DNA from: Methylocystis echinoides | GTDB lineage: Bacteria; Pseudomonadota; Alphaproteobacteria; Rhizobiales; Beijerinckiaceae | Assembly: GCF_040687965.1 (NCBI RefSeq) | Contig: NZ_CP156084.1 | Location: 386,501 to 450,500 of the forward strand | Direction: 5' to 3' | DNA: 64,000 bases | Shown: positions 1 through 64,000 of the stretch, piece by piece | How positions within the stretch are numbered: the first letter of the stretch is position 1 | How the letters are laid out: each line of letters opens with the position of its first letter | Notes under the pieces: generated by a model | What the model saw: only the letters and a program-made list of their open reading frames with translations | The model's database searches: none | What the model was told of the DNA's origin: nothing | Translations under genes and position numbers: made by a program

Positions 1-354
1 TCGAAACGCGCCATTTTAGCCTACCACGTTGGAGGCTGGCGCAAGGGCGAGTCGCCGCTCGACGCTCTTGCGCGCGCCCTCGGCGTCGAAGCGGAAACCA
101 CCGTGTTGGAAGCGACCGACCGGACCGTTGAGCGCGACGAACTCCATCAGCTGTCCGCCTGTCTGGACACGGGCTGGATCGATCGGCCGGGGCTCAACAT
201 CGAAGAGAGCGTCGCTCTCGCCATTTCGCTGCTTAGCGAAAAACTCGCGGAAGTTCCCTCCGAAGTCCGAGCGTTTTTTGACGCGCCGCGCAAGCTCGAG
301 CTGCTGCGGAGCCCTCGCGCCGAGAGGCTGGGCGATCCTCGCCGCTTCAATTAG
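1..354 (+). CDS. C-terminal part of an unrecognised protein (5' end outside window)
   Basis: An open frame is continuous from the first base to a TAG stop at 352-354, giving at least 117 residues; the start lies outside the window. The reading is coherent (GWRKGESPLDALARALG near the left edge, then an acidic helical segment), and its codon use matches neighbouring genes. I do not recognise the family. It converges on dapE, with only 14 bases between the two stop codons. An antisense frame over the same bases looks like a shadow. Confidence 0.55.
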   Translation, partial: SKRAILAYHVGGWRKGESPLDALARALGVEAETTVLEATDRTVERDELHQLSACLDTGWIDRPGLNIEESVALAISLLSEKLAEVPSEVRAFFDAPRKLELLRSPRAERLGDPRRFN

Positions 355-368
355 CGGCAACGTCGCTC

Positions 369-1535
369 TCAAGAACGGGGGCGCAGGAAGTAGGCTTCCA
401 ATATTCGGTGATAAACCGCGGCCAGCGCGTCGATGTTCGCGATGGAGGCGTTTTCGTCGACCGCGTGGATTGTCTCATTCGTGAGGCCGAACTCCACCAC
501 CGGGCACGCGCGGGTGATGAAACGGGCGTCCGACGTGCCGCCGCTCGTGGACAGTTCCGGCGTCATTCCCGTCACTTCCTCCACAGCGCGCGCCACGAGT
601 CCGGTGAACTCGCCCGGTTGGGTGATGAAGGACACGGCGTTGCTCGGCATGAATTCGACATCGACGCGCGCCTCCCCTGCCGCTTCCCTCACGACGTCGC
701 GAATACGGTCACGCAAAGTCTCGAGCGTCCAGGCGTCGTTGAAGCGCACGTTGAACTGCGCGCGCGCCTCGCCGGGGATCACGTTCACGGCCGGGTTGCC
801 GACGTCAATCGAGGAAACTTCGAGATTCGTCGGATCGAAATGGGTCGTCCCGAAGTCGAAGTCATGCGCTGACAGGGCCGCGACGATCCGTGCGATCGTC
901 GGCACGGGATTGTCGGCGCGATGCGGATAGGCGACATGGCCCTGCTTGCCGGAGACGCGAATCCTTCCATTCATCGAACCGCGCCGGCCGATCTTGATCG
1001 TATCCCCGAGGCTCGAAACATTGGTCGGCTCGCCGACGATCGCGTGGTCGAACCTCTCGCCCCGCGCAAGCGCCCAGTCGAGCATCTTGACGGTTCCGTT
1101 GATCGAGGGACCTTCCTCATCGCCCGTGATGAGGAAGGAGAGCGTTCCTTTCGGCGGGCCGTGGCGTTCGATGAAGGCGAGCGTCGCCGCGAGAAAGGCG
1201 CCGATCGCGCCCTTCATGTCGCTTGCGCCGCGACCGATGATGGCGCCGTCGACGACCTCGGCCGCGAAAGGATCGCGGCTCCAGCGCGACACGTCGCCAG
1301 TGGGCACGACGTCGGTATGGCCGGCGAAGACGAGATGCGGCGCGCCGGACCCGATCTTGGCGAAGAGATTATCGACGTCCGGCGTTCCGGGCTCGGAGAA
1401 CGTCAGCCGATGAGTCTCGAAGCCAACGGTTTGCAAAACGCGCGCCACCACATCGAGCGCGCCCGCGTCTTTGGGCGTAATCGACGGGCAGCGGATGAGA
1501 TCGCGGGTGAGCGAAACGGCGCGAGAGACTGACAT
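369..1535 (-). CDS. dapE: Succinyl-diaminopimelate desuccinylase
   Basis: Hydrolyses N-succinyl-LL-diaminopimelate to succinate and LL-diaminopimelate in the succinylase branch of lysine and peptidoglycan synthesis; a cytoplasmic M20-family di-zinc enzyme. The 388-residue length is normal. Visible metal-site motifs are FAGHTDVVP (His73, Asp75), GRGASDMKG (Asp106), TGDEEG (Glu140-Glu141), VGEPT (Glu169) and a C-terminal NETIHAVDE His. It is the last gene of a minus-strand run that also contains dapD, the enzyme acting earlier in the same pathway, with a DUF805 gene between them. The ATG start at 1535 gives the expected N-terminus. Confidence 0.95.
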   Translation of the reverse strand: MSVSRAVSLTRDLIRCPSITPKDAGALDVVARVLQTVGFETHRLTFSEPGTPDVDNLFAKIGSGAPHLVFAGHTDVVPTGDVSRWSRDPFAAEVVDGAIIGRGASDMKGAIGAFLAATLAFIERHGPPKGTLSFLITGDEEGPSINGTVKMLDWALARGERFDHAIVGEPTNVSSLGDTIKIGRRGSMNGRIRVSGKQGHVAYPHRADNPVPTIARIVAALSAHDFDFGTTHFDPTNLEVSSIDVGNPAVNVIPGEARAQFNVRFNDAWTLETLRDRIRDVVREAAGEARVDVEFMPSNAVSFITQPGEFTGLVARAVEEVTGMTPELSTSGGTSDARFITRACPVVEFGLTNETIHAVDENASIANIDALAAVYHRILEAYFLRPRS

Positions 1536-1553
1536 GCGCAGAAGACCCTCTGC

Positions 1554-2033
1554 TCAGGCGTTGGCGTGGTCTTTCAATCCCAATTCGTAAAAGCTCCAGG
1601 CGACCACCGCGACAAGCGCCGCGTCCACGCCCCAGACCCAAAAGCGCGGCATTACTTCGGCGACGCGCGGCTGCAGCCAATGCGTCGCGCCGGCGATGAG
1701 CGCGACGAGCGGCGCGAGCCCCGCGAAGGCGACAGGCGCGGCGCGGCCGAGGTCACGAAAGCGCTTGGCGGAGAGATTCACATAGCTCACCGCGAGGAGC
1801 AGGATCACGAAGGAATAGAAGATGACGAAGGCGTAAGCGACAGCCGTCATCGGCATGAAGAACGGGTCTCTCGCCAGATCGTGATCCGTGTAGGGCGCAA
1901 GCGCAAGCCAGATCACAAAGAAGGGCGCGAGGATCGCCGCGAGCGCGCCCGCGCCTTTGAGCCAGGTTGCGCGGTCGATGCGCCCCTGCTCGGTGCGGTA
2001 GAGAAAGCGGATGCGCTCGCGATCGATCGCCAT
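1554..2033 (-). CDS. DUF805-like integral membrane protein
   Basis: A 159-residue protein with about four hydrophobic segments (roughly residues 28-48, 62-85, 100-118 and 133-150). The N-terminal GRIDRATW and central AKRFRDLGR motifs resemble those of DUF805 inner-membrane proteins, whose function is unknown. It sits between dapD and dapE: its start overlaps the dapD stop and 18 bases separate it from dapE. It is therefore probably co-transcribed, but nothing in the sequence ties it to lysine synthesis. Confidence 0.75.
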   Translation of the reverse strand: MAIDRERIRFLYRTEQGRIDRATWLKGAGALAAILAPFFVIWLALAPYTDHDLARDPFFMPMTAVAYAFVIFYSFVILLLAVSYVNLSAKRFRDLGRAAPVAFAGLAPLVALIAGATHWLQPRVAEVMPRFWVWGVDAALVAVVAWSFYELGLKDHANA

Positions 2034-2890
2034 CAGTCCCTCAGCAATTCATTGATGCCGGTCTTGGAGCGCGTCTGTGCGTCGACCGTCTTCACGATCA
2101 CGGCGCAGTAAAGCGACGGTCCGGGCGTTCCGTCGGGCAGCGGCTTGCCGGGAAGGCTCCCCGATACGACGACCGAATAAGGCGGCACAAAGCCGACATG
2201 AACCTTCCCGGTCGCGCGGTCGACGATCTTGGTCGAAGCGCCGATGAAGACGCCCATGGACAGCACCGAACCCTTGCCGATGACGACGCCCTCGACCACT
2301 TCCGAGCGCGCGCCGATGAAGCAGTCGTCCTCGATGATCGTCGGATTGGCCTGCAGGGGCTCCAGCACGCCGCCGACGCCGACGCCGCCCGAGAGATGGA
2401 CATTCTTGCCGATCTGCGCGCAGGAGCCGACCGTCACCCAGGTGTCGACCATGGTCCCGGCGTCGACATAGGCGCCGAGATTGACAAAGGAGGGCATGAG
2501 AATCGCGCCCGGCGCCACATAGGCCGAGTGGCGCACGATCGCGCCCGGCACGGAGCGGAAGCCCGCCGCCGTATGCTCGGCCGCGCCCCAGCCCAAAAAT
2601 TTGGAGGGCACCTTGTCCCACCAAGTGGCGCCGCCGGGGCCGCCCGGGATCACCGACATGTCATTCAGGCGGAAGGAGAGCAGCACGGCCTTCTTGAGCC
2701 ACTGATTCACCTTCCAGGATTGAGGCCCCTCCTCGCCTTCGATCTTCTCGGCCACCCTCAGCTTGCCGGAATCGAGCAGGCGCAGCGCGCTGTCGACGGC
2801 GCGGCGGATGTCGCCCTGGGTTTCCGTATTGATGTTGGCCCGGTCTTCAAAGGCGGCGGTGATGAGGGTCTCGAGTCCCGTGTGCGGCAT
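2033..2890 (-). CDS. dapD: Tetrahydrodipicolinate N-succinyltransferase
   Basis: Transfers succinyl from succinyl-CoA to 2,3,4,5-tetrahydropyridine-2,6-dicarboxylate, the step that commits to the succinylase lysine pathway. The 285 residues match the family. The N-terminal helical region is followed by a left-handed beta-helix of hexapeptide repeats (for example [17 protein letters not shown] and [17 protein letters not shown]), and the C-terminus has the usual [19 protein letters not shown]-type end. The neighbouring dapE completes two of the pathway's steps in one transcription unit. Confidence 0.96.
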
Positions 2891-2961
2891 GAACGTTCCG
2901 TGCGAAGTGAAAAAGCTCGGCTGGTTGTAGGGGTACGGCGGGGGGAGTCAACCGGCGCCTG

Positions 2962-3702
2962 TCACCTGGCCAGCGCCTCCAGAAACCCGACGAGATCGTT
3001 GGTCACAAAATCCAGATGCGGCTCCTCGCCCGTCGCGATCTCCCAGGCCTCGCGTTCAACCTCCTCCCCCACGGCTGGCGCGACCAGCACCGTCGTCATG
3101 CCGCGCGCATGGGGCACGATGAGATTGCGGGGAAGGTCCTCGAAGAGCGCGGCGCGTTCGGGGTCGACTTTGAGATGGGCGAAGAAGCGCTCGTAAGCGG
3201 CCTCCTCGGGCTTGGCGATAAAATCGGCGGCGATGATGTCGAATATATCCTCGAAGAGATGATCGATCCCGAGCTGCTTCGCCGTCTCGATCGCATGATG
3301 GCGCGAACCATTGGTGAGGATCAGCTTGCGGCCCGGCAGCGCGGCGATCGCCTCGGCAAGCGAGTGATTATGCGCAAGCGACGAGCGGTCGATGTCGTGC
3401 ACGAATTTCAGATAAACTTCCGCGTCGATATCGTGCTCCATCATGAGCCCGCGCAGCGTCGTGCCGTAGCGCAGATAATAATGCTTCTGCAGCGCCCGTA
3501 GCGAGATCGCGTCGAGGCCGAAAAGCCGCATCATGAAAAGCGTGATGCGCGCGTCGATCTTGGGCCAGAGGTCGGCGGTCTGCGGATAGAGCGTATTGTC
3601 GAGATCGAACACCCATGTGTCGATATGCGCGAAGCGGTCCTTGAGCGCCTTCTCCCCGCTGGCGGGGGGAGCGTCAAAGTGAGGGGCCAAAGGTTTCTTC
3701 AC
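2962..3702 (-). CDS. HAD-family pyrimidine 5'-nucleotidase-like phosphatase
   Basis: A 246-residue HAD hydrolase of the pyrimidine 5'-nucleotidase (SDT1-like) type. The DxD nucleophile motif reads [11 protein letters not shown] near residue 30, motif II is LILTNGS, and motif IV is around FEDLPRNL. The expected role is dephosphorylation of nucleoside monophosphates, though the substrate cannot be read from sequence. Its ATG overlaps the argB stop by four bases, which supports this start and translational coupling. The first 20 or so residues ([13 protein letters not shown]) are encoded by a GC-rich palindrome resembling an intergenic repeat; the family core begins after it. Confidence 0.85.
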
Positions 3703-4568
3703 CGCGTGATCAGCGTGCCCGCGCCGTGATCGGTGAGCAGCTCCACGAGCACCGCATGCGGCAGTTTGCCGTCGAGGATAACGACGCCTTCGACGCCGCG
3801 CTCGATCGCGTACATGCAGGTTTCGACCTTCGGGATCATGCCCCCCGTAATGGTGCCGTCGGCGATGAGGCCCGGAATGTCGGAGACCTTGAGCTCCTCG
3901 ATGAGCTTCTTCTCCTTGTCGAGCACGCCCGGCACGTCGGTCAGGAACAAAAGGCGCTTGGCGCCGAGGGCGCCGGCGATGGCGCCGGCGAATGTGTCGG
4001 CGTTGACGTTGAAGCTCGCCCCGCCCGGCCCCTGCGCCACCGGCGCCAGCACCGGGATGAGCTCGCGGCCGAGCACCTGGTCGAGCACCGTCGTGTCGAC
4101 CTTGTCGGGCTCGCCAACATAACCGAGATCGACGCCGTCGGGGCGCTCGAGTTTCTTGGCCGTGACCATGCGGCCGTCCTTGCCGGTGAGGCCAATGGCG
4201 CGGCCGCCCACCGCATTGATGTAGCCGACGATCTGCTTGTTGATGGCGCCGGCGAGCACCATTTCGACAATGCCCATGGTCTCGCCGTCGGTGATGCGCA
4301 AGCCGTCGGCGAAGCGGGATTCGACGCCCAGTCGCTTCAGCATGGCCCCGATCTGCGGCCCGCCGCCATGCACCACCACCGGGTTCACGCCGGACTGTTC
4401 GAGCAGCACCATGTCGCGCGAGAAGTCGCGCGCCACCTCGTCGTCGCCCATGGCGTGGCCGCCGTATTTCACAACGACAATGGCGTCGTCGTAGCGCTGC
4501 ATATGCGGCAGCGCCTGCATCAGAATCCGGGCCTGTTCGAGCGCGCTGTCGGCGGGGTGCGTGGTCAT
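3699..4568 (-). CDS. argB: Acetylglutamate kinase
   Basis: Phosphorylates N-acetyl-L-glutamate in arginine synthesis; cytoplasmic amino-acid-kinase fold. The 289 residues are of normal length. Clear motifs are [12 protein letters not shown] (phosphate-binding Lys), [10 protein letters not shown] (substrate loop) and a C-terminal [10 protein letters not shown] segment. The N-terminal helix typical of arginine-sensitive hexameric forms appears to be present ([19 protein letters not shown]), so feedback by arginine is plausible but inferred. It lies downstream of engB and overlaps the following HAD gene by ATGA. Confidence 0.96.
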
Positions 4569-4593
4569 GAGGCGTCCTGACGGTTTAGCGCCT

Positions 4594-4629
4594 CCCTCTC
4601 CCGCATCGCGGGCGAGGGCTGGGAGAGGG
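4594..4629. repeat. REP-like GC-rich palindrome between engB and argB
   Basis: An imperfect inverted repeat: ccctctcc at the left arm, gggagaggg at the right arm, and an inner ccgc/gcgg pairing. It fills most of the 93-base gap between the engB stop and the argB start. The form is that of the short palindromic repeats scattered between genes in many Hyphomicrobiales genomes. It could fold in RNA and affect readthrough. Confidence 0.55.
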
Positions 4630-4661
4630 CGGTGCGAACTAGCCCGTTCGAACCTTCATAT

Positions 4662-5318
4662 TCAAGCCCCTCGTTCGGCGAGCAGCTTCGCCACGGCCCC
4701 CCGCAGCGCGGCGATCCCCTCCCCCGTATGCGACGAGGTGAAGAGAATGTCTGGAAAGGCGGCCGGGCGCTTGGCCAGGGCCTCGGCGGTCGCCGCGAGG
4801 ACGCTCTCCCTCTCGGCGGCCTTCAACTCGTCATGCTTAGTCAGGACGACCTGATAGGAAACGGCGGACTGGTCGAGAAGATCCAGCATCTCGGCGTCGA
4901 CCGGCTTCACGCCGCGGCGTCCGTCGATCAGCACGAAGACACGGGTGAGCGAGGCGCGGCCCCTCAGATAGTCGCGCATCAGCACGCCCCAGCTCGCGAC
5001 CTTCTCCTTGCCGACGGCCGCATAGCCATAGCCGGGCATATCGACGAGGCGCAGACGTTCGGCGCCGGGCGCGCCGCCGAGCGCGAAGAAATTGAGTTGC
5101 TGCGTGCGCCCCGGCGTATGAGAGACGCGCGCGAGCGTCTTGCGGTTGGTGAGCGCGTTGAGCAGCGACGACTTGCCCACATTGGAGCGGCCCGCAAAGG
5201 CGATCTCCGGCGGGCCCAGCGGCGGCAGATCGCCGGCCTTTGCGCTCGCGAAAATGAACTCGCAAGGGCCGGCGAAGAGGATGCGGCCGTCCTCGAAAAA
5301 ATCGGGCTCGTCGGTCAT
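4662..5318 (-). CDS. engB: Ribosome biogenesis GTP-binding protein EngB/YsxC
   Basis: An essential small GTPase needed for large ribosomal subunit assembly. The 218 residues include G1 GRSNVGKSS (about 43-51), the switch region TPGRTQQLNFF, G3 DMPGYG (about 93-98) and G4 LTKHD. It follows yidC in the minus-strand operon, with a strong stem-loop between them, and is followed by argB. The ATG at 5318 gives the expected short acidic N-terminus before the G domain. Confidence 0.95.
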   Translation of the reverse strand: MTDEPDFFEDGRILFAGPCEFIFASAKAGDLPPLGPPEIAFAGRSNVGKSSLLNALTNRKTLARVSHTPGRTQQLNFFALGGAPGAERLRLVDMPGYGYAAVGKEKVASWGVLMRDYLRGRASLTRVFVLIDGRRGVKPVDAEMLDLLDQSAVSYQVVLTKHDELKAAERESVLAATAEALAKRPAAFPDILFTSSHTGEGIAALRGAVAKLLAERGA

Positions 5319-5337
5319 CGTCTGCTTGAAAAGCCTT

Positions 5338-5362
5338 GCGGCCGGGAGGTCGTCCCGGCCGC
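5338..5362 (-). terminator. Stem-loop between yidC and engB
   Basis: A perfect 10-base-pair stem (gcggccggga / tcccggccgc) with a 5-base loop, just after the yidC stop. In the minus-strand transcript it is followed by AAGGCTTTTC, which has only a short T run. It could be a weak intrinsic terminator or a processing site that sets different levels of yidC and engB/argB. Confidence 0.6.
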
Positions 5363-5369
5363 TTGAGTG

Positions 5370-7151
5370 TTACGCCATGCCGAAAGTCTTGCGGAGATTG
5401 TCCCACAATTCGAACTTCACGCCGGCGCGCTTCATGATGACGCCCTGCTGGATGATGGAGAGCAGATTGTTCCACGACCAGTAGATGATGAGGCCGGAGG
5501 CGAAGCTGCCCATGGTGAAGGTGAACATCACCGGCATCCAGGCGAACATGGTGCGCTGGATTTCGTCGGTCGGCTCGGGATTCATCTTCATTTGCAGCCA
5601 CATGGTGACGCCCATCACCAGCGGCCACACGCCCAGCGCCAGATACGGCCCGAAAATCGCGACGTGCGTCGGATCGAAGGGCAGCAGGCCGAACAGGTTG
5701 AAGATATTCGTGGGGTCGGGCGCCGAGAGGTCCTTGATCCAGCCGAAGAAGGGAGCGTGGCGCATCTCAATCGTGACCACGAGCACCTTATAGAGCGAGA
5801 AGAACACCGGAATCTGCAACAGCACCGGCAGACAGCCGCTCGCGGGATTGACCTTCTCCCGCTTGTAGAGCTCCATCTGCTCCATGTTGAACTTGTGCTT
5901 GTCGTCGCCGTATTTTTCTTTCAGCTCTTTGATCTTGGGCTGAATCTCCTTCATCTTGGCGATCGACTTGTAGCTCTTGTTGGCGAGCGGCAGGAAGGCG
6001 AGCTTCACAATAACCGTCACCGCCAGGATCGCGAGGCCGAAATTGCCGAGCACGCGATAGAGGAAGTCGATCAGGCGGAACATCGGCCGCGTGATGAAAT
6101 AGAACCAGCCCCAGTCGATGAGGAGGTCGAAGCGCTTCAGGCCCGGGTTCGCCTTATAGGCGTCGAGCGTATCGACTTCCTTGGCGCCGGCGAAGACATA
6201 AGCCGTCGTCTCGGCGGTCGCGCCGGGCTCGATCGTCTTCGGCTCGGTGACGGTCGCGGCCTGATAGGTCTTGGTGGCGCCGCCCATGGCGACATAGCGG
6301 GCCTCGATCGAGGCGTTCTGGTCGGGCGCGACCACGGCGCCCCAATATTTGTCGGTGAGGCCGACCCAGCCGCCAACGCCCTTGAAGGTCTTGGTGGCGT
6401 CGGGCTCTTTCTCGATCTTGTCGTAGTTGAGCTCTTCGGCCTTGTCGCCGATGACGCCGGTGAAGCCCTCGTGAAGGATGGCGTAGCCGGAGGACGGCGG
6501 ACGGCCGATGCGGTTGATGCGCGAATAGTTGTACAGCGTGACGGGCCTGCCCGCCTTGTTCTCGACGCTGTCCTTGACGGTGAAGAGATATTCGTCGTCG
6601 ACCGAAATCACCCGCTTGAAGACGAGGCCCTGGCCATTGTCCCAGGTGAGCGTCACCGGCTTGCCGGAGGTGAGCTTGTCAGAGTCGGCGGTCCAAAGCG
6701 TTTCCGTCGTCGGCAGCGCGGGCGCGTTCTCTGTCTCGCCGGTCACGAAACCCATCTCGGCGAAATAGGGGCTCGGCCCATATTCCGGCGACAGCAGAGT
6801 GATGATGGGGCTCGTCGGGTCGACCGTCTGGCGATAGTGCTTGAGCGAGACGTCGTCGATGCGGGCGCCTTTGAGCGCGATGGAGCCGGCGATCGACCGC
6901 GTGTCGATCGTCACGCGCGGGCTCAGCGCCAGAGCCTCCTCGCGCGTGCGCACGGCGGGCGTCGCGGGCGCAGCGACGCCCCCGGCCTGCTCGGGCGCGC
7001 CGAGCTTGGGCGCCTTCGCCAATTTCATCTGCTGGGTCTGCGCCTGCTTCTGCCGCTCGAACTCGGGGAAGGCGTAGAAATAATCCCACAGCCCGATGAA
7101 GATCAGCGAGAGCGCCGCGGCCATGAGCATGTTCTTGGTGTTTTCGGTCAT
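5370..7151 (-). CDS. yidC: Membrane protein insertase YidC
   Basis: Inserts and folds inner-membrane proteins, alone or with SecYEG. The protein is 593 residues from the ATG at 7151. It has an N-terminal membrane anchor (about 8-25), a large periplasmic beta domain in the first 350 residues, and the conserved C-terminal insertase domain with about five membrane segments ([20 protein letters not shown] onward). The frame stays open far upstream, but the first ATG giving a proper YidC N-terminus ([10 protein letters not shown]) overlaps the rnpA stop as ATGA, so I chose it. No yidD lies between rnpA and yidC. Confidence 0.96.
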
Positions 7152-7585
7152 GACGCCGCAGGCCTGTCTTTCTGTTTGCGCCGTTGGTTCGCAGCGTGGC
7201 GCTCGTCGAGCCGCGCGAATCCTTCGGCCATTTGTGTGACGATTTCGGCAAAGGGCGCGTCGAGCGCCCCCCGCCGGGCGACAAACACGTAATCGCGGCC
7301 GGGCCGCGCGCCAAGGTCTCCGCTGACGCGCAGCGCCTCTTTGAGGCGACGGCGGATGCGGTTGCGCCCGACGGCTCCCGCGACCTTCCGGGTCACGGTG
7401 AAGCCGAAACGGGCCTCGGCCGCTGATTCTTCTTCCGTCGCGTCGCGGCCCGCCATCTGGAGGGTAAACGCACGCGCCGAAAAGCGCGCGCCGGTTTTCG
7501 ACGCACGCACGAAATCTTGGCGCCGACGCAGGCGCGTCGGCTTTTTCGTCAACGTCCGCGGTTCGGCGGGAACGTCCGTCGTCAT
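7148..7585 (-). CDS. rnpA: Ribonuclease P protein component
   Basis: Protein subunit of RNase P, which removes 5' leaders from tRNA precursors. The 145 residues include the basic RNA-binding signature [15 protein letters not shown] near residues 70-85 and the FGFTVTRKV strand. The N-terminal extension ([18 protein letters not shown]) is slightly long, and a downstream start is possible. The gene is preceded by rpmH, as in most bacteria, and overlaps yidC by four bases. Confidence 0.93.
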
Positions 7586-7623
7586 CTGGGCGTCCGCCTT
7601 TTCCGTCGTTCCGCCGAGCCGGG

Positions 7624-7758
7624 TCAGGCCGAGAGGCGCTTGCGGCCGCGAGCGCGACGCGCGGCAATGACAGCGCGGCCGCCCACGGTGGCCATGCGCG
7701 CGCGGAAGCCGTGACGGCGCTTGCGCACGATTTTGCTGGGTTGATAAGTTCTCTTCAC
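7624..7758 (-). CDS. rpmH: 50S ribosomal protein L34
   Basis: A 44-residue highly basic protein of the large ribosomal subunit. It begins [20 protein letters not shown] and ends in an Arg/Lys-rich RGRKRLSA tail, a full-length match to the family. The start codon is GTG (7756-7758); no in-frame ATG lies before the conserved first residues. It is the first gene of the rpmH-rnpA-yidC order and should be strongly transcribed from the region to its right. Confidence 0.95.
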
Positions 7759-7956
7759 GAAACGTCTCCGCTGGCGATGCTGAAGCCTTTTAGGCCTCGG
7801 CCCGTCTTCCTTGCCCCGCCGATCCTTTCCGCGCCAAACGCGCGCGGGCGTCAGGACGCCGAGGCGACAAAACAGATGGACGCCGCCCCTCTCGGAGCAG
7901 CGCCGCGCGACGCATATAGGAGAAAGGCTCAGCGCAAGTCAATGACGCGCCTTTAG

Positions 7957-8233
7957 CCTTTCGCACCATTTGTCCGGCGGCTCACGCCTGAGGTCAAGGT
8001 GTGCGCTCCGCCCTCAGACGGCTTCATCACGACGCCCCTCTCGGGGCCCGCGATTCAGCCCGGCGCCCTCGCCTGGCGCCTCATTGTCAGCGCTCCCCTG
8101 CCCTAGAAAAGCCAGCTCGATCTGCCCGGGCCGAGCGATGGCTCCGTCATCGTCGTCGGCCTTCAGACCATGACGTCGGCGGGCGTCGGCGACCCGCTCG
8201 AGAAGGCCGGCCCGAAGGCCCGACCGCATCGTC
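7957..8233 (+). pseudogene. Possible gene remnant with an internal stop
   Basis: One forward frame reads like protein across an in-frame TAG at about 8104-8106: LTPEVKVCAPPSDGFITTPL before it and LDLPGPSDGSVIVVGLQT after it, ending in TGA. It has no start codon or ribosome-binding site. I cannot name a family. An antisense open frame covers the same bases but has less natural composition. This could also be chance openness of GC-rich DNA. Confidence 0.3.
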
Positions 8234-8236
8234 CAG

Positions 8237-8612
8237 GGTGAACGCGACGATTTAGGAAACCGCGTAGCCCGGCAATCTCTTAGGCGAAGACGGCACGTAG
8301 TTCCCCGTATTGAATATTTTTGTCTTTGCGCCCGCGACTCACGAGGGCGTATAGATGGATTGTGGCGACTGATTCGCGATCGCGGACCCGAGTCGCCCGT
8401 TCGACCCAGTTGCGTCTCGCGCGTTACTCGCCCTGGGCCCAAGCTTAAGACTTTGGGCGGCAGTGCGGGCGCAAGTGAAGGTTTATTAACCAATTCCGCT
8501 TACCGTCGGAAACTAGACGGGAAGAGTCGCAGGCCAGGGGGCTGGCGTGCGGCCGATGCGCGCCCGCTACGGCGCCGTGTCGTTGATTAATGGAGCTCGG
8601 TGGGGACCCAAC
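8237..8612 (+). promoter_or_regulatory. ctrA upstream region with four GANTC sites
   Basis: This gene-free stretch precedes ctrA. It holds GANTC sites at 8336-8340 (GACTC), 8371-8375 (GATTC), 8390-8394 (GAGTC) and 8524-8528 (GAGTC). GANTC is the CcrM methylation target of alphaproteobacteria, and in Caulobacter the methylation state of such a site affects the ctrA promoter. There is also a TTAACC-type CtrA half-site at 8486-8491. Regulation by CcrM or by CtrA itself is inferred from these motifs. Confidence 0.5.
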
Positions 8613-9314
8613 ATGCGCGTTTTATTGATCGAGGACGACAGCGCGACGGCTCAAAGCATCGAGCTCATGCTCAAATCCGAAAATTTCAATGTCTATACGA
8701 CGGATCTCGGCGAGGAAGGCATCGACCTCGGCAAGCTCTACGACTACGACATCATCTTGCTGGATCTGAACCTTCCCGACATGTCGGGATATGAGGTTTT
8801 GCGCTCGCTGCGCGTCGCCAAGGTAAAGACCCCCATTCTGATTTTATCCGGCCTCGCCGGAATCGAGGACAAGGTGAAGGGCCTCGGCTTCGGCGCCGAC
8901 GATTATCTGACGAAGCCCTTCCACAAGGACGAACTGGTCGCACGCATCCACGCCATCGTCCGTCGCTCCAAGGGCCATGCGCAGTCCGTCATCACCACCG
9001 GCGACCTCATCGTCAATCTCGACCAGAAGACCGTCGAAGTCGGCGGCGTGCGCGTGCATCTGACCGGCAAGGAATATCAGATGCTGGAGCTGCTCTCGCT
9101 GCGAAAAGGCACAACGCTGACCAAAGAGATGTTTCTCAATCATCTCTACGGCGGCATGGACGAGCCGGAACTCAAAATCATCGACGTCTTCATCTGCAAG
9201 CTGCGCAAGAAGCTCGCCAACGCCAGCGACGGCCGCAATTATATCGAGACGGTCTGGGGTCGCGGCTATGTGCTGCGTGAGCCGAACGAGGCCGACGAGC
9301 GCATCACGGCGTAA
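8613..9314 (+). CDS. ctrA: Cell-cycle response regulator CtrA
   Basis: An OmpR/PhoB-type DNA-binding response regulator that controls the cell cycle, division and motility in alphaproteobacteria. The 233 residues comprise a receiver domain (about 1-115, acidic pocket EDD at 7-9, phosphoacceptor Asp51 in LLDLNLP, Lys in TKPFHKDEL) and a winged-helix domain (about 125-225, ending in the [13 protein letters not shown] recognition region). The ATG at 8613 gives the exact family N-terminus; an upstream GTG in the same frame adds 22 unlikely residues. The C-terminus ends Thr-Ala, not the Ala-Ala degradation end of Caulobacter CtrA. chpT lies close by. Confidence 0.95.
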
Positions 9315-9318
9315 CAAG

Positions 9319-9345
9319 GCAGGAGCCCTTTTTCCCGCCTCCTGC
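9319..9345 (+). terminator. Stem-loop after ctrA
   Basis: A perfect 7-bp stem (gcaggag / ctcctgc) with a 13-base loop containing a run of five T, starting four bases after the ctrA stop. It lies between convergent genes, so it could end transcription from either side. There is no strong T tract after the stem. Confidence 0.5.
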
Positions 9346-9436
9346 TGAGACGCGCGCTTTGTTGGCCTTTGGGATGAGGGCCTCAGCGCCCCGTTGAGAA
9401 GCCGCCCACGGCGTCTTCGTGACGCGCAAGGGGGCG

Positions 9437-9817
9437 TCAGCGCCGAAGCGTCAAGACGATTCCCATCTCCCAAAACTTTGACCGCAAACGGTCCTGGTCG
9501 AAAGGCTTCAACATATACCCGTCGGCGCCGGCGCGCAGGGCGCGGGCGATACGGCCGACGTCGTTCTCAGACGTGCAAAAGACGACCTTTGGGACCTCGC
9601 CGCCCGGCATCCGGCGAAGCGCGCGCAAAAATTCTACGCTGTCGGCGCCGGGCATATTCCAGTCGAGCAGTATCGCGTCGGGCATTCGCTCTTCGCATGC
9701 GATAAGACCGCTCTCGCCATTCGCCGCCTCCCGCGTGCGCAGGTCGACGCCTTCGAGGATTCGACGGGCCACCTTTCGCACTACAGGCGAATCGTCGACC
9801 ACGAGGACCTGTTTCAT
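9437..9817 (-). CDS. Single-domain CheY-like response regulator
   Basis: The protein is 126 residues and consists only of a receiver domain. The acidic pair is Asp8-Asp9, the predicted phosphoacceptor is Asp52 in LLDWNMPG, the switch Thr/Ser lies in FCTSEND and the conserved Lys is 104 in YMLKPFDQD. With no output domain it probably acts by protein contact or as a phosphate sink. It lies just downstream of chpT on the same strand, 83 bases from that gene's stop, so a link to the CtrA/ChpT relay is plausible but inferred. Confidence 0.85.
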   Translation of the reverse strand: MKQVLVVDDSPVVRKVARRILEGVDLRTREAANGESGLIACEERMPDAILLDWNMPGADSVEFLRALRRMPGGEVPKVVFCTSENDVGRIARALRAGADGYMLKPFDQDRLRSKFWEMGIVLTLRR

Positions 9818-9900
9818 CTGGCGCGCCCCTGCCGCCGCGCATCTCGCGGCGATGCGCGCAGTATCGGCGCAGGCCGGTTAAAGAAGCGGAACCCGAACCG

Positions 9901-10584
9901 TTACGCGACAGCGCTTTGCGGCGCTTCCACCTCGTCCGAGGCGGCCGCCGGCCGGGCTTCGATGCTGATGAGCTCCGGTTCGGTCGCGACTGTGATGGCG
10001 AGGTTGCAAGCCTTTGCGACGAGACCCGTGTAGTAGGGCTGGATGGCGCGAGCGTCGATGGCGCTGTCCTCCGCTTCGCCGGCGAGAAGCGCCGGAAGAT
10101 GCGCGGCCAGACGCGCATTGACGCCGCGCGCCTCGACCTTGAAGGAAATGGAGTCGTCCGCGCCCGTCGAGGAGACGGAGATCACGCCGCCGCGGGGGAT
10201 GGCGGCGTCGGCGAGCAGGCAAAGATTGAGCAGCAGCTTTACCTTGTTTTTGGACATCAGAACGCGCGGCACGCTCCAATTGAGCTGCGTGCGCTCATCG
10301 GCGAGAAGCTGACGGGTGACGAGCTCCGCGTCGCCGGTGTCGATCGAGGCTCCCTTGGAGCCGGCGGCGCCGAAGGCGAGGCGACAGAACTGAAGGCGCG
10401 CCGACGCCTCATTGGCGGAGGATTTGATGAGCGCCAGCGCATGGCCGCGCATCTCGGCGTCCTTCTCCTCCTCCAGCACTTCGAGCCCGTTGACGATCGC
10501 GCCGACGGGTGAAATCACGTCGTGGCAGACTCGCGACGACAGCAAGGCCGCGAGATCGAGAGCGTCGAGCGAGAAGTTGGTCAT
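9901..10584 (-). CDS. chpT: Histidine phosphotransferase ChpT
   Basis: In Caulobacter ChpT passes phosphate from the hybrid kinase CckA to CtrA and CpdR. This protein is 227 residues from the ATG at 10584. Its N-terminal dimerisation helices hold the predicted phospho-His (His21 in RVCHDVISPVGAI), and a C-terminal domain resembles a degenerate kinase ATPase fold without intact ATP-binding boxes. The frame is open further upstream, but the family N-terminus begins at this ATG. Closeness to ctrA, convergent with a receiver gene between them, supports the assignment. Confidence 0.88.
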   Translation of the reverse strand: MTNFSLDALDLAALLSSRVCHDVISPVGAIVNGLEVLEEEKDAEMRGHALALIKSSANEASARLQFCRLAFGAAGSKGASIDTGDAELVTRQLLADERTQLNWSVPRVLMSKNKVKLLLNLCLLADAAIPRGGVISVSSTGADDSISFKVEARGVNARLAAHLPALLAGEAEDSAIDARAIQPYYTGLVAKACNLAITVATEPELISIEARPAAASDEVEAPQSAVA

Positions 10585-10770
10585 AAGGCAATCCCGGAGG
10601 CGCGCGGCGCCGCTTGCTGGTGAGAAGACAATCAAGGATCTTTGCTGCGTAACGCGAACAGGCACGCTTGCGACGAATCACTGGATTTCGTCTTGTGCAA
10701 GGGTAACCGCGGCCGCGCGGATTGCAAATTGCGCGCCCTATGTTCGTAAACAAAGCTTGAAAGAGCGGGC

Positions 10771-11601
10771 ATGATCGACGATTACGCGCCTCCCGCCGAG
10801 CGCCGGCGCCTCGCGCGGCTTTTTGGCGATCTCGTCGCCGGCGCAGGCGCGCTGGCGATGGACGTGCTGGCGCGGCCGCAAATCGCCTCGCGCCTCAAGG
10901 ACGATCATTCTCCGGTCACCGAGGCGGATCAGCGCGTCGAGGAGTATCTTTTGGCCGCCCTGGCCCGCGCGCTTCCGGGGCTGGCTGCGGTCGCCGAGGA
11001 AAGCGCCGCGCGCGGGACAAGCGCGGCCCATGGCGGCGTCTTCCTGCTCGTCGATCCCATCGACGGCACGCGCGAGTTCCTCGCGCGCAGCTCGGAATTC
11101 ACCATCAATGTCGCTCTGATCGTCGACGGCGCGCCGGCCGCGGGGGCGGTGGCGGCGCCGGCGCAGGGCCGAGTCTGGTTCGCCGGCGCTGACAGCTTCG
11201 TGGCCGACGCCGCGCCTGGCGGCCGCCTGCCGGCGCCGCAGGACTGGCGGCTTCTGCGCACGCGCAAAGCGCCCGAGGACGGGCTCACCGCGCTCGTCTC
11301 TAAATCGCATCTCGACGCCGAAACGGCGGCCTACGTCGCGCGCCTTCCCGTCGCGGCGCGCATGTCCGTCGGATCGTCGCTGAAATTCTGCGCCCTCGCC
11401 GAGGGGACGGCCGACGTCTACCCGCGTTTCGGCCCCACCATGGAGTGGGACACCGCCGCGGGCGACGCGATCCTCCGCGTGGCGGGCGGCGTGACGCTCG
11501 ATCCGGCGGGCGCGCCGCTTCTCTACAACAAGGCGGCCGCAAAATACCGCAACGGCCCCTTCATTTCCTGGGGCGATCCTGCGGTCGCAACGCTTTATTA
11601 A
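10771..11601 (+). CDS. cysQ: 3'(2'),5'-bisphosphate nucleotidase CysQ-like (inositol monophosphatase family)
   Basis: A 276-residue Mg-dependent phosphatase. Family motifs are the metal-binding EES (VAEESAARG), DPIDGTREF and the C-terminal MEWDTAAGDAIL. The length, the TREF variant and the SKSHLD segment point to the CysQ subgroup, which recycles 3'-phosphoadenosine 5'-phosphate made during sulfate assimilation. A general inositol monophosphatase is the main alternative. It is divergent from chpT with about 190 bases between, and no sulfate-assimilation genes are adjacent. Confidence 0.85.
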   Translation: MIDDYAPPAERRRLARLFGDLVAGAGALAMDVLARPQIASRLKDDHSPVTEADQRVEEYLLAALARALPGLAAVAEESAARGTSAAHGGVFLLVDPIDGTREFLARSSEFTINVALIVDGAPAAGAVAAPAQGRVWFAGADSFVADAAPGGRLPAPQDWRLLRTRKAPEDGLTALVSKSHLDAETAAYVARLPVAARMSVGSSLKFCALAEGTADVYPRFGPTMEWDTAAGDAILRVAGGVTLDPAGAPLLYNKAAAKYRNGPFISWGDPAVATLY

Positions 11602-11735
11602 CGACGCTGCGCGACTCTTCCGCCATGCGTGACGTACGGCGCCGCCGCGACGCCGAGGCGCCGCGCGACGGCCGCATTCCGCGCCGATCCGTCACTCGGC
11701 CTGACACCGTTTGCGTATTGGAGTTTCAAGCGATC

Positions 11736-12326
11736 ATGAGCGCCTGGCATCGTCCCTCGTCCCGCCGAGATCTCTTTCGCTTTGCAGCCTCGGCCGCCGC
11801 CTGCGCCGCCCTGCCCGGCCTGGCGCGCGCCAATCAAAGACCCGAGGCCTTTACGAGCGGCGAAATCGTCGAGAACGGCCACCGCTTCTTCGGCTCCATT
11901 TCGCGCGGGCTCGCCGAAGGCCTCGAGCAGGCCAATAAGAAATGGGGCCGCCCCAACGCCTATATTCTCGGCCAGGAGGCCGGCGGCGCCTTTGTCGGCG
12001 GGCTACGCTACGGCGAGGGCAAGATGTTCACCCGCAACGCGGGCCAGAAGCCGGTTTTCTGGCAGGGTCCCTCCATCGGCCTCGACGCCGGCGCCGACGG
12101 CGACCGCACGATGATGCTGGTCTACAATCTTCCGGACGTGGAGGCGATCTACCGCCGCTATGCGGGCGTCAACGGCTCGGCCTATCTCGTCGGCGGCCTG
12201 GGCTTCACCGCGCTCAACAATGAAGAGGTCGTGGTCATGCCGGTGCGCGCAGGCCTCGGCGCGCGACTCGGCCTCGCGCTGAGCTATTTGAAATTTACCC
12301 CGGATTCGACCTGGAACCCGTTCTGA
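11736..12326 (+). CDS. Exported DUF1134-family protein
   Basis: A 196-residue protein from the ATG at 11736. The N-terminus SSRRDLFRFAASAAA followed by GLARA looks like a Tat-type signal peptide with cleavage after residue 32 or so. The mature part matches the DUF1134 pattern: GEIVENGHRFFGSISRGLA, a central GLRYGEG stretch and a C-terminal GLALSYLKFTPDSTWNPF. The family is common in alphaproteobacteria and has no established function. It stands alone between cysQ and a coiled-coil gene. Confidence 0.8.
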   Translation: MSAWHRPSSRRDLFRFAASAAACAALPGLARANQRPEAFTSGEIVENGHRFFGSISRGLAEGLEQANKKWGRPNAYILGQEAGGAFVGGLRYGEGKMFTRNAGQKPVFWQGPSIGLDAGADGDRTMMLVYNLPDVEAIYRRYAGVNGSAYLVGGLGFTALNNEEVVVMPVRAGLGARLGLALSYLKFTPDSTWNPF

Positions 12327-12497
12327 GACGAAGGACCGCTCCGCGCCCGGGCGCGAAGAGAGGGCGCGCCGCCAGCGGCCTGGGCGAGTCTTAAGCTAAA
12401 TCTGAGCCGTTGATTTTTTGATTTCGCCGGCCAGTCGTGGCACTCTTGCGCGCGTCCCGCAGGCGAATAGGGCGCACGGCGGCGCGAGGTTGGCGTC

Positions 12498-13526
12498 TTG
12501 ATTGAACAGGCAATGTATTTCGCGCTCGGCTTTCTCGTCGCCGGGCTGATCACGCTTCTGTTTCTGCCGGCCTTCTGGCGGCGCGCCATGCGCCTGTCGA
12601 TGCGCCGGCTGCAAATGCTCGCCCCCATGTCCATGGAGGAGGTGATCGCCGAGCGTGACCTGCTGCGCGCGGAATTCGCCGTACGCGAGCGCCGGATGGA
12701 GCAGGAGATAGAGGCGGTGAAGGCCTCGAAGGCCTTCGATCTCGCCGCCATCGGCCGCCACGCATCGCGCGTCGCGCAGGCCGAAGCGCAGCTCAAGAAG
12801 GCCGAGGCCGACAACCGCGACATGGCGGTGGCGCTGGGCGAGGCGCAGAAGGTCCTTGCCGAGCGCACCGATCTCCTGCGCTCGACCGAACTCGCCCTGA
12901 TCGAAATGACCGAGCGCGCCGACCGCGACGTCGAGCGTCTGCGCCTTCTCGAATCCGACAAGGAAGAGCTCGGCCGCGAGAAAGAGGCGCAATCGACCAG
13001 GGTCGTCGCCCATGAAGCGAAGATTGGCGCGTTGCACGAACAAAACGCCAGTCTGCAGCGTGAGCTCGAAGTGCTGAAACAGGACTATGAGCGCGTCGCC
13101 GCCGAGGCCGCGCGCACGCCGGGGCTCGCCAAGCATCTTGCCCACAAGAACGACGAGCTCGAGGCCGCACAGCGCGAATACGCCGCCCTCTTGAAGGAGC
13201 GCGACGAGACCCGCGCCGAACTCGCCGCCGAGCAGGAGCGCCGGCGCAACGAGGCCGATTCTCTCGAAAACGCCCTGCGGCTGGCGCGCAACGAGGCGCG
13301 CAGCGCGGCGGACAGGCTCGAAGCCACGCGCGCCGACAACGCGATGCTTCACGGCGCGGTCGAGGCGTTGCGCGCCGAACGCGCGCATCAGCGGCGCAAT
13401 GGCGGGACCGCCGCGACAAGCGAGCCGGCGTCTCAGGCGGATGTCGTGGCGCTGCGGGAAACTCTAACGGACTTCGGAACGCGCGTCGCGGAACTCGCGG
13501 AAACCACGCCGGAACGGGTCGAGTAG
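12498..13526 (+). CDS. Membrane-anchored coiled-coil protein of unknown function
   Basis: The protein is 342 residues from a TTG at 12498; an in-frame ATG at 12513 is an alternative start. A single N-terminal membrane segment (about 6-26, FALGFLVAGLITLLFLPAFW) is followed by roughly 280 residues rich in Glu, Ala, Arg and Leu with heptad character, so mostly coiled coil. The topology suggests an inner-membrane anchor with a long cytoplasmic rod, as in cell-shape or envelope scaffold proteins. I recognise no named family. Confidence 0.75.
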   Translation: MIEQAMYFALGFLVAGLITLLFLPAFWRRAMRLSMRRLQMLAPMSMEEVIAERDLLRAEFAVRERRMEQEIEAVKASKAFDLAAIGRHASRVAQAEAQLKKAEADNRDMAVALGEAQKVLAERTDLLRSTELALIEMTERADRDVERLRLLESDKEELGREKEAQSTRVVAHEAKIGALHEQNASLQRELEVLKQDYERVAAEAARTPGLAKHLAHKNDELEAAQREYAALLKERDETRAELAAEQERRRNEADSLENALRLARNEARSAADRLEATRADNAMLHGAVEALRAERAHQRRNGGTAATSEPASQADVVALRETLTDFGTRVAELAETTPERVE

Positions 13527-13595
13527 GTCGCTTGACCGGGCGGCGAGGCTTTGGGACAAGGGTCGCAACGTCACGTTCGCCACGAGGTTGAAACC

Positions 13596-13877
13596 TTGCT
13601 TTTCGTCGCCCTTTGCCAGGACAAGCCGGGTCATGTCGATCTGCGCCTCTCGACCCGCGCCGCCCACCTCGCCTTCCTGGAGACGCATGCGGCGCAAGTG
13701 AAGCTCGGCGGACCCTTTCTCGACGGCGAGACGCCCGTGGGCTCCATGCTGATCCTCGACTGTCCCGACGAGGCCGCGGCGCGCGCCCTGCTCGCCGAGG
13801 ACCCTTATGCGCAGGCCGGTCTGTTCGAACGGGTCGAGTTGCGCGCCTGGAAGCGCGTCGTCGGCGCGGCGCTCTAG
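13596..13877 (+). CDS. YciI-like protein
   Basis: A 93-residue protein of the YciI/YCII ferredoxin-like fold. Family signs are the LLFVALCQDKPG N-terminus, the THAAQVKLGGPFLD loop with its conserved His, and the C-terminal DPYAQAGLFERVELRAWKRV. The biochemical role is poorly defined. I chose the TTG at 13596 because the family N-terminus begins there; the frame extends to 13551 with 15 unlikely residues. The EVE-domain gene starts immediately after its stop, so the pair is probably one transcript. Confidence 0.85.
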   Translation: MLFVALCQDKPGHVDLRLSTRAAHLAFLETHAAQVKLGGPFLDGETPVGSMLILDCPDEAAARALLAEDPYAQAGLFERVELRAWKRVVGAAL

Positions 13878-14300
13878 ATGGCGCACTGGCTTCTCAAGAG
13901 CGAACCCTCGACCTGGTCCTGGGACCAGCAGGTCGCCGCAGGCGCGAAGGGCACGTTCTGGAACGGCGTGCGGAACCATCTCGCCAAGAAGCATCTCATG
14001 GCGATGAAGAGGGGCGAGCGCGCCTTCTTCTATCACTCGAACGACGAGCGCGCGATCGTCGGGATCGTCGAGATCATCAAGGAATATTACCCCGACCACA
14101 CCGACGAGACCGGCAAGTTCGGCATGGTCGACGTAAAGGCGGCGAAGCCGCTCGCCAAGCCGGTGACGCTCGCTCAGATCAAGGCCGAGCCGCGTCTCGC
14201 GGAAATGGCGCTGGTCAATAACTCGCGTCTGTCGGTCCAGCCGGTGACGGATGCGGAGTGGGCGCTTGTGATGAAGATGGCGGGAGAAAAGAGCGCGTAA
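13878..14300 (+). CDS. EVE-domain protein
   Basis: A 140-residue single EVE domain, a PUA-like fold proposed to read modified nucleobases. Typical features are MAHWLLKSEPSTWSWD at the N-terminus, FWNGVRNHLAKKHLMAMKRG and FFYHSNDERAIVG. The family is broadly conserved next to housekeeping genes, but its physiological substrate is unsettled. It starts directly after the YciI stop codon. Confidence 0.9.
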   Translation: MAHWLLKSEPSTWSWDQQVAAGAKGTFWNGVRNHLAKKHLMAMKRGERAFFYHSNDERAIVGIVEIIKEYYPDHTDETGKFGMVDVKAAKPLAKPVTLAQIKAEPRLAEMALVNNSRLSVQPVTDAEWALVMKMAGEKSA

Positions 14301-14311
14301 TTCCCTCGCCT

Positions 14312-14369
14312 CGTCATGGCCGGGCTCATCCCCCGGCGAGGGACGCCCGGCCCAGGGCCGGGCATGACG
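14312..14369. repeat. Intergenic palindromic repeat (REP-like)
   Basis: A long imperfect inverted repeat with arms cgtcatggccgggc (left) and gccgggcatgacg (right) and internal ccggcgag/cgcccgg pairing. It occupies the gap between two convergent genes, the EVE gene and the TPR gene. The sequence type is common between genes of Hyphomicrobiales. Its position makes a two-way transcription stop plausible. Confidence 0.65.
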
Positions 14370-14407
14370 ACGTCACCCGCAGCCTGCGCGGAAAAAACCG
14401 TCGCCGT

Positions 14408-16198
14408 CTATCCGCCGGTCTTGCCCGTGGCGTTGGCGACCTCCGGCTGATCCTTCAGGCCATTCTTGATCTTGTCGAGAATCTTCGGCAGGTCTTCGGG
14501 CTCGGGGTTCAGATCGCGCGCATGGTTCCACTGGAACTGCGCTTCGAGCTTGCGGCCCACGCGCCAATAAGCGTCGCCCAAATGGTCGTTGATGACCGGA
14601 TCCGACGGCTTCAAATCGATCGCCCGCTCGAGCTCGCGCACGGCGTCGTCGTAGCGGCCGAGCCGGTAATAGGCCCAGCCAAGGCTGTCGACGACATAGC
14701 CGTCGCGTTGCCGCAAGTCGACGGCGCGGCGCAGCATCTTGAACGCCTCGTCGACGTTGACACCCTGATCGACCCAGCTGTAGCCGAGATAATTGAGCAC
14801 CAGCGGCTGATCCGGATTGAGCTCCAGCGCCTTCTTGAGATCGGCTTCCGCCGCCTTCCAGTCCTTGCGGCGCTCATTGGCGATGCCGCGATAATAATAG
14901 AGGAGCCACTGGCTCTTCTCGTCCTTGGGCAGAAGCGCAATCACGCGCGAATAGGTCGCGGCCGCGTCGCCATAGAGCTTGCGCGAGCGCTGCAGATTGC
15001 CGAGCGCCGTCAGCGCCTCCTGGTTCTTCGGATTGGCGGCGACGACCGCGGAAAGATGGTCCGTCGCTTCCTTCGATTTGCCGAGCGTCTCCAGAATCAG
15101 CGCCGCCTGAATATCGGCGTTGACGCGCAGCGGGCTGTCCTTGGGCACGCTGTCGTAAAGATCGATCGCCATCTCCGGCTGCTTCATGCGCTCATAGACG
15201 TCGCCCAGCGTCAGGATCGCGAGGGCGTTCTCCGGCGCGAGAGCGAGCGACAGGCGCAGATAGATGAGCGAGGCGAGTTCGTCGCCCTGGCGGCCGCCGA
15301 TGGCGCCGAGCCCGTAGAGGGCTTCGGCCGCGCCGTCATCCGCCGTGCGCACAAAAGGCGGCAGCGGCTTGCCCTCGTTGAGCGCCGCAATGGCGGCGAC
15401 CACGATCGGGTGGCCGGGCGCCACCTCGTTGAACGTTTCGTAGAGCTTCTTCGCGTCCTCGCGCTGGCCGCGGCTCGCGAGGAAGCGGGCGTAGGCGTCG
15501 ACCAGACGCAGCGTGTTTCGCTCCGCCGCATAGGCGGATTTGAAGCGCTTTTCCGCCTCCGCCTTGTCGCCGCCGAGATCGGCGATCAGCGCGCCGTGGT
15601 AATCCCGGAAGACGACGAAAATGTCCTCGTTGAGCGCGTCGAGCGTCTGCAGCGCCTTGCGCGTGTCCTTGGCGCCGGCGTAGGTCCAGGCGGTGAGCAG
15701 GGTCGTCGTGATGTCGCGGCGACGGTCGCCGCCACCCTTGGCGAGTTCCGCGCGCGCCGCCGCGTAACGGCGATTCTTGAAGAGATCCACGCCCTTGGTC
15801 AGGTGTGCGAGTCCGTTGCCCTTGTCATGCGCGAGCACGCGTGGCGCCAAGGCGACGGCCTCCGCCATGGCGCCGTTGGAGAGCGCTGCGACGAAAGCGC
15901 GGTCGATCAGGTCCTGATTGTTCGGATCGTCGCGCAGCGCCTCGCGGAAAAACGTCGAAGCGGCGAGCGTGTCCCGCTCGGCGCCCGCGACGATGGCGGC
16001 GAGGTAATTGCCCGACAGGCTCGTTCCGACCTCGAAAGGCCGCGGGACCGACAGGGTTCCTTCCCGGGCCGTCGCGTGGCTGGACCCGGGCAAGGCGCAG
16101 GATAGCGCGAAAACGGCCGCGACCGCCGTCGTGCGAAGCGGCAGCCGGCGCCTGACGCCGCGAGAGAAGATGGCGAGCGGGCGAACGAGTTGAAGCAC
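14408..16198 (-). CDS. Exported tetratricopeptide-repeat protein
   Basis: About 596 residues from the GTG at 16198, which places a signal-like segment (TTAVAAVFALSCALPGSSHA) near the N-terminus. The frame is open for 46 more residues upstream, but those look non-coding. At least eight TPR units follow; the clearest are in the C-terminal half (for example LLYYYRGIANERRKDWKAAE and VVDSLGWAYYRLGRYDDAVR). Such proteins in alphaproteobacteria are often periplasmic or outer-membrane scaffolds; the exact role is unknown. The gene follows sucC on the same strand after a 282-base gap. Confidence 0.85.
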   Translation of the reverse strand: MLQLVRPLAIFSRGVRRRLPLRTTAVAAVFALSCALPGSSHATAREGTLSVPRPFEVGTSLSGNYLAAIVAGAERDTLAASTFFREALRDDPNNQDLIDRAFVAALSNGAMAEAVALAPRVLAHDKGNGLAHLTKGVDLFKNRRYAAARAELAKGGGDRRRDITTTLLTAWTYAGAKDTRKALQTLDALNEDIFVVFRDYHGALIADLGGDKAEAEKRFKSAYAAERNTLRLVDAYARFLASRGQREDAKKLYETFNEVAPGHPIVVAAIAALNEGKPLPPFVRTADDGAAEALYGLGAIGGRQGDELASLIYLRLSLALAPENALAILTLGDVYERMKQPEMAIDLYDSVPKDSPLRVNADIQAALILETLGKSKEATDHLSAVVAANPKNQEALTALGNLQRSRKLYGDAAATYSRVIALLPKDEKSQWLLYYYRGIANERRKDWKAAEADLKKALELNPDQPLVLNYLGYSWVDQGVNVDEAFKMLRRAVDLRQRDGYVVDSLGWAYYRLGRYDDAVRELERAIDLKPSDPVINDHLGDAYWRVGRKLEAQFQWNHARDLNPEPEDLPKILDKIKNGLKDQPEVANATGKTGG

Positions 16199-16480
16199 AG
16201 GCGCTTTCCTAGAAAAGAGGCGACGCGGCCTGCGGCAGACGCGGCCGTTCCGCCAGGACGAGTGGCCGGAGTTCAGGAGATTCGCGGTTAAAGATGGCGG
16301 TTTTGCGCTCGCAGCGCAAGGCGAGTCCCGACGCAATGATTGTCGGCCGGGGCAATCGTCGCCAGACCCCCTGAAAAACTACAGCCCTCGCCCTGGCGTG
16401 CAGCCGTTGAAGAGGCCGCATACAGGGCAAGGGCGATGAAGCGTTTGAGGGACGCGTCGTCCCCCTTCAGAACGTGAGCG

Positions 16481-17671
<1,191 letters not shown>

Positions 17672-17806
17672 GCGGTGGGCTCTCCCTCGAAGCAAGAAAC
17701 GGCGGGGCTTGCGGCCTAATGGCCATGGCGGGGCGGCGGCGTCAAGCGGACGGGAGGTCGCGGGGGCGTTGCAGCCGTTGCGTCGTTTCGACCAAGGCGC
17801 GGCCGC

Positions 17807-18424
17807 TCATCCCGCTTCGTGCCCGGCCCGCCCGTCGACCAGCACGTCGATCTTTCCCGACTCGACCCGGTAGAGCCAGCCGTGGATGCGCGGCAGCGGG
17901 CCGCCGGCGTGCATGTTCCGGATGATGGCGAGGCTTTTCAAATGCTTGATCTGCAGTTTCACGTTCTCCGCCGTCAGCACTTCGAGCTTTTGCTCGCGCG
18001 ACAGATGTTTCTCGCGGGCGATGCGGTCGGCGGCGTCCTTGGCGCCGCTCGCGATGCAGAGCCAGTCGGCGATGTAGTTTTCGTGAACACCGTCCTCGAT
18101 CGCCGCAATGCCGCCGCAGCGCGTGTGGCCGCAGACGATAATGTCCTCAATCTTCAGATGGACCACGCCGTATTCGATGATCGACGCGACGTTGACGTCG
18201 TTGAAGGCGATGATGTTGGCGACATTGCGATGGACGAACATGGTGCCGGGTCGCGAGCCCGTGATCACGTCTTCGCTGACGCGCGAATCGGAGCAGCCGA
18301 TCCACAAAACCTTTGGCGACTGCCGCTTGGCGATGGCCTGATAATACGCCGCGTGGGGATAGAATTCTTCCGACACGAACTGCTCATTGCCTTTGAGCAG
18401 GTCGTCAATTGTGTGCTTCGACAT
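17807..18424 (-). CDS. can: Beta-class carbonic anhydrase
   Basis: Interconverts CO2 and bicarbonate using zinc. The 205 residues contain all expected ligands and catalytic residues: Cys44, Asp46 and Arg48 in CSDSR, and His100 and Cys103 in CGHTRCGG. The ATG at 18424 has AGGAAG at a good distance; a further in-frame start would add nine residues. It lies between mdh and sucC on the same strand and may supply bicarbonate for anaplerotic carboxylation, which is inference from position. Confidence 0.94.
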   Translation of the reverse strand: MSKHTIDDLLKGNEQFVSEEFYPHAAYYQAIAKRQSPKVLWIGCSDSRVSEDVITGSRPGTMFVHRNVANIIAFNDVNVASIIEYGVVHLKIEDIIVCGHTRCGGIAAIEDGVHENYIADWLCIASGAKDAADRIAREKHLSREQKLEVLTAENVKLQIKHLKSLAIIRNMHAGGPLPRIHGWLYRVESGKIDVLVDGRAGHEAG

Positions 18425-18607
18425 CGGGTCCGGCTTCCTAGAGATGCGCAAGTATAAGCGCAGCCGTGACTTTCAGCAAAGTTTGGATCAGCGCCCCCGT
18501 CCCCGCAGGGCGCGGATATCGACGATCGGCGCCGCAATCGGCGAAGAGCCGCCGCCGCCGCGCCATATCCGAAGACCCGCCATGTCCGAAGAGACCATCT
18601 CTTGCTG

Positions 18608-19603
<996 letters not shown>

Positions 19604-19849
19604 CTAGCGCGCTTTTGCGCGCGAGGGAAGACGCGGCGGCGGCTTTTTCCGCCCGCCGAAACCTCAATGGGAACAAGCGGGCTAACTCACTCGCAGTGCG
19701 CCCAAATCACCGGCGCCGGCAGCGCGCGCCTTATTCGCAGGCAGGACAAAAAACCGCGCCCGGGCGCAAATGTCGCAGACCTTGCGGGCCGCCGCCGCGC
19801 TTCCCACCTGCCTAGCGGGGCGCCGTCCGGGCGCCTGAGAGGATTGAAT

Positions 19850-20404
19850 ATGGGCAGTTTCATCTCGCGCAGTCGGCTCGTCGCCATCGCCGCCGCCGTG
19901 GCGCTCTCGGCCGGGACGGCCGCCGCGGCCGAGGATCCCGACGAAGCGGACCTCCTGAAATACTTCGAGAAAGTCGATGTCTGGCATTTCCCCGTCGACG
20001 CCACCGTTCGCTACAACGACCAGGACGCCGTGGCGACGCGCGAGCTCGTCTTCAAGGATGAGCAGCCCAAGGGCGCGCTCTGCTATGTCCGCTTCGACCT
20101 TTTGCGCGGCGAAGGCGATTATGGCTATGGCTTCAAGCCCTCGGCTGCGCCGGAGGATCGCAAGACGACCGTGTGGGGCACGAATGCGCTGAAGCGCGGC
20201 ACGGTGCTCGACCAGTATTATTCGACCCTGCGCCTCAACGTGATCTACTTTTTCGTGGACGGCCCCAAGTCCGCGGGGGCCAAGGACATTTGTGAGAAGA
20301 AGCAATCGGCGCCGACGGCCCAGGCCGGGAACGCTTACAAGGGCCCCTGGGCCGACCTCGTCACCAGAGTCCGCGCGATCCACGGCTGGCCGGCCCAGAA
20401 ATAG
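19850..20404 (+). CDS. Exported protein of unknown function
   Basis: A 184-residue protein with a signal peptide (LVAIAAAVALSAGTAAAAED, cleavage around residue 27). The mature part is small and globular with no membrane segment and two Cys (GALCYVRF and AKDICEKK) that could form a disulfide in the periplasm. I do not recognise the family. The ATG at 19850 follows a GAGAGG ribosome-binding site. The longer upstream frame, antisense to mdh, is a shadow. Confidence 0.75.
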   Translation: MGSFISRSRLVAIAAAVALSAGTAAAAEDPDEADLLKYFEKVDVWHFPVDATVRYNDQDAVATRELVFKDEQPKGALCYVRFDLLRGEGDYGYGFKPSAAPEDRKTTVWGTNALKRGTVLDQYYSTLRLNVIYFFVDGPKSAGAKDICEKKQSAPTAQAGNAYKGPWADLVTRVRAIHGWPAQK

Positions 20405-20520
20405 GCTCGGCCAGCCTCCCGTCGGGAAAATTGGTTCCGTCGGGCAACACGGCGCTGGACAGGGGGATCGGCATTTGATATTCGCTCCCCCGTTCCGAGA
20501 GCGTCGTGACGCTGACGGAC

Positions 20521-20596
<76 letters not shown>

Positions 20597-20936
20597 AAAA
20601 AATCACCGGGTAGAAATTAGAGGTAGGGCCTCTGGCCCGCGACAAGGGCGCTGTCGCCGCCTTTGCCGCGACGGCGCTGGAAAATCTCGGCGCCAGAGAC
20701 CGGTGTGACCTCGAGGATCCATTGCCCGTGACTTCGGCTTGCACGCATTCGCTCGAGCGGTAGAGCGTCACCCAGCGTAACAGGGTTCGTTGTTCCGGCT
20801 GCCTTGTTCGGGATGGCTTGGCAAGGCTCCCGCGCAAACATTGTCACGTTCAAGCTATGACCAAGGCGACGCTTCGCTTACACGCCTGTCGCCGCGCGAC
20901 ACGGGCTCTCCGCCGATCCACCTCTTGTGGATCGCC
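20597..20936. other. Gene-free stretch between tRNA-Lys and mosB
   Basis: No convincing gene is visible. Open minus-strand frames here run into the tRNA (ending GAQGLEPWTR), a well-known false-ORF pattern. No mobile-element end or direct repeat was recognised. Confidence 0.5.
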
Positions 20937-21770
20937 CTATGCCTTCGCCGCGCCGGTGTGAATGATCGTTCCCACATGCTCGCCCCGCAAAGCGGCTGTG
21001 AGCCGGCCGGGCGCGAGGCCGTTGACGATCTGCACATGCTCGAGGTGGCGGGCCGTGGCCATCACATCGAGAAGCGCGCGGTCGAAAGGCAGAGAGCCCT
21101 CGACCTTCGCGAGATCGGCGGCGCTCGTCTCGCGCAGGAGCTGCGCCTGCTGACCCTCGGGGCCTTTCGGATCGGCCGTATACACCCCGTCCACATCTTC
21201 CACGATCGTCAGACCGGCCGCGCCGAGCGCGTCCGCCACGAGAAAGGCGCCCGTGTCGGCCCGGTGTGGCGGAATGCGGGACGTCGGGAACTCATGGTGG
21301 TGATAGGGCGGGAAAGCGCTCCCCACCACCGCGCGGGCGGCGGAGAGATGGATCGCGAGCTGGCTCGCGATCGTCGGATGCTCGACATAGGAGACGCCCT
21401 CGGGGGCGAGCAGCGAGGCGAGGATGTGGCCGTTCTGGCCTGCTTCGCTCGCGGCGAGCGGCGCAAGCGATCCCACGGGCAGGCCGAGGTCGAGACCGAC
21501 GCCGTAGAGATGGCGCGCGCGCACGCCTGCGCCGGTCAATATGAGCATGCGATGCTCGGGCAGGAGTTTACGCAGCTCCTCCACGACGGGAAGGATCGCC
21601 TCCGCGCCGCGATCCATGATGGACCGGCCGCCGATCTTGACGACATGAAGCCAAGGAAGCAGCCGGATCGGACGCCGGCCGGCGACCGGACGGGTGAGGT
21701 CGCTGTCGAGAAGGGTCTGGCGCGCGAGCGGCGAGGCGACATGCTTGATGCTGTTAACCGTGTCGGTCAT
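20937..21770 (-). CDS. mosB: Molybdenum storage protein beta subunit
   Basis: A subunit of the MoSto cage, which in Azotobacter stores molybdate as polyoxometalate clusters in an ATP-dependent way. The 277 residues have the amino-acid-kinase fold with the nucleotide-binding [13 protein letters not shown] near residue 43, the [16 protein letters not shown] loop, and [13 protein letters not shown] toward the C-terminus. It starts 12 bases after the mosA stop, with AGAAAG as ribosome-binding site. The two subunits are clearly paralogous, as in known MoSto. Confidence 0.9.
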
Positions 21771-21782
21771 GGCCGTCTTTCT

Positions 21783-22592
21783 TCAGCTCGCGGTGATGAT
21801 GGTGCCAACATGTTCGCCGGCGAGCGCGCGGGTCAGATTGCCCGGAACCAGGCCGTTCACGACCTGCACCTCGCGAACGTGGCGCGCCGCCTTCAAGAGG
21901 TCGAGCACGGGGAATTCGAGAATCGAATCGTGCAGGCCCTGCGCCTTCATCTCGTCGACCGAAATTCTTGCAATGAATTTGGCGTCCTTTGCAGTTTTCG
22001 GATTCGCCGTATAGAGCCCGTCCTCATCCTTCACAAAGATCATGGCCTTGCAGCCGAACTGCTCGGCAAGCAGAAAGCATCCGGCGTCGGTGCGGTAAGG
22101 GGGAATGACGCCCTCGGCGGCAGGACGCATCCAGAGATTATACGGCGGCATGCCGCTGAAGACGACGGCGTTGACCTCGGCGAGATAGAGCGGCACTGCA
22201 GACATCCCGGCGCCGTTGACCGCCGAGACCCCGTGCTTTGCGAGGAGTTGACCGAGCATCGCGGCGTTCTGATCGGCGACGGAGGCTCCGAGTTGCGACA
22301 GGACGCCCGCCGGCAGGCCGAGCCCCGCCGCAATCGAATAGAGATGCCGAGCTCTTGTGCCGGCGCCGGTTCCGATGAGCAGCTTATGCGCTTTGCGCGC
22401 AGCGACGATCTCGTCGACGAGAGGGTAGAGGGCGGCGCGGCCACGATCGATGACGCTCTGCCCGCCGATCTTGATTACTGTCGCGTCCGGCAAAATACGG
22501 AAATCGGCGGCGGCTTCAGCCGCGGCCAAGAGCTGCGGATCGGTCAGCGATCGCTGCATGAGGAGCGCTTCGAGCTCCGCCGTCGTGGACAT
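21783..22592 (-). CDS. mosA: Molybdenum storage protein alpha subunit
   Basis: Pairs with MosB to form the MoSto heterohexamer. The 269 residues are close to the Azotobacter length. Conserved segments are TVIKIGGQSVIDRG, LIGTGAGTRARHLYSIAAG and FVKDEDGLYTANPKT. I chose the ATG at 22592 because the open frame upstream is not family-like. I found no sigma-54 or ModE-type site upstream, so how it is regulated cannot be read here. Its presence implies the cell stockpiles molybdenum, as nitrogen fixers do. Confidence 0.9.
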   Translation of the reverse strand: MSTTAELEALLMQRSLTDPQLLAAAEAAADFRILPDATVIKIGGQSVIDRGRAALYPLVDEIVAARKAHKLLIGTGAGTRARHLYSIAAGLGLPAGVLSQLGASVADQNAAMLGQLLAKHGVSAVNGAGMSAVPLYLAEVNAVVFSGMPPYNLWMRPAAEGVIPPYRTDAGCFLLAEQFGCKAMIFVKDEDGLYTANPKTAKDAKFIARISVDEMKAQGLHDSILEFPVLDLLKAARHVREVQVVNGLVPGNLTRALAGEHVGTIITAS

Positions 22593-22785
22593 GAGACGCC
22601 TTTCGTTCGTCGCCAATCGCCCAAGCGCCGAACTGGGAGAAGTTTTTCCGACGCTGTCCAGGGCGTTGGCCCCTTGCAATGCCTTGGGTAAAGGCGGAGG
22701 CGCGCCTCTGCAATATGCGAAAATCGCGTGTTGTTTATGGGATTGGCCAGGCGATTGCGGAATTTTCGCGCGGTCCGAATCGTTA

Positions 22786-22798
22786 ATTGTTGAACAAT
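22786..22798. promoter_or_regulatory. Palindrome ATTGTT-G-AACAAT upstream of mosA
   Basis: A perfect 6-bp inverted repeat around one base, in an AT-rich patch at the right edge of the mosA leader, next to the stop of the DUF1190-like gene. It could be an operator or part of a weak terminator. No regulator is recognised. Confidence 0.3.
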
Positions 22799-22805
22799 GC
22801 GCGTT

Positions 22806-23414
22806 TCACCGCTTCGGCGCCGGATAACAGGCCGTCGAAGCGTCTTTTCCATCGGGCTCGATGACCGAAGAACAATCGAAATTCGGATCCATCGGCGGGC
22901 GCGGCGGAAGAGCTCCCCCAGGCCCGCCGCCTCCCCTTTCCAGGGCGCCGCCGAAGGGAGCCGCATATCGAACTTGCGCGGCGCGATAGTCGATGTGCAG
23001 GTCGCGGCTTAATGCGCTTCTCGCGCCGAACCTGACGATGTTGCCGGCGATGAGCGGCGAAACGGTGATGCTCTGATTGGATCGGACCTCCACGGCAAAA
23101 CCCGTTTGTCTGGGATGAAAATAAATCCCGCTTTTCTTGCCTGCCCAGCCGGCGGCGCCGCTTATGCCGACGCTGCACCCCTGCCGAAACATCCTTTCGC
23201 ATTCGGGACGCGAGGAAAAGCGCGGCGCCTTCTCGCGAAACTCAGCTTCGGCGTTGAGCGCCGCATTGCTGCAAATCATCTCGCTGACTTTCCCACTCGC
23301 GCGGCAGCCGGCTTCGGAACCGAATATATGCGTTCCAGGCTGGTTGCTTTGCGCTGCCGCTGACGTCGCCGGCGGGTCAAGGAATAAAGCAATCAGGATC
23401 AAAGAACGTCGCAT
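22806..23414 (-). CDS. Exported DUF1190 (YgiB)-like protein
   Basis: A 202-residue protein with an N-terminal signal peptide (about 1-21, LILIALFLDPPATSAAA). The region after it carries the Cys-rich pattern of YgiB/DUF1190 proteins: MICSNAALNAEAEFREKAPR then PECERMFRQGC. A Gly/Pro-rich low-complexity segment (GGGGPGGALPPRPP) and a short Cys-containing tail end the protein. The family is of unknown function. It lies upstream of mosA on the same strand, but 213 bases and a palindrome separate them, so co-transcription is uncertain. Confidence 0.65.
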   Translation of the reverse strand: MRRSLILIALFLDPPATSAAAQSNQPGTHIFGSEAGCRASGKVSEMICSNAALNAEAEFREKAPRFSSRPECERMFRQGCSVGISGAAGWAGKKSGIYFHPRQTGFAVEVRSNQSITVSPLIAGNIVRFGARSALSRDLHIDYRAAQVRYAAPFGGALERGGGGPGGALPPRPPMDPNFDCSSVIEPDGKDASTACYPAPKR

Positions 23415-23946
23415 ATCCAGCTCCTTGGTCTTCTGAAATTATTTCTTGCTCAAGGCGGCGACCCCTGCTGCTGCGGTCAAGAGACGTCGCTGGGCGTCGG
23501 CGCATGTAAGCCCCGACGCCGTCTGCTTTTCATTTCTTACCATGAAGATTGGAGAAACTTAGACCGGCGCATGGAGGCGCTAGCGTTACGATGCGTCGTT
23601 GCTTTGCGCCGGCCGGGCTGTGCTGGTGGAGCCTGCGCTTGATCTCCGCCACCCTGCGGCGAGAGAAAGCGACCGAGAGACCGCAACGATCCGAGTCGCG
23701 CTTACCGGCTTTTCCATTATGCTCGCGGTCGCGGCGGCGGCCATGCGCTTATTATAAGGGGCGGATGAGCCCAACGGCCGTCGCCGGCTGGGCTCCCGCA
23801 GTGGCGCCGTCGACCGCGCTTGGCGCAAAGCTGGGTTATTCGGCATCGACATTCGCGCAAGATTGGCGCTATTGCGCCTTATCGCGCATGCCTTTGACCT
23901 GACGCGCCGCCCTCAATTGGCTTCCGCCAGAATAGCGCGCGCTAGG
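23415..23946. other. Gene-free stretch before the IS1595 element
   Basis: No frame here has a family match, a ribosome-binding site or natural composition. The last part, 23870-23946, is the original downstream flank of the VanZ gene: joined to 26805 onward without the transposon it continues that gene to its native stop. Confidence 0.5.
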
Positions 23947-23954
23947 CTTTCTTT
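23947..23954 (+). repeat. Left copy of the IS1595 target-site duplication
   Basis: CTTTCTTT, identical to 26797-26804 at the other end of the element. An intact duplication indicates simple, relatively recent transposition. Confidence 0.92.
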
Positions 23955-24144
23955 GGTGATTATGTAGTTTACAAACCATTGGAGAATCGGATAGCATTCC
24001 TTCTGGATCGATGGTTATGCAGTTTTCGCACGGCACTGTCCGGTCATGGCATTGTCCATGTGCGCAGTAAGTGACTAGAGACCTGCGCTTGGGAAGTAGC
24101 TCAGGAGGTAGAGTCACGCCGTTATTTCCATTCAGGAGGTTGCT

Positions 24145-24378
24145 ATGGCTAGAGCGCAATATTTCGTCGTCCATCACGATGGCCAGTGGAAGATCAGATA
24201 TGATGGGACTCACTATGGGCCATACGCGTCGCAAGCCCTCGCCATACAACAGGCCATCAACTCAGCCCATGAAGCTGGCAGACTTGGACATGACGCACAG
24301 GTTCTTGTCCAAGGTCAGAACAATCAGTTCCGCACAGAATGGACATACGGCCACGATCCATACCCGCCGAAAGGCTGA
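24145..24378 (+). CDS. DUF2188-like small passenger protein
   Basis: A 77-residue protein beginning MARAQYFVVHHDGQWKIRYD, with a small alpha/beta pattern (strand, GPYASQALAIQQAI helix, strand) like DUF2188 domains. An excellent AGGAGG site lies seven bases before the ATG. It is the first passenger gene after the left repeat. The function is unknown. Confidence 0.7.
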   Translation: MARAQYFVVHHDGQWKIRYDGTHYGPYASQALAIQQAINSAHEAGRLGHDAQVLVQGQNNQFRTEWTYGHDPYPPKG

Positions 24379-24410
24379 CCAGCAAACCATTCTACTAAGG
24401 AGATTTTACC

Positions 24411-24617
24411 ATGGCCGACGCCGCGCCTGTTGCCCACATCGGGGAGAATTCGCCTGAGCAGGTCGCTTACAAACTGTTCCAGACAATTGCAGCATACGAG
24501 GCTTGCAAAACACGCGAAGCTATTCTTGACCTGTATTCTGAGTGCCTGCTCGCTGTCCGTAACCCGGCCGGTCGGCTGAAAGGAAATCATGATAATCTTG
24601 CGCCGCCGCGACGATAG
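24411..24617 (+). CDS. Small passenger protein of unknown function
   Basis: A 68-residue protein starting MADAAPVAHIGENSPEQVAY, with a helical middle (LFQTIAAYEACKTREAILDL). AAGGAG precedes the ATG, 33 bases after the DUF2188-like gene, so the two are likely co-transcribed. Its last third overlaps, on the opposite strand, the 3' end of a minus-strand small gene, so the true C-terminus could be altered by element decay. Confidence 0.5.
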   Translation: MADAAPVAHIGENSPEQVAYKLFQTIAAYEACKTREAILDLYSECLLAVRNPAGRLKGNHDNLAPPRR

Positions 24618-24708
24618 TAGATGCGCCAACACCCTTATCATGTGATTGGACAGCTAGCTTAAGTGCTTCAACTCTAAGCTCATCATCAGTCATATATGCG
24701 GCTCTCAT
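24520..24708 (-). CDS. Possible small passenger protein on the minus strand
   Basis: Reads MRAAYMTDDELRVEALKLAV and then a helical region (STIVAAAQDYHDFL), a coherent amphipathic pattern; the tail is less natural. A start at the second Met (24693) is also possible. No strong ribosome-binding site is seen, and the gene overlaps the plus-strand passenger gene ending at 24617. Only one of the two overlapping tails may be real. Confidence 0.4.
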   Translation of the reverse strand: MRAAYMTDDELRVEALKLAVQSHDKGVGASTIVAAAQDYHDFLSADRPGYGQRAGTQNTGQE

Positions 24709-24727
24709 TTGCGACCGCTGGCGAGGC

Positions 24728-24916
24728 TCAGCGGTCGTCTTTGCTCTGGGTTGGTTGGCTTTTCGCAGCACCTTCCTCGCTGTCTTTCGGTGGCTTATGC
24801 TTAGCAACCTTCTTTAGCGCCTCGTCAAAGCGCTCTTCGGATTCGTCGCAGCCGATGGCACGGGCCGCGTCGACAAAGGCATCTGATTGCTTCTTTTCTT
24901 TAGGAGTTTTCGTCAT
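24728..24916 (-). CDS. Small acidic/basic passenger protein
   Basis: A 62-residue charged protein with the pattern SDAFVDAARAIGCDESEERF followed by DEALKKVAKHKPP. I recall similar short proteins in mobile elements of Hyphomicrobiales, which needs a database check. Its ATG (24914-24916) overlaps the ATG of the divergent DUF3800 gene inside the palindrome TCATGA. No clear ribosome-binding site precedes it. Confidence 0.5.
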   Translation of the reverse strand: MTKTPKEKKQSDAFVDAARAIGCDESEERFDEALKKVAKHKPPKDSEEGAAKSQPTQSKDDR

Positions 24917-25628
24917 GAGTTATATCGCTTTCATTGACGAGTCCGGCGATCATGGCCTTGAAGTCATAGACCCATCGTCTCCCGTTTTTGTCCTTGGATG
25001 CGCTCTTTACCAAACTGACGACTATCTCGGCAAAGAGACGCCATTGATGACGAAGCTGAAAATTGAGAGATGGGGCCACGAAGGCGTAGTCTTCCACTCA
25101 TATGAAATCAGAAAGAAACGCGGGCAATTCTCATTCTGCGCCGACTCATCGGAAGCTAAGAAGCTACACCAAGAAATAGGCGACTTTTTTAAAAAGTCAT
25201 CAGCTACCCTTATCGCCGCCGCGATAGACAAGGAAAGACACAAGAAACAATACTCTTCCCCTGAAGACCCTTATTTCCTTTCAATGCAGTTCGTTCTTGA
25301 ACGCATCCACAAAGCTACTTACGGCCGCGTTCACCTTGTATTCGAATCGAGAGGGGTAAAAGAGAATGCAATTGTCTCGAATTGGACAAACGAGATTTGC
25401 GGCGGACGCAACTACAGGTCAAAAAAATTCGATTTCACCCACTGTTTTTCCGAGAAAAAGTTCAACGTTACAGGGCTTCAAGTCGCTGACCTTGCCAGCT
25501 ACCCCATATCGCACTTCGTTCGGAATAGGGAGACGAAACGGCCAGACTGGGTGGCAGTTAAGCCCCGGTTAAGGCAATCAATGGACGGCCAAATCATAGG
25601 CTATGGCCTAAAGATTTTCCCTTCATAA
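24915..25628 (+). CDS. DUF3800-domain protein (transposon passenger)
   Basis: A 237-residue protein with the DUF3800 signature at the N-terminus (YIAFIDESGDHGL, then FVLGCALY) and the C-terminal NVTGLQVADLASYPISH segment. DUF3800 proteins are predicted to have an RNase H-like fold with acidic active-site residues, but no activity is established. Such genes are frequent on mobile elements. The ATG at 24915 has TTTAGGAG upstream; the frame open before it is a shadow of the minus-strand small gene. It is the largest cargo gene of the IS1595 element. Confidence 0.85.
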   Translation: MSYIAFIDESGDHGLEVIDPSSPVFVLGCALYQTDDYLGKETPLMTKLKIERWGHEGVVFHSYEIRKKRGQFSFCADSSEAKKLHQEIGDFFKKSSATLIAAAIDKERHKKQYSSPEDPYFLSMQFVLERIHKATYGRVHLVFESRGVKENAIVSNWTNEICGGRNYRSKKFDFTHCFSEKKFNVTGLQVADLASYPISHFVRNRETKRPDWVAVKPRLRQSMDGQIIGYGLKIFPS

Positions 25629-25752
25629 AGCAGAAGGGGCATCCAGAAATGGATGCCCCTCGCCGACCGACATAACGCCAATCCATTTGGGAAAAGAATA
25701 TGGCGCGGGTAGCATTTTGTCAAGTAGAATCAGCGGCTTGCTAAGCCACTGA

Positions 25753-26733
25753 TCAGAATCTTCTTTCGTTTTGTTCCGCCGCCTCGTCAGGCCAGCGATA
25801 AGTCAGACGCTTACCAACAATGCCTCGCAACGCGAGACTAGCCCGCTGCTGATCCTCACAACCCCGCGCAGAGCGGTTGTTGTAGCGAAAATCAAACTCC
25901 GCCAGATAGCGGTGAAGGTGTTTTTCGCCGCAGTGCTGGTAGACGCCCTTCATGCCGCGCTTGAAGATTGAGAAATAGCCCTCAATCGTGTTCGTGTGGA
26001 TGGCGCTCTCACCTTCGTAGCGAACGTATTCTTCGGCGCTGTGACGCACGGTCGAATGTTCAGCGAACGATTTGCCAACCTCAGGATATAGGCGGCTTTC
26101 GTCCGTGTAGAGCTTCGTTTCGCGGTCGATGTTCTCACCGACAATCTTGGCGACCTCTTTCTTGTTCACCTTGTCGACGTGGAACGAACGAACCGAGCCA
26201 CCGCGCTCGACAAGGGCCACAACCGCACGCTTGCCAGCCGGGCCGCGCTTGCCGCCCTTGGCGAACGGGCGGCCACTCGTGGTTGCTCCCGGCTGGTCTG
26301 CCGTCTTGCCGAAATATGTTTCGTCGGCCTCGACAACGCCGCCCGCGCCACCCATCGGGGCAAGCGTGCCGTCTCGCATAGCCTCGCGGATGCGATGCGC
26401 CAGAAACCACGCCGTCTTATACTGAACCTCAAGAACGCGGTGCAGCTGATGCGCGCTGATGCCCTTCTTCGAGGAAGTCATCAAGTAGACAGCCTGAAGC
26501 ATCTTGTTCAACGGGATATGCGCGGATTCGAAAACCGTGCCGACCTTCACCGTGAACTGCTTGCGGCAATCAGAACATTTGCGCAGGCCCATGCGCGTCT
26601 TGTGCAGGTCGTAATGCTTTCCAGAGACCGAGCCGCAATGCGGGCAGACCGGGCCTTCCGGCCACAGAACGCTTTCAAGATGAGCGAAAGCAGCGGCTTC
26701 GTCGTGGAAATAAGGCTTCGAAAGCACAGACAT
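25753..26733 (-). CDS. IS1595-family (ISXO2-like) transposase
   Basis: The 326-residue protein appears intact. The N-terminal zinc ribbon has CPHCGSVSG and CSDCRKQF (about residues 32-60), and the DDE-type core has VVEADETYFGK, LYTDESRLY and HTNTIEGYFSIFKRG. The length matches the family and no frameshift is visible. It reads inward from the right terminal repeat, which lies 40 bases upstream of its start. Intact ends, duplication and transposase suggest the element may still be mobile. Confidence 0.93.
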   Translation of the reverse strand: MSVLSKPYFHDEAAAFAHLESVLWPEGPVCPHCGSVSGKHYDLHKTRMGLRKCSDCRKQFTVKVGTVFESAHIPLNKMLQAVYLMTSSKKGISAHQLHRVLEVQYKTAWFLAHRIREAMRDGTLAPMGGAGGVVEADETYFGKTADQPGATTSGRPFAKGGKRGPAGKRAVVALVERGGSVRSFHVDKVNKKEVAKIVGENIDRETKLYTDESRLYPEVGKSFAEHSTVRHSAEEYVRYEGESAIHTNTIEGYFSIFKRGMKGVYQHCGEKHLHRYLAEFDFRYNNRSARGCEDQQRASLALRGIVGKRLTYRWPDEAAEQNERRF

Positions 26734-26779
26734 AGGTATAGCTCCTTGACTCTGAAGCTACTACCCGCTTGGTGGTTTG

Positions 26780-27268
26780 TCAACTACATAATCGCCCTTT
26801 CTTTCCTAACTCGCGCAGTTTCTGGACCGCCGCGGCCGCGGCGATCGCCGCCATCGGGCGACGCGCGATATGTGCGGCGGCGATGCGCGCGACAAGCGCC
26901 CCGAACAACACCCCCGCCGTCAAGCCGCTCGCGCTCGCCAGCGCATCGCTCAAACTCGGCGTGCGCCCCGGCGACAACTGCTGGGCGACTTCGAGGACGC
27001 CGCTCGCCACCGCAAGGCACGACCATCCGAGAAGGCGCTGGCGAAGCGACGACGCCGCCAGCGGCAGAAAAAATCCAGCGCCGGCATAGGCGATGAAATG
27101 CTCGAATTCTTTCGGCATGCCGGTCTCGGGCCGCTCGGCGTAGGGCACGAGCGACAGAACGACGATGGCGACGACGCACGCGGCGACCGCCAGGCGCGCC
27201 GGACGCGAGATCTTATCGCTTTGCAAAAGACCGGCGGGCTCTTCAGACGCGCCTTGGATATCAGCCAT
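26780..27268 (-). CDS. VanZ-family membrane protein, 3' end altered by IS1595
   Basis: A protein of about 162 residues with four hydrophobic segments and the VanZ-like pattern FEHFIAYAGAGFFLPLA and VLEVAQQLSPGRTPSLSDAL. The function is unknown; VanZ of enterococci affects teicoplanin resistance. The transposon entered after the codons for ELGKK: the present end reads GKK-GRLCS-stop using transposon bases, whereas the rejoined native sequence reads GKKA-stop. The protein is therefore nearly unchanged. The ATG at 27268 is one plausible start; the frame is open to 27334. Confidence 0.8.
   Translation of the reverse strand: MADIQGASEEPAGLLQSDKISRPARLAVAACVVAIVVLSLVPYAERPETGMPKEFEHFIAYAGAGFFLPLAASSLRQRLLGWSCLAVASGVLEVAQQLSPGRTPSLSDALASASGLTAGVLFGALVARIAAAHIARRPMAAIAAAAAVQKLRELGKKGRLCS
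26797..26804 (+). repeat. Right copy of the IS1595 target-site duplication
   Basis: CTTTCTTT, identical to 23947-23954. On the minus strand these bases encode Lys-Lys near the end of the VanZ-family protein. Confidence 0.92.
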
Positions 27269-27568
27269 TTGGATCGAAACGTTAACGGTCGCCAATGCGG
27301 CTTTCAACCGTAGCATCCTGCGCCAGCGATGCAAAATCCCGCGCTCCGGCGTCGCCGCGCGTGACGCGTGCGAAAGCTGAAAGGGCGCAACGAAATCGGC
27401 CTAGGCGTCCCCGCAGGAGGAAATGGCGATTCTTCGGATTATGAGTCAGATAATGAGGCTTTGTCGCGCATCCGCACACGGCGCCGCGCCCATCTGCGTC
27501 GCGGCCGCCGGCACGAGACGACGCCGACAGGGATTGATAAAAACTCCTGTCGGCGGCGTTTACTGTGT
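27269..27568. other. Gene-free stretch with a stem-loop after the GME gene
   Basis: No gene is recognised. A stem-loop lies at about 27523-27557, with arms gccgacagg and cctgtcggc around a 14-base AT-rich loop. It follows the stop of the epimerase gene that reads leftward, so it is a candidate terminator, though no T run follows it. Confidence 0.45.
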
Positions 27569-28543
27569 TTAAGCCGGACTATTTTTGCGCACGCGCTGCT
27601 CGATCCATCGATAGGTGACCTCGAGCCCTTTACGCAGCGGCTGCGACGGCGCCCAGCCGAGTTTTTCCTTCACGAGCCGATTGTCGGAATTGCGTCCCCG
27701 CACCCCGAGCGGACCGGGCACATGCTTCTTTCCGACGCGCTTGCCGGCGATATCGGCGACAATGTCGACGAGCTGGTTGATCGACACCATCTCTTCGGAG
27801 CCGATATTCACCGGTCCCTCGAAATCCGGCGACCGCGCAATGCGCAACGTTCCCTCGAGACATTCGTCGATGTAGAGGAACGAGCGCGTTTGCTTGCCGT
27901 CTCCCCAGATCTCGATCTCGTCGCCGTCCATGGCGCGCGCGACTTTGCGGCAGATCGCCGCAGGAGATTTTTCCTTTCCGCCGTCCCAGGTGCCCTCGGG
28001 GCCGAAAATATTGTGGTAGCGCGCGACCCTGTTGCGCATGCCGTAGTTGCGGTTATAGGCGAGATAGAGACGTTCGCTGAACAGTTTTTCCCAGCCATAT
28101 TCGCTGTCCGGCGCGGCCGGGTAAGCCGAAGCTTCAGCGCAGTTCGGATTGTCGGGATCTTCTTGATTATAGGCCGGATAGATGCAGGCGGAGGACGAGT
28201 AAAACACATTCTTGATGTTTCGCTTCATGCACACGTCCAGCATGTTGAGATTGATTGTTGCTGAATTGTGCATGACGTCGGCGTCATGATCGCCGGTGAA
28301 AATATAGCCGGCGCCGCCCATGTCGGCGGCGAGCTGGTAGACCTCGTCGAAATAGCCGTCGACGACGTCGCGGCAAAAATCCTGGTCCCTCAAGTCGCCG
28401 ATAAGAAAATCATCCGCGCAGGTTTCGGCGTGTTCATGAAATTTAAGGTCGACGCCGCGGACCCAAAAACCTTCACTTTTTAAGCGCTTGACCAGATGAC
28501 CGCCAATAAAGCCGCCTGCCCCACAAACAAGAGCCTTGCGCAT
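27569..28543 (-). CDS. gme: GDP-mannose 3,5-epimerase-like NAD-dependent epimerase
   Basis: A 324-residue extended short-chain dehydrogenase. The nucleotide-binding motif is GAGGFIGGHL, the catalytic YxxxK is YGWEK, and GME-type stretches are AADMGGAGYIF, SSACIYPAYNQED, EIWGDGKQTRSFLYIDE and GPLGVRGRNSDN. These resemble plant GDP-mannose 3,5-epimerase, which makes GDP-L-galactose and GDP-L-gulose. A related UDP/GDP-sugar epimerase is possible. The ATG at 28543 gives the family N-terminus. It belongs functionally with GDP-L-fucose synthase at 53490, now 25 kb away. Confidence 0.85.
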   Translation of the reverse strand: MRKALVCGAGGFIGGHLVKRLKSEGFWVRGVDLKFHEHAETCADDFLIGDLRDQDFCRDVVDGYFDEVYQLAADMGGAGYIFTGDHDADVMHNSATINLNMLDVCMKRNIKNVFYSSSACIYPAYNQEDPDNPNCAEASAYPAAPDSEYGWEKLFSERLYLAYNRNYGMRNRVARYHNIFGPEGTWDGGKEKSPAAICRKVARAMDGDEIEIWGDGKQTRSFLYIDECLEGTLRIARSPDFEGPVNIGSEEMVSINQLVDIVADIAGKRVGKKHVPGPLGVRGRNSDNRLVKEKLGWAPSQPLRKGLEVTYRWIEQRVRKNSPA

Positions 28544-29182
28544 AATCCGTCCTTCCGAATTTGCTTCGTCCTGCCCCTTCCCCAGATGCGTCCGGCGACA
28601 TGCGGGGGAGAGACGCAAATACGTCGGATTTTGGGCGAATGCAATAGACGAGGCCCGTGTTGAACAAGTCAAGCATTAGGGGCATTCCAGTAAGTCATTG
28701 GCTCTTTCAAAACGCTCTGTGGAGGACCGTCGCCGCGCCGCTTAGACCTTCGGCGCGCGCATCTCCTCAGAAAACCAGCAGTAGAGCTAAAGCCCACCAC
28801 TTCTTTCCCGCTCGTCGTTCACGCATTCGAGATCCGCGTTCTTCTCTTTACGGAAGGCTCAACCGGCAAGGGTCGATAACGCAGTTTGTCGCGCCTCGAC
28901 GTCGCGCCGCCGGGTCGGCTTTTCCATTGACTGAATGATCAGCATCGAAAGCAAGCAGACCCGTCTGGCAGGCGCGAGAGAATAATAGCGGCTCCGGCGC
29001 GCTGCTCGTAAACTGGCTTCGTTTCGCCAAACGCCAGGTACTAGGCTTATTCCTAATAAGGCTGCAGCAGCCAATCGGCTAGCTGTTCGCGCCAACATCG
29101 GCCGGGGGGCGTCATCCTGCGCATCGGCCCCTGTGTGCCCACAAAACGGGTGGTCGAGCTCATTTCGCGCGGCACGCCTGGC
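28544..29182. other. Gene-free stretch between gme and the IS66 relic
   Basis: No supported gene. The last part (about 29030-29182) should hold the IS66 left end and tnpA, but I find neither a GTAAGCG-type end nor a tnpA frame. The IS66 copy appears truncated on this side. Confidence 0.45.
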
Positions 29183-29527
29183 ATGATCCCTCCACATGCT
29201 CGTATTGTTCTGGCGACGACACCGGTCGATTTTCGCAAAGGCCCGGACGGGCTGGCGTCGCTCGTGCGCGACGCTGGCGGCGATCCCTTCGGGGGCGCCC
29301 TTTACGTCTTTCGAGCCAAGCGCGCCGATCGCGTGAAGATTATCTGGTGGGACGGCACGAGCCTGTGCCTGTTCGCCAAGCGACTGGAGACAGATCGTTT
29401 CTGCTGGCCGAAGCTCATGTCGGGAACGATCCATATGTCCGTTTCCCAGCTTACGGCCCTCGTCGAGGGCATGGATTGGACACGGCTTCGCAGCGCCCCC
29501 CAAACAAGGCCGACGAGCGTCGGCTGA
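29183..29527 (+). CDS. tnpB: IS66-family TnpB (Orf2)
   Basis: A 114-residue IS66 accessory protein with the hallmark PVDFRKGPDGLASLVRD and ALYVFRAKRADRVKIIWWDG, and CLFAKRLETDRFCWP near the middle. It appears full length from the ATG at 29183. TnpB of IS66 is needed for transposition together with TnpA and TnpC. Here TnpA is missing and TnpC is broken, so it is part of a dead element. Confidence 0.85.
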   Translation: MIPPHARIVLATTPVDFRKGPDGLASLVRDAGGDPFGGALYVFRAKRADRVKIIWWDGTSLCLFAKRLETDRFCWPKLMSGTIHMSVSQLTALVEGMDWTRLRSAPQTRPTSVG

Positions 29528-29599
29528 AGATGCGGCATAGTGATTCAGGGAGAAGAAAGGGGCGCCACAAGTCGCCGGTTTTATGCTTGTCTTTAGAGC

Positions 29600-31165
29600 A
29601 TGGACGGCGACCTGCACGACCTCCCGGACGACCCCGCGGCGCTGAAGGCGATGATCGCCGACATGCGGCTTTCGCACGTCTCTCCAGGCGGAAGTCGTGG
29701 CGCTGAAAGCGGCGGGCGCCGAGGCGCAGGCGCGGATCGAACGTCTGCATCTTCTGTTGAAAACCATTCAACGCGCGACCTACGGGCGCAGCTCCGAGAA
29801 GCTCGACGACAGCCAATACGCCTTCTCCTTCGAAGAAGTGCAGACGGGGCTTGGCGCGGTCGAGGCCAAACTGGAAAGCCTTCGGCCAAAAGCGGCTCAT
29901 AAATCCGGCGGCCGTCGTCCGCTACCGGGGCATCTGGAGCGGATAGAAGAAGTCATCGAGCCGGATCCGCTGACGTGCGCCTGCGGCGCTTGTGCGCGGG
30001 TAAAGATCGGGGAGGACGTCACCGAACGCCTCGACGTCACCGCGCCAAAGTTCCGCGTGATCGTCACGCGCCGCCCCCGATACGCCTGCACGGCATGCCG
30101 CGAGAGCATCATCGAGGCGCCGGCTCCCGCCCGCCTAATCGAGGGTGGCATCGCCACGGAGCGGCTTCTCGCCGCCATTGCCGTCTCCAAATACGCCGAT
30201 GGATTGCCGCTCTACCGCCAGGAGACAATCTTTGCGCGCGAGAGAGTCGAACTCGGGCGTAATCTCATGGCCGGCTGGATGGGGCATGTCGGCTTCCATC
30301 TCGAGCCGCTGGCCGAACGCCTCTTTGAGGTTGTCAGGGCTGCTGACAGAATCTTCGCCGACGAGACAACCTTGCCGGTGCTTGCGCCCGGACGGGGCCG
30401 AACGCGGACTGGCTATTTGTGGACCTATCTGCGAGACGACCGGCCCTGGGGCGGCGCCGGGCCGCCGATCGTCGTCTACCGCTTTGAGGACAGCCGCGGT
30501 GCGGAGCGCCTCGAACGGCATCTGGCAGGCTGGCGCGGCATCCTTCAATGCGACGGCTATGCGGCCTATCGCCGACTTGCGGAGCCCGACCGGCCCGGGG
30601 GACCGGTGACGCTTGCCTGCTGCTGGTCGCATCTGCGCCGGGAGTTTTACAAACTCCATATCGCGGGGGTCTCGCAGACGGCGACCTGGACAGTCGAGCG
30701 CATGGCGGACCTATGGGCGGTCGAGGAGCAGATCAGAGGTTGCGATCCGCAAACCCGTCGTGACGTTCGCCGCCATTCCTCAACGCCGATTGTTGACGAG
30801 CTTCAGACTCAATGGGAAGCCGAGCTGGCGCGGATCTCCGGAAAATCCAAACTTGCGGAGCCGATCCGATACGGCCTGACTCGGACGGAGTTCCGATGCT
30901 TTCTTGATGACGGCCGCGTCGAGCTCGACAACAATAGCGTGGAGCGCGCAATCCGCCCGCAGACCATCACGCGTAAAAATGTGCTGTTCGCGGGTCAGAG
31001 GCGGGCGGCGACACCTGGGCGACAATCGCATCGCTCCTGGCAACCGCGCGTCTCAACGACGTCGATCCCAACGCATGGCTGACGCAGACGCTCGAGCGAA
31101 TCGCCGCCGGTTGGCCCAACAAAGACATCGACGCACTCATGCCCTGGAACTTCGCAAGCCCCTGA
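29600..31165 (+). pseudogene. tnpC: IS66-family transposase TnpC, frameshifted
   Basis: Reads as TnpC in three consecutive frames. MDGDLHDLPDDPAALKAMIA starts at 29600; a shift near 29685 leads into LQAEVVALKAAG and the long central frame (29697-31000) with the zinc-binding, DDE and DNNSVERAIRP regions. A second shift near 31000 moves to TWATIASLLATARLND and the normal ending ALMPWNFASP at 31165. Both changes are single-base-type indels, so the transposase is inactive unless they are sequencing errors. Confidence 0.85.
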
Positions 31166-31194
31166 CGCCAAGCGTTGGACGCTTACCTCGGGAG

Positions 31195-31551
31195 CGCCCC
31201 AAACATCGATTATCGCTTGCAGCTTTCGCGCCCTTATTGCCGTCGCGCCTTGCTGATGCACGCGGACAACGGAGCTGTCGATTATCTGCACATCGCCCTC
31301 ATGCGCCTTGACGATCGCGTCCATCAGACGATCCCAGACGCCGGCCATTCGTCAGCGGTTGAACCGATTGTAGACCGTCGTGCGTGGACCATAGCGCTCT
31401 GGCAAGCCACCCCACGGCGCGCCGAGCGCAACAACCAGAAAATGCCGTTGAGAACACGCCGGTCATCAACCTGCGGGACGCCACGGGGCTTGTTGGGGAG
31501 GTGCGGCTCGTTCGCCTTCCACTCGAAATCGGTCAGCTCATAATGGGCCAT
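31195..31551 (-). pseudogene. IS5-family (IS427-like) transposase fragment
   Basis: The N-terminal part of an IS5-type transposase on the minus strand: MAHYELTDFEWKANEPHLPN, PRGVPQVDDRRVLNGIFWLL, then in another frame PERYGPRTTVYNRFNR, an in-frame TGA where Trp is expected, and AGVWDRLMDAIVKAHEGDVQ with IIDSSVVRVHQQGA. It stops at the IS66 right end. At least one frameshift and one stop make it inactive. Confidence 0.8.
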
Positions 31552-31655
31552 GGCAAAGCTCCTTCGAGGAGCTTGAATCACGCCACTGACGATTCGGGAA
31601 TCCCGACCGCGCCGTTTATGAGTTTACGTCCTAGTATAAATGCAGACAGGTAGGT

Positions 31656-33332
31656 TTAGTTCGAACTCTCTTTGCGCACTTCAAACAGATTGAATAGCGT
31701 CGCTTTCTTCCTGAGCTCGAACGACCACCCCTCGCTAGCGAGCTGTTCATGAACCCACGCACCCGATGCGTCACAAAACAACAAAAATTTTCGATGATCT
31801 CTAAGGAATTGGTCATAATCCGCTACGTTCGTCCGGAACCAGGGACCGACAAGGCGATACATGCCTTTTTCCACGCTTGTAACGCCAAGCCAGCGGCTCG
31901 CGTATTCGCGATTGCTGAGATAGACGAGACGGTCCTTGATGGGCGCTTGGGCATAATGGCTAAGCTCGAGAAACTTATGCGTTTCACAGGACACAATAGG
32001 TATTGATGCGTCCGTGTCGGACTGGAGGATATCAACCGCAGCAGCAAGCTCGTTACGCTTAGCTTTAGCTTCCTTGAGGATTTGCCAGCCGGCTAACGCA
32101 AGGAATACAGCGACGCTCATGGCGCTGGCTTTGGCGAAGGAGCCGTTCCTACCAAACGGCAAAAAACATATCGAGAGGATGGTCGCCGTGATGATGCTTA
32201 CGCCGAATATCATCTGGATGAAATAGCGATCGACAAACGCGCCCTTCACAACGTAGGTGACAATCAGGCCCAAGAATGGCAGAAGCGACGCTCCTATTGC
32301 AATAGCCCATTCTGCAGGAGGAAGTGGGTTTGCGGGCCGTATTTCTTCGCTATAGGGCTCCCTGAGCCAGCCCCTGATCGCTAACGGGACCAGCCAGCTC
32401 ATAGCAAGTATGGGCGCGCTCCACGCGCTGATGTAAGCAACCCTTACGACATAAGCGGCGTCGGCCAAGGATCCTCGCGAGGCCCAAAAGGTTCCAACAT
32501 TTTCCTTCGCGCTTATGAACAACAAGGGGAGATTCAGGCCCAAGGAGGCTAGGGGCGCGAGAAAAAGCACCGCGATCACTGCTAGGTCGAAGGCGTGCGA
32601 GGAACGTTCGCGCAAAGCTTCGCCTAGAACGAGGATCGGAAGGATCAGGACGCCAAAGTAGTGAATCCCTGGCAACACAAAAAGCGAGACCGTCAATAAA
32701 AAAAGAGCAGGGCGACGCCACTTTGAGTCTCCAGCCGCTTGCCATGCGCAAAGGGCAAGACCTGTGAAGCCAACTAAAAGTCCGTAGGGCCGTCCCTCAC
32801 TAAGGTATGAAGCAAATCCAGTCGCCGCCGGCAACATGGCTCCAATGGCTGCGTAGGAGGGACCAATTCGGCGACGAAGGACAAAGAAAATCGACGACAG
32901 TCCGACCAGAAATCCGAGGAATGACGGCAATCGTACAGTCACCTCACTGGCGCCGAACCAATGTAAGACATTCCACATAATGATGTAGTAGAAATACGGC
33001 ATCTGCTCGCCACCCGTGGCAAGAGCCTGCCAGACCTCCGAGAGCGATGCCAAGGAGCCGATGTAATATGTGAATAGTTCGTCGTTCCATAAAGGACGTA
33101 TCGACAAAGATGAAAACGTGAAGGCAAGGAACGGCAAAAGTCCTATCGTCAAGAAAATCGAGCCAAACCGAGCGAGACTTGCGTCCGCCATTCTTATCAA
33201 GAACTCAATACGAGTCTGTTTTGGCAGGAAATTCACGATCTTTCCTTTTATATCGACCTGCCCACACCGGTTCAGATGAAACGATCCGGATCCCGCTGCT
33301 TGGGCTGTGGCTTTATTTATTAGCGACCACAC
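31656..33332 (-). CDS. GT39-like (ArnT/PMT-type) membrane glycosyltransferase
   Basis: 558 residues if started at 33332; an ATG at 33191 (510 residues) is a good alternative, because the family-like part begins shortly after it. There are about eleven or twelve hydrophobic segments, an acidic motif in the first external loop (WNDELFTYY) and SEGRPYGLLV, both typical of polyprenyl-phosphate-sugar-using GT-C enzymes such as ArnT. The C-terminal 130 residues are soluble. It is divergent from the HAD-UbiA/DprE1/DprE2 operon and is a natural candidate to use the lipid-linked sugar that operon makes, which is inference. Confidence 0.75.
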   Translation of the reverse strand: MWSLINKATAQAAGSGSFHLNRCGQVDIKGKIVNFLPKQTRIEFLIRMADASLARFGSIFLTIGLLPFLAFTFSSLSIRPLWNDELFTYYIGSLASLSEVWQALATGGEQMPYFYYIIMWNVLHWFGASEVTVRLPSFLGFLVGLSSIFFVLRRRIGPSYAAIGAMLPAATGFASYLSEGRPYGLLVGFTGLALCAWQAAGDSKWRRPALFLLTVSLFVLPGIHYFGVLILPILVLGEALRERSSHAFDLAVIAVLFLAPLASLGLNLPLLFISAKENVGTFWASRGSLADAAYVVRVAYISAWSAPILAMSWLVPLAIRGWLREPYSEEIRPANPLPPAEWAIAIGASLLPFLGLIVTYVVKGAFVDRYFIQMIFGVSIITATILSICFLPFGRNGSFAKASAMSVAVFLALAGWQILKEAKAKRNELAAAVDILQSDTDASIPIVSCETHKFLELSHYAQAPIKDRLVYLSNREYASRWLGVTSVEKGMYRLVGPWFRTNVADYDQFLRDHRKFLLFCDASGAWVHEQLASEGWSFELRKKATLFNLFEVRKESSN

Positions 33333-33441
33333 GCTGGCGATACAAGCGCCAATGAGCCTTTATCTTGGCTATATATTTGGGATTTAGGGACTTTGATCTT
33401 AATTGTGCCTCTGATACAGCTCAATTTAAATCGACTTCCGC

Positions 33442-34938
33442 ATGTCAATAGGCCCCAACTACATGACCTTTTCAGTCCATGGTTCCGATGTTCGTCGAGC
33501 GGTTGATAGTATACCTCACGATGTCTCCATCCCCTTGGTGTTAGACATTGAAACGCTGTTCGCAACGGCGATCCACCACGAGTCGATTTTATTCTTTTTG
33601 AAGCGCCACCCCGCTTGGAGGCTTCCTTATTGGCTCCTCAGGAACCGAAGGACGCTGAAGCAATCGATCTCCTCTGCGCTCTCGGATGACGAGGCGACAA
33701 GTCTGCCTATCAACGAAGATCTGGTCGCGCTGGCGGCGGAGGAAGCCAGTCGAGGGCGCGAGGTCGTTATCGTCACAAGCTCGAATGTCCCATTAAATTC
33801 AAAATTGCAGAAGCAGTTCGTTTTTGTTAGTAATGTGCTCGTTTTGGCGGACAGCGGGAACAGTCTCGATCGATCCGCCAAGGCAAAGGAAATTGCAAGG
33901 CGCTTCCCTGAGGGGTTTATCTATGCGGGTAATTCCGCGTCCGATCTCGATGTCTGGACCGTCGCCTCGGCCGCGATTCTGACGAGGCGATCGACGACGT
34001 TGCAGAAGCAGATCAGCGAACGCACCGAACTCTTCGCTACAGTGCCTGCTAAGCGGCTTGGTTTGAACTCTTTACGTCGCGGACTGCGAGTTCATCAATG
34101 GGCCAAAAACGCTTTGATATTTGTGCCCCTCATCTTGGGAGGCAAGGTAGCGGACGCATCAGCGTGGTTATACGCACTGGGATGCTTTTTGGCCATCAGC
34201 CTCCTGGCGTCCTCCACCTACGTCCTCAACGATCTGCTGGATCTCGCTGACGATCGAAAGCATTGGTCCAAGAGGCACAGGCCTCTTGCCAACGGCGAAC
34301 TCCCTATCGCGACAGGGGTGGGTCTGATGGCTGGCGGAGCGGTTCTGGCTTTTTCGATCGGCCTTGCAATTGGACAATCCTGCGCGCTGATGCTCCTGGT
34401 GTACCTTTGCATTAGCCTGTTGTATTCGTGGCGGCTCAAACGCGAGCCGTTGATAGATGTCTTCGTTCTCGCCGCGTTGTTTTCATTGCGCCTCGGTTTG
34501 GGCATGGTCGTGGCTGATGTGCCTTTTTCGATGTGGCTGCTGGTCTTCTCGATGTTCCTGTTCTTTTCCCTTTCGACTGCTAAGCGGCAAACGGAAATCG
34601 CGCGCATGGTTGAACATGGGCATCGAAAGACGCCGGGGAGGGGGTACTACGCGAGTGACGGTCCCCTTCTTCTCGCGCTCGGCGTCGGCGCGATGATCGC
34701 CACAGTTCTTATCATGGTAATCTATCTCGTCGAGGATGCCTTTCCCGTTGGTTACTATAAAAATCCGAATTTTCTCTGGGGTTTCCCCGTGATCATCTTC
34801 CTTTGGCTGGGGAGGATTTGGCTGCTTGCTCACCGGGGGGAGCTCCAAGATGACCCGGTCGCATTTGCGCTCAAGGACCGTGTCAGCCTAATTTATGGGG
34901 CGATGATGGTTCTGATTTTTGCCGCAGCGGTGGCGTAG
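33442..34938 (+). CDS. HAD-UbiA fusion; polyprenyl-phosphate phosphoribosyltransferase-like
   Basis: 498 residues. Residues 30-190 form a HAD-like domain, but motif I reads LVLDIETLFA: Asp35 is kept, Asp+2 is Glu37 and the usual Gly is missing, so phosphatase activity is doubtful. Motif IV (YAGNSASDLD) is present. Residues 205-498 are a UbiA prenyltransferase with about eight membrane segments, the metal-diphosphate motif NDLLDLADDRKH (Asn263, Asp264, Asp267) and a second DVFVLAALFSLR motif. UbiA proteins next to dprE1/dprE2 transfer phosphoribose from PRPP to polyprenyl phosphate (Rv3806c in mycobacteria). It heads the operon, 13 bases before the DprE1-like gene. Confidence 0.85.
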   Translation: MSIGPNYMTFSVHGSDVRRAVDSIPHDVSIPLVLDIETLFATAIHHESILFFLKRHPAWRLPYWLLRNRRTLKQSISSALSDDEATSLPINEDLVALAAEEASRGREVVIVTSSNVPLNSKLQKQFVFVSNVLVLADSGNSLDRSAKAKEIARRFPEGFIYAGNSASDLDVWTVASAAILTRRSTTLQKQISERTELFATVPAKRLGLNSLRRGLRVHQWAKNALIFVPLILGGKVADASAWLYALGCFLAISLLASSTYVLNDLLDLADDRKHWSKRHRPLANGELPIATGVGLMAGGAVLAFSIGLAIGQSCALMLLVYLCISLLYSWRLKREPLIDVFVLAALFSLRLGLGMVVADVPFSMWLLVFSMFLFFSLSTAKRQTEIARMVEHGHRKTPGRGYYASDGPLLLALGVGAMIATVLIMVIYLVEDAFPVGYYKNPNFLWGFPVIIFLWLGRIWLLAHRGELQDDPVAFALKDRVSLIYGAMMVLIFAAAVA

Positions 34939-34951
34939 AAGAGATAAGATT

Positions 34952-36277
34952 GTGAGCTCTCCTCCCCTCATCGATCGTGACGATTATTGCTCGTGGGGTA
35001 GAGTTGTCCGCCGGAGGCAGCGTGTCGTTCGTCCGCATTTTTTTTCTGAATTGCCCGGCCTCGTCGGCCTTCCTTCGTCCAAGCTTGCGATTGGGCGACG
35101 GCGATCATACGGTGACTCTTGTCTCAATAGCGATGGCTCGCTCATCGATATGTGCGGTCTTGATCGCTTCATTTCTTTCGATGCCAAAAAGGGCGTTCTG
35201 CGGGCCGAAGCGGGGGTAGTCCTTTCCGATATTCTCCACCTTACCGTGCCGAGCGGCTGGTTTTTGCCCACGACGCCCGGGACGCGCTTCGTTACGCTTG
35301 GCGGCGCTGTCGCCAATGACGTGCATGGCAAAAACCACCATAGCGCAGGCTCAATCGGCCGCCATGTGCGGGCGATAGGTCTGCTTCGGAGCGACCGGGG
35401 GAGATTGACGGTTACGCCGGCGTCGGAGGTTGCGCTGTACTCGGCGACAATCGGTGGGCTCGGCCTGACCGGAGTCATCGAATGGGTCGAGCTCGATCTT
35501 GCCAGAATAGCCGCCGCCCACGTTGACGTTGAGTGCCTGCCTTTTGAAAATCTGGAAGAGTTTTGGGCGCTCTCCGCGGAAAGCGTCGGGAATTTCGAAC
35601 ATACGGTCGCGTGGATCGATTGCGTTTCAAAGGGCTCGAAGATCGGTCGAGGAATTTTCACGCGGGGCAATTGGTCGACAACCGGCTCGCTCATCCCTCA
35701 TAAGGACGAAACTTGGAAGACCGTACCTATAGAAGCGCCGTCTTCCTTGCTGAACACTCGCTCGATCGGTGCATTCAACGAGGTCTATTACCATCTGCAA
35801 AAACGAAAGAGGAAGTCTCGGCTCCATTACGCCCCGTTCTTTTATCCGCTAGACTCTGTCTTGCATTGGAATCGGCTATATGGCCGCAGCGGCATGCTGC
35901 AATATCAATGCGTCATCCCCAAAGGGGAAGCTCGTCGGGCGATCCCGCATATGCTGAGCGAAATTACCAGGAGCGGGGGCGCCTCTTTCCTTGCTGTCCT
36001 GAAAACTTTCGGGGCGCTCGCCTCCCCAGGGCTCCTGTCCTTTCCTCGGGAAGGCGCTACCCTGGCGATCGACTTTCCCAACCGTGGGCGAGATACTCTC
36101 GAGGCGCTCGCCCGTCTTGACCAGATCGTACAGGAGTTCCATGGCGCACTCTACCCGGCTAAGGACGGGCGCATGCCGGCGCGATTATTTCGTCAGTCCT
36201 TCCCCGGGTGGGAAGAATTCAGCAAGGCCACAGATCCTGCCATGAGTTCAGATTTCTGGCGACGAGTAGCTTCATGA
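34952..36277 (+). CDS. DprE1-like FAD-dependent decaprenylphosphoryl-ribose oxidase
   Basis: 441 residues from the GTG at 34952. The FAD-binding N-terminal half has GRRRSYGDSCLN, PTTPGTRFVTLGGAVANDVHG and KNHHSAGSIGRH; the C-terminal substrate domain has LYPAKDGRMP with the Lys equivalent to Mtb DprE1 Lys418. DprE1 oxidises the 2'-OH of polyprenyl-phospho-ribose, and DprE2 then reduces the ketone, giving the arabinose epimer. At the position of mycobacterial Cys387 (target of benzothiazinones) this protein has Ala (GATLAIDFP). It overlaps the DprE2-like gene by ATGA, which supports joint function. Confidence 0.88.
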   Translation: MSSPPLIDRDDYCSWGRVVRRRQRVVRPHFFSELPGLVGLPSSKLAIGRRRSYGDSCLNSDGSLIDMCGLDRFISFDAKKGVLRAEAGVVLSDILHLTVPSGWFLPTTPGTRFVTLGGAVANDVHGKNHHSAGSIGRHVRAIGLLRSDRGRLTVTPASEVALYSATIGGLGLTGVIEWVELDLARIAAAHVDVECLPFENLEEFWALSAESVGNFEHTVAWIDCVSKGSKIGRGIFTRGNWSTTGSLIPHKDETWKTVPIEAPSSLLNTRSIGAFNEVYYHLQKRKRKSRLHYAPFFYPLDSVLHWNRLYGRSGMLQYQCVIPKGEARRAIPHMLSEITRSGGASFLAVLKTFGALASPGLLSFPREGATLAIDFPNRGRDTLEALARLDQIVQEFHGALYPAKDGRMPARLFRQSFPGWEEFSKATDPAMSSDFWRRVAS

Positions 36278-37023
36278 CCGTGAGAGCGAGAAATATCATT
36301 GTCCTCGGTGCCACGTCTGCGATCGCAGAAGCCACGGCTCGCATTTGGGCGGCAGCCGGCGCGAACTTCGTGCTGGTCGGGCGGGACCCGGCGCGTCTTC
36401 AAGCGATCGCTCAAGATTTGAGCGTCAGGGGAGCTAAGAGTACGTCGATCGTGAGCATTGATTGCGTCCGGGCCAATGCGAGGGACGAGCTTCAAAAAAT
36501 GGTCAAGACGCTCGGCCGACTTGACCTCTTGCTCTTGGCCTATGGCGCTCTCGGAGATAAGGAGATACTGGAACAAGACCAGAAGGCCATTGAGCGCTTA
36601 GTCGCCACGAATTTTACGAGTTCCATCGCCTGGTCGCTTGCAGCCAGCCGTATTTTGGAGCAGCAGCGTTCCGGAACGCTCATTGTCTTGGGGTCTGTAG
36701 CTGGCGATCGCGGGCGTCAATCAAACTTCGTCTATGGCGCGACAAAAGCCGGTCTCGCATGCCTCGTTGAGGGAATTGCTCACAAATTGGCGCCAACGGG
36801 CGCTCGCGCCGTGGTAGTGAAGCCGGGTTTAGTGGATACACCCATGACCGAGGCATTTCAAAAAAAAGGTTTCCTCTGGTCTCGTCCGGAGGATGTCGCC
36901 CGGATCATCGCAAGGAGCGCCGAGCGTGGAGGCCCGATCGTATACGCTCCTTCATTTTGGGGGTGGATTATGTTGATTATACGCCTTGCCCCAACCTGGA
37001 TCTTCAACCGGCTCAGAATATGA
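36274..37023 (+). CDS. DprE2-like short-chain dehydrogenase
   Basis: 249 residues. The nucleotide loop is LGATSAIAEATAR, the catalytic Ser is in VLGSVAGDRG and the YxxxK is YGATKAG. The C-terminus is hydrophobic (WGWIMLIIRLAPTWIFNRLRI), as in DprE2, probably touching the membrane. Predicted role: reduction of the keto intermediate from the DprE1-like enzyme to a polyprenyl-phospho-arabinose-type donor. It overlaps both neighbours by four bases (ATGA), a tightly coupled operon. Confidence 0.88.
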   Translation: MTVRARNIIVLGATSAIAEATARIWAAAGANFVLVGRDPARLQAIAQDLSVRGAKSTSIVSIDCVRANARDELQKMVKTLGRLDLLLLAYGALGDKEILEQDQKAIERLVATNFTSSIAWSLAASRILEQQRSGTLIVLGSVAGDRGRQSNFVYGATKAGLACLVEGIAHKLAPTGARAVVVKPGLVDTPMTEAFQKKGFLWSRPEDVARIIARSAERGGPIVYAPSFWGWIMLIIRLAPTWIFNRLRI

Positions 37024-37481
37024 TTGGGTGCGCAGTGCCTTTCAAAAAAGTCATCCGGGACCTTGCAGGCGAACGGTCGCAGTTCGTCAAGTTCGTCGCG
37101 GCTGCTGGCCTGTCTGTTCCCGTCAATCTTGCGTCGCGCGCGTTATTTTCTTTGGTAACTTACTTTGAGGCGGCGGTTGCTTTGTCGCATTTGTGTGGGA
37201 TGACGACCGCCTACACGCTGACGAAACTTTTCGTGTTTGAACCGACGGGAAGACCCGTTGCCTCCGAGTTTACGCGTTTTGCGATCGTAAACGCCGCGTC
37301 GCTCGTTCAAACGTGGATCGTAGCCGTTGGCCTCGTGAGGCTCGTCTGGCCGTTTTTCGACGTAACGTTCTATCCGGAACTGACGGCGCATTTTATCGGC
37401 CTATCAAGTTCCGCTGTGACGTCGTATTTCGGACACAAGAAACTCTCCTTTGCCCGCACGGGGACGATCGCGGAGCGTTAG
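37020..37481 (+). CDS. GtrA-family membrane protein
   Basis: 153 residues with four predicted membrane segments and the GtrA-like ends FVKFVAAAGLSVPVNLASR and SSAVTSYFGHKKLSF. GtrA proteins are associated with moving or presenting lipid-linked sugars across the inner membrane. The start overlaps the DprE2-like stop (ATGA). In this operon it is a candidate flippase component for the polyprenyl-linked pentose, as proposed for GtrA-like proteins in mycobacterial arabinan synthesis. Confidence 0.85.
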   Translation: MIGCAVPFKKVIRDLAGERSQFVKFVAAAGLSVPVNLASRALFSLVTYFEAAVALSHLCGMTTAYTLTKLFVFEPTGRPVASEFTRFAIVNAASLVQTWIVAVGLVRLVWPFFDVTFYPELTAHFIGLSSSAVTSYFGHKKLSFARTGTIAER

Positions 37482-37528
37482 CAGTCGTAGCTGGCGGATA
37501 TGTCCATCTTCTGTCCTGTAGGTCTCGA

Positions 37529-38812
37529 ATGTCTAAAGTAATTATTATTGGAGCCGGCGCGATGGGCTTGGCGGCTGCCTATCAGGCGGCGACGGAAGGC
37601 CATAGCGTCGAGGTTCTGGAAGCAGCGCCCGAGCCGGGCGGAATGGCGGCTCATTTCGACCTGAGCGGTCTTTCGATTGAGCGCTTCTATCATTTTGTGT
37701 GTAAGTCCGACGCGCCGACTTTCCAGCTCATGGAAGAGCTTGGAATCGGAGATAAAATTCGGTGGAAGCGCACGACCATGGGGTATTTTACGGGGGGGCG
37801 TCTGCACCCCTGGGGCGATCCATTGTCCTTGCTGAAATTTCCTGAGGTCAGCTTGATTTCTCGATTGAGATACGCGTTGTTCGCATTTGTCTCGATCCGC
37901 AGAAGGAATTGGCCGGCACTCGAAAACGAGCCGGCCCGAACCTGGATCGAAGGCTGGTGTGGATCCGATGTTTATGATCGACTATGGCGACCGCTATTCC
38001 ACTACAAATTCTACCGATACGCCGATGACATTTCCGCAGCATGGATATGGACAAGAATCAAACGGCTGGGAAAGTCGCGGAAGTCAATCTTTAGTGAGCA
38101 GCTCGGGCATATAGAAGGTGGTAGCCAGACTCTGGTGAATGCGCTGCGGCAAGGAATAGAAGCTCTCGGCGGTGAGATAAAATGTTCCTGCCCTGCAGAA
38201 AGGGTGATGACAGAAGCAGGCCGAGTGGTCGGCGTGAGGACGCCGCATGGAACGCTCCGAGCCGACGCGGTTATTTGCACCGCGCCCATACCTTTGGTTC
38301 CAGATCTCGTCCCTGACCTTCCCGAAGACTTGCTCGCGCGCTACCGCAGCATCGAGAACATCGGCGTTTGCTGCCTTGTTTTCCTGCTCAATCGCTCAGT
38401 GACGCCTCACTTCTGGGTTAACGTTTCGGAACCGGGAATAGAGATCCCAGGATTCGTCGAGTTCTCGAACCTGAGAGACCTGGAAAACACTGTCATTTAT
38501 ATTCCGTATTATATGCCTACAGATCACCCCAAGTTTAGCTGGTCAGACGATGAGCTCCTCGGCGAAGCCCTCTCATACCTGCAGCGCGTAAATCCTGAAA
38601 TACAGCGCGAAGATGTTTGCGCCTCGCATGTCGGCCGATTACGTTACGCTCAGCCTGTTTGCACGACAGGGTTTGCAGCGCGTATCCCGCCTGTCCGGAC
38701 GCCGATCGACGGGCTGCAAATCGCTGACACCTGCTTCTATTACCCGGAAGATCGGGGCTTGTCCGAGAGCATCAGACTCGGAAGAGCGATGGGACAGAAC
38801 ATATCGCCTTAG
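37529..38812 (+). CDS. FAD-dependent amine-oxidase-fold oxidoreductase
   Basis: 427 residues beginning with the dinucleotide loop VIIIGAGAMGLAAAYQA and the PEPGGMAAHFDL segment, with a C-terminal FAD-contact region (DGLQIADTCFYYPEDRGL). The family includes protoporphyrinogen oxidase-like and UDP-galactopyranose mutase-like enzymes; members in polysaccharide clusters are usually annotated only as NAD(P)/FAD-dependent oxidoreductase. The ATG at 37529 follows the GtrA gene by 47 bases. Its substrate is probably an envelope sugar or lipid-linked intermediate (inferred from context). Confidence 0.75.
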   Translation: MSKVIIIGAGAMGLAAAYQAATEGHSVEVLEAAPEPGGMAAHFDLSGLSIERFYHFVCKSDAPTFQLMEELGIGDKIRWKRTTMGYFTGGRLHPWGDPLSLLKFPEVSLISRLRYALFAFVSIRRRNWPALENEPARTWIEGWCGSDVYDRLWRPLFHYKFYRYADDISAAWIWTRIKRLGKSRKSIFSEQLGHIEGGSQTLVNALRQGIEALGGEIKCSCPAERVMTEAGRVVGVRTPHGTLRADAVICTAPIPLVPDLVPDLPEDLLARYRSIENIGVCCLVFLLNRSVTPHFWVNVSEPGIEIPGFVEFSNLRDLENTVIYIPYYMPTDHPKFSWSDDELLGEALSYLQRVNPEIQREDVCASHVGRLRYAQPVCTTGFAARIPPVRTPIDGLQIADTCFYYPEDRGLSESIRLGRAMGQNISP

Positions 38813-38943
38813 CGGGCTGTCAGGGGCCATCTTTGCTTGAGAATTTCCGATTCCGAATCGAAAAAGCCATCAAACGTGAGAACACGCTTGGTCGATATTC
38901 TCACCTTTAATGGGGTCTTCCTCAATTCCTGTTGCAGTGATTG

Positions 38944-40193
38944 CTACACAGGAAGCAGGCGGGCCCGGAGGAGCTCTGGCCCTGCTCGTCCATACATCGT
39001 TCGTTTGAGTGCCTTCAGGCGATTGATCTGTCCTTCTGTCTGGTCGTTGCTCCACGGCTCAGTGATCGCATTTCTCACCGCGTCGATGTCTCTCTGCGCC
39101 CGTGCGAGCGAAACGTTGCATCGCGTACAAGCCCGATTTCTGGGCGTCTCTCAACCAGGCGCCAAGCTTGCTGGCGCTCTTGCTTTTGAGGAGGCCCCTG
39201 AAGCGCATAGCGAGCCGACGATTGTCGCGAACTCTGGCCAGTCCTCTTTCATAGACTCGACTTTTGCAGCTTGATTAACGGTCAACAGCCCACGCGGCTT
39301 GATGCAGAGCGCGACGGAGACGATCGGTGAGATCGAACGTCCAGTCGCGGGATCGACGGGTCGCGGATTCGAAACAGTCGATGTGGTCGTTACAGTCCTG
39401 GATCTCGGATTGCGCCACTTCGCCAGCAGCCGTTCGAGATTTGAGAAACTGCCTGTGTAACCGCGTGCTCTGATCTCCTGGAACAGGCGCCGGCCGCGCA
39501 CGCAACATTCCGACAGATATTCTTCGAAATGCCGCGGAGACGTTGTCTTCGGGGTCGAAGCGCTCCGTTGAGGAAGTGCTTCGGCTCGGATCCATTTGGC
39601 GACCGTGCGGCGATCGAAACCGTCTGGCGCGCGATCTCCATCACATTTCTCCCCTCCTTGTAGAGCGCGCGAACCCGCCCGAAAACCGCTTGCCTTGAAC
39701 GCTCATTCGCTACTCTGGTGCGGCGGCGGTGCTCAGCGCCGCCGTGCTTGTCTCTCACGCTGGCGACCTCCTCGCCGTCTGCCGGCAACAATGGACGTGC
39801 GGAAAACCCTGATGCGCGGCCGAGTTGCGCCTGAACGGCCTCCCGCAGGTTCTGCAGGATATGAAAACGGTCGGCTATTTGCCGTGCCTGCGGCGCGCCT
39901 TCGTCGGCCCCTTGGGCAAATGAACCGCAGCGATCGCGACTGACAATCTCGACGCCAGGATGCCGCTTGAGCCAATCCGCGGGCATGCCTGCGGCGCGTT
40001 CGGGAAATAGATCGAGCACCTCCCGTCGCTCCAGGTCCACGATGATGGTCCCGTAAGTCGAGCCTTTGCGCCAAGCCCAGTCGTCGACGCCTACGACGCG
40101 CGCCGTCTCCTCTGAGCCGCGCGCCTTTACTCGTCGTTTGAGACAGCGCAGTGTCGTGTCGTCGCTGGTAGGCATCCCAAAGCGAATATCCAA
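38944..40193 (-). pseudogene. ISL3-family transposase remnant
   Basis: Fragments of an ISL3 transposase in several minus-strand frames: VVGVDDWAWRKGSTYGTIIV, GVEIVSRDRCGSFAQGADEG and QIADRFHILQNLREAVQAQL in the longest, then, after frameshifts, AITEPWSNDQTEGQINRLKA and the C-terminal ELLRARLLPV ending at 38944. The N-terminal zinc-binding region of about 130 residues is missing, replaced by the sensor fragment to the right. It is inactive. Confidence 0.8.
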
Positions 40194-40198
40194 AGATC

Positions 40199-40599
40199 CG
40201 CATGGCCGCCGGATTCATTGACACGATGGCGCCTGACTCATCGGTGGTGATGACGCCGTCGCAGACGCCTTCGAGGGTGGCGCGCAGGCGAGCTTCACTC
40301 TCTTTCAGACCTTGCTCGATCCGCTCGCGGGAGAAACTCTTGGACGCCCGCCAACGGCCATCTTCCTTGGCGAGGGCGAAATCATGCGTTGCGATGACGT
40401 CGAAGATTTCGCTCATGCTCCACTTCTGCAGCGAATAGGCGCACATCGCGAGAAATCCGCTTATATCCGACGATGCGGTCGATCGCCGCCTCATAGCGCA
40501 CGAAAGACTCCCAATCGTCCCGCGCCAGCGAAAAGGTGCTGCCGCTGATGCGGAGGCCGTCATAACCACGTTCAAGGGCGGCGACCAACTTGCCCGCAA
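40199..40599 (-). pseudogene. Fragment of a MEDS/PAS sensor protein
   Basis: Minus-strand reading LVAALERGYDGLRISGSTFS and DDWESFVRYEAAIDRIVGY matches the end of a MEDS (DcmR-type sensory) domain. After a frameshift it continues CAYSLQKWSMSEIFDVIATH, SEARLRATLEGVCDGVITTD and SGAIVSMNPAAMRIFGYS, the start of a PAS domain. Both ends are cut: by the ISL3 relic on one side and just before the TonB receptor stop on the other. The parent was probably a sensor kinase or cyclic-di-GMP protein. Confidence 0.65.
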
Positions 40600-40605
40600 C
40601 TTTCT

Positions 40606-43179
40606 CTAGGGCGCGGTCCGGGTCAAAGCGCTATTGCCGCCAATCTGGTGGCTCAGGGCGAGATAGAATGTGCGCTGGGGCATCGGATTGACGATGAAGT
40701 ATTTGTAGTTTCCGATATTGTCGATGCCGAAATCCAGAGCGGTCGACTGATCGAGCTTCAGTCGCGCCTTGACGTCAGCGACGAAAAAACCATCCAACGA
40801 CTGGTATACATTATGAACAAAGTCGTTATTGGAGAAGGTCGTCGACATGTTGCTCTGGTAGCGCGCGCCGAACGTGAATGACCATTGATCGTCCGGGCGG
40901 TAGGTAGCGACCAGGTTTGCTTTCCATTCGGGAACATAGGGAAGATTTTTTCCGGCGACCGAATAACACCAGAAATCCATGTTGCCAGGGTTGCGCAACA
41001 ATTCGGAGAGCGACCGCGGCCACGCCACGCTCGGAGACCAGCCGGGAAACGAGATCACTCTCGATTTCACCCAGGTGGCACTCGCAGCAAGCTCGAGACC
41101 TTCCAGAAAAAAGTTATCTTTATTGATGGCAAGCTCGACGCCACTGTTGCGAACGCGCTCAACGTTCTTCACTGTGAGGCTCAATTGAGACGTTCCGGCC
41201 AGAGGGGCTGTCTGCGCGATCATGGCGTCGCGAACCTCTTCGTCGAAGAAGGAGGCGCGGATGGTTCCTCCTCCCTGGCGATCATGCTTGAAAACGATCT
41301 CCTTGGTGAGGGCCACTTCGGGCCGCAAGGTCGGATTGGGAATGACGTCAAAACCGGATGTGACGGCGCTGTTCAGGCCATATAACTCCCGCGGCGTAGG
41401 GAAGCGGTTGGCCACGCCGATGTTTCCGGCAATTGACCAGTCCGGGGCCAACGCGCGTTCGAATGAGGCTTTGGGCGAAAGTCTCGCATAGCTCGTGACT
41501 GGTTGATAGGACGGCGCCAGTCGCTGGAGACTCAGATTTGCCGGAAGACCCGTGCTCGTCAGATTGCCGATCGTCTGCGTCAATCCGTCGGAGCCCTTCC
41601 AGGTCTCCGCGCGCAACCCAAGGGTCAGTTTGGTTTCGGGGTTAATCGACCAGGCGTCCTGAAACCACAGCGCTTGTGTCCTGGTCGTGCCGCTGCTCCG
41701 CGTCGCTGTTACGCCGTAGGACGAGAACATGCCCGCAGGCCAATTCGTGGTCAGATAAACCGGGTTGCTGAAATGCACCTGGTCGCCATGGAGGCCAAAA
41801 CTCAGATTATGATCTTTCAGCGCGTCGATGGAGGGGCGTAAAATGCCCTTCAGGTCGAGAAGCGACCAATACGTCCCGCCAAACCGCAAGTCCTTTCCAT
41901 TGGACGTATAGCCCCCGTAGGGATACGCCGCTGAGAAGGGACTGATCTGGTCGAACTGAAGCACCGAAAAATTGGATCCCGATAATTCGAAGTCGAAAAG
42001 GCCGCCACTGTTCGACTTTATGGCGGCGGAATTCGTCAACAACTTCTCCTGCGTGCGGAAATAGCCGCTGCCGAAAGTCAGAAAAGCGACCGGTCCGAGG
42101 CCTGGCGGGCTCGGCAAAGGGCTCGGGCCAAAATAGGGGACATGCCCGAGCGTCAGGTAATTCTCGGGCCGGGATGTTCCATCGTTCGACCAAAGTCCGA
42201 CGGAGTAGGTTGCGCGAACGTCACGCGAGAGATCGTACGAGGCCTTGAATCGGCCCGAAAGCTGATTGCCGTCGAGCCCTCCCGCGCTCCCGAGGACCTG
42301 TGCAGGCAAACCAAACCTGTTCAAGGCGAAGAACGCTCCCGGATACGGGTATGTGTTCGTGGGCTGCGCGACCACCATGATCTGGGGGGGCTGGGCGCCC
42401 CCCAGCCAGTTGCCCGAGAGGGACCAGGCAAAATCGTTGACCCTGTCTCCAATGAAGAAATTGGTGGCGTTTGTCGTGAATGCCCGTGAAGTGCCGTAAA
42501 GGGAAAAATCCTGCACGCTCGTGGTATTACGCACCGAAATTTCGAGCTTTTCCGGCGTTCGGGTGGTGATGAGAAGAACGCCGCCCATCGAATTTCCGGG
42601 ATACTGGGCAGAGTAAGGACCGTATAGAAAGTCGATCCGCTCGATCTCCTCTGGCGACACAACTCCCCAGCGGGGCGCGCCGGTGAGCGTTTCGTTCGAC
42701 ATCAGATTGCTGATCAGGAGATCATCCACGTACACTAGGCTGCGCGCGGGCGAATTGAAACTCCAGGTTCTGGTCTGGAGCGGAGCCTGCGTATCGCCGT
42801 TGAAGCGTTTGCGGACCGCGAGGCTCGGCATGTATTTCAGCGCATCTTCCGTATCGACGACGTTTACCTGTCGGTCGATCTGAGCCCGTGTGACGCTCGA
42901 AATGGAGTTCGGGATCTGGAATTTTTCTACTATGGCGGGAGGCCGCTCGCCCGTGCCTGACGGTTGAACAGGCGGAGGCTGTGCAATGGGCTTCGCCTGG
43001 GCCGCGGCGGCTGGCTTCTGTGGCTGGCCGCCTGGGACTCTCCGCAGGCTCGGGTTGCCCGCCGGTCCCCGCTTGATCTCGATGGTAGGCAGGGACTGCA
43101 GGGATTGGGCAGGCGATAGAATGCTCCCCCAGATGACCCAAATGGCCAGGATGCGCAGGAGGAGTGTTTTTGACTTCAT
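40606..43179 (-). CDS. TonB-dependent outer-membrane receptor
   Basis: 857 residues. Signal peptide about 1-26 (ILAIWVIWGSILSPAQS), a Pro/Ala-rich linker (PAAAAQAKPIAQPPPVQPSG), then a plug domain (about 85-225: ISSVTRAQIDRQ, VYVDDLLISN, IERIDFLYGPYSAQYPGNSM) and a 22-strand-type barrel ending in aromatic-rich QRTFYLALSHQI. The substrate is uncertain: the plug resembles BtuB/iron-complex receptors, and a B12-box-like element lies in the leader. No exbB, tonB or ABC transporter is next to it. Confidence 0.88.
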   Translation of the reverse strand: MKSKTLLLRILAIWVIWGSILSPAQSLQSLPTIEIKRGPAGNPSLRRVPGGQPQKPAAAAQAKPIAQPPPVQPSGTGERPPAIVEKFQIPNSISSVTRAQIDRQVNVVDTEDALKYMPSLAVRKRFNGDTQAPLQTRTWSFNSPARSLVYVDDLLISNLMSNETLTGAPRWGVVSPEEIERIDFLYGPYSAQYPGNSMGGVLLITTRTPEKLEISVRNTTSVQDFSLYGTSRAFTTNATNFFIGDRVNDFAWSLSGNWLGGAQPPQIMVVAQPTNTYPYPGAFFALNRFGLPAQVLGSAGGLDGNQLSGRFKASYDLSRDVRATYSVGLWSNDGTSRPENYLTLGHVPYFGPSPLPSPPGLGPVAFLTFGSGYFRTQEKLLTNSAAIKSNSGGLFDFELSGSNFSVLQFDQISPFSAAYPYGGYTSNGKDLRFGGTYWSLLDLKGILRPSIDALKDHNLSFGLHGDQVHFSNPVYLTTNWPAGMFSSYGVTATRSSGTTRTQALWFQDAWSINPETKLTLGLRAETWKGSDGLTQTIGNLTSTGLPANLSLQRLAPSYQPVTSYARLSPKASFERALAPDWSIAGNIGVANRFPTPRELYGLNSAVTSGFDVIPNPTLRPEVALTKEIVFKHDRQGGGTIRASFFDEEVRDAMIAQTAPLAGTSQLSLTVKNVERVRNSGVELAINKDNFFLEGLELAASATWVKSRVISFPGWSPSVAWPRSLSELLRNPGNMDFWCYSVAGKNLPYVPEWKANLVATYRPDDQWSFTFGARYQSNMSTTFSNNDFVHNVYQSLDGFFVADVKARLKLDQSTALDFGIDNIGNYKYFIVNPMPQRTFYLALSHQIGGNSALTRTAP

Positions 43180-43440
43180 GGCGGGCTGACGTGAGAATGC
43201 GTTGCATCACCTTCGTTTGTCGACATGAATAGTGCAACCAAGGCGAGAATTTGTTGCAAGATGCCCCGCCCCTGTAACCGGGAGTCGCCGGATGTCTCCG
43301 GCTTGGATGCAACTTTCCCCAAATTTGCGGCCTCTGACAGGACGCAGCCGTCTCGGAAGGCGCCGCAATCGGCAACCATGCGATATCGCCAGGGCGATTA
43401 TGGCGTATTCCATGCACACATCTGGAATCGTGAAAAGGGC
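43180..43440 (-). promoter_or_regulatory. TonB-receptor leader with B12-box-like element (possible cobalamin riboswitch)
   Basis: The roughly 260-base leader is GC-rich and structured. In transcript sense it contains AAGCCGGAGACATCCGGC (plus-strand 43286-43303), which resembles the conserved B12 box AGYCAGGAGACCTGCC, preceded by GGGGAAAG and followed by pairing-capable GGTTACAGGGGCGGGGC. Other hallmark blocks (GCCACTG, CCCGCAACTGT) are not clear, so the element may be a divergent cobalamin riboswitch or an unrelated structured leader. Confidence 0.35.
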
Positions 43441-43686
43441 ATTTACCCAAGAGCTCGCCTGATTTTTATGAACAGATTCAACTTGAAGCGGATCCTCTTC
43501 AAAACGCCTTTCCAAAATATCGCGGCCATCCGCGTCAAGTGCAGTTGGGCATTCGCTGCATCGGCGAAGAGAATATCGGCTTCGGCATTATTCGCGACGG
43601 CACGCGAGCCAAGGTCTTTGAAGCGACGAGACAAGGGGTAGAAAGATTGATTCGACGCCCTGAAAAACGGATTCATTTGCTTTCAT

Positions 43687-43923
43687 TTACTTTTTTCGCA
43701 GAGGCCGGTACCGTGGCTTTTCGGAAATTGGACGCCAACCTATGATAGTGGCGGTCACCGTTTCGTCGGTGTCGAAATTGCGCCATTCTTCATCAAAGCG
43801 GCAGCAGGCGTAAGGGATTACATACGTTCCATTCTTGTCTTGGCACAAGGCTTCAACGGGGACCTCCTCGTCAGGGAATCGGTCTGCGATGAATTGAGAC
43901 ACACGCTCTTTCAATTTCTTCAT
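43687..43923 (-). CDS. Small protein of unknown function
   Basis: A 78-residue protein starting MKKLKERVSQFIADRFPDEE, with a DTDETVTATIIGWRPI strand-rich end. Composition is natural and the length is well defined, with an ATG at 43923. No family recognised. It stands alone between the TonB receptor leader and a small membrane protein gene. Confidence 0.5.
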   Translation of the reverse strand: MKKLKERVSQFIADRFPDEEVPVEALCQDKNGTYVIPYACCRFDEEWRNFDTDETVTATIIGWRPISEKPRYRPLRKK

Positions 43924-44032
43924 GAGCTCGACCTAACTGCAGTAACGAAATGAATTCGATATAAACACCGGCGCAATCTAGGGGCCGGAAGCGCCGGCTT
44001 TCGTCATTGCTCAGGGATCACTTGAGCCATCC

Positions 44033-44368
44033 TTACGAAATCCACTCATCCACGCGGGCCAGTGCCTTGATGACGTAGTTACCGCCTGGAACGCCTGCGA
44101 GGAATTCCCGAGTTTTTTGTGGTTCCTTGCCAGATACAATTAAGAGGACGGCGATCAAGAACAGCGCCAAAGCGATGAGCTTGAAAAACGCCCCGATCAG
44201 TATCGAAGCCGCAATCGCTAGTCCGAATTTTGTCCTGGCTTCCGCCGTATCTCGATCCATCGCATTGCTCCGAAAGTTCGTTGTCGCTCTGAACGGCACG
44301 ACCCGATCTTCAGCTAAACCTTGGACCGGTGCTTGGGCCGCTCCCTTTGTGCTGTTGTCCTGCACCAC
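44033..44368 (-). CDS. Small membrane protein of unknown function
   Basis: A 111-residue protein with one strong hydrophobic region (about residues 48-83, ASILIGAFFKLIALALFLIA) that may form a hairpin of two helices. A soluble N-terminus and a short amphipathic end (NYVIKALARVDEWIS) flank it. No family recognised. A later start at the second Met (MDRDTAEAR) is possible. Confidence 0.5.
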   Translation of the reverse strand: MVQDNSTKGAAQAPVQGLAEDRVVPFRATTNFRSNAMDRDTAEARTKFGLAIAASILIGAFFKLIALALFLIAVLLIVSGKEPQKTREFLAGVPGGNYVIKALARVDEWIS

Positions 44369-44602
44369 ACCCTGATAGCTTGCCCAAACCCAAGCTTTCG
44401 ATAACTCCGCTATATGGCAAGTCCTCTGCAGTGGAAACGCACATCAACGCGAATCAATTTACTGGGGGATGGTCAGATCATGGATGGAATTAGGCAATCA
44501 ACAACCCGGTCGCCACAGTGGGGCCTAAATTACCCGTAAGAATTTCAACAAGGAAAAGATCGGACGAAAATTGATAAGCTACGCATTTCCCGGAAGCACC
44601 GA
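44369..44602. other. Intergenic region before the porin fragment
   Basis: AT-richer than the surroundings; no gene and no confident promoter assigned. Confidence 0.35.
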
Positions 44603-45004
44603 GTGACTAAGATTTCTGCCGCCTTGATATTTTTGGTCCTCCTGGGTGTCCCCTTTGCTTATGGCGACGAACTCACTGGCCCCAGGGGAACACACCTCGC
44701 GCCGCTCCCGACCTGGACCGGGTTTTACGTGGGTCTGAACGCGGGAGGTCTTTGGAGTAACGGCAACGCCCCCGCAACTGTGGCTTGGTCCCGACTGGCG
44801 CCGGGGAATTTCGCTTACTCAACCGCTTTTGCATCGGTTCCTCAAGCGGGATTTGCTTGGACAAAGAAGCCTGGTTTCGTCGGTGGAGGCCAGGTGGGCT
44901 ACAATTGGCAGGTCACGGATCGGATTGTTGTTGGCGTCGAAACTGATTTTCAAGGGGTCAATGGCGGCAATACAGAGTGGTTATCACGCTCCTCATCGCA
45001 CTAA
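44603..45004 (+). pseudogene. Truncated outer-membrane beta-barrel protein
   Basis: The first 120 residues of an alphaproteobacterial small OMP/porin-like barrel: signal peptide (ISAALIFLVLLGVPFAYG), PTWTGFYVGLNAGGLWSNG, FVGGGQVGYNWQ and RIVVGVETDFQGVNGG. Full proteins of this kind have 220-300 residues; this one loses similarity after residue 125 and ends at 45004. The 3' half is missing, most likely replaced by mobile-element debris to its right. Confidence 0.7.
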
Positions 45005-45310
45005 GGACCGAGCGCCAATGGATCTGTTCGTGGACGTGCCGGATACCTTGCTGCGCCCGACCTCGTGATTTAGGGGACAGGCGGATTCTCATGGGCTGGA
45101 AATTAGCCAAAGGGCCATGGCTTGACTCACCGACCGGCACGACTTGCTGCCCGAAGCCCCGCCATTATGGCCACGGTAAAGGCAGGGGGTTGGCTATGGT
45201 CAACCCCACTACCCCGAGGGTAACCCGGCCGCCTTTCGCCCACCCACGCGGCTTGTAGCCCGATTACGGGCCTATTCGGCGCCTCGCCAAGGGCAATATT
45301 GAGAAGACCG
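45005..45310. other. Debris with two adjacent hairpins
   Basis: No gene is recognised. Two inverted repeats lie close together: ggggttg/caacccc at 45186-45207 and tacccCGAgggta at about 45210-45222. They may be the remains of a mobile-element end. No matching second end was found. Confidence 0.35.
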
Positions 45311-45349
45311 CTAGGAGCACTCCTTGCGATGTAAGCATCCGGTGAGACG

Positions 45350-45529
45350 CGCGGGTTCGTCGGGTCGCGGTCTTTTGGCGGCCGTCTTTCGTGACCACCG
45401 TTTGGCGGGAGCGGCAACGTCCGCTTTGAGCGGTTCTGGGTCGAAGTCTTCAGGATCGAACGCGCTTCCGAGCCACTCGCAGATTTCGGCGTGGCGCTCA
45501 TGCGCTTTGTCGCCGGTTGGCTCCGACAT
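45350..45529 (-). pseudogene. C-terminal fragment resembling pRiA4b ORF-3-type proteins
   Basis: A minus-strand frame begins MSEPTGDKAHERHAEICEWL and continues GSAFDPEDFDPEPLKADVAA and PAKRW. This matches my memory of the end of plasmid pRiA4b ORF-3-like proteins, which are often part of mobile elements. The N-terminal domain is missing. Assignment rests on a short stretch. Confidence 0.4.
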
Positions 45530-45653
45530 TTCCGCCTAGCTCCAAGGCCCACCGACATCTTCGGGCGGACAGCGTCCGCTCGCCTCGATCAGCCGACGGC
45601 AGGTCTGAACCTGGCGAACATGCCCCTATCCCTAACGCGAAGCAAGTCCAGGA

Positions 45654-47168
45654 TCAGACCGGCTGCTTGAGACGCAACCCGCGGGGAGTTAAATAACGCT
45701 CGGCGAGGTCGAACAGCCCCTGCACGAGAAGTGCGAGCAGCGCCGCTGGCACGGCGCCTTCGAGGATCAGACCAAAATTATCCAGTCGCACGCCGGTAAA
45801 AATCGGCTGGCCGTAGCCTCCGGCTCCAATCAAGGCGCCAAGCGTCGCAGCGCCAACATTGATCACTGCGGCCGTTTTCATGCCGGCTAGAATTGCTGGC
45901 GAAGCCATCGGAAGCTCGATGAGCGTTAGGCGCCGGCTAGGCGTCAGGCCGAGCGCGATTGCGGAAATGCGGATGGAAGGGGGGATGTCCTGCAACGCCG
46001 TCGCTGTGTTCCGGATGATCGGTAACAGACTGTAAAGAAATAGCGCGGCGATGGCGGGCCCCGGGCCAATGCCTAGTATTGGGATCATGAACACTAAAAG
46101 CGCAAGCGAAGGGATTGTCTGAACAATGCTCGCCGCCGCCAGGATCGCTCGACCGAGGACTGGACGCCTCGCGGCGATGACGCCTAGCGGCAAGGCGACG
46201 AGAATCGCCGCGCCAAGCGAGATGGTGGTAAGCTTTAGATGTTCGATGGTGCGACGAACAAGTCGTCTTGCTAAACCTTCTAAAGGTTGCGTATCGATCA
46301 ATGAGAAATTTGCGGCCAAGAACTGAGCCGCCACCTCGCTTTCTGAGCGTCGGTCGACCTTCACGGCGCGATTCATGCCGATCATTAACTGTTGGTCGAT
46401 TCGACCCTCGAGCCGAAGCATAGCCGAGAGCGCTCTTGGCGCGCGCTGGCGGAGGTCGGCCCGATAGAGAAGGATGGCCGTACTCTCCTGAAAAATGTGC
46501 AAATCGTCGTCAAGGGTTCGAACGCCGTAGTACTCAACTTCGGGATCGGTCCGGTATACGTCCATTACGTCGATTAAGCCTTCGGCCAGTCCTTTGTAAG
46601 CAATGTCGTGGTCCAATCCGCGGACGTCCGCGGCGCTGAGGCCGTAAGTCGCCTGGACAGCAGGCCAACCGTCTGCCCGACTGAGGAATTCATCGCCCAG
46701 CCCGAAACGCAGCGACGCATGACGGGGAAGATCTGAGATCTTGGAGATTCTCAATAGCTCCGCTCGGCCCGCCGCCATGCCCAGACCGTAGGCGTTGCTA
46801 AAGCCGAGCGAGCGACTGATGAGGAGCCCACGCTTGGCAAGCGCCTGGCCAAGCGACGCCTGATCGCGGACGCCTTCACGCGCGAACATCTCGCCCATGA
46901 GCGTTCCGGTGTATTCTGGGTAGACGTCGATCTCGCCCGCCAGCAAGGCCCCCCACAACAGCCTTGTTCCACCGAGTTCTTGACGATGCATTACGGTTGC
47001 GCCGATCGAGCCGGCGAGTTTTGACGCTATGTCGGCGAGGATCACCGACTCGGTAAATTTTTTGGAGCCGATGCGGATTTCTTCTTCGGGACGACTCGCG
47101 TTAAGTGACGAACTAAGAATCGAAGCCAGACAAAGGACAAGTAGGAATTTCTTTCCGCGTCGTTTCAC
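45654..47168 (-). CDS. Osmoprotectant/betaine ABC transporter: fused substrate-binding and permease protein
   Basis: 504 residues. A signal-like N-terminus is followed by an OpuAC-type binding domain (about 28-295: IRIGSKKFTESVILADIASK, EIDVYPEYTGTL, VEYYGVRTLDDD) and a permease domain with five or six helices (about 310-495) bearing the EAA-type loop ISAIALGLTPSRRL. Binding-protein/permease fusions occur in the OpuC/ProU-like glycine betaine or choline importers. The start overlaps the stop of the upstream ATPase gene by four bases. Substrate is inferred from the family. Confidence 0.88.
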   Translation of the reverse strand: MKRRGKKFLLVLCLASILSSSLNASRPEEEIRIGSKKFTESVILADIASKLAGSIGATVMHRQELGGTRLLWGALLAGEIDVYPEYTGTLMGEMFAREGVRDQASLGQALAKRGLLISRSLGFSNAYGLGMAAGRAELLRISKISDLPRHASLRFGLGDEFLSRADGWPAVQATYGLSAADVRGLDHDIAYKGLAEGLIDVMDVYRTDPEVEYYGVRTLDDDLHIFQESTAILLYRADLRQRAPRALSAMLRLEGRIDQQLMIGMNRAVKVDRRSESEVAAQFLAANFSLIDTQPLEGLARRLVRRTIEHLKLTTISLGAAILVALPLGVIAARRPVLGRAILAAASIVQTIPSLALLVFMIPILGIGPGPAIAALFLYSLLPIIRNTATALQDIPPSIRISAIALGLTPSRRLTLIELPMASPAILAGMKTAAVINVGAATLGALIGAGGYGQPIFTGVRLDNFGLILEGAVPAALLALLVQGLFDLAERYLTPRGLRLKQPV

Positions 47169-47938
47169 CCGCGCGGCCCTCTGGAGTTGCGAGCCTGCCT
47201 ATCCAACATCGAAAGGCGCGGCAGTTGCGCATGAATAAACCGGCTGACGAAGGGCTCTAGCGGATGCTCGACCAGGTCGTGGAATTGCCCCTGCTGAGCG
47301 ATCCGCCCTTGATGCACGAGTATGATTGTCGCCCCGAAGAACGCCGCCTCGCCAAGGTCGTGAGTTACGAGCACGACAGTCTTCGCCAGATTCTGAAAGA
47401 TGGTCTTGAGCTGGTCCTGCAAGTCGGCTCGGATCATAGGGTCAAGCGCGCCGAGGGGCTCATCCATTAGAAGAATATCAGGGTCGAGCATCAGCGCCCG
47501 CATGAGGGAAACACGTTGGCGCTGCCCCCCCGATAACTCCAAGGGGTAACGGTTCAGAACGGACGATGGGATACTCGTGAGCGCGGACAACATATCCAGC
47601 CGCTCACGGCGCTTTTCCGCCGGCCAGCTGGCCTCCTTCGCCATGAGCTCGACATTCTGGCGGGCAGTGAGATGAGGGAACAGTCCGCCATCCTGGATGA
47701 CGTAGCCCATCCGCCGCCGCAGTCGGAGCGCCGACCGAGGCGTGAGCGGACAGGCGTCGATCGTGATCGCCCCGCAGTCGGGCCATTCCAGCCCTGTCAT
47801 CAACGCCAGCAGCGTGGATTTTCCCGATCCAGACGGCCCGATTAGCACTGTTGTCTCGCTGCGTCTTATAGCCAGGCTAACGTCGTCAATGACTCGGAGT
47901 TCGCCATAAAATTTGCTGACTTTCTCCAGTCGAATCAT
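47165..47938 (-). CDS. Osmoprotectant ABC transporter ATP-binding protein
   Basis: 257 residues of an OpuCA/ProV-type ATPase without the C-terminal CBS domains found in some relatives. Walker A GPSGSGKSTLL, signature LSGGQRQRVSL, Walker B ILLMDEPLGALDP and the switch His in LVTHDLGEA are intact. It is first in a two-gene operon with the fused binding-protein/permease gene, overlapping it by four bases, so the pair forms a complete importer. Confidence 0.92.
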   Translation of the reverse strand: MIRLEKVSKFYGELRVIDDVSLAIRRSETTVLIGPSGSGKSTLLALMTGLEWPDCGAITIDACPLTPRSALRLRRRMGYVIQDGGLFPHLTARQNVELMAKEASWPAEKRRERLDMLSALTSIPSSVLNRYPLELSGGQRQRVSLMRALMLDPDILLMDEPLGALDPMIRADLQDQLKTIFQNLAKTVVLVTHDLGEAAFFGATIILVHQGRIAQQGQFHDLVEHPLEPFVSRFIHAQLPRLSMLDRQARNSRGPRG

Positions 47939-48753
47939 TCTTGCCGCCGCTTGTATGGTTCGCTTCTAATCATCTAGAGCGAGTGCAATTACGACAAGAC
48001 CGGGGAGAGCGGTCCCGCGTGAGAGGCTGCAATGCCCGTCGCCTCCTCGGAGTTGGGGAGTGAATGGCGAAGCCGATCCGCTACGCCTCTGGGTGCCGTC
48101 TACCGCGCAGCTGGCGAGGAGGCTCGAATACAGCAAAGAGAAGTCCAGACAAGTTTTCGGTGGTTTGGCGATTTTCGTCGCGCTGGCGGCGTACCTGTTT
48201 CCGGCTGCAACCGTAATGCTAGTCCTACTGAGCCTGATCGTTATTTTCCCAATGCGGCTTGTAGGAATGGCAGGCTTCTCCCGCTAGTAGGAAGCGGTTC
48301 CTCACTCGCTCGAGCCCGGCTATTTGAGACCTTGTCATGCGTGCGGCCGCGCTTAACTGTGCGGCTCGCGCTCGTATTTCATTTGACCAGCGCGGCGGCC
48401 GCGTTTCGGCTAATGCGGCGATATAAGGCTCTTTAGCTGAGAGTGTGGCTTAGGTCTGCTGCGCGCGTTCCTCTTCCGGGCGCCCGCTCGATATTGCCGT
48501 TGACGCGAGCTTCGCAGGCTCCTGTTCATGAGACGCGCGCGATGATAACAGCGACCCATTCAGATGTGGACCGCTCTTGTGCCGGCTTCAGAAGAAGCCT
48601 CTCACCATCTCGCCCGGCGCGTTGGCGCCAAGAAAGCTGGCGGGAGATTGCGCTGCGGCCTCTTCTCAGGCGGCTCGTATAAGCGACCTCGTCAAATGAT
48701 TGTTAACCGGGATCGCCGAGCCTTTCGCTAGGTTCCATCGTTGAGACGTAAAA
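47939..48753. other. Long stretch with no confident gene
   Basis: About 815 bases upstream of the ABC operon and the L,D-transpeptidase gene. The only coherent frame is 48060-48287 (+), GTG start, whose second half is hydrophobic (VFGGLAIFVALAAYLFPAAT then VMLVLLSLIVIF) and could be a 75-residue membrane protein; its ribosome-binding site is poorly spaced. The rest shows nothing recognisable. Confidence 0.4.
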
Positions 48754-49425
48754 ATGATCACCCGCCGCAAGTTCTGCTCGGGCAGCCTCGTTATGGGCGC
48801 CGGGGCTCTCACAGGCTGCACGGGCGCCCCCTCCAGCCGTCCTCTTGACGTCACGCTGGCGCGCCCTGACTACAAGGCGATCTATAACGAATATCCCGGA
48901 GAGCGATTTGCAATCCGAGGGTTTGATTACCGGAAAGCCAACCCGGTCTTTCTTCGCCAAACCGTCGCCTATAGCGGTCCCGAGCGCCCGGGCACAGTCG
49001 TTGTCGATACCGCGACCCGACACCTCTATTTCGTGGAAGAGGTCGGCAAAGCGACGCGTTATGGCGTTGGCGTCGGTCGCGATGGGTTCGCCTGGTCTGG
49101 CAACGCCCGCATAAACATGAAGCGCGACTGGCCTGACTGGATCCCGCCGTCGGAAATGGTCAGTCGGACTCCAGAAATTGTCGCTGAATTGCAGCCTACC
49201 CCCCGCGGCCTCGGGGTTCCGGGCGGCCCCCGCAGTCCCCTTGGCGCCCGGGCCATGTATCTTTTTGGCGAAGGCCGCGATCTGGGCTACCGAATTCACG
49301 GCACCACCGAGCCCGAAACGATTGGAACCAACGTTTCGTCGGGGTGCATTCGCATGATCAACCAAGACATCGCTCATCTTTATGCGCGCGTAGCCATCGG
49401 AACCCCGGTCATTGTCCTCGCATGA
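48754..49425 (+). CDS. L,D-transpeptidase (YkuD domain) lipoprotein
   Basis: 223 residues. The N-terminus RRKFCSGSLVMGAGALTGC combines a twin-Arg motif with a lipobox Cys, so an anchored periplasmic protein. The YkuD catalytic motif is HGTTEPETIG with SSGCIRM, Cys about residue 200. Such enzymes make 3-3 peptidoglycan cross-links or attach proteins to the wall; the family in alphaproteobacteria is large, so the exact reaction is open. It stands alone. Confidence 0.92.
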   Translation: MITRRKFCSGSLVMGAGALTGCTGAPSSRPLDVTLARPDYKAIYNEYPGERFAIRGFDYRKANPVFLRQTVAYSGPERPGTVVVDTATRHLYFVEEVGKATRYGVGVGRDGFAWSGNARINMKRDWPDWIPPSEMVSRTPEIVAELQPTPRGLGVPGGPRSPLGARAMYLFGEGRDLGYRIHGTTEPETIGTNVSSGCIRMINQDIAHLYARVAIGTPVIVLA

Positions 49426-49623
49426 TGATTTATCACTACTCATAACGTCCATGAAGAGTCTTGGTAACTTGCGTTATCGCGCCTTGGCGGCAGGGGGGAG
49501 GCGTCAAAAAAAAGCCAAAAACAACCCCATGCACAGTAGCTTTTGGGGCTTATAAATGGCGTGAAACGCCGGTCGATATTTGGTAGATCAGCGAGAAACC
49601 CGCGCGCGCCGCTGACGTCGACC

Positions 49624-50421
49624 ATGGCTCCCTCAAAATCCGAGAAATCAAAGCGACCGTCCTCCGCTTCCGCAAAACAGCGCGGAGGCGGCAAGCTCGA
49701 CGGTTACGAATTGACCGCCGCCGAGCAGGCGGCGGTCGAAAGGTTCTTCAAGAAGCGGGACCGAGACAATTCAACTGCGCCGCGGGTCAAGGTCGAGCAA
49801 ACCAAAGACGGCGCGAGGCTTACTGTCTCGCACGCGAACCAGGACGTCGGACATCTCTTGCTCGCCGAGGCGCTCGGATCCGTCGATATCGACTTCGTCA
49901 ACGGCCTGTTGAGGCAACTTTCAAACGCCGCGCAACGCAACGGAAAATTGGAGGAGCAGGACCTCAATTTCCTGATCTCGGTGATCAAGGACATCCGGCC
50001 GCGCGATCAGATGGAGGCCATGTTGGCGGCGCAAATGGCCGTGGTTCACGAGTCCATCATGACATTTGCGCGCCGGCTCGCCCATGTCGAGAACATCCCG
50101 CAGCAAGATAGCGCCGTTAGCGCCTTTACGAAGCTAACCCGCACGTTTACGGCGCAGCTCGAAGCGCTCAAGCGTTACCGCTCGGGCGGCGAACAAAAAG
50201 TGACGGTTCAGCATGTCACGGTGAGTGACGGCGGACAGGCGATCGTCGGCAATGTGACGACGCCAACAGGCGCCGCGCCCGGGAACGCTAAAGCTGCGCC
50301 GCTTGCGCTCACGCCGTCGGGCGAGGCGCCCCTGCCAATGCTCGACGTCACGCAGGCGGCGCCGGTCCCCTTACAACGGACTCGCAGGAAGGGCAGGAAT
50401 GGCAGGAAATCACCCGCGTAA
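49624..50421 (+). CDS. Conserved hypothetical protein preceding an HGG-motif protein
   Basis: 265 residues from the ATG at 49624. A charged N-terminus is followed by a helical core (HLLLAEALGSVDIDFVNGLL and QMAVVHESIMTFARRLAHVE) and a Pro/Ala-rich C-terminus with basic end (TRRKGRNGRKSPA). I recall similar proteins paired with a short HGG-motif gene in Bradyrhizobium-type genomes; the function is unknown. It overlaps the next gene by 23 bases, implying coupling. Confidence 0.7.
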   Translation: MAPSKSEKSKRPSSASAKQRGGGKLDGYELTAAEQAAVERFFKKRDRDNSTAPRVKVEQTKDGARLTVSHANQDVGHLLLAEALGSVDIDFVNGLLRQLSNAAQRNGKLEEQDLNFLISVIKDIRPRDQMEAMLAAQMAVVHESIMTFARRLAHVENIPQQDSAVSAFTKLTRTFTAQLEALKRYRSGGEQKVTVQHVTVSDGGQAIVGNVTTPTGAAPGNAKAAPLALTPSGEAPLPMLDVTQAAPVPLQRTRRKGRNGRKSPA

Positions 50422-50668
50422 TACCGACCCGATGCTGACGAGCCCCCGGTGTGGCGCCAAAACCCGTTCCGGCGCCCCCTGCCAGGCGCCGGCGGTTTCG
50501 GGCAAGGCCCGATGCCGTATGCATGGCGGCGCAAAGGGATCGGGCGCGCCGAAGAGGAACTCCAACGCATTGACGCACGGTCTCTCTACAGCGGAGGCCA
50601 TCAAGGCCCGCAAGGCCCTCCGCGAATTGATCCGGCAGTCACGTAACCGCGCAAAATTGGTCGAATAG
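50399..50668 (+). CDS. Small HGG-motif protein with N-terminal Cys cluster
   Basis: An 89-residue protein. The pattern CGAKTRSGAPCQAPAVSGKA with CRMHGGAKGSGAPKRNSN and ALTHGL is the short HGG/GNxNA motif repeatedly seen next to phage-like or recombinase genes; Cys and His could bind zinc. The start overlaps the preceding gene. Function unknown; association with DNA packaging or integration has been suggested for neighbours but not shown here. Confidence 0.7.
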   Translation: MAGNHPRNTDPMLTSPRCGAKTRSGAPCQAPAVSGKARCRMHGGAKGSGAPKRNSNALTHGLSTAEAIKARKALRELIRQSRNRAKLVE

Positions 50669-50986
50669 CACGCCTAGACATTCCCCTCGCGCATCTGCGT
50701 CGTCCGCCCCATCGAGGGACGACCGGATGCAACTCGCCCAGAGAACGAGCAGTCGGCGGGGCCGCTGTCGGCGGTCTCGGAGGGCAGGCATAGGCGCTCT
50801 TGCCTCGACGGATCGACGACAGGAACTCTCGGCGGCGCTGCGGTCGGGGCGGCCACTGGGGCGGCGGTAGGCGCATTGACATCGCCTCAGCCTGCGCCGT
50901 CGCCGCCGCGCTATTACTGACTCGGTACGGGCACGCGAAAAGCAAAAAACGCCCCGCTTATCCGCGGTACGGGGCGTCGGGGCATG
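50669..50986. other. Gene-free stretch
   Basis: No supported gene. A small inverted GC-rich pair (CCCCGCTTATCCGC / GCGGTACGGGG) lies at 50952-50977. Confidence 0.35.
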
Positions 50987-51274
50987 CTCTATCAGAAATC
51001 GGAGATCCTTGACGCCCGCCTTACCGCCCATGCGGTCGAGATCGCTCTTTCAGCCCGACCCACGTCGCGCACCCAAATTCCTTCCAATGGCGTCGTTGGG
51101 CTCGACGGCGGCGCGGATGTGGCCATAAAGCGCGTGATAGGCGTCCGCGTCTTCGCCCTCGAGCAGCGGGGCCGCGCCGAGCAAACTTTGTAGATCGCCG
51201 CGTCCCACGGACGGCGGCGCCGATGCTGGCTCCAGCTGGCGCTTTGCGCTTGGCATGAAAAGACGCGCCTCCAA
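50987..51274 (-). pseudogene. Frameshifted small gene of the HGG-protein neighbourhood
   Basis: The minus-strand frame LQSLLGAAPLLEGEDADAYH then ALYGHIRAAVEPNDAIG, followed after a frameshift by GIWVRDVGRAERAISTAW, matches the pattern of a short conserved protein (LLEGEDAxAYDxLL ... EEIWVRDVVDL) that I recall next to HGG-motif genes. The frameshift near 51085 breaks it. Confidence 0.5.
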
Positions 51275-51293
51275 CGCTGTTCACGTTCGCCAC

Positions 51294-51584
51294 CTAGTCT
51301 CGTTCTGAGCTAAAATCAATGGCTTCCGTTGGCTTAGGCGCGGCCGTTCCCTTCGCCCAGATACGGATGCCCGGCCCCTCCTCCGGCGTGCCGATGAATT
51401 CGATCCCGGCAGCTTCAAGCGCTTTCTTGACGTCTAGGAGCGTCGAAGACCTGCTGGGCGGGACACCATCCGCCGCTTCGAATCTTTTCACCGTTTGAAC
51501 CCCCACGCCGGCAGCCTTCGATAATCTCAGCGCCGACCAACGCAAGGCTACTCTCGCGCAACGAATCTGAGCTGCCGTTATCAT
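51294..51584 (-). CDS. Short XRE-type helix-turn-helix regulator
   Basis: 96 residues. A helix-turn-helix starts near the N-terminus (IRCARVALRWSALRLSKAAG then VGVQTVKRFE), followed by a helix and a short strand pair (GIEFIGTPEEGPGIRIW), the usual layout of small alphaproteobacterial XRE proteins. It is divergent from the tyrosine recombinase with 36-57 bases between, a typical regulator/integrase arrangement. Confidence 0.8.
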   Translation of the reverse strand: MITAAQIRCARVALRWSALRLSKAAGVGVQTVKRFEAADGVPPSRSSTLLDVKKALEAAGIEFIGTPEEGPGIRIWAKGTAAPKPTEAIDFSSERD

Positions 51585-51641
51585 TGACTCTCACCGCAAA
51601 CGGTATTATTAGGACCACTAATGGTTCTGCTAAGATCGGGA

Positions 51642-52607
51642 ATGGATACGAAAGTAAGTAGACCACGCCTCGGGCGCGGCCTCAAGGACTGGCGCCACGC
51701 CCTCACTCGGCTTGAAGGCGCCTACGCGGACGGCACCCTTCGCGCCTATCGCGCAGACATGGAAGTTTTTGAGAGCTGGTGCAGTAGAGCGAAACGAGCG
51801 GCAATCCCCGCTTGTCCAGAAACGCTCGCCGCTTTCGTCGCGCAGCAATCCGAACTTGTCGCGCCCTCAACATTGAAGCGGCGCGTCGCGGCAATTCGCA
51901 AAATCCACAGACTTATGAAATTGGAAAACCCGGCAACGGATGAAGAAGTGCTCATCGCGATGCGTCGGGCTTTGAGAAAAAGGCCGACGCGGCCGCGGCA
52001 AGCGTTAGGGCTAACAAGCAGCTTCCGCAACAGGCTTATTGCAGCATGTCCGGACTCACTGCTTGGGAAGCGAGACCGTGCGCTCATCGCCCTTGGTTAT
52101 GATACGCTCTGCCGCCGTGCGGAGCTTGTCGCCCTCCAAGTGGAAGACATCGTTGGCTCCGACAATCAAACCGCCCAGATCCTCATCAGGCGCTCCAAAA
52201 GCGATCCTTACGGACACGGACGCCTCGGATATGTCTCACCAGATACCCGCCAGTTATTGAACGTGTGGCTTAGAGCAGCGAAAATCGAGGAAGGATTTAT
52301 CTTCCGGACAGTGCGCCGGGGCAGCGTTGGTCGCCAACCGCTGCACCCCTCTTCTATCAACCGCATCCTGAAGCGAAATGCGGCGGCGGCCAAACTTCAC
52401 CCTAGGGACATAGAGGCGATCTCGGGGCATTCAATGCGCGTTGGCGCCGCTCAAGACATGATCGTTTCGGGCTTGAGTATTTTGCCCATCATGCAGGCTG
52501 GTGGATGGAAGTCCGTCAATGTCGTAAACAGGTATGTTGAAAACGCAAATCTTACTCCATTACTGGAAAGAGCCCGAGCAGGAGTCCAAATGATCGCTAA
52601 AAAGTAA
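51642..52607 (+). CDS. Tyrosine recombinase / integrase
   Basis: About 321 residues from the ATG at 51642; 51621 is an alternative start. The N-terminal SAM-like core-binding domain (about 1-110) is followed by the catalytic domain with Arg in LCRRAELVALQ, the Lys strand in IRRSKSDPYG, HSMRVG (His and Arg), GGWKSV and the nucleophile Tyr in VNRYVE. All pentad residues appear intact. It resembles recombinases of small integrative elements. No att repeats were found. Confidence 0.88.
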   Translation: MDTKVSRPRLGRGLKDWRHALTRLEGAYADGTLRAYRADMEVFESWCSRAKRAAIPACPETLAAFVAQQSELVAPSTLKRRVAAIRKIHRLMKLENPATDEEVLIAMRRALRKRPTRPRQALGLTSSFRNRLIAACPDSLLGKRDRALIALGYDTLCRRAELVALQVEDIVGSDNQTAQILIRRSKSDPYGHGRLGYVSPDTRQLLNVWLRAAKIEEGFIFRTVRRGSVGRQPLHPSSINRILKRNAAAAKLHPRDIEAISGHSMRVGAAQDMIVSGLSILPIMQAGGWKSVNVVNRYVENANLTPLLERARAGVQMIAKK

Positions 52608-52622
52608 GGAAGCCGTGCGACG

Positions 52623-52690
52623 ATGGCGCAGGCGATCGAGATGGCGCCTCGCCGAGCGGGCGCGCAACGAGCACCTGGTCGCGGTGGCGC
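52623..52690 (+). pseudogene. Relic of IS66 TnpC N-terminus with internal deletion
   Basis: MAQAIE followed by LAERARNEHLV in a shifted frame is the same as the TnpC start at 55396 but lacks about 15 codons between them. It is a tiny fossil, showing that IS66-type sequence once lay here too. Confidence 0.55.
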
Positions 52691-52897
52691 AATCTAAGCT
52701 GCACAAGTCCGAGAAGCCACGCCGGACTCACCGCGCGACCTTGGCTCCTAGCCCCGGCGTAAGCTTCAAAATATCAAGTCTACAGCAAGCGGGTATCTAG
52801 CACGATCATATCTGCGCCTCATTGGTACGAGAAGATAACAAGCAACGCTTCGGTTCGTCAAATCTCCTTTAATACTGTCATTTTCTGAGAGGCCATC

Positions 52898-53200
52898 ATG
52901 TTAACGCGCATCATGGGGTTTATAATAACTTACTTTTTGTATTCGGACACATATGCCCTTAGTAGCTTCAATTTGCCCAGGGACCTAGGTTGCTTCCAAA
53001 TAACCGTCAATGACTACAACAAGCAGGAAAACAGGTGGCGCCTTGAATACCTTAATCACTGTGATCATCAGGCGACACTTTTAATTACGACCACAAAAGG
53101 GACGCAAGTCGATCACTTAGGTCCAGACCGATCAAGCAGGCAAATCTGTTCCGTCCCACTTTGTGGATATCTTAAGAAGATAGAAGCGATTGATAGATAG
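52898..53200 (+). CDS. Small secreted protein of unknown function
   Basis: A 100-residue protein with a signal-like N-terminus (MLTRIMGFIITYFLYSDTYA) and a mature part with four Cys (GCFQITV, NHCDHQ, QICSVPLCGY). Codon use is AT-richer than neighbours, suggesting recent arrival. A GAGAGG stretch precedes the ATG. No family recognised. Confidence 0.55.
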   Translation: MLTRIMGFIITYFLYSDTYALSSFNLPRDLGCFQITVNDYNKQENRWRLEYLNHCDHQATLLITTTKGTQVDHLGPDRSSRQICSVPLCGYLKKIEAIDR

Positions 53201-53489
53201 CTAGCCGAAAGCCATAATATAGGCTTCGAGCGTGCCTGCAGAGAAAAATCGGAAGACCGGTCTCCCGCTTCTCAACAGCCGCACTACGACGAGGATGTTC
53301 TTTGGCGGTGGATGGGCGCTAAGAAGCCAGTTGACGACGCCGGACGCCGTGCTCGTGCTCTCAAGACGATATCGTACATTACGACTACGTACGTGGTCAG
53401 CTGCAAGAGGCAGAGACTTCTCACCTTGACGGGCCGAAGGCGGTTCGGGACAATAGAGAACACTAAATCAATTTTTGAGGAGAACTGTA

Positions 53490-54437
53490 ATGAGCAAGAA
53501 ACGCGTTTGGGTGGCCGGTCACAAAGGCATGGTTGGCTCCGCTCTTGTGCGCCAACTAAGAGGCCGCGGAGACGACGTTCTTGAGGTTGATCGGTCTATT
53601 GTTGACCTCCGCAACCAACTCGCCGTCGAGGTTTGGCTCAAGCAGAACAAGCCTGATGCGATATTATTTGCAGCTGCAAAAGTCGGAGGGATCTCCGCTA
53701 ATGACAGCTTTCCAGCGGATTTCATCTATGATAATCTTGCCATCGAAACTAATATTATCCATTCAGCGCATCAAGCAGGAATAGATCGCCTGGTGTTCTT
53801 GGGGTCTTCCTGCATTTATCCGAAGTTTGCGCCACAGCCTATAAAGGAAGAATCGCTCTTGACCGGCCCGCTCGAGCCAACCAACGAGTGGTACGCGATC
53901 GCAAAGATAGCGGGAATCAAACTTTGCCAAGCTTACCGAAAACAATATGGACGGCGCTACATTTCGGTGATGCCGTGCAATCTCTATGGGCCCAACGATA
54001 ACTTCGACCTTAATACAAGCCACGTTTTGCCCGCGCTCATCCGCAAGTTCCATGAAGCGAGAGTTGAGGGAACCAAGGAAGTTGTTGTCTGGGGGACAGG
54101 AAAGCCCCTCAGAGAATTTCTGCACGTCGACGATCTAGCGCGGGGCGTACTATTTTGTTTAGATAAATACAATGAATATGAACACATCAACTGCGGTGCC
54201 GGGTCCGAGATCTCAATTGAAGCTCTTGCGAAGCTGGTCTCGTCCAGTGTTGGATACGATGGCCGGATTGTTTTCGATATCACGAAACCAGATGGCACGC
54301 CTCGCAAACTAATGGATTCCAGTCGGATTCGGGAACTGGGCTGGACCCCCGAAATCAGCCTTGAGCAAGGAATTGCGCGAACATATGCATGGTTTCTCTC
54401 GAATTGGGTAGCGCGCGCCGGGGATAAGGCTGCCTAG
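53490..54437 (+). CDS. fcl: GDP-L-fucose synthase
   Basis: A 315-residue bifunctional epimerase/reductase converting GDP-4-keto-6-deoxymannose to GDP-L-fucose. Motifs: GHKGMVGSALVRQL (NADPH loop), FLGSSCIYPKFAPQPIKEE, catalytic Tyr/Lys in NEWYAIAKIAGIK, and NLYGPNDNFDL. AGGAGA lies before the ATG. The partner gmd (GDP-mannose dehydratase) is not in the window; gme at 27569 also uses GDP-mannose. It probably feeds the surface-polysaccharide locus split by insertions. Confidence 0.95.
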   Translation: MSKKRVWVAGHKGMVGSALVRQLRGRGDDVLEVDRSIVDLRNQLAVEVWLKQNKPDAILFAAAKVGGISANDSFPADFIYDNLAIETNIIHSAHQAGIDRLVFLGSSCIYPKFAPQPIKEESLLTGPLEPTNEWYAIAKIAGIKLCQAYRKQYGRRYISVMPCNLYGPNDNFDLNTSHVLPALIRKFHEARVEGTKEVVVWGTGKPLREFLHVDDLARGVLFCLDKYNEYEHINCGAGSEISIEALAKLVSSSVGYDGRIVFDITKPDGTPRKLMDSSRIRELGWTPEISLEQGIARTYAWFLSNWVARAGDKAA

Positions 54438-54541
54438 AAGCACGAAGCGCGGGATGGTTTTAAGGGTAAGCGATGTCCTGACCTCACCTTCAAAACGGGA
54501 GCGACAGCTGCGAGTCTTATCTCCTGCAGGAGGTAAGGCTT

Positions 54542-54973
54542 GTGTCCAAACTTCATCATCCGCTTGACCCGAAGGGCGAGACTGTCCAGCGCATTGAGGT
54601 GATCACGGGCGGTGGGGAACGCCGGCGCCGATGGTCGGATGACGAGAGGGCGGAGGCAGTAGAGGAATCGCTGCAGCCCGGCATGGTTGTCTCGCAGGTT
54701 GCGCGGCGGCGGGGATTGACCCCGCAGCAATTGTTCACCTGGCGGCGCGAAGCACGCGAAAAGGCGGCGGCTTCCGATGGAGTTCCCTTCGCGCCGGTCG
54801 TTGTTGAACCGCGAGGGACAGCGCCGGCGCCGCTGCCGCCGGAGAGCAAGGCGGTTGCGGTCGGGGCGCATGTGATCGAACTCGATGTTAATGGCGCGAG
54901 CGTCTGGATCTGGCGCGACGCGGATCTCAGCATGGTCACGGCCATTATCGACGCATTGAAGGCCTGGTCATGA
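54542..54973 (+). CDS. tnpA: IS66-family TnpA (Orf1)
   Basis: 143 residues with a helix-turn-helix (RRWSDDERAEAVEESLQPGM then RRRGLTPQQLFTWRRE) and the conserved VIELDVNGASVWIWRDADL end. GTG start. Complete; overlaps tnpB by four bases, as in intact IS66 elements. Confidence 0.85.
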   Translation: MSKLHHPLDPKGETVQRIEVITGGGERRRRWSDDERAEAVEESLQPGMVVSQVARRRGLTPQQLFTWRREAREKAAASDGVPFAPVVVEPRGTAPAPLPPESKAVAVGAHVIELDVNGASVWIWRDADLSMVTAIIDALKAWS

Positions 54974-55326
54974 TCGGCCCGACTCGCGCGGTTCGCGTAA
55001 TGGTGGCGACGAAGCCCGTGGATTTTCGCAAGGGTGCCGAAGGCCTCGCCGCCTTGGTGCGCGAAACAATGAAAGCGGACCCTTTCGACGGCGCGCTCTA
55101 CGTTTTCCGCGCCAAGCGCGCAGATCGGATCAAGTTGGTCTATTGGGACGGCACAGGCGTCTGTCTCTTCGCCAAGCGGCTCGAGGATGGCGAGTTTCGC
55201 TGGCCGAAGATCGAAGACGGAACGATGCGGCTCTCCGCGACGCAATTTTCGGCGCTGCTCGAGGGGCTCGATTGGCGGCGCGTCCAATGCGCGAAAGAGA
55301 CGCCGGCGCCGGCATTGTCGGGATGA
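54970..55326 (+). CDS. tnpB: IS66-family TnpB (Orf2)
   Basis: 118 residues, complete. PVDFRKGAEGLAALVRE, DGALYVFRAKRADRIKLVYW and CLFAKRLEDGEFRWP are the family signature. It resembles the copy at 29183 but differs at many residues, so the two elements are different IS66 members. Confidence 0.88.
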   Translation: MIGPTRAVRVMVATKPVDFRKGAEGLAALVRETMKADPFDGALYVFRAKRADRIKLVYWDGTGVCLFAKRLEDGEFRWPKIEDGTMRLSATQFSALLEGLDWRRVQCAKETPAPALSG

Positions 55327-55395
55327 GCCGCGACACAGTGAATCAGGGCGACTAAGATCGTCGAAAGCCGGCGTCAAATATGGTCTTCTGCCCAC

Positions 55396-55520
55396 ATGGC
55401 GCAGGCGATCGAGAATCTTCCCGACGACCCCAACGAGCTGAAGGCGATGCTTCTCGCCGAGCGGGCGCGCAACGAGCGCCTCGTTCAAATCATCAAGGAG
55501 AGTAAGCATCCGGCGTGGGC
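55396..55520 (+). pseudogene. tnpC: IS66 TnpC N-terminal fragment
   Basis: MAQAIENLPDDPNELKAMLL then AERARNERLVQIIKE is the standard TnpC start; similarity is lost after about residue 37, where sequence of a second IS66 begins. Confidence 0.75.
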
Positions 55521-55554
55521 CGCAGGGGATGATCTCGCGCTGCGTCAGACGGTT

Positions 55555-55724
55555 CAGGCCTTTGTCTTTTCGCCAAGCGCCTCGAGCACTCGCATTTCTG
55601 CTGGCCGACAGCGGGGAGCCACGAGGTTCGTCTGAGCTACGCGCAAGTCATGGCGCTGGTCGAAGGACTCGACTGGCGACGGGTTCGGGCTGCGAACGTA
55701 CGAGCGCCGCAGAGCGCAGGCTGA
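55555..55724 (+). pseudogene. tnpB: 3' fragment of a second IS66 tnpB
   Basis: One frame reads LCLFAKRLEHSHFCWPTAG, EVRLSYAQVMALVEGLDWRR and ends AANVRAPQSAG, the C-terminal third of TnpB. It lies directly after the interrupted tnpC of the first IS66 copy, marking a junction of two elements. Confidence 0.75.
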
Positions 55725-55805
55725 CCTTAGAAAAGACGTGCCGGAAGCGTTGAAAAACCCAGAAAATGCGGGACTTTCAGCGACGAAAGCGGTACCTTAC
55801 GCAAC

Positions 55806-56622
55806 ATGATCGAGCGCTTCGGCGAGCTTCCTGACGACGTTGACGAACTGAAGGCGCTGGCGCGCGATGCCTTGGCGCGCGTCGATCGTTCAGAGACCGA
55901 CGCGAGGCATTCCGTTCGCAAACATTGAGCCTGACGGCGAAGGTCGAGGAACTCACGCAAACGAATGCGGCGGCGAAAGCCGAGATCGATCGGCTGACTT
56001 CGATCATCAAGACGCTTCATCGCGACCGCTTCGGGAAGCGCTCCGAAAAGCTCGGCGCCGACGACGCCGAGCAACAAAGCTTCGTGTTCGAAGAAGTCGA
56101 AACCGGGCTCGCGGCAATTGACGCGCGGTTGGCCGCGAAGGCGGACTCCAAGCCGCGCAAGACGCGTCGCGACAAGCCACGGTTTCCCTCGCATCTGGAG
56201 CGGGTCGAGGAAGTCATGGAGCCTGGATTCCCGATGAGCTCCAAGGCAAGGAGCGAGTCGAGATCGGGCGGGAGGAGAGCGTCAGGCTCGATGTCGTGCG
56301 CGCGCGTTTCCGGCTGATCGTGACGATCCGGCCGAAATACGCCTACAAGGACCCCGCCGCAATCCTGCAAGCGCCGGCGCCCGAGCACATCGTTGAAGCC
56401 GGCTTGCCGACGGAAGCGCTGCTCGCGCAAGTCGCGGTGTCTAAATACGCCGATGGGCTGCCGCTCTACCGCCAAGAGGCCATCTACGTTCGCGACGGCG
56501 TTGAGCTGGGACGCTCGCTGATGGCGCAATGGATGGGCGCGGTAGCTTTCCACTTCGAGCCGCTGGCGGCGCATGTGCTCGCGCGCATCCGCGAGGGCGA
56601 ACGGATCTTGACCTGCCACTGA
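55806..56622 (+). pseudogene. tnpC: Second IS66 tnpC, 5' and central part, frameshifted
   Basis: MIERFGELPDDVDELKALAR starts it; an early stop follows. It resumes as SLTAKVEELTQTNAAAKAEI, LTSIIKTLHRDRFGKRSEKL and ERVEEVMEP, shifts frame near 56235, and continues VAVSKYADGLPLYRQEAIYV and SLMAQWMGAVAFHFEPLAAH up to the IS3 left end at 56609. Its catalytic core is missing. Confidence 0.8.
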
Positions 56623-56626
56623 AGTT

Positions 56627-57553
56627 TCATCCAGCGGCGATTGGAGCCCCGTGGAGTTTTACGCCGTGAGGCGCGATGTGAGCAACATGCGATCGGCGAA
56701 GCTGGTCGGGGTTGCGCAGCCGATTGCATGTTGCGGGGAGCGAGGCGGCGTAGGCTGCCGGGGTTAGGTAGGCGAGCGCGGAATGCGGTCGCCGGTGATT
56801 GTAGTCATCGACCCAGGCCGCGATCTTCTCTCGGGCGTGGTCTAGCCCGAGAAACAGCGTCTCGTTTAGGAGTTCGTCGCGCATCCGCCCATTGAAGCTC
56901 TCACAGAAGCCGTTCTGCATGGGCTTGCCCGGGGCGATGAAATGCCAAGCGATCCGATGCTCCTCTGACCAGGAGAGCATCGCGTTCGAGGTGAACTCCG
57001 TGCCATTGTCGGAAACGATCGTCCCTGGCTTGCCGCGCCTGCCGATCAGCGCCGTAAGCTCCCGCGCGACGCGACGGCCCGAAATCGACGTGTCGGGGAT
57101 TGCTGCGAGACATTCACGCGTCGCGTCGTCCACGATGTTCAGAACCCGGAAGCGGCGACCGCTAGCGAACTGGTCGTGAACGAAGTCGAGCGACCACCGC
57201 GCATTGGCCTTTGCCTCAATTGGAATTGGCCCCCGTGTCCCGACGGCGCGTTTTCGCGATCGTCGTTTGCGCACGCTCAGGCCCTCCTCGCGATAGAGCC
57301 GGTAGATGCGGTTGACGCCCGAAGGCTCGCCCGCCTGGCGCAGCAAAATGAATAAACGCCGGTAACCGAAGCGCTTGCGGGCGTTGGCGAGATCGCGGAT
57401 CTGCTCCCGCAGCTCTATGTCCGGCGAACGCCGAGAACGATAGCGGATCATCGTGCGATCCGCGCCGACAAGGCCACAGGCCCGCCGTTCCGACAGGCCC
57501 ATCGCGGCCCGCAGATGCGCGACTCCCTCGCGCTTGGCGGCGGGCCCTACCAT
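56627..57553 (-). CDS. IS3-family transposase OrfB
   Basis: 308 residues with an integrase-type DDE core: [35 protein letters not shown] and [18 protein letters not shown], plus the HTH-like [16 protein letters not shown]. It is likely made as an OrfAB fusion by -1 frameshifting at the seven-A run where orfA ends. The gene begins inside orfA's end (7-base overlap). Confidence 0.9.
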
Positions 57554-57813
57554 TTTTTTGACAGAAGCTCACGGAGCGCGGAGGCGTCGAGCATGGCTTC
57601 CGCCAACAGCTTCTTAAGCTTTACATTCTCCTCTTCCAGCGCCTTCAGACGCTTAGCCTCCGAAACGTCCATGCCGCCGTATTTGGCTTTCCAGTTGTAG
57701 AGCGTCGCTTCGGAAACGCCGTGCTTGCGGGCGAGATCGGCGGTCTTCGCGCCTGCCTCATGCTCCCGCAGCACGCCGATAATCTGCTCTTCAGTGAAAC
57801 GTGCACGCTTCAT
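57547..57813 (-). CDS. IS3-family transposase OrfA
   Basis: 88 residues: helix-turn-helix [20 protein letters not shown] with [17 protein letters not shown], then a leucine-zipper region ([20 protein letters not shown]). It ends in TCA AAA AAA TGG TAG, a slippery seven-A run typical of programmed frameshifting in IS3 elements. Confidence 0.9.
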
Positions 57814-57875
57814 TCGTCCGTCCTCTCAAAGGCCGGACTCTAATCGGTCGTGGAGGAACTTTGCAGTGCCAGGTC

Positions 57876-57976
57876 ACTACGCCTGGGCCCAGCAGACCCT
57901 CGAACGAATCGCCGATCGATGGCCCAACAAGAACATCGAGGCGCTCATGCCCTGGAATTTCAAGCCCACCGAGTGA
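57876..57976 (+). pseudogene. tnpC: Last codons of the interrupted IS66 tnpC
   Basis: Reads YAWAQQTLERIADRWPNKNI then EALMPWNFKPTE and stop, the normal C-terminus of TnpC, directly right of the IS3 element. Confidence 0.75.
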
Positions 57977-58023
57977 ACGGTGCCGGGTGTACGCTTACCC
58001 CGCACGACCGCGCCGCCGATTTT

Positions 58024-58314
58024 CTATCTCCACGCGCCGCGTCTTTGCCGCACGCGGCTCCGCCGGCGCCTGAATCGATTTTTTTTCGCCCGCAGAGCGG
58101 CAGCGCGACACCACCCGAAAAGTTGCGACGGCGCGATATCCGGCGAACGCGCCAGCGCCGAGAAATTCGTGCCGGGCTCAAGCGACGCGGCGATCGCTCG
58201 GTCCTTGAAGTCCTCCGACCAACGTCGGCGTTCTCCGACCAGCGCTCCTTCGAGACGTTCCGCGCGGACCTCGATGAACTGGTTCGTGTCAGTTCTGCGC
58301 ATAGGCGTAGACAT
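58024..58314 (-). pseudogene. tnpA: Third IS66 copy: tnpA fragment on the minus strand
   Basis: MRRTDTNQFIEVRAERLEGA, ERRRWSEDFKDRAIAASLEP and IAPSQLFGWCRAAALRAKK form the first two thirds of a TnpA unlike the one at 54542. Its outer end GTAAGCGTTCAGCCGG (reverse strand) ends at 58390. The C-terminus is replaced by unrelated sequence next to the other IS66 right end. Confidence 0.7.
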
Positions 58315-58391
58315 AGATGTTGCTATCCATGTCCAACCGCTACCACTTCCACGCCGCTCGCCGCCAGAATGGCGCCGGCTGAACGCTTACC

Positions 58392-58440
58392 ATGCTGTGC
58401 AGCTAGCCTCGCTCATAAAGCCGATTTAGCTGCACAGCAT
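58392..58440. repeat. Perfect 14-bp inverted repeat beside an IS66 end
   Basis: Arms atgctgtgcagcta (58392-58405) and tagctgcacagcat (58427-58440) around a 21-base spacer, one base outside the IS66 terminus at 58390. It could be a target-site palindrome, an old IS end or a terminator. Confidence 0.7.
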
Positions 58441-58447
58441 CACGCTT

Positions 58448-58677
58448 CGCCGAAATTTCAAAAGGTGGTCCACCCCGTGGGGATACCCCACACGCTGCTG
58501 GCGATGAAGTGATGAAGCTGGTCGTAGCCGACCTCGCCATCCCGCGCCGCCACGGTCACCTGCGCCGATCAGCCCCGCCACATAAACCGGACACATCCGC
58601 GCCCGCGTCTTGTGCCGAAGTGCGTCGATGAAAGGCGTGAGCCACCGTTCGAGATCGGACTTCCAGCTTTCGTCCAT
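58448..58677 (-). pseudogene. IS701-family transposase N-terminal fragment
   Basis: MDESWKSDLERWLTPFIDAL, HKTRARMCPVYVAGLIGAGD and, in a second frame, ARDGEVGYDQLHHFI match the start of IS701-type transposases. A frameshift and a missing remainder make it inactive. Confidence 0.7.
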
Positions 58678-58774
58678 GGCCGGCCCTCCAAAAGCCGACC
58701 ACCCATGAATCACGCAAAACGATCCGAGGGAATCCTAAAAGTGCCGGAGCTCCAAAAAATCTGCCAAAGTAGTG

Positions 58775-60154
58775 CTAAATCCATGATGCAATTCTTCTCT
58801 TTAACATCTCCAAGTCGATAGGCGGACTAAGCATGATCTTGAACCAAAAAAATCCAGAGTCTCCGCAGATAGGAGGCACGATGAAGAAAACTGCAAATGT
58901 CATTACCAGCTGAGGCAGTAGTAGAGCTGCAAGTGCTCCTTTAATTCCGCCTATGTAGCTGAAAAAATATGTTGCAAATAGGAACCCAAATCCAAACGTA
59001 ACCAAAAAGACAAATCCGATTTTGCCAGCCCGATTTGTAGCATAAGCCGGTATCATTGCACTACGCCAAACTGCATCCATTAATGTTGCCAGCAGTGGCA
59101 AAAAAAGCGCCTCCATCCCAAACTTAACCTTACCATTCGTCCAAAAGAAGATGAATTTCTCCCCAAACAGAGTGGCAATTAGAAAGATTACAAATCCAAC
59201 CCATGCGGACCAGCGGAGGCATGAATGCGCAAGCTTACGAAAGTCTTCTAAATCCCCTCGCCCTTGTGCGGCTGCTAATTCAGGATGAAAAACTTGGCTA
59301 ATCATAGTGCCGCCTTGTGTAAGTGTCTGGCAGAAAGTGCGGACAACGGTAACGCTACTCAATGCGCTGGGACCGAGAACCAACCCTACTATGATGCGAT
59401 AGCCTTGTGTGTTGAGCATTTGTCCCACATTAAAAGACGCCATTTTTATTGCCGGGAGAGCTATTCGTCGCAATTCATTATAATTATTGCAGATAACTCC
59501 AAATCTAGCCCAACGAGAAAGGTAGAGCGTTACCCCCCAAAACGCGCTCAGTTCCAGTATCGCCGCCAAAAGCTGCGCAACTGCCAATGAAGCAGGCCCA
59601 AACTCCAGTGGGACAAGAATTACTGAGGGCACGAACGCGATTATCGAACCACAAACAGACAAAGTAGTTGAAAGAGGATAATACCCCGACGCACTCAACG
59701 TCGCCTGAGGTATCGCAGCTTGCAACCGGATCGCAGCTTGAATTGAACTAAAAATGATCACGAACTTGGCTGACGCTTCCGAAATATTTGTAATGTGTAG
59801 GTGACGAGAGAGATCAAGAGACACAACCGCGCAAACTAGGATTAAGGCGACCCCGCTTAACACAATCAATACACTTTGAGTCGTGTGCAGACTCTTGGTA
59901 GCCGAATTAGTATCCCCTCGCGCGACCGCCATAACGACCTCGTTACGAACCGCGTCTGACACTCCGATTTGCGAAAGACTCACGTATTCAGCGATAGCTG
60001 TAAGCATCAGCCACTCACCCCACAGCTCCCTTCCCCAATACGAAAGGAAAAGTGGAGCTTCAACTAGCCGAGCGACAATCAACCATACTCGACTACCAAA
60101 ATGAGCAACAAAACCGCCGAGCATTCTTTGCTTAATACGGTCACGCGATATCAT
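58775..60154 (-). CDS. Wzx-like polysaccharide flippase
   Basis: 459 residues with about 12 hydrophobic segments in the pattern of the MATE/Wzx (polysaccharide transport) superfamily; N-terminus MLGGFVAHFGSRVWLIVARL. It should move lipid-linked glycan units across the inner membrane. The gene is clearly AT-richer than the housekeeping block, as is usual for polysaccharide genes. It is the leftmost gene of the segment that continues through the methyltransferase and the AKR/GMC pair. Confidence 0.75.
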   Translation of the reverse strand: MISRDRIKQRMLGGFVAHFGSRVWLIVARLVEAPLFLSYWGRELWGEWLMLTAIAEYVSLSQIGVSDAVRNEVVMAVARGDTNSATKSLHTTQSVLIVLSGVALILVCAVVSLDLSRHLHITNISEASAKFVIIFSSIQAAIRLQAAIPQATLSASGYYPLSTTLSVCGSIIAFVPSVILVPLEFGPASLAVAQLLAAILELSAFWGVTLYLSRWARFGVICNNYNELRRIALPAIKMASFNVGQMLNTQGYRIIVGLVLGPSALSSVTVVRTFCQTLTQGGTMISQVFHPELAAAQGRGDLEDFRKLAHSCLRWSAWVGFVIFLIATLFGEKFIFFWTNGKVKFGMEALFLPLLATLMDAVWRSAMIPAYATNRAGKIGFVFLVTFGFGFLFATYFFSYIGGIKGALAALLLPQLVMTFAVFFIVPPICGDSGFFWFKIMLSPPIDLEMLKRRIASWI

Positions 60155-60467
60155 GGTGTTGCTCTAATCATTGGAGGAGCAAGCCGCCGCTGTCAGCTGT
60201 GTAGGCGTTGCCATCGTCCCAGCGGATGCATTCTTAGATTAGGGTTGACTGCTGCCAAGCGTCAATAATGAACGACACCCGGCGCTTTTGCTAGGGATCC
60301 AAGACACTCTGATGAAGCAACAGCAAGCAGTTCCAACAAGAGGCGCTGGCGACGCGGTCTTGCGAGCGACCTGGGGCGTGCTGCATGCGCTCAGGCGTCA
60401 CCTTGTTGTCACCCCTGGTATTATTCGCTCGAGTAGATTTGGATTTTGCAGCAGGGGACTAAGGGGT
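60155..60467. other. Gene-free stretch
   Basis: No supported gene between the flippase and methyltransferase genes. A short forward frame here has no ribosome-binding site or natural composition. Confidence 0.4.
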
Positions 60468-61361
60468 CTAGTGACCGTTCTTTCGCGCCGCAACAAACAT
60501 TTCGCTACCTTCTAGATTATTGGTCCGCAATACGCCCGGCCGGGAGCTTTTGAACAAAAAATCCCGTTGCTCGGACGTAATTGTGCTAGGCGTAGAGCCG
60601 TAGATTCTGGAATACTTGCCAAGAACGTTATCATAATAGATGTCATCAATCATATTGGGGTGAACCTCTCCCCAAAGCCGACTCCACGTTGGATGTGTGG
60701 CCCGACACGGCTCGCTACCGTTTGGGTGAAAGGCTACGAACAAGCCGCCCGGCTTTAAAATTCTAAAAGCGGCATCTATGACGTTCGAAGGAGACGGCAC
60801 ATGCTCGAGTACATGAGATGAAAAGAAAACGTCGAATGAAGACAGGTTTTCCGGACGGCGGGACCACCCCTCGAAATCAGAATTTACTCTCACCCCAAGC
60901 TTTTCTGCTGCAAATTTTCTACGTGTCAGTGATATTTCGGTTGCAGTTACGTCGTATCCCGCTAGGGAGAGCTGGTAGCTACCATAGCCCCAAGAACACC
61001 CGAAATCGAAAAGCTTCTGACCGGGCGAACATCCAAGCATAGCGAGAACTGATAAATATATTTCATAGTCCCTATCAGATTCCTTGAAGTTGGACGCTTT
61101 GTAAGTTGATAACTCTTGGTCGGTCGGCATACCTGTAGTAAACCCCTGCTCATATAAATCGTTGTAGAATGCAGCGCTTTCTTGCGGAGAGTCTGTCGGA
61201 GTTCGAAACATCAGCTTACACTCATCACACCGCCTCAATGCGGTTATGAAATACTTTCTCTCTACTAATTTTGAACCTTTGCACCCACAGTTCGGGCAGT
61301 GGTATTGCTCACTTTTGGACAGTTTTAGCGCCGAGCGTGCAAAATAGGTTAGCTTAGTCAT
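60468..61361 (-). CDS. SAM-dependent methyltransferase with N-terminal zinc ribbon
   Basis: 297 residues from the ATG at 61361, which has GAAGGG upstream. An N-terminal CPNCGCKGS ... CDECKLMF four-Cys pattern suggests a zinc ribbon. The class I methyltransferase core has FDFGCSWGYGSYQL (SAM loop), FFSSHVLEHVPSPSNVI and ILKPGGLFVAFHP. Proteins of this layout in polysaccharide clusters methylate sugar residues or carry out C-methylation; the target is not visible. A longer start at 61421 exists. Confidence 0.82.
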   Translation of the reverse strand: MTKLTYFARSALKLSKSEQYHCPNCGCKGSKLVERKYFITALRRCDECKLMFRTPTDSPQESAAFYNDLYEQGFTTGMPTDQELSTYKASNFKESDRDYEIYLSVLAMLGCSPGQKLFDFGCSWGYGSYQLSLAGYDVTATEISLTRRKFAAEKLGVRVNSDFEGWSRRPENLSSFDVFFSSHVLEHVPSPSNVIDAAFRILKPGGLFVAFHPNGSEPCRATHPTWSRLWGEVHPNMIDDIYYDNVLGKYSRIYGSTPSTITSEQRDFLFKSSRPGVLRTNNLEGSEMFVAARKNGH

Positions 61362-61676
61362 TCTTAGGCCCTTCTGTTTTGTAGGCGTCGAGTTGTTTTG
61401 CGCGAAGTCATTGAGCGTCATTCGGAGAAATCATACCGATCGCCGAAAGTTACACCGCGATAATGCCTTTGCACCCTCATCTCTGCATGACGTCGAGCCG
61501 CACAGCGGGGATGGAGCTTCGCTTCCCGCTATGGTGCGATCTCACAAGAGTGAGAGTCCAGCACGCCTCTCAACGAGACGCCGAACGAAGCGCCCTAAAG
61601 AGACACAACATCAAGATCAGCCGCCCCGTTGCCTCAAGGTGGAGCTGAAGCTCAGGTGAAGCTGTCTGACCTGCAA
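61362..61676. other. Gene-free stretch
   Basis: No supported gene. It separates the methyltransferase from the AKR/GMC pair, which face the same way. Confidence 0.4.
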
Positions 61677-62702
61677 TTATCCCGTGGCGGAATCCTTGAA
61701 TCTAGAACGCGGCCCCCTTGGCTTTTCCACCGCTTCCGAGTTGTTCAGTGCCCGAGATGTTGATTGGCTCGTAGCCCCGAAATGAGTGGCAATCCGACGG
61801 CCCGCTTCCATCAACCCTGAATTAAAGGGGATTTGGGCATAGCGCGCGATTCGCTCTACCTTCCTGGAAGACACGAGGACTATACCACTTGGATTTTCTT
61901 GAAAGGCGGCAGCCAAGAGCAAATCCGCTAGATGCTCTTCCTCGACGGGATCGAAATCAACTAATTCAGAAACCTGTCCTCTTAGCGCGGCATCGTCTGC
62001 AAGTTCGCGAGCAAGCTTCAAGCGGCCATTCATTATGGCTCTGTGTGTGATGACCATCTGGCCGCATCCCGCAGCGTATGGTTGCGAAAAAATGGACGAC
62101 GCAAATTGAACAATTCTTCCTATTGGACGTTCAAAGAGATCGTTATTTCCAGGTCCAACGATTCCGATTCCATAGGAACCGATCTGGCCGGAATCGACAA
62201 AACCCTCGAGAGATTCAACGATCTCGGCTCCAACTTCATGCGGGGCCCGCTCATGTAGAAGAAGGGCATCCACGTAGTCGGTCCTCAACCGCCGCAAACT
62301 TTCCTCCAGGCCACGCCGAAGAATGACCCGGTCAAGTTTCTCACGCCCGGAAGCCAAGGCACCTCCAATACGCGCGGAGGTCTCTCTGAGGCGGCCCACG
62401 CGTTGAAGCAAGGGCCGTACTGTGGAACGGACCACTGAAAGCTGATAACCCCAACGGGGGCGAGGCACGCCCACCTTGGTCGTGATCGTAATGCGATGAC
62501 GACGACGGCTGAGCGTAGCGCCTACTACGTCCTCAGCTAGACCAAGACCATAGCTCGGCGCAACGTCGAAATGGCGGATCCCCGCGTCAAACGCCGCATC
62601 GACAAGGCGCGCACTCTCGCCTGCGCTCGCACCGCCAACCAAGAACGCGCAGCCAAAGCCGATCCGTGATGTTTCAATATTAGAGCCTGGGAACCTCGTC
62701 AC
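61677..62702 (-). CDS. Aldo/keto reductase
   Basis: 341 residues of an AKR (beta/alpha)8 barrel. Catalytic tetrad candidates: Asp and Tyr in RHFDVAPSYGLGLAED, Lys in TITTKVGV and His in ALLLHERAP. The N-terminus SRIGFGCAFLVGGASAGESA is of the bacterial AKR type. The start is GTG and overlaps the GMC oxidoreductase stop (GTGA), so the two are coupled. The substrate is probably a sugar or sugar-lipid produced by its partner (inferred). Confidence 0.85.
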   Translation of the reverse strand: MTRFPGSNIETSRIGFGCAFLVGGASAGESARLVDAAFDAGIRHFDVAPSYGLGLAEDVVGATLSRRRHRITITTKVGVPRPRWGYQLSVVRSTVRPLLQRVGRLRETSARIGGALASGREKLDRVILRRGLEESLRRLRTDYVDALLLHERAPHEVGAEIVESLEGFVDSGQIGSYGIGIVGPGNNDLFERPIGRIVQFASSIFSQPYAAGCGQMVITHRAIMNGRLKLARELADDAALRGQVSELVDFDPVEEEHLADLLLAAAFQENPSGIVLVSSRKVERIARYAQIPFNSGLMEAGRRIATHFGATSQSTSRALNNSEAVEKPRGPRSRFKDSATG

Positions 62703-64000
62703 AAAACACTCCTCGTCAAATGCTCACCAAGCCGAATGCCCAAGGATATAGCCGTAAGCGTGGGATTTTCAAAACCGGTTGTCGGAAACGTCGCTGCGCC
62801 AGCTACGTAGAGATTCGTACTTCCGTGCACGCGCAGGTTCGCGTCAACCACCCCTTCTTCGGGAGTAAATCCCATACGCACGCCCCCCATCTGATGATAG
62901 GCATCATCGGCCGTGTCTAGAAACGTAGCTTCTCCTTTCGCCAAACGGTCGTCAATCTCCACCTCGGCAAGGCCCTGCTTCCAAAGCTGGTTACGGATCG
63001 CTTTGGCCAGGAATGCCATCGACTCCAACTCTCGGCCATCGAGCGCCCAGTTCAATTGCACGAGCGGGATCCCGTTGGCATCCAACCGATCGCCTATGGT
63101 GACGCAACTCTCCCTTATGGGGATTTGCTCGCAGGTTAGCCGAAGCCGGATCCCTCTGTCCGAAAGGCTGAGGATCCGATTTGAGCGAACGTATCGGGTC
63201 ACCAGTGGAAACATTACTCGGCCCAATTGCCAAACGTGAAACGGTGCACTCATGGCATCCTTTGGCCAGCGACCGTGGAGAATCGCCTTCGCAAACGCCT
63301 TAAAATTCTGTAGATGGTCCTCTAGTAGAGAATCAAATATCATATGCCCAGCTACACCGACCATATGATTTGTTCGCTGCGATAGTGCCGACAGCTTGAG
63401 CCTCGGAAAGTACTTAACATTATCTAGGATCGCACTATCGAAGACGTCGTGGAAACGAGCCTTGTCAAGAGGACGTACCCTCCCTACAAAAGCGTCAATA
63501 TGATCAGTGAAATACGAGCCCAGCAGATTATTTTCAGACCACGTTGCGAATCGACCTCTGGACAGGCGGGTTTTCAACAGGCGAATAGTCTCAACGGTTC
63601 CCGTAGCCAAAACGAAACATGAGGCACTGGCGAGTCCAACTTTTCCTGCTTGATTTACGAAGGCAAGGCTATTGATAGTACCGTCTGGCGACGCGTCAAT
63701 CTCTGTAACTCTGGCGTGAAGCACGATCCGGGGTCCCGCTTTCGCCGAAAGCTCAGGGAAGAAAAGCGTTCCAAAATTTGGTTGACGGAGCCATTGCGTG
63801 AGGAGCGGCTCGATCTCCTCGCTCCAGTCTACGATTGGGATGCCAAGCTTTGACCATAGGCTTGCGCTTGGGACTAGCGGATCCTTCGCGTTGATCAACG
63901 CCGCAGCTTCTTGATAATAATAAGCAAGGCTGTCTGCACTTATGGGCCACTTTGCGCTCGAAACCCAGGGGCGGTGCTCGAAAACAATGGGATCAAACGG
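62699..64000 (-). CDS. GMC-family FAD oxidoreductase (5' end outside window)
   Basis: At least 434 codons; the frame is still open at base 64000 (PFDPIVFEHRPWVSSAKWPI), so the N-terminal FAD loop lies outside. Inside are the substrate domain and the C-terminal GMC signature: a His-containing DAYHQMGGVRMG, then LRVHGSTNLYVAGAATFP and NPTLTAISLGIRLGEHL. Family members oxidise alcohols including sugars. It is cotranscribed with an aldo/keto reductase in a polysaccharide region. Confidence 0.88.
   Translation of the reverse strand, partial: PFDPIVFEHRPWVSSAKWPISADSLAYYYQEAAALINAKDPLVPSASLWSKLGIPIVDWSEEIEPLLTQWLRQPNFGTLFFPELSAKAGPRIVLHARVTEIDASPDGTINSLAFVNQAGKVGLASASCFVLATGTVETIRLLKTRLSRGRFATWSENNLLGSYFTDHIDAFVGRVRPLDKARFHDVFDSAILDNVKYFPRLKLSALSQRTNHMVGVAGHMIFDSLLEDHLQNFKAFAKAILHGRWPKDAMSAPFHVWQLGRVMFPLVTRYVRSNRILSLSDRGIRLRLTCEQIPIRESCVTIGDRLDANGIPLVQLNWALDGRELESMAFLAKAIRNQLWKQGLAEVEIDDRLAKGEATFLDTADDAYHQMGGVRMGFTPEEGVVDANLRVHGSTNLYVAGAATFPTTGFENPTLTAISLGIRLGEHLTRSVL

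Follow-up and report, generated by a model that had tools for sequence, protein, structure and literature searches.

A complete IS1595-family transposon in Methylocystis echinoides and its lineage with a conserved small gene and variable cargo

Results

Element structure and insertion site

The window, i.e. the whole stretch of 64,000 nucleotides of DNA that was analysed from the methane oxidiser Methylocystis echinoides, contains a complete IS1595-family element of 2842 bp with imperfect ends at positions 23955-26796 (Table 1). Its left end, GGTGATTATGTAGTTTACAAACCA, starts at 23955 and its right end, given as reverse complement, GGCGATTATGTAGTTGACAAACCA, at 26796. The two terminal inverted repeats are identical in 18 of the first 20 positions and the copies of the 8-bp target duplication in 8/8, which together with a DDE transposase possessing an N-terminal zinc ribbon (Pfam match 7.1e-14) places the element in the IS1595 family. 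The first-pass annotation had named the family, the ends, the perfect duplication and an intact transposase, and had stated that cargo makes up more than half of the element; all of this was confirmed (NF033547, Table 1).

Table 1. Features of the transposon and its insertion site (positions in the window).
Feature	Position	Strand	Evidence or remark
Target-site duplication, left copy, CTTTCTTT	23947..23954		read in sequence; 8/8 vs right copy
Left terminal inverted repeat, cargo-side end	23955..23978	+	31.9 bits, matrix scan
DUF2188 protein, 77 aa, cargo	24145..24378	+	Pfam DUF2188 E=9.5e-8; PADLOC candidate PDC-S16 E=1e-11; phrog_3220 4.1e-10
68-aa ORF, kind unknown, cargo	24411..24617	+	ORF only, weakest call; best family matches E ~0.1
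62-aa ORF, phage-type small protein, cargo	24520..24708	-	longer TTG start at 24807
62-aa small protein, conserved in IS1595 lineage	24728..24916	-	alignments; family presence; purifying selection in relatives
DUF3800 protein, 237 aa, predicted RNase H-like fold, cargo	24915..25628	+	Pfam DUF3800 E=3.7e-12
IS1595-family DDE transposase, 326 aa, intact, full length	25753..26733	-	NF033547 E=7.6e-60; Pfam DDE_Tnp_IS1595 6.7e-34
Right terminal inverted repeat, transposase-side end	26773..26796	-	35.5 bits, matrix scan
Host ORF, presumably VanZ-like	26780..27334	-	last codons now within transposon end
Target-site duplication, right copy, CTTTCTTT	26797..26804		read in sequence; 8/8 vs left copy

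A matrix derived from 178 ends of elements of this kind, the two present ends included, exceeded 11 bits in the 64-kb window only at the two element ends (35.5 and 31.9; next best 10.9), so that these are not chance matches. A pattern search for the termini with two mismatches allowed was noisy, giving 20 matches compared to 10 with a reversed control pattern. According to a DNA search the element is present as a single copy in the 4.35-Mb genome. No tRNA gene was detected in the element with ARAGORN and Rfam; a tRNA D-arm-like 18-mer at 24096-24113 was considered and rejected, for it was present in 0/36 other complete elements, and an 86-base query around it had no further genomic match with E of 1 or less.

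The host ORF at the right end, which we take to be VanZ-like, terminates in ...GKKGRLCS and a stop codon, and in ...GKKA and a stop codon at the empty site, for which the two flanks of the element were joined in a script. When 38 further genomes of the genus were searched with the right flank only, short matches occurred in 13, the longest of 174 bases, and no usable orthologous site was found; hence, the empty site is read only from the joined flanks of this element.

Transposase and conserved small gene

In a scan, relatives of the transposase were confirmed to be encoded in at least 555 stretches, of which 80 were kept for analysis. In an alignment of 71 transposases, the window's own sequence among them, D137, D211 and K258 were kept in 71/71 sequences each and E251 in 70/71. 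The lineage with the small gene was seen mostly in Alphaproteobacteria, and its targets, as the anatomy of the elements shows, are mostly AT-rich. The complete elements (86 distinct ones in total; 28 of the 80 named loci and 12 of 49 transposases, which had no convincing ends, were left out) range in size from 1.9 to 4.0 kb, and all 52 complete named elements possess at least one ORF of at least 100 aa outside the transposase, i.e. no bare element was present.

Four passenger genes had been reported in the first-pass annotation, with all short unknown proteins regarded as cargo. We counted at least five small ORFs (the DUF2188 and DUF3800 genes, the 68-aa ORF, 24520-24708 and 24728-24916), and the last of these proved to be a near-constant part of the lineage. 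It belongs to an unnamed family of ~60 aa that was present at 75 of 80 related transposase loci, all fetched by the transposase alone; at the other five the contig ends 0.4-1.0 kb past the transposase. It was found in all 52 complete named elements (48 with one subtype and 4 with the other; a few matches scored no more than 16-18 bits) and in 35/37 elements of the first set. The reverse search with the small protein met IS1595 transposase sequence in the fetched stretch at 19 of 26 places at order level and at 13 of 17 further places at class level, the transposase being absent from the stretch at 7 and 4 places, respectively. Residues Q10, F14, A18 and F30 are invariant in a 52-row alignment (A8). 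A profile comparison with the first five rows of each subtype gave no match between the two; with later profiles some sequences were matched by both subtypes. Third codon positions hold 99 of 117 pairwise differences in one group and 101 of 140 in another, indicating purifying selection, which was weaker in three other groups. These observations bear on the view that an ordinary passenger-carrying IS1595 element is at hand, in which the small ORF and the variable cargo travel along neutrally and have no common function. Passenger genes are already known from IS1595 elements (tIS; PMC5704250), and no fewer than 59 of the 104 cargo ORFs match no Pfam family, but a near-universal small gene under purifying selection and the lack of bare elements make this view improbable.

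The start codon of the small gene overlaps that of the DUF3800 gene (CATG). Automatic calls for 48 elements placed the small gene head-to-head with a cargo gene in 18, in tandem in 23 and directly after the transposase in seven, with doubtful ORFs underlying 4/18 head-to-head and 3/23 tandem calls and gaps of 214-265 bp in 5/23 tandem cases. Such tight coupling would also fit a cargo partner or antitoxin; the small protein might thus be a general antitoxin- or chaperone-like partner and each element a mobile toxin-antitoxin cassette, all the more as toxin families (PIN, PemK) occur among the cargo. However, a single family of small proteins would need to counteract cargo from many unrelated families, the identity between small proteins tracks that between transposases (Mantel rho 0.376, p=0.001, n=71), the seven elements mentioned have the gene directly after the transposase, and relatives of the DUF3800 protein on five plasmids manage without it, neither small gene nor IS1595 transposase being found within the surrounding 7.7 kb. 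We therefore consider the cassette an unlikely explanation, albeit the strongest rival.

Cargo differences among relatives

Five elements of Sphingopyxis with transposases 93-99% identical carry different cargo, and at the DNA level hardly anything is conserved among them apart from the transposase block, ~100 bp within the small gene and the right end; as an exception, one pair (L148/L154) has a further 148 bp in common, at 75%, in the far region of the cargo. In a test on 49 elements, with families defined by blastp at 1e-4, a cargo family was common to 4 of the 51 pairs whose transposases reach 80% identity or more. Among 100 relatives of the element described here, none carried the same sequence without the ends, and DNA similarity was found only on the transposase side, except for a 67-bp small-gene stretch in G002. 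This variation of the remaining cargo among elements whose transposases are almost the same had been missed in the first-pass annotation.

The cargo set of the 52 elements comprises 104 ORFs, after removal of 7/111 that overlapped the transposase, and includes a few ORFs that represent the small gene in a long reading (e.g. L137, L185). DUF3800 is the commonest family with 15/104 ORFs; PIN, NYN, PemK, Panacea, FRG and methyltransferases also occur. Known defence systems are carried by sister elements, namely BstA in L146 and L161 (1.6e-115 and 9.2e-116), PD-Lambda-5 A and B in L152 (3.7e-164 and 4.3e-119) and a pAgo-like protein in L150 (5.6e-42). PADLOC recovered 65 families in the 104 cargo ORFs and 45 in 104 flanking ORFs (42/146 dropped at random), a control that is not clean, so that no enrichment of defence genes in the cargo over the neighbouring DNA is demonstrated.

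Cargo of the present copy

The DUF2188 and DUF3800 identities given initially were upheld (Table 1). The nuclease-like fold proposed for the DUF3800 protein agrees with a structure model (pLDDT 82.8, pTM 0.84), whose best PDB match was RNase HII (1eke, E=1.3e-4, TM 0.51), and the protein is accordingly a predicted RNase H-like (RNase HII-like) nuclease. Its PADLOC match was weak (DUF3800_VII, E=0.003). In view of the sister elements, this DUF3800 protein may have the defence role suggested at the outset. The RNase H-like fold is also used by DDE transposases, and one might suppose that the DUF3800 and DUF2188 proteins aid transposition itself, e.g. through nuclease action on intermediates of transposition, and do not serve in defence. 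The predicted fold and the frequency of DUF3800 in the cargo would suit this, yet most of the 52 elements have no recognisable DUF3800 and the family occurs on plasmids with no IS1595 nearby, which renders the idea very improbable.

The 68-aa ORF matched neither PADLOC nor NF profiles. In its 95-aa reading ORF 24520-24708 matched phrog_10556 (E=1.1e-6) over residues 40-79; by eye, a similar ORF adjoins the small gene in the G054 element (L054:5690-5977). No Rfam DUF3800 RNA (DUF3800-I, -IX) was detected near the gene (cmscan of 23000-27500, E up to 5), the only two matches being unrelated and far under gathering scores.

Neither the element nor the small protein found a match in phages. An IMG/VR phage contig (L002) carries DUF2188, small gene and DUF3800 together with one terminal-repeat-like site of 16.3 bits (background: 5 sites of at least 16 bits in 763,978 flank positions), but since this site falls within an ORF and the contig breaks off in DUF3800, an insertion is not proven there. 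A phage origin of the element was rejected on these grounds.

Discussion

The element is best interpreted, with a probability of roughly 0.7, as an intact, compact IS1595 cargo-exchange transposon with a conserved small accessory gene and conflict-related cargo. The transposase (DDE+K) would recognise the 24-bp ends and insert the element under 8-bp duplication, presumably by the copy route, as judged from the IS1595 family. Transposase, small protein of ~60 aa and both ends form the constant core, and cargo occupies two gaps, one between transposase and small gene and one between small gene and far end; comparison of relatives shows that it differs between otherwise near-identical elements. 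In this copy the gaps are filled by the predicted DUF3800 nuclease, the DUF2188 protein and small ORFs. The small protein probably serves the transposon, as regulator or partner of the transposase, and not one cargo protein. Most likely, the cargo would be kept for an advantage to host or element against phages or other mobile DNA. More tentatively, at somewhat less than even odds, the lineage may be a miniature platform of fixed transposase, obligatory ~60-aa accessory protein and swapped anti-phage or conflict genes, and thus represent the smallest dedicated defence transposons.

Should this pattern hold, the elements provide a discovery handle: genes located between transposase and small gene are marked as cargo, many of them of no known function, and new defence genes could be found by inspecting what sits there. 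The elements also raise the questions of what role the near-universal small protein plays and by which process the cargo lying between a transposase block of 1 kb, a gene core of ~100 bp and a short right end is replaced.

The nearest known group is presumably the passenger-carrying ISNwi1-like subgroup of IS1595 ('tIS') of ISfinder, which has the transposase family, 8-bp duplication, short ends and passenger genes in common with the element, and whose size range accommodates the 1.9-4.0 kb of the complete elements. The lineage differs in its conserved small gene and mosaic cargo replacement, which were not found described in the literature covered, the founding IS1595 paper (Siguier 2009) lying outside it. 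The IS1595 elements tISCpe8 and MTnSag1, as described in PMC5704250, share IS1595 transposase, terminal repeats, 8-bp duplication and a passenger; tISCpe8 is mobilisable and carries lincomycin resistance, whereas the present element has other cargo with no resistance gene among the ORFs scanned.

With regard to DUF3800, type VII retrons combine a reverse transcriptase with a DUF3800 protein; neither a reverse transcriptase nor a Cas protein was present among the six ORFs scanned, which sets the element apart from that retron type. DUF3800 proteins also occur in some CRISPR-Cas loci, and an RNase H-like fold is attributed to the domain in PMC10910872 and PMC12669027; domain and, as predicted here, fold are thus common to these systems and the element. 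Compared to Tn7-like transposons, the element is small (2-4 kb), relies on a single DDE transposase and shows, in the ORFs scanned, no target-selection proteins of the Tn7 type. What the lineage shares with them is a constant core joined to highly variable cargo including defence systems, as portrayed for Tn7-like transposons in PMC8649781.

Element boundaries and insertion site

The IS1595 transposase of the window element is intact, and the element is bounded by imperfect inverted repeats, the first 20 bases of which match at 18/20, and flanked by a perfect 8-bp duplication, CTTTCTTT. When the 64-kb window was scanned with a terminal-repeat matrix of 178 ends of related elements, the window's own two included, solely the element's two ends scored above 11 bits. 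Among 71 aligned transposases, D137, D211 and K258 were conserved in 71/71 and E251 in 70/71. The 4.35-Mb genome holds one copy, inserted in the last codons of a gene which we take to be VanZ-like, with solely the C-terminus altered.

Features of the element and its surroundings (window coordinates)
Feature	Position	Strand	Remark
Amino-acid-kinase-like genes, two, side by side	20937-22679		presumably resembling molybdenum storage protein subunits
IS1595-family transposon	23955-26796
18-mer GTAGCTCAGGAGGTAGAG	24096-24113		tRNA D-arm-like; directly upstream of DUF2188
DUF2188	24145-24378		Pfam 9.5e-8; PADLOC candidate PDC-S16, 1e-11
Cargo ORF, 68 aa
Cargo ORF		minus	phrog_10556 match, 1.1e-6
Small gene, 62 aa	24728-24916	minus	second minus-strand ORF
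Start codons of small gene and DUF3800, overlapping	24914-24917		CATG
DUF3800			Pfam 3.7e-12
ORF, possible second insertion sequence remnant	29135-29527		presumably resembling IS66 TnpB

A small gene common to related elements

The small gene recurs in related elements, accompanied by differing DUF3800 proteins or by other cargo. At the level of the order, a search for its protein family gave 26 places in 24/297 genomes, the window's own counted, and IS1595 transposase sequence lay within the fetched stretch at 19 of the 26, among them four fragments or broken copies (loci L055, L065, L066 and L067) and one copy on the opposite strand (L054). At class level 19 places were found in 16/289 genomes; beyond genomes G000 and G046, transposase sequence was present in 13/17, counting one 21-bit fragment along with four transposases that are broken or incomplete. 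Of 49 transposases from a first set of loci, 37 were taken as complete elements, judged from ends and duplication (8/8 in 33, 7/8 in four), and 35/37 carried a small gene; this set is partly biased because many of these loci were fetched via the small protein. A search by transposase alone yielded 80 named loci, their titles nearly all Alphaproteobacteria, with the small gene in 75 (70 of the window's subtype, five of a second subtype); in the remaining five the contig ends 0.4-1.0 kb past the transposase. By the cut-offs applied 52/80 were complete, and 52/52 of these possessed a small gene. The two sets comprise 86 distinct complete elements, three being common to both. A small-gene-like ORF was also noticed in L064 (6370-9105), without IS1595, near a protein that by eye is similar to TIR-type nucleotide sensors.

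Judged from its substitution pattern, the small gene is a real protein gene. Third codon positions held 99/117 pairwise core differences in five Sphingopyxis elements and 101/140 in four Mesorhizobium elements, and three further groups showed the same lean more weakly (38/68, 18/35 and 52/93). The predicted protein model, which is of low confidence (pLDDT 71), consists of two helices and a disordered tail. Among the named loci, the gene shares the strand of the transposase in the window's subtype and is opposite to it in the second (five loci). Its placement, assigned automatically in 48 complete elements, was tandem after cargo in 23 (three with doubtful ORFs, five with gaps of 214-265 bp), head-to-head with antisense cargo in 18 (four with doubtful ORFs) and directly after the transposase in seven.

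Replacement of cargo

Comparison of related elements indicates that cargo is exchanged among them. In five Sphingopyxis elements (L145, L146, L148, L151, L154) with transposases 93-99% identical, the conserved DNA comprised the left end and transposase (about 1,000-1,040 bp), part of the small gene (89-143 bp) and a short right end (26-28 bp, but 111 and 134 bp in two pairs); the remainder was unrelated by blastn, bar 148 bp at 75% in the far cargo region of L148/L154. Among 49 complete elements, any cargo family was common to 4/51 pairs with transposases at least 80% identical, 2/44 at 70-80%, 14/520 at 60-70% and 21/561 at 50-60%. Another ORF of at least 100 aa, counted after ORFs overlapping the transposase had been dropped, was present in 52/52 complete named elements. 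No motif was seen by eye at the cargo junctions.

In two elements, transposase sequence stands between pieces of DUF3800. In a sister Methylocystis element (L023 of genome G002), transposase ORFs at 2636-3705, which we take to be IS481-like, separate the two parts of the DUF3800 cargo gene. The DUF3800-small-gene element of L024/L054 (G054, contig 44) contains a second IS1595 transposase, which is located between its DUF3800 pieces.

Cargo families and defence

The predicted DUF3800 model (pLDDT 82.8, pTM 0.84, built from 15 sequences) was nearest to RNase HII 1eke (E=1.3e-4, TM 0.51, 9% identity), with D8, E9, Q189 and D192 conserved at 90% or more; this modelled likeness is in accord with PMC10910872 and PMC12669027, which ascribe an RNase H fold to DUF3800. 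DUF3800 relatives occur in 47 plasmid records, and neither small gene nor IS1595 transposase was found in the 7.7-kb stretches around the five inspected (31-38% identity), hence DUF3800 can do without the small protein in that setting, as would be expected if the latter belongs to the transposon. A phage contig (L002 4352-6407; terminase and portal by eye) carries DUF2188 together with the small gene and DUF3800; a site resembling a terminal repeat lies at 4352, and the contig ends ahead of any transposase.

Residues 3-45 of DUF2188 gave weak matches (E 0.004 and 0.011) to part of the DarG antitoxin models, and more distant relatives stand in eight streptococcal phage records. The 18-mer upstream of DUF2188 received no tRNA call, and no stretch similar to it was found in 36 other complete elements.

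Among 104 cargo ORFs, Pfam (E up to 0.001) matched DUF3800 in 15, PIN in six, DUF5343, PIN_10 and NYN in two each and 18 other families once each. In the first set, 15/30 cargo proteins matched a family (E up to 0.01), including FRG, P63C, NYN, MethyltransfD12, Beta_protein, PIN, N6_N4_Mtase with Mrr_cat, PemK, SocA_Panacea and Clp protease; of this set's candidate DUF3800 rows, 10/16 matched Pfam DUF3800. PADLOC assigned five of 10 chosen cargo proteins, namely BstA (L146, L161), PD-Lambda-5 A and B (L152) and a pAgo-like protein (L150), and gave no match for the other five; BstA is described as an experimentally shown abortive-infection protein in PMC8585504. Flanking ORFs match PADLOC too (45 families vs 65 in cargo ORFs), which counts against a defence claim and leaves defence enrichment of the cargo unproven. 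In L221 (Methylobacterium oryzae pMOC1), IS1595 transposase, a 288-aa protein, a VapC-type toxin and the small gene stand in one row, a layout resembling L026 and L068.

Target choice and proposed mechanism

Target duplications were AT-rich (74% vs 36.5% in flanks; 52 elements). The 8-bp target ACAAGTGT was identical in L145, L146 and L154, three separate Sphingopyxis records, which suggests a target preference beyond AT-richness.

The analysis establishes the ends and duplication of the element, an intact transposase, a small gene that stays constant and cargo that differs. The transposase would act on the element ends, the small protein may regulate or assist it, and cargo might persist because it is of help when phages or other mobile DNA come into conflict with the host or the element.

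Comparison with known elements

The ISNwi1 subgroup of ISfinder comprises elements of 1.75-4.75 kb with passengers. Passenger-carrying IS1595 elements are known and are named tIS in PMC5704250. No published description of the small gene or of mosaic cargo was found in the portions of the open-licence literature covered.
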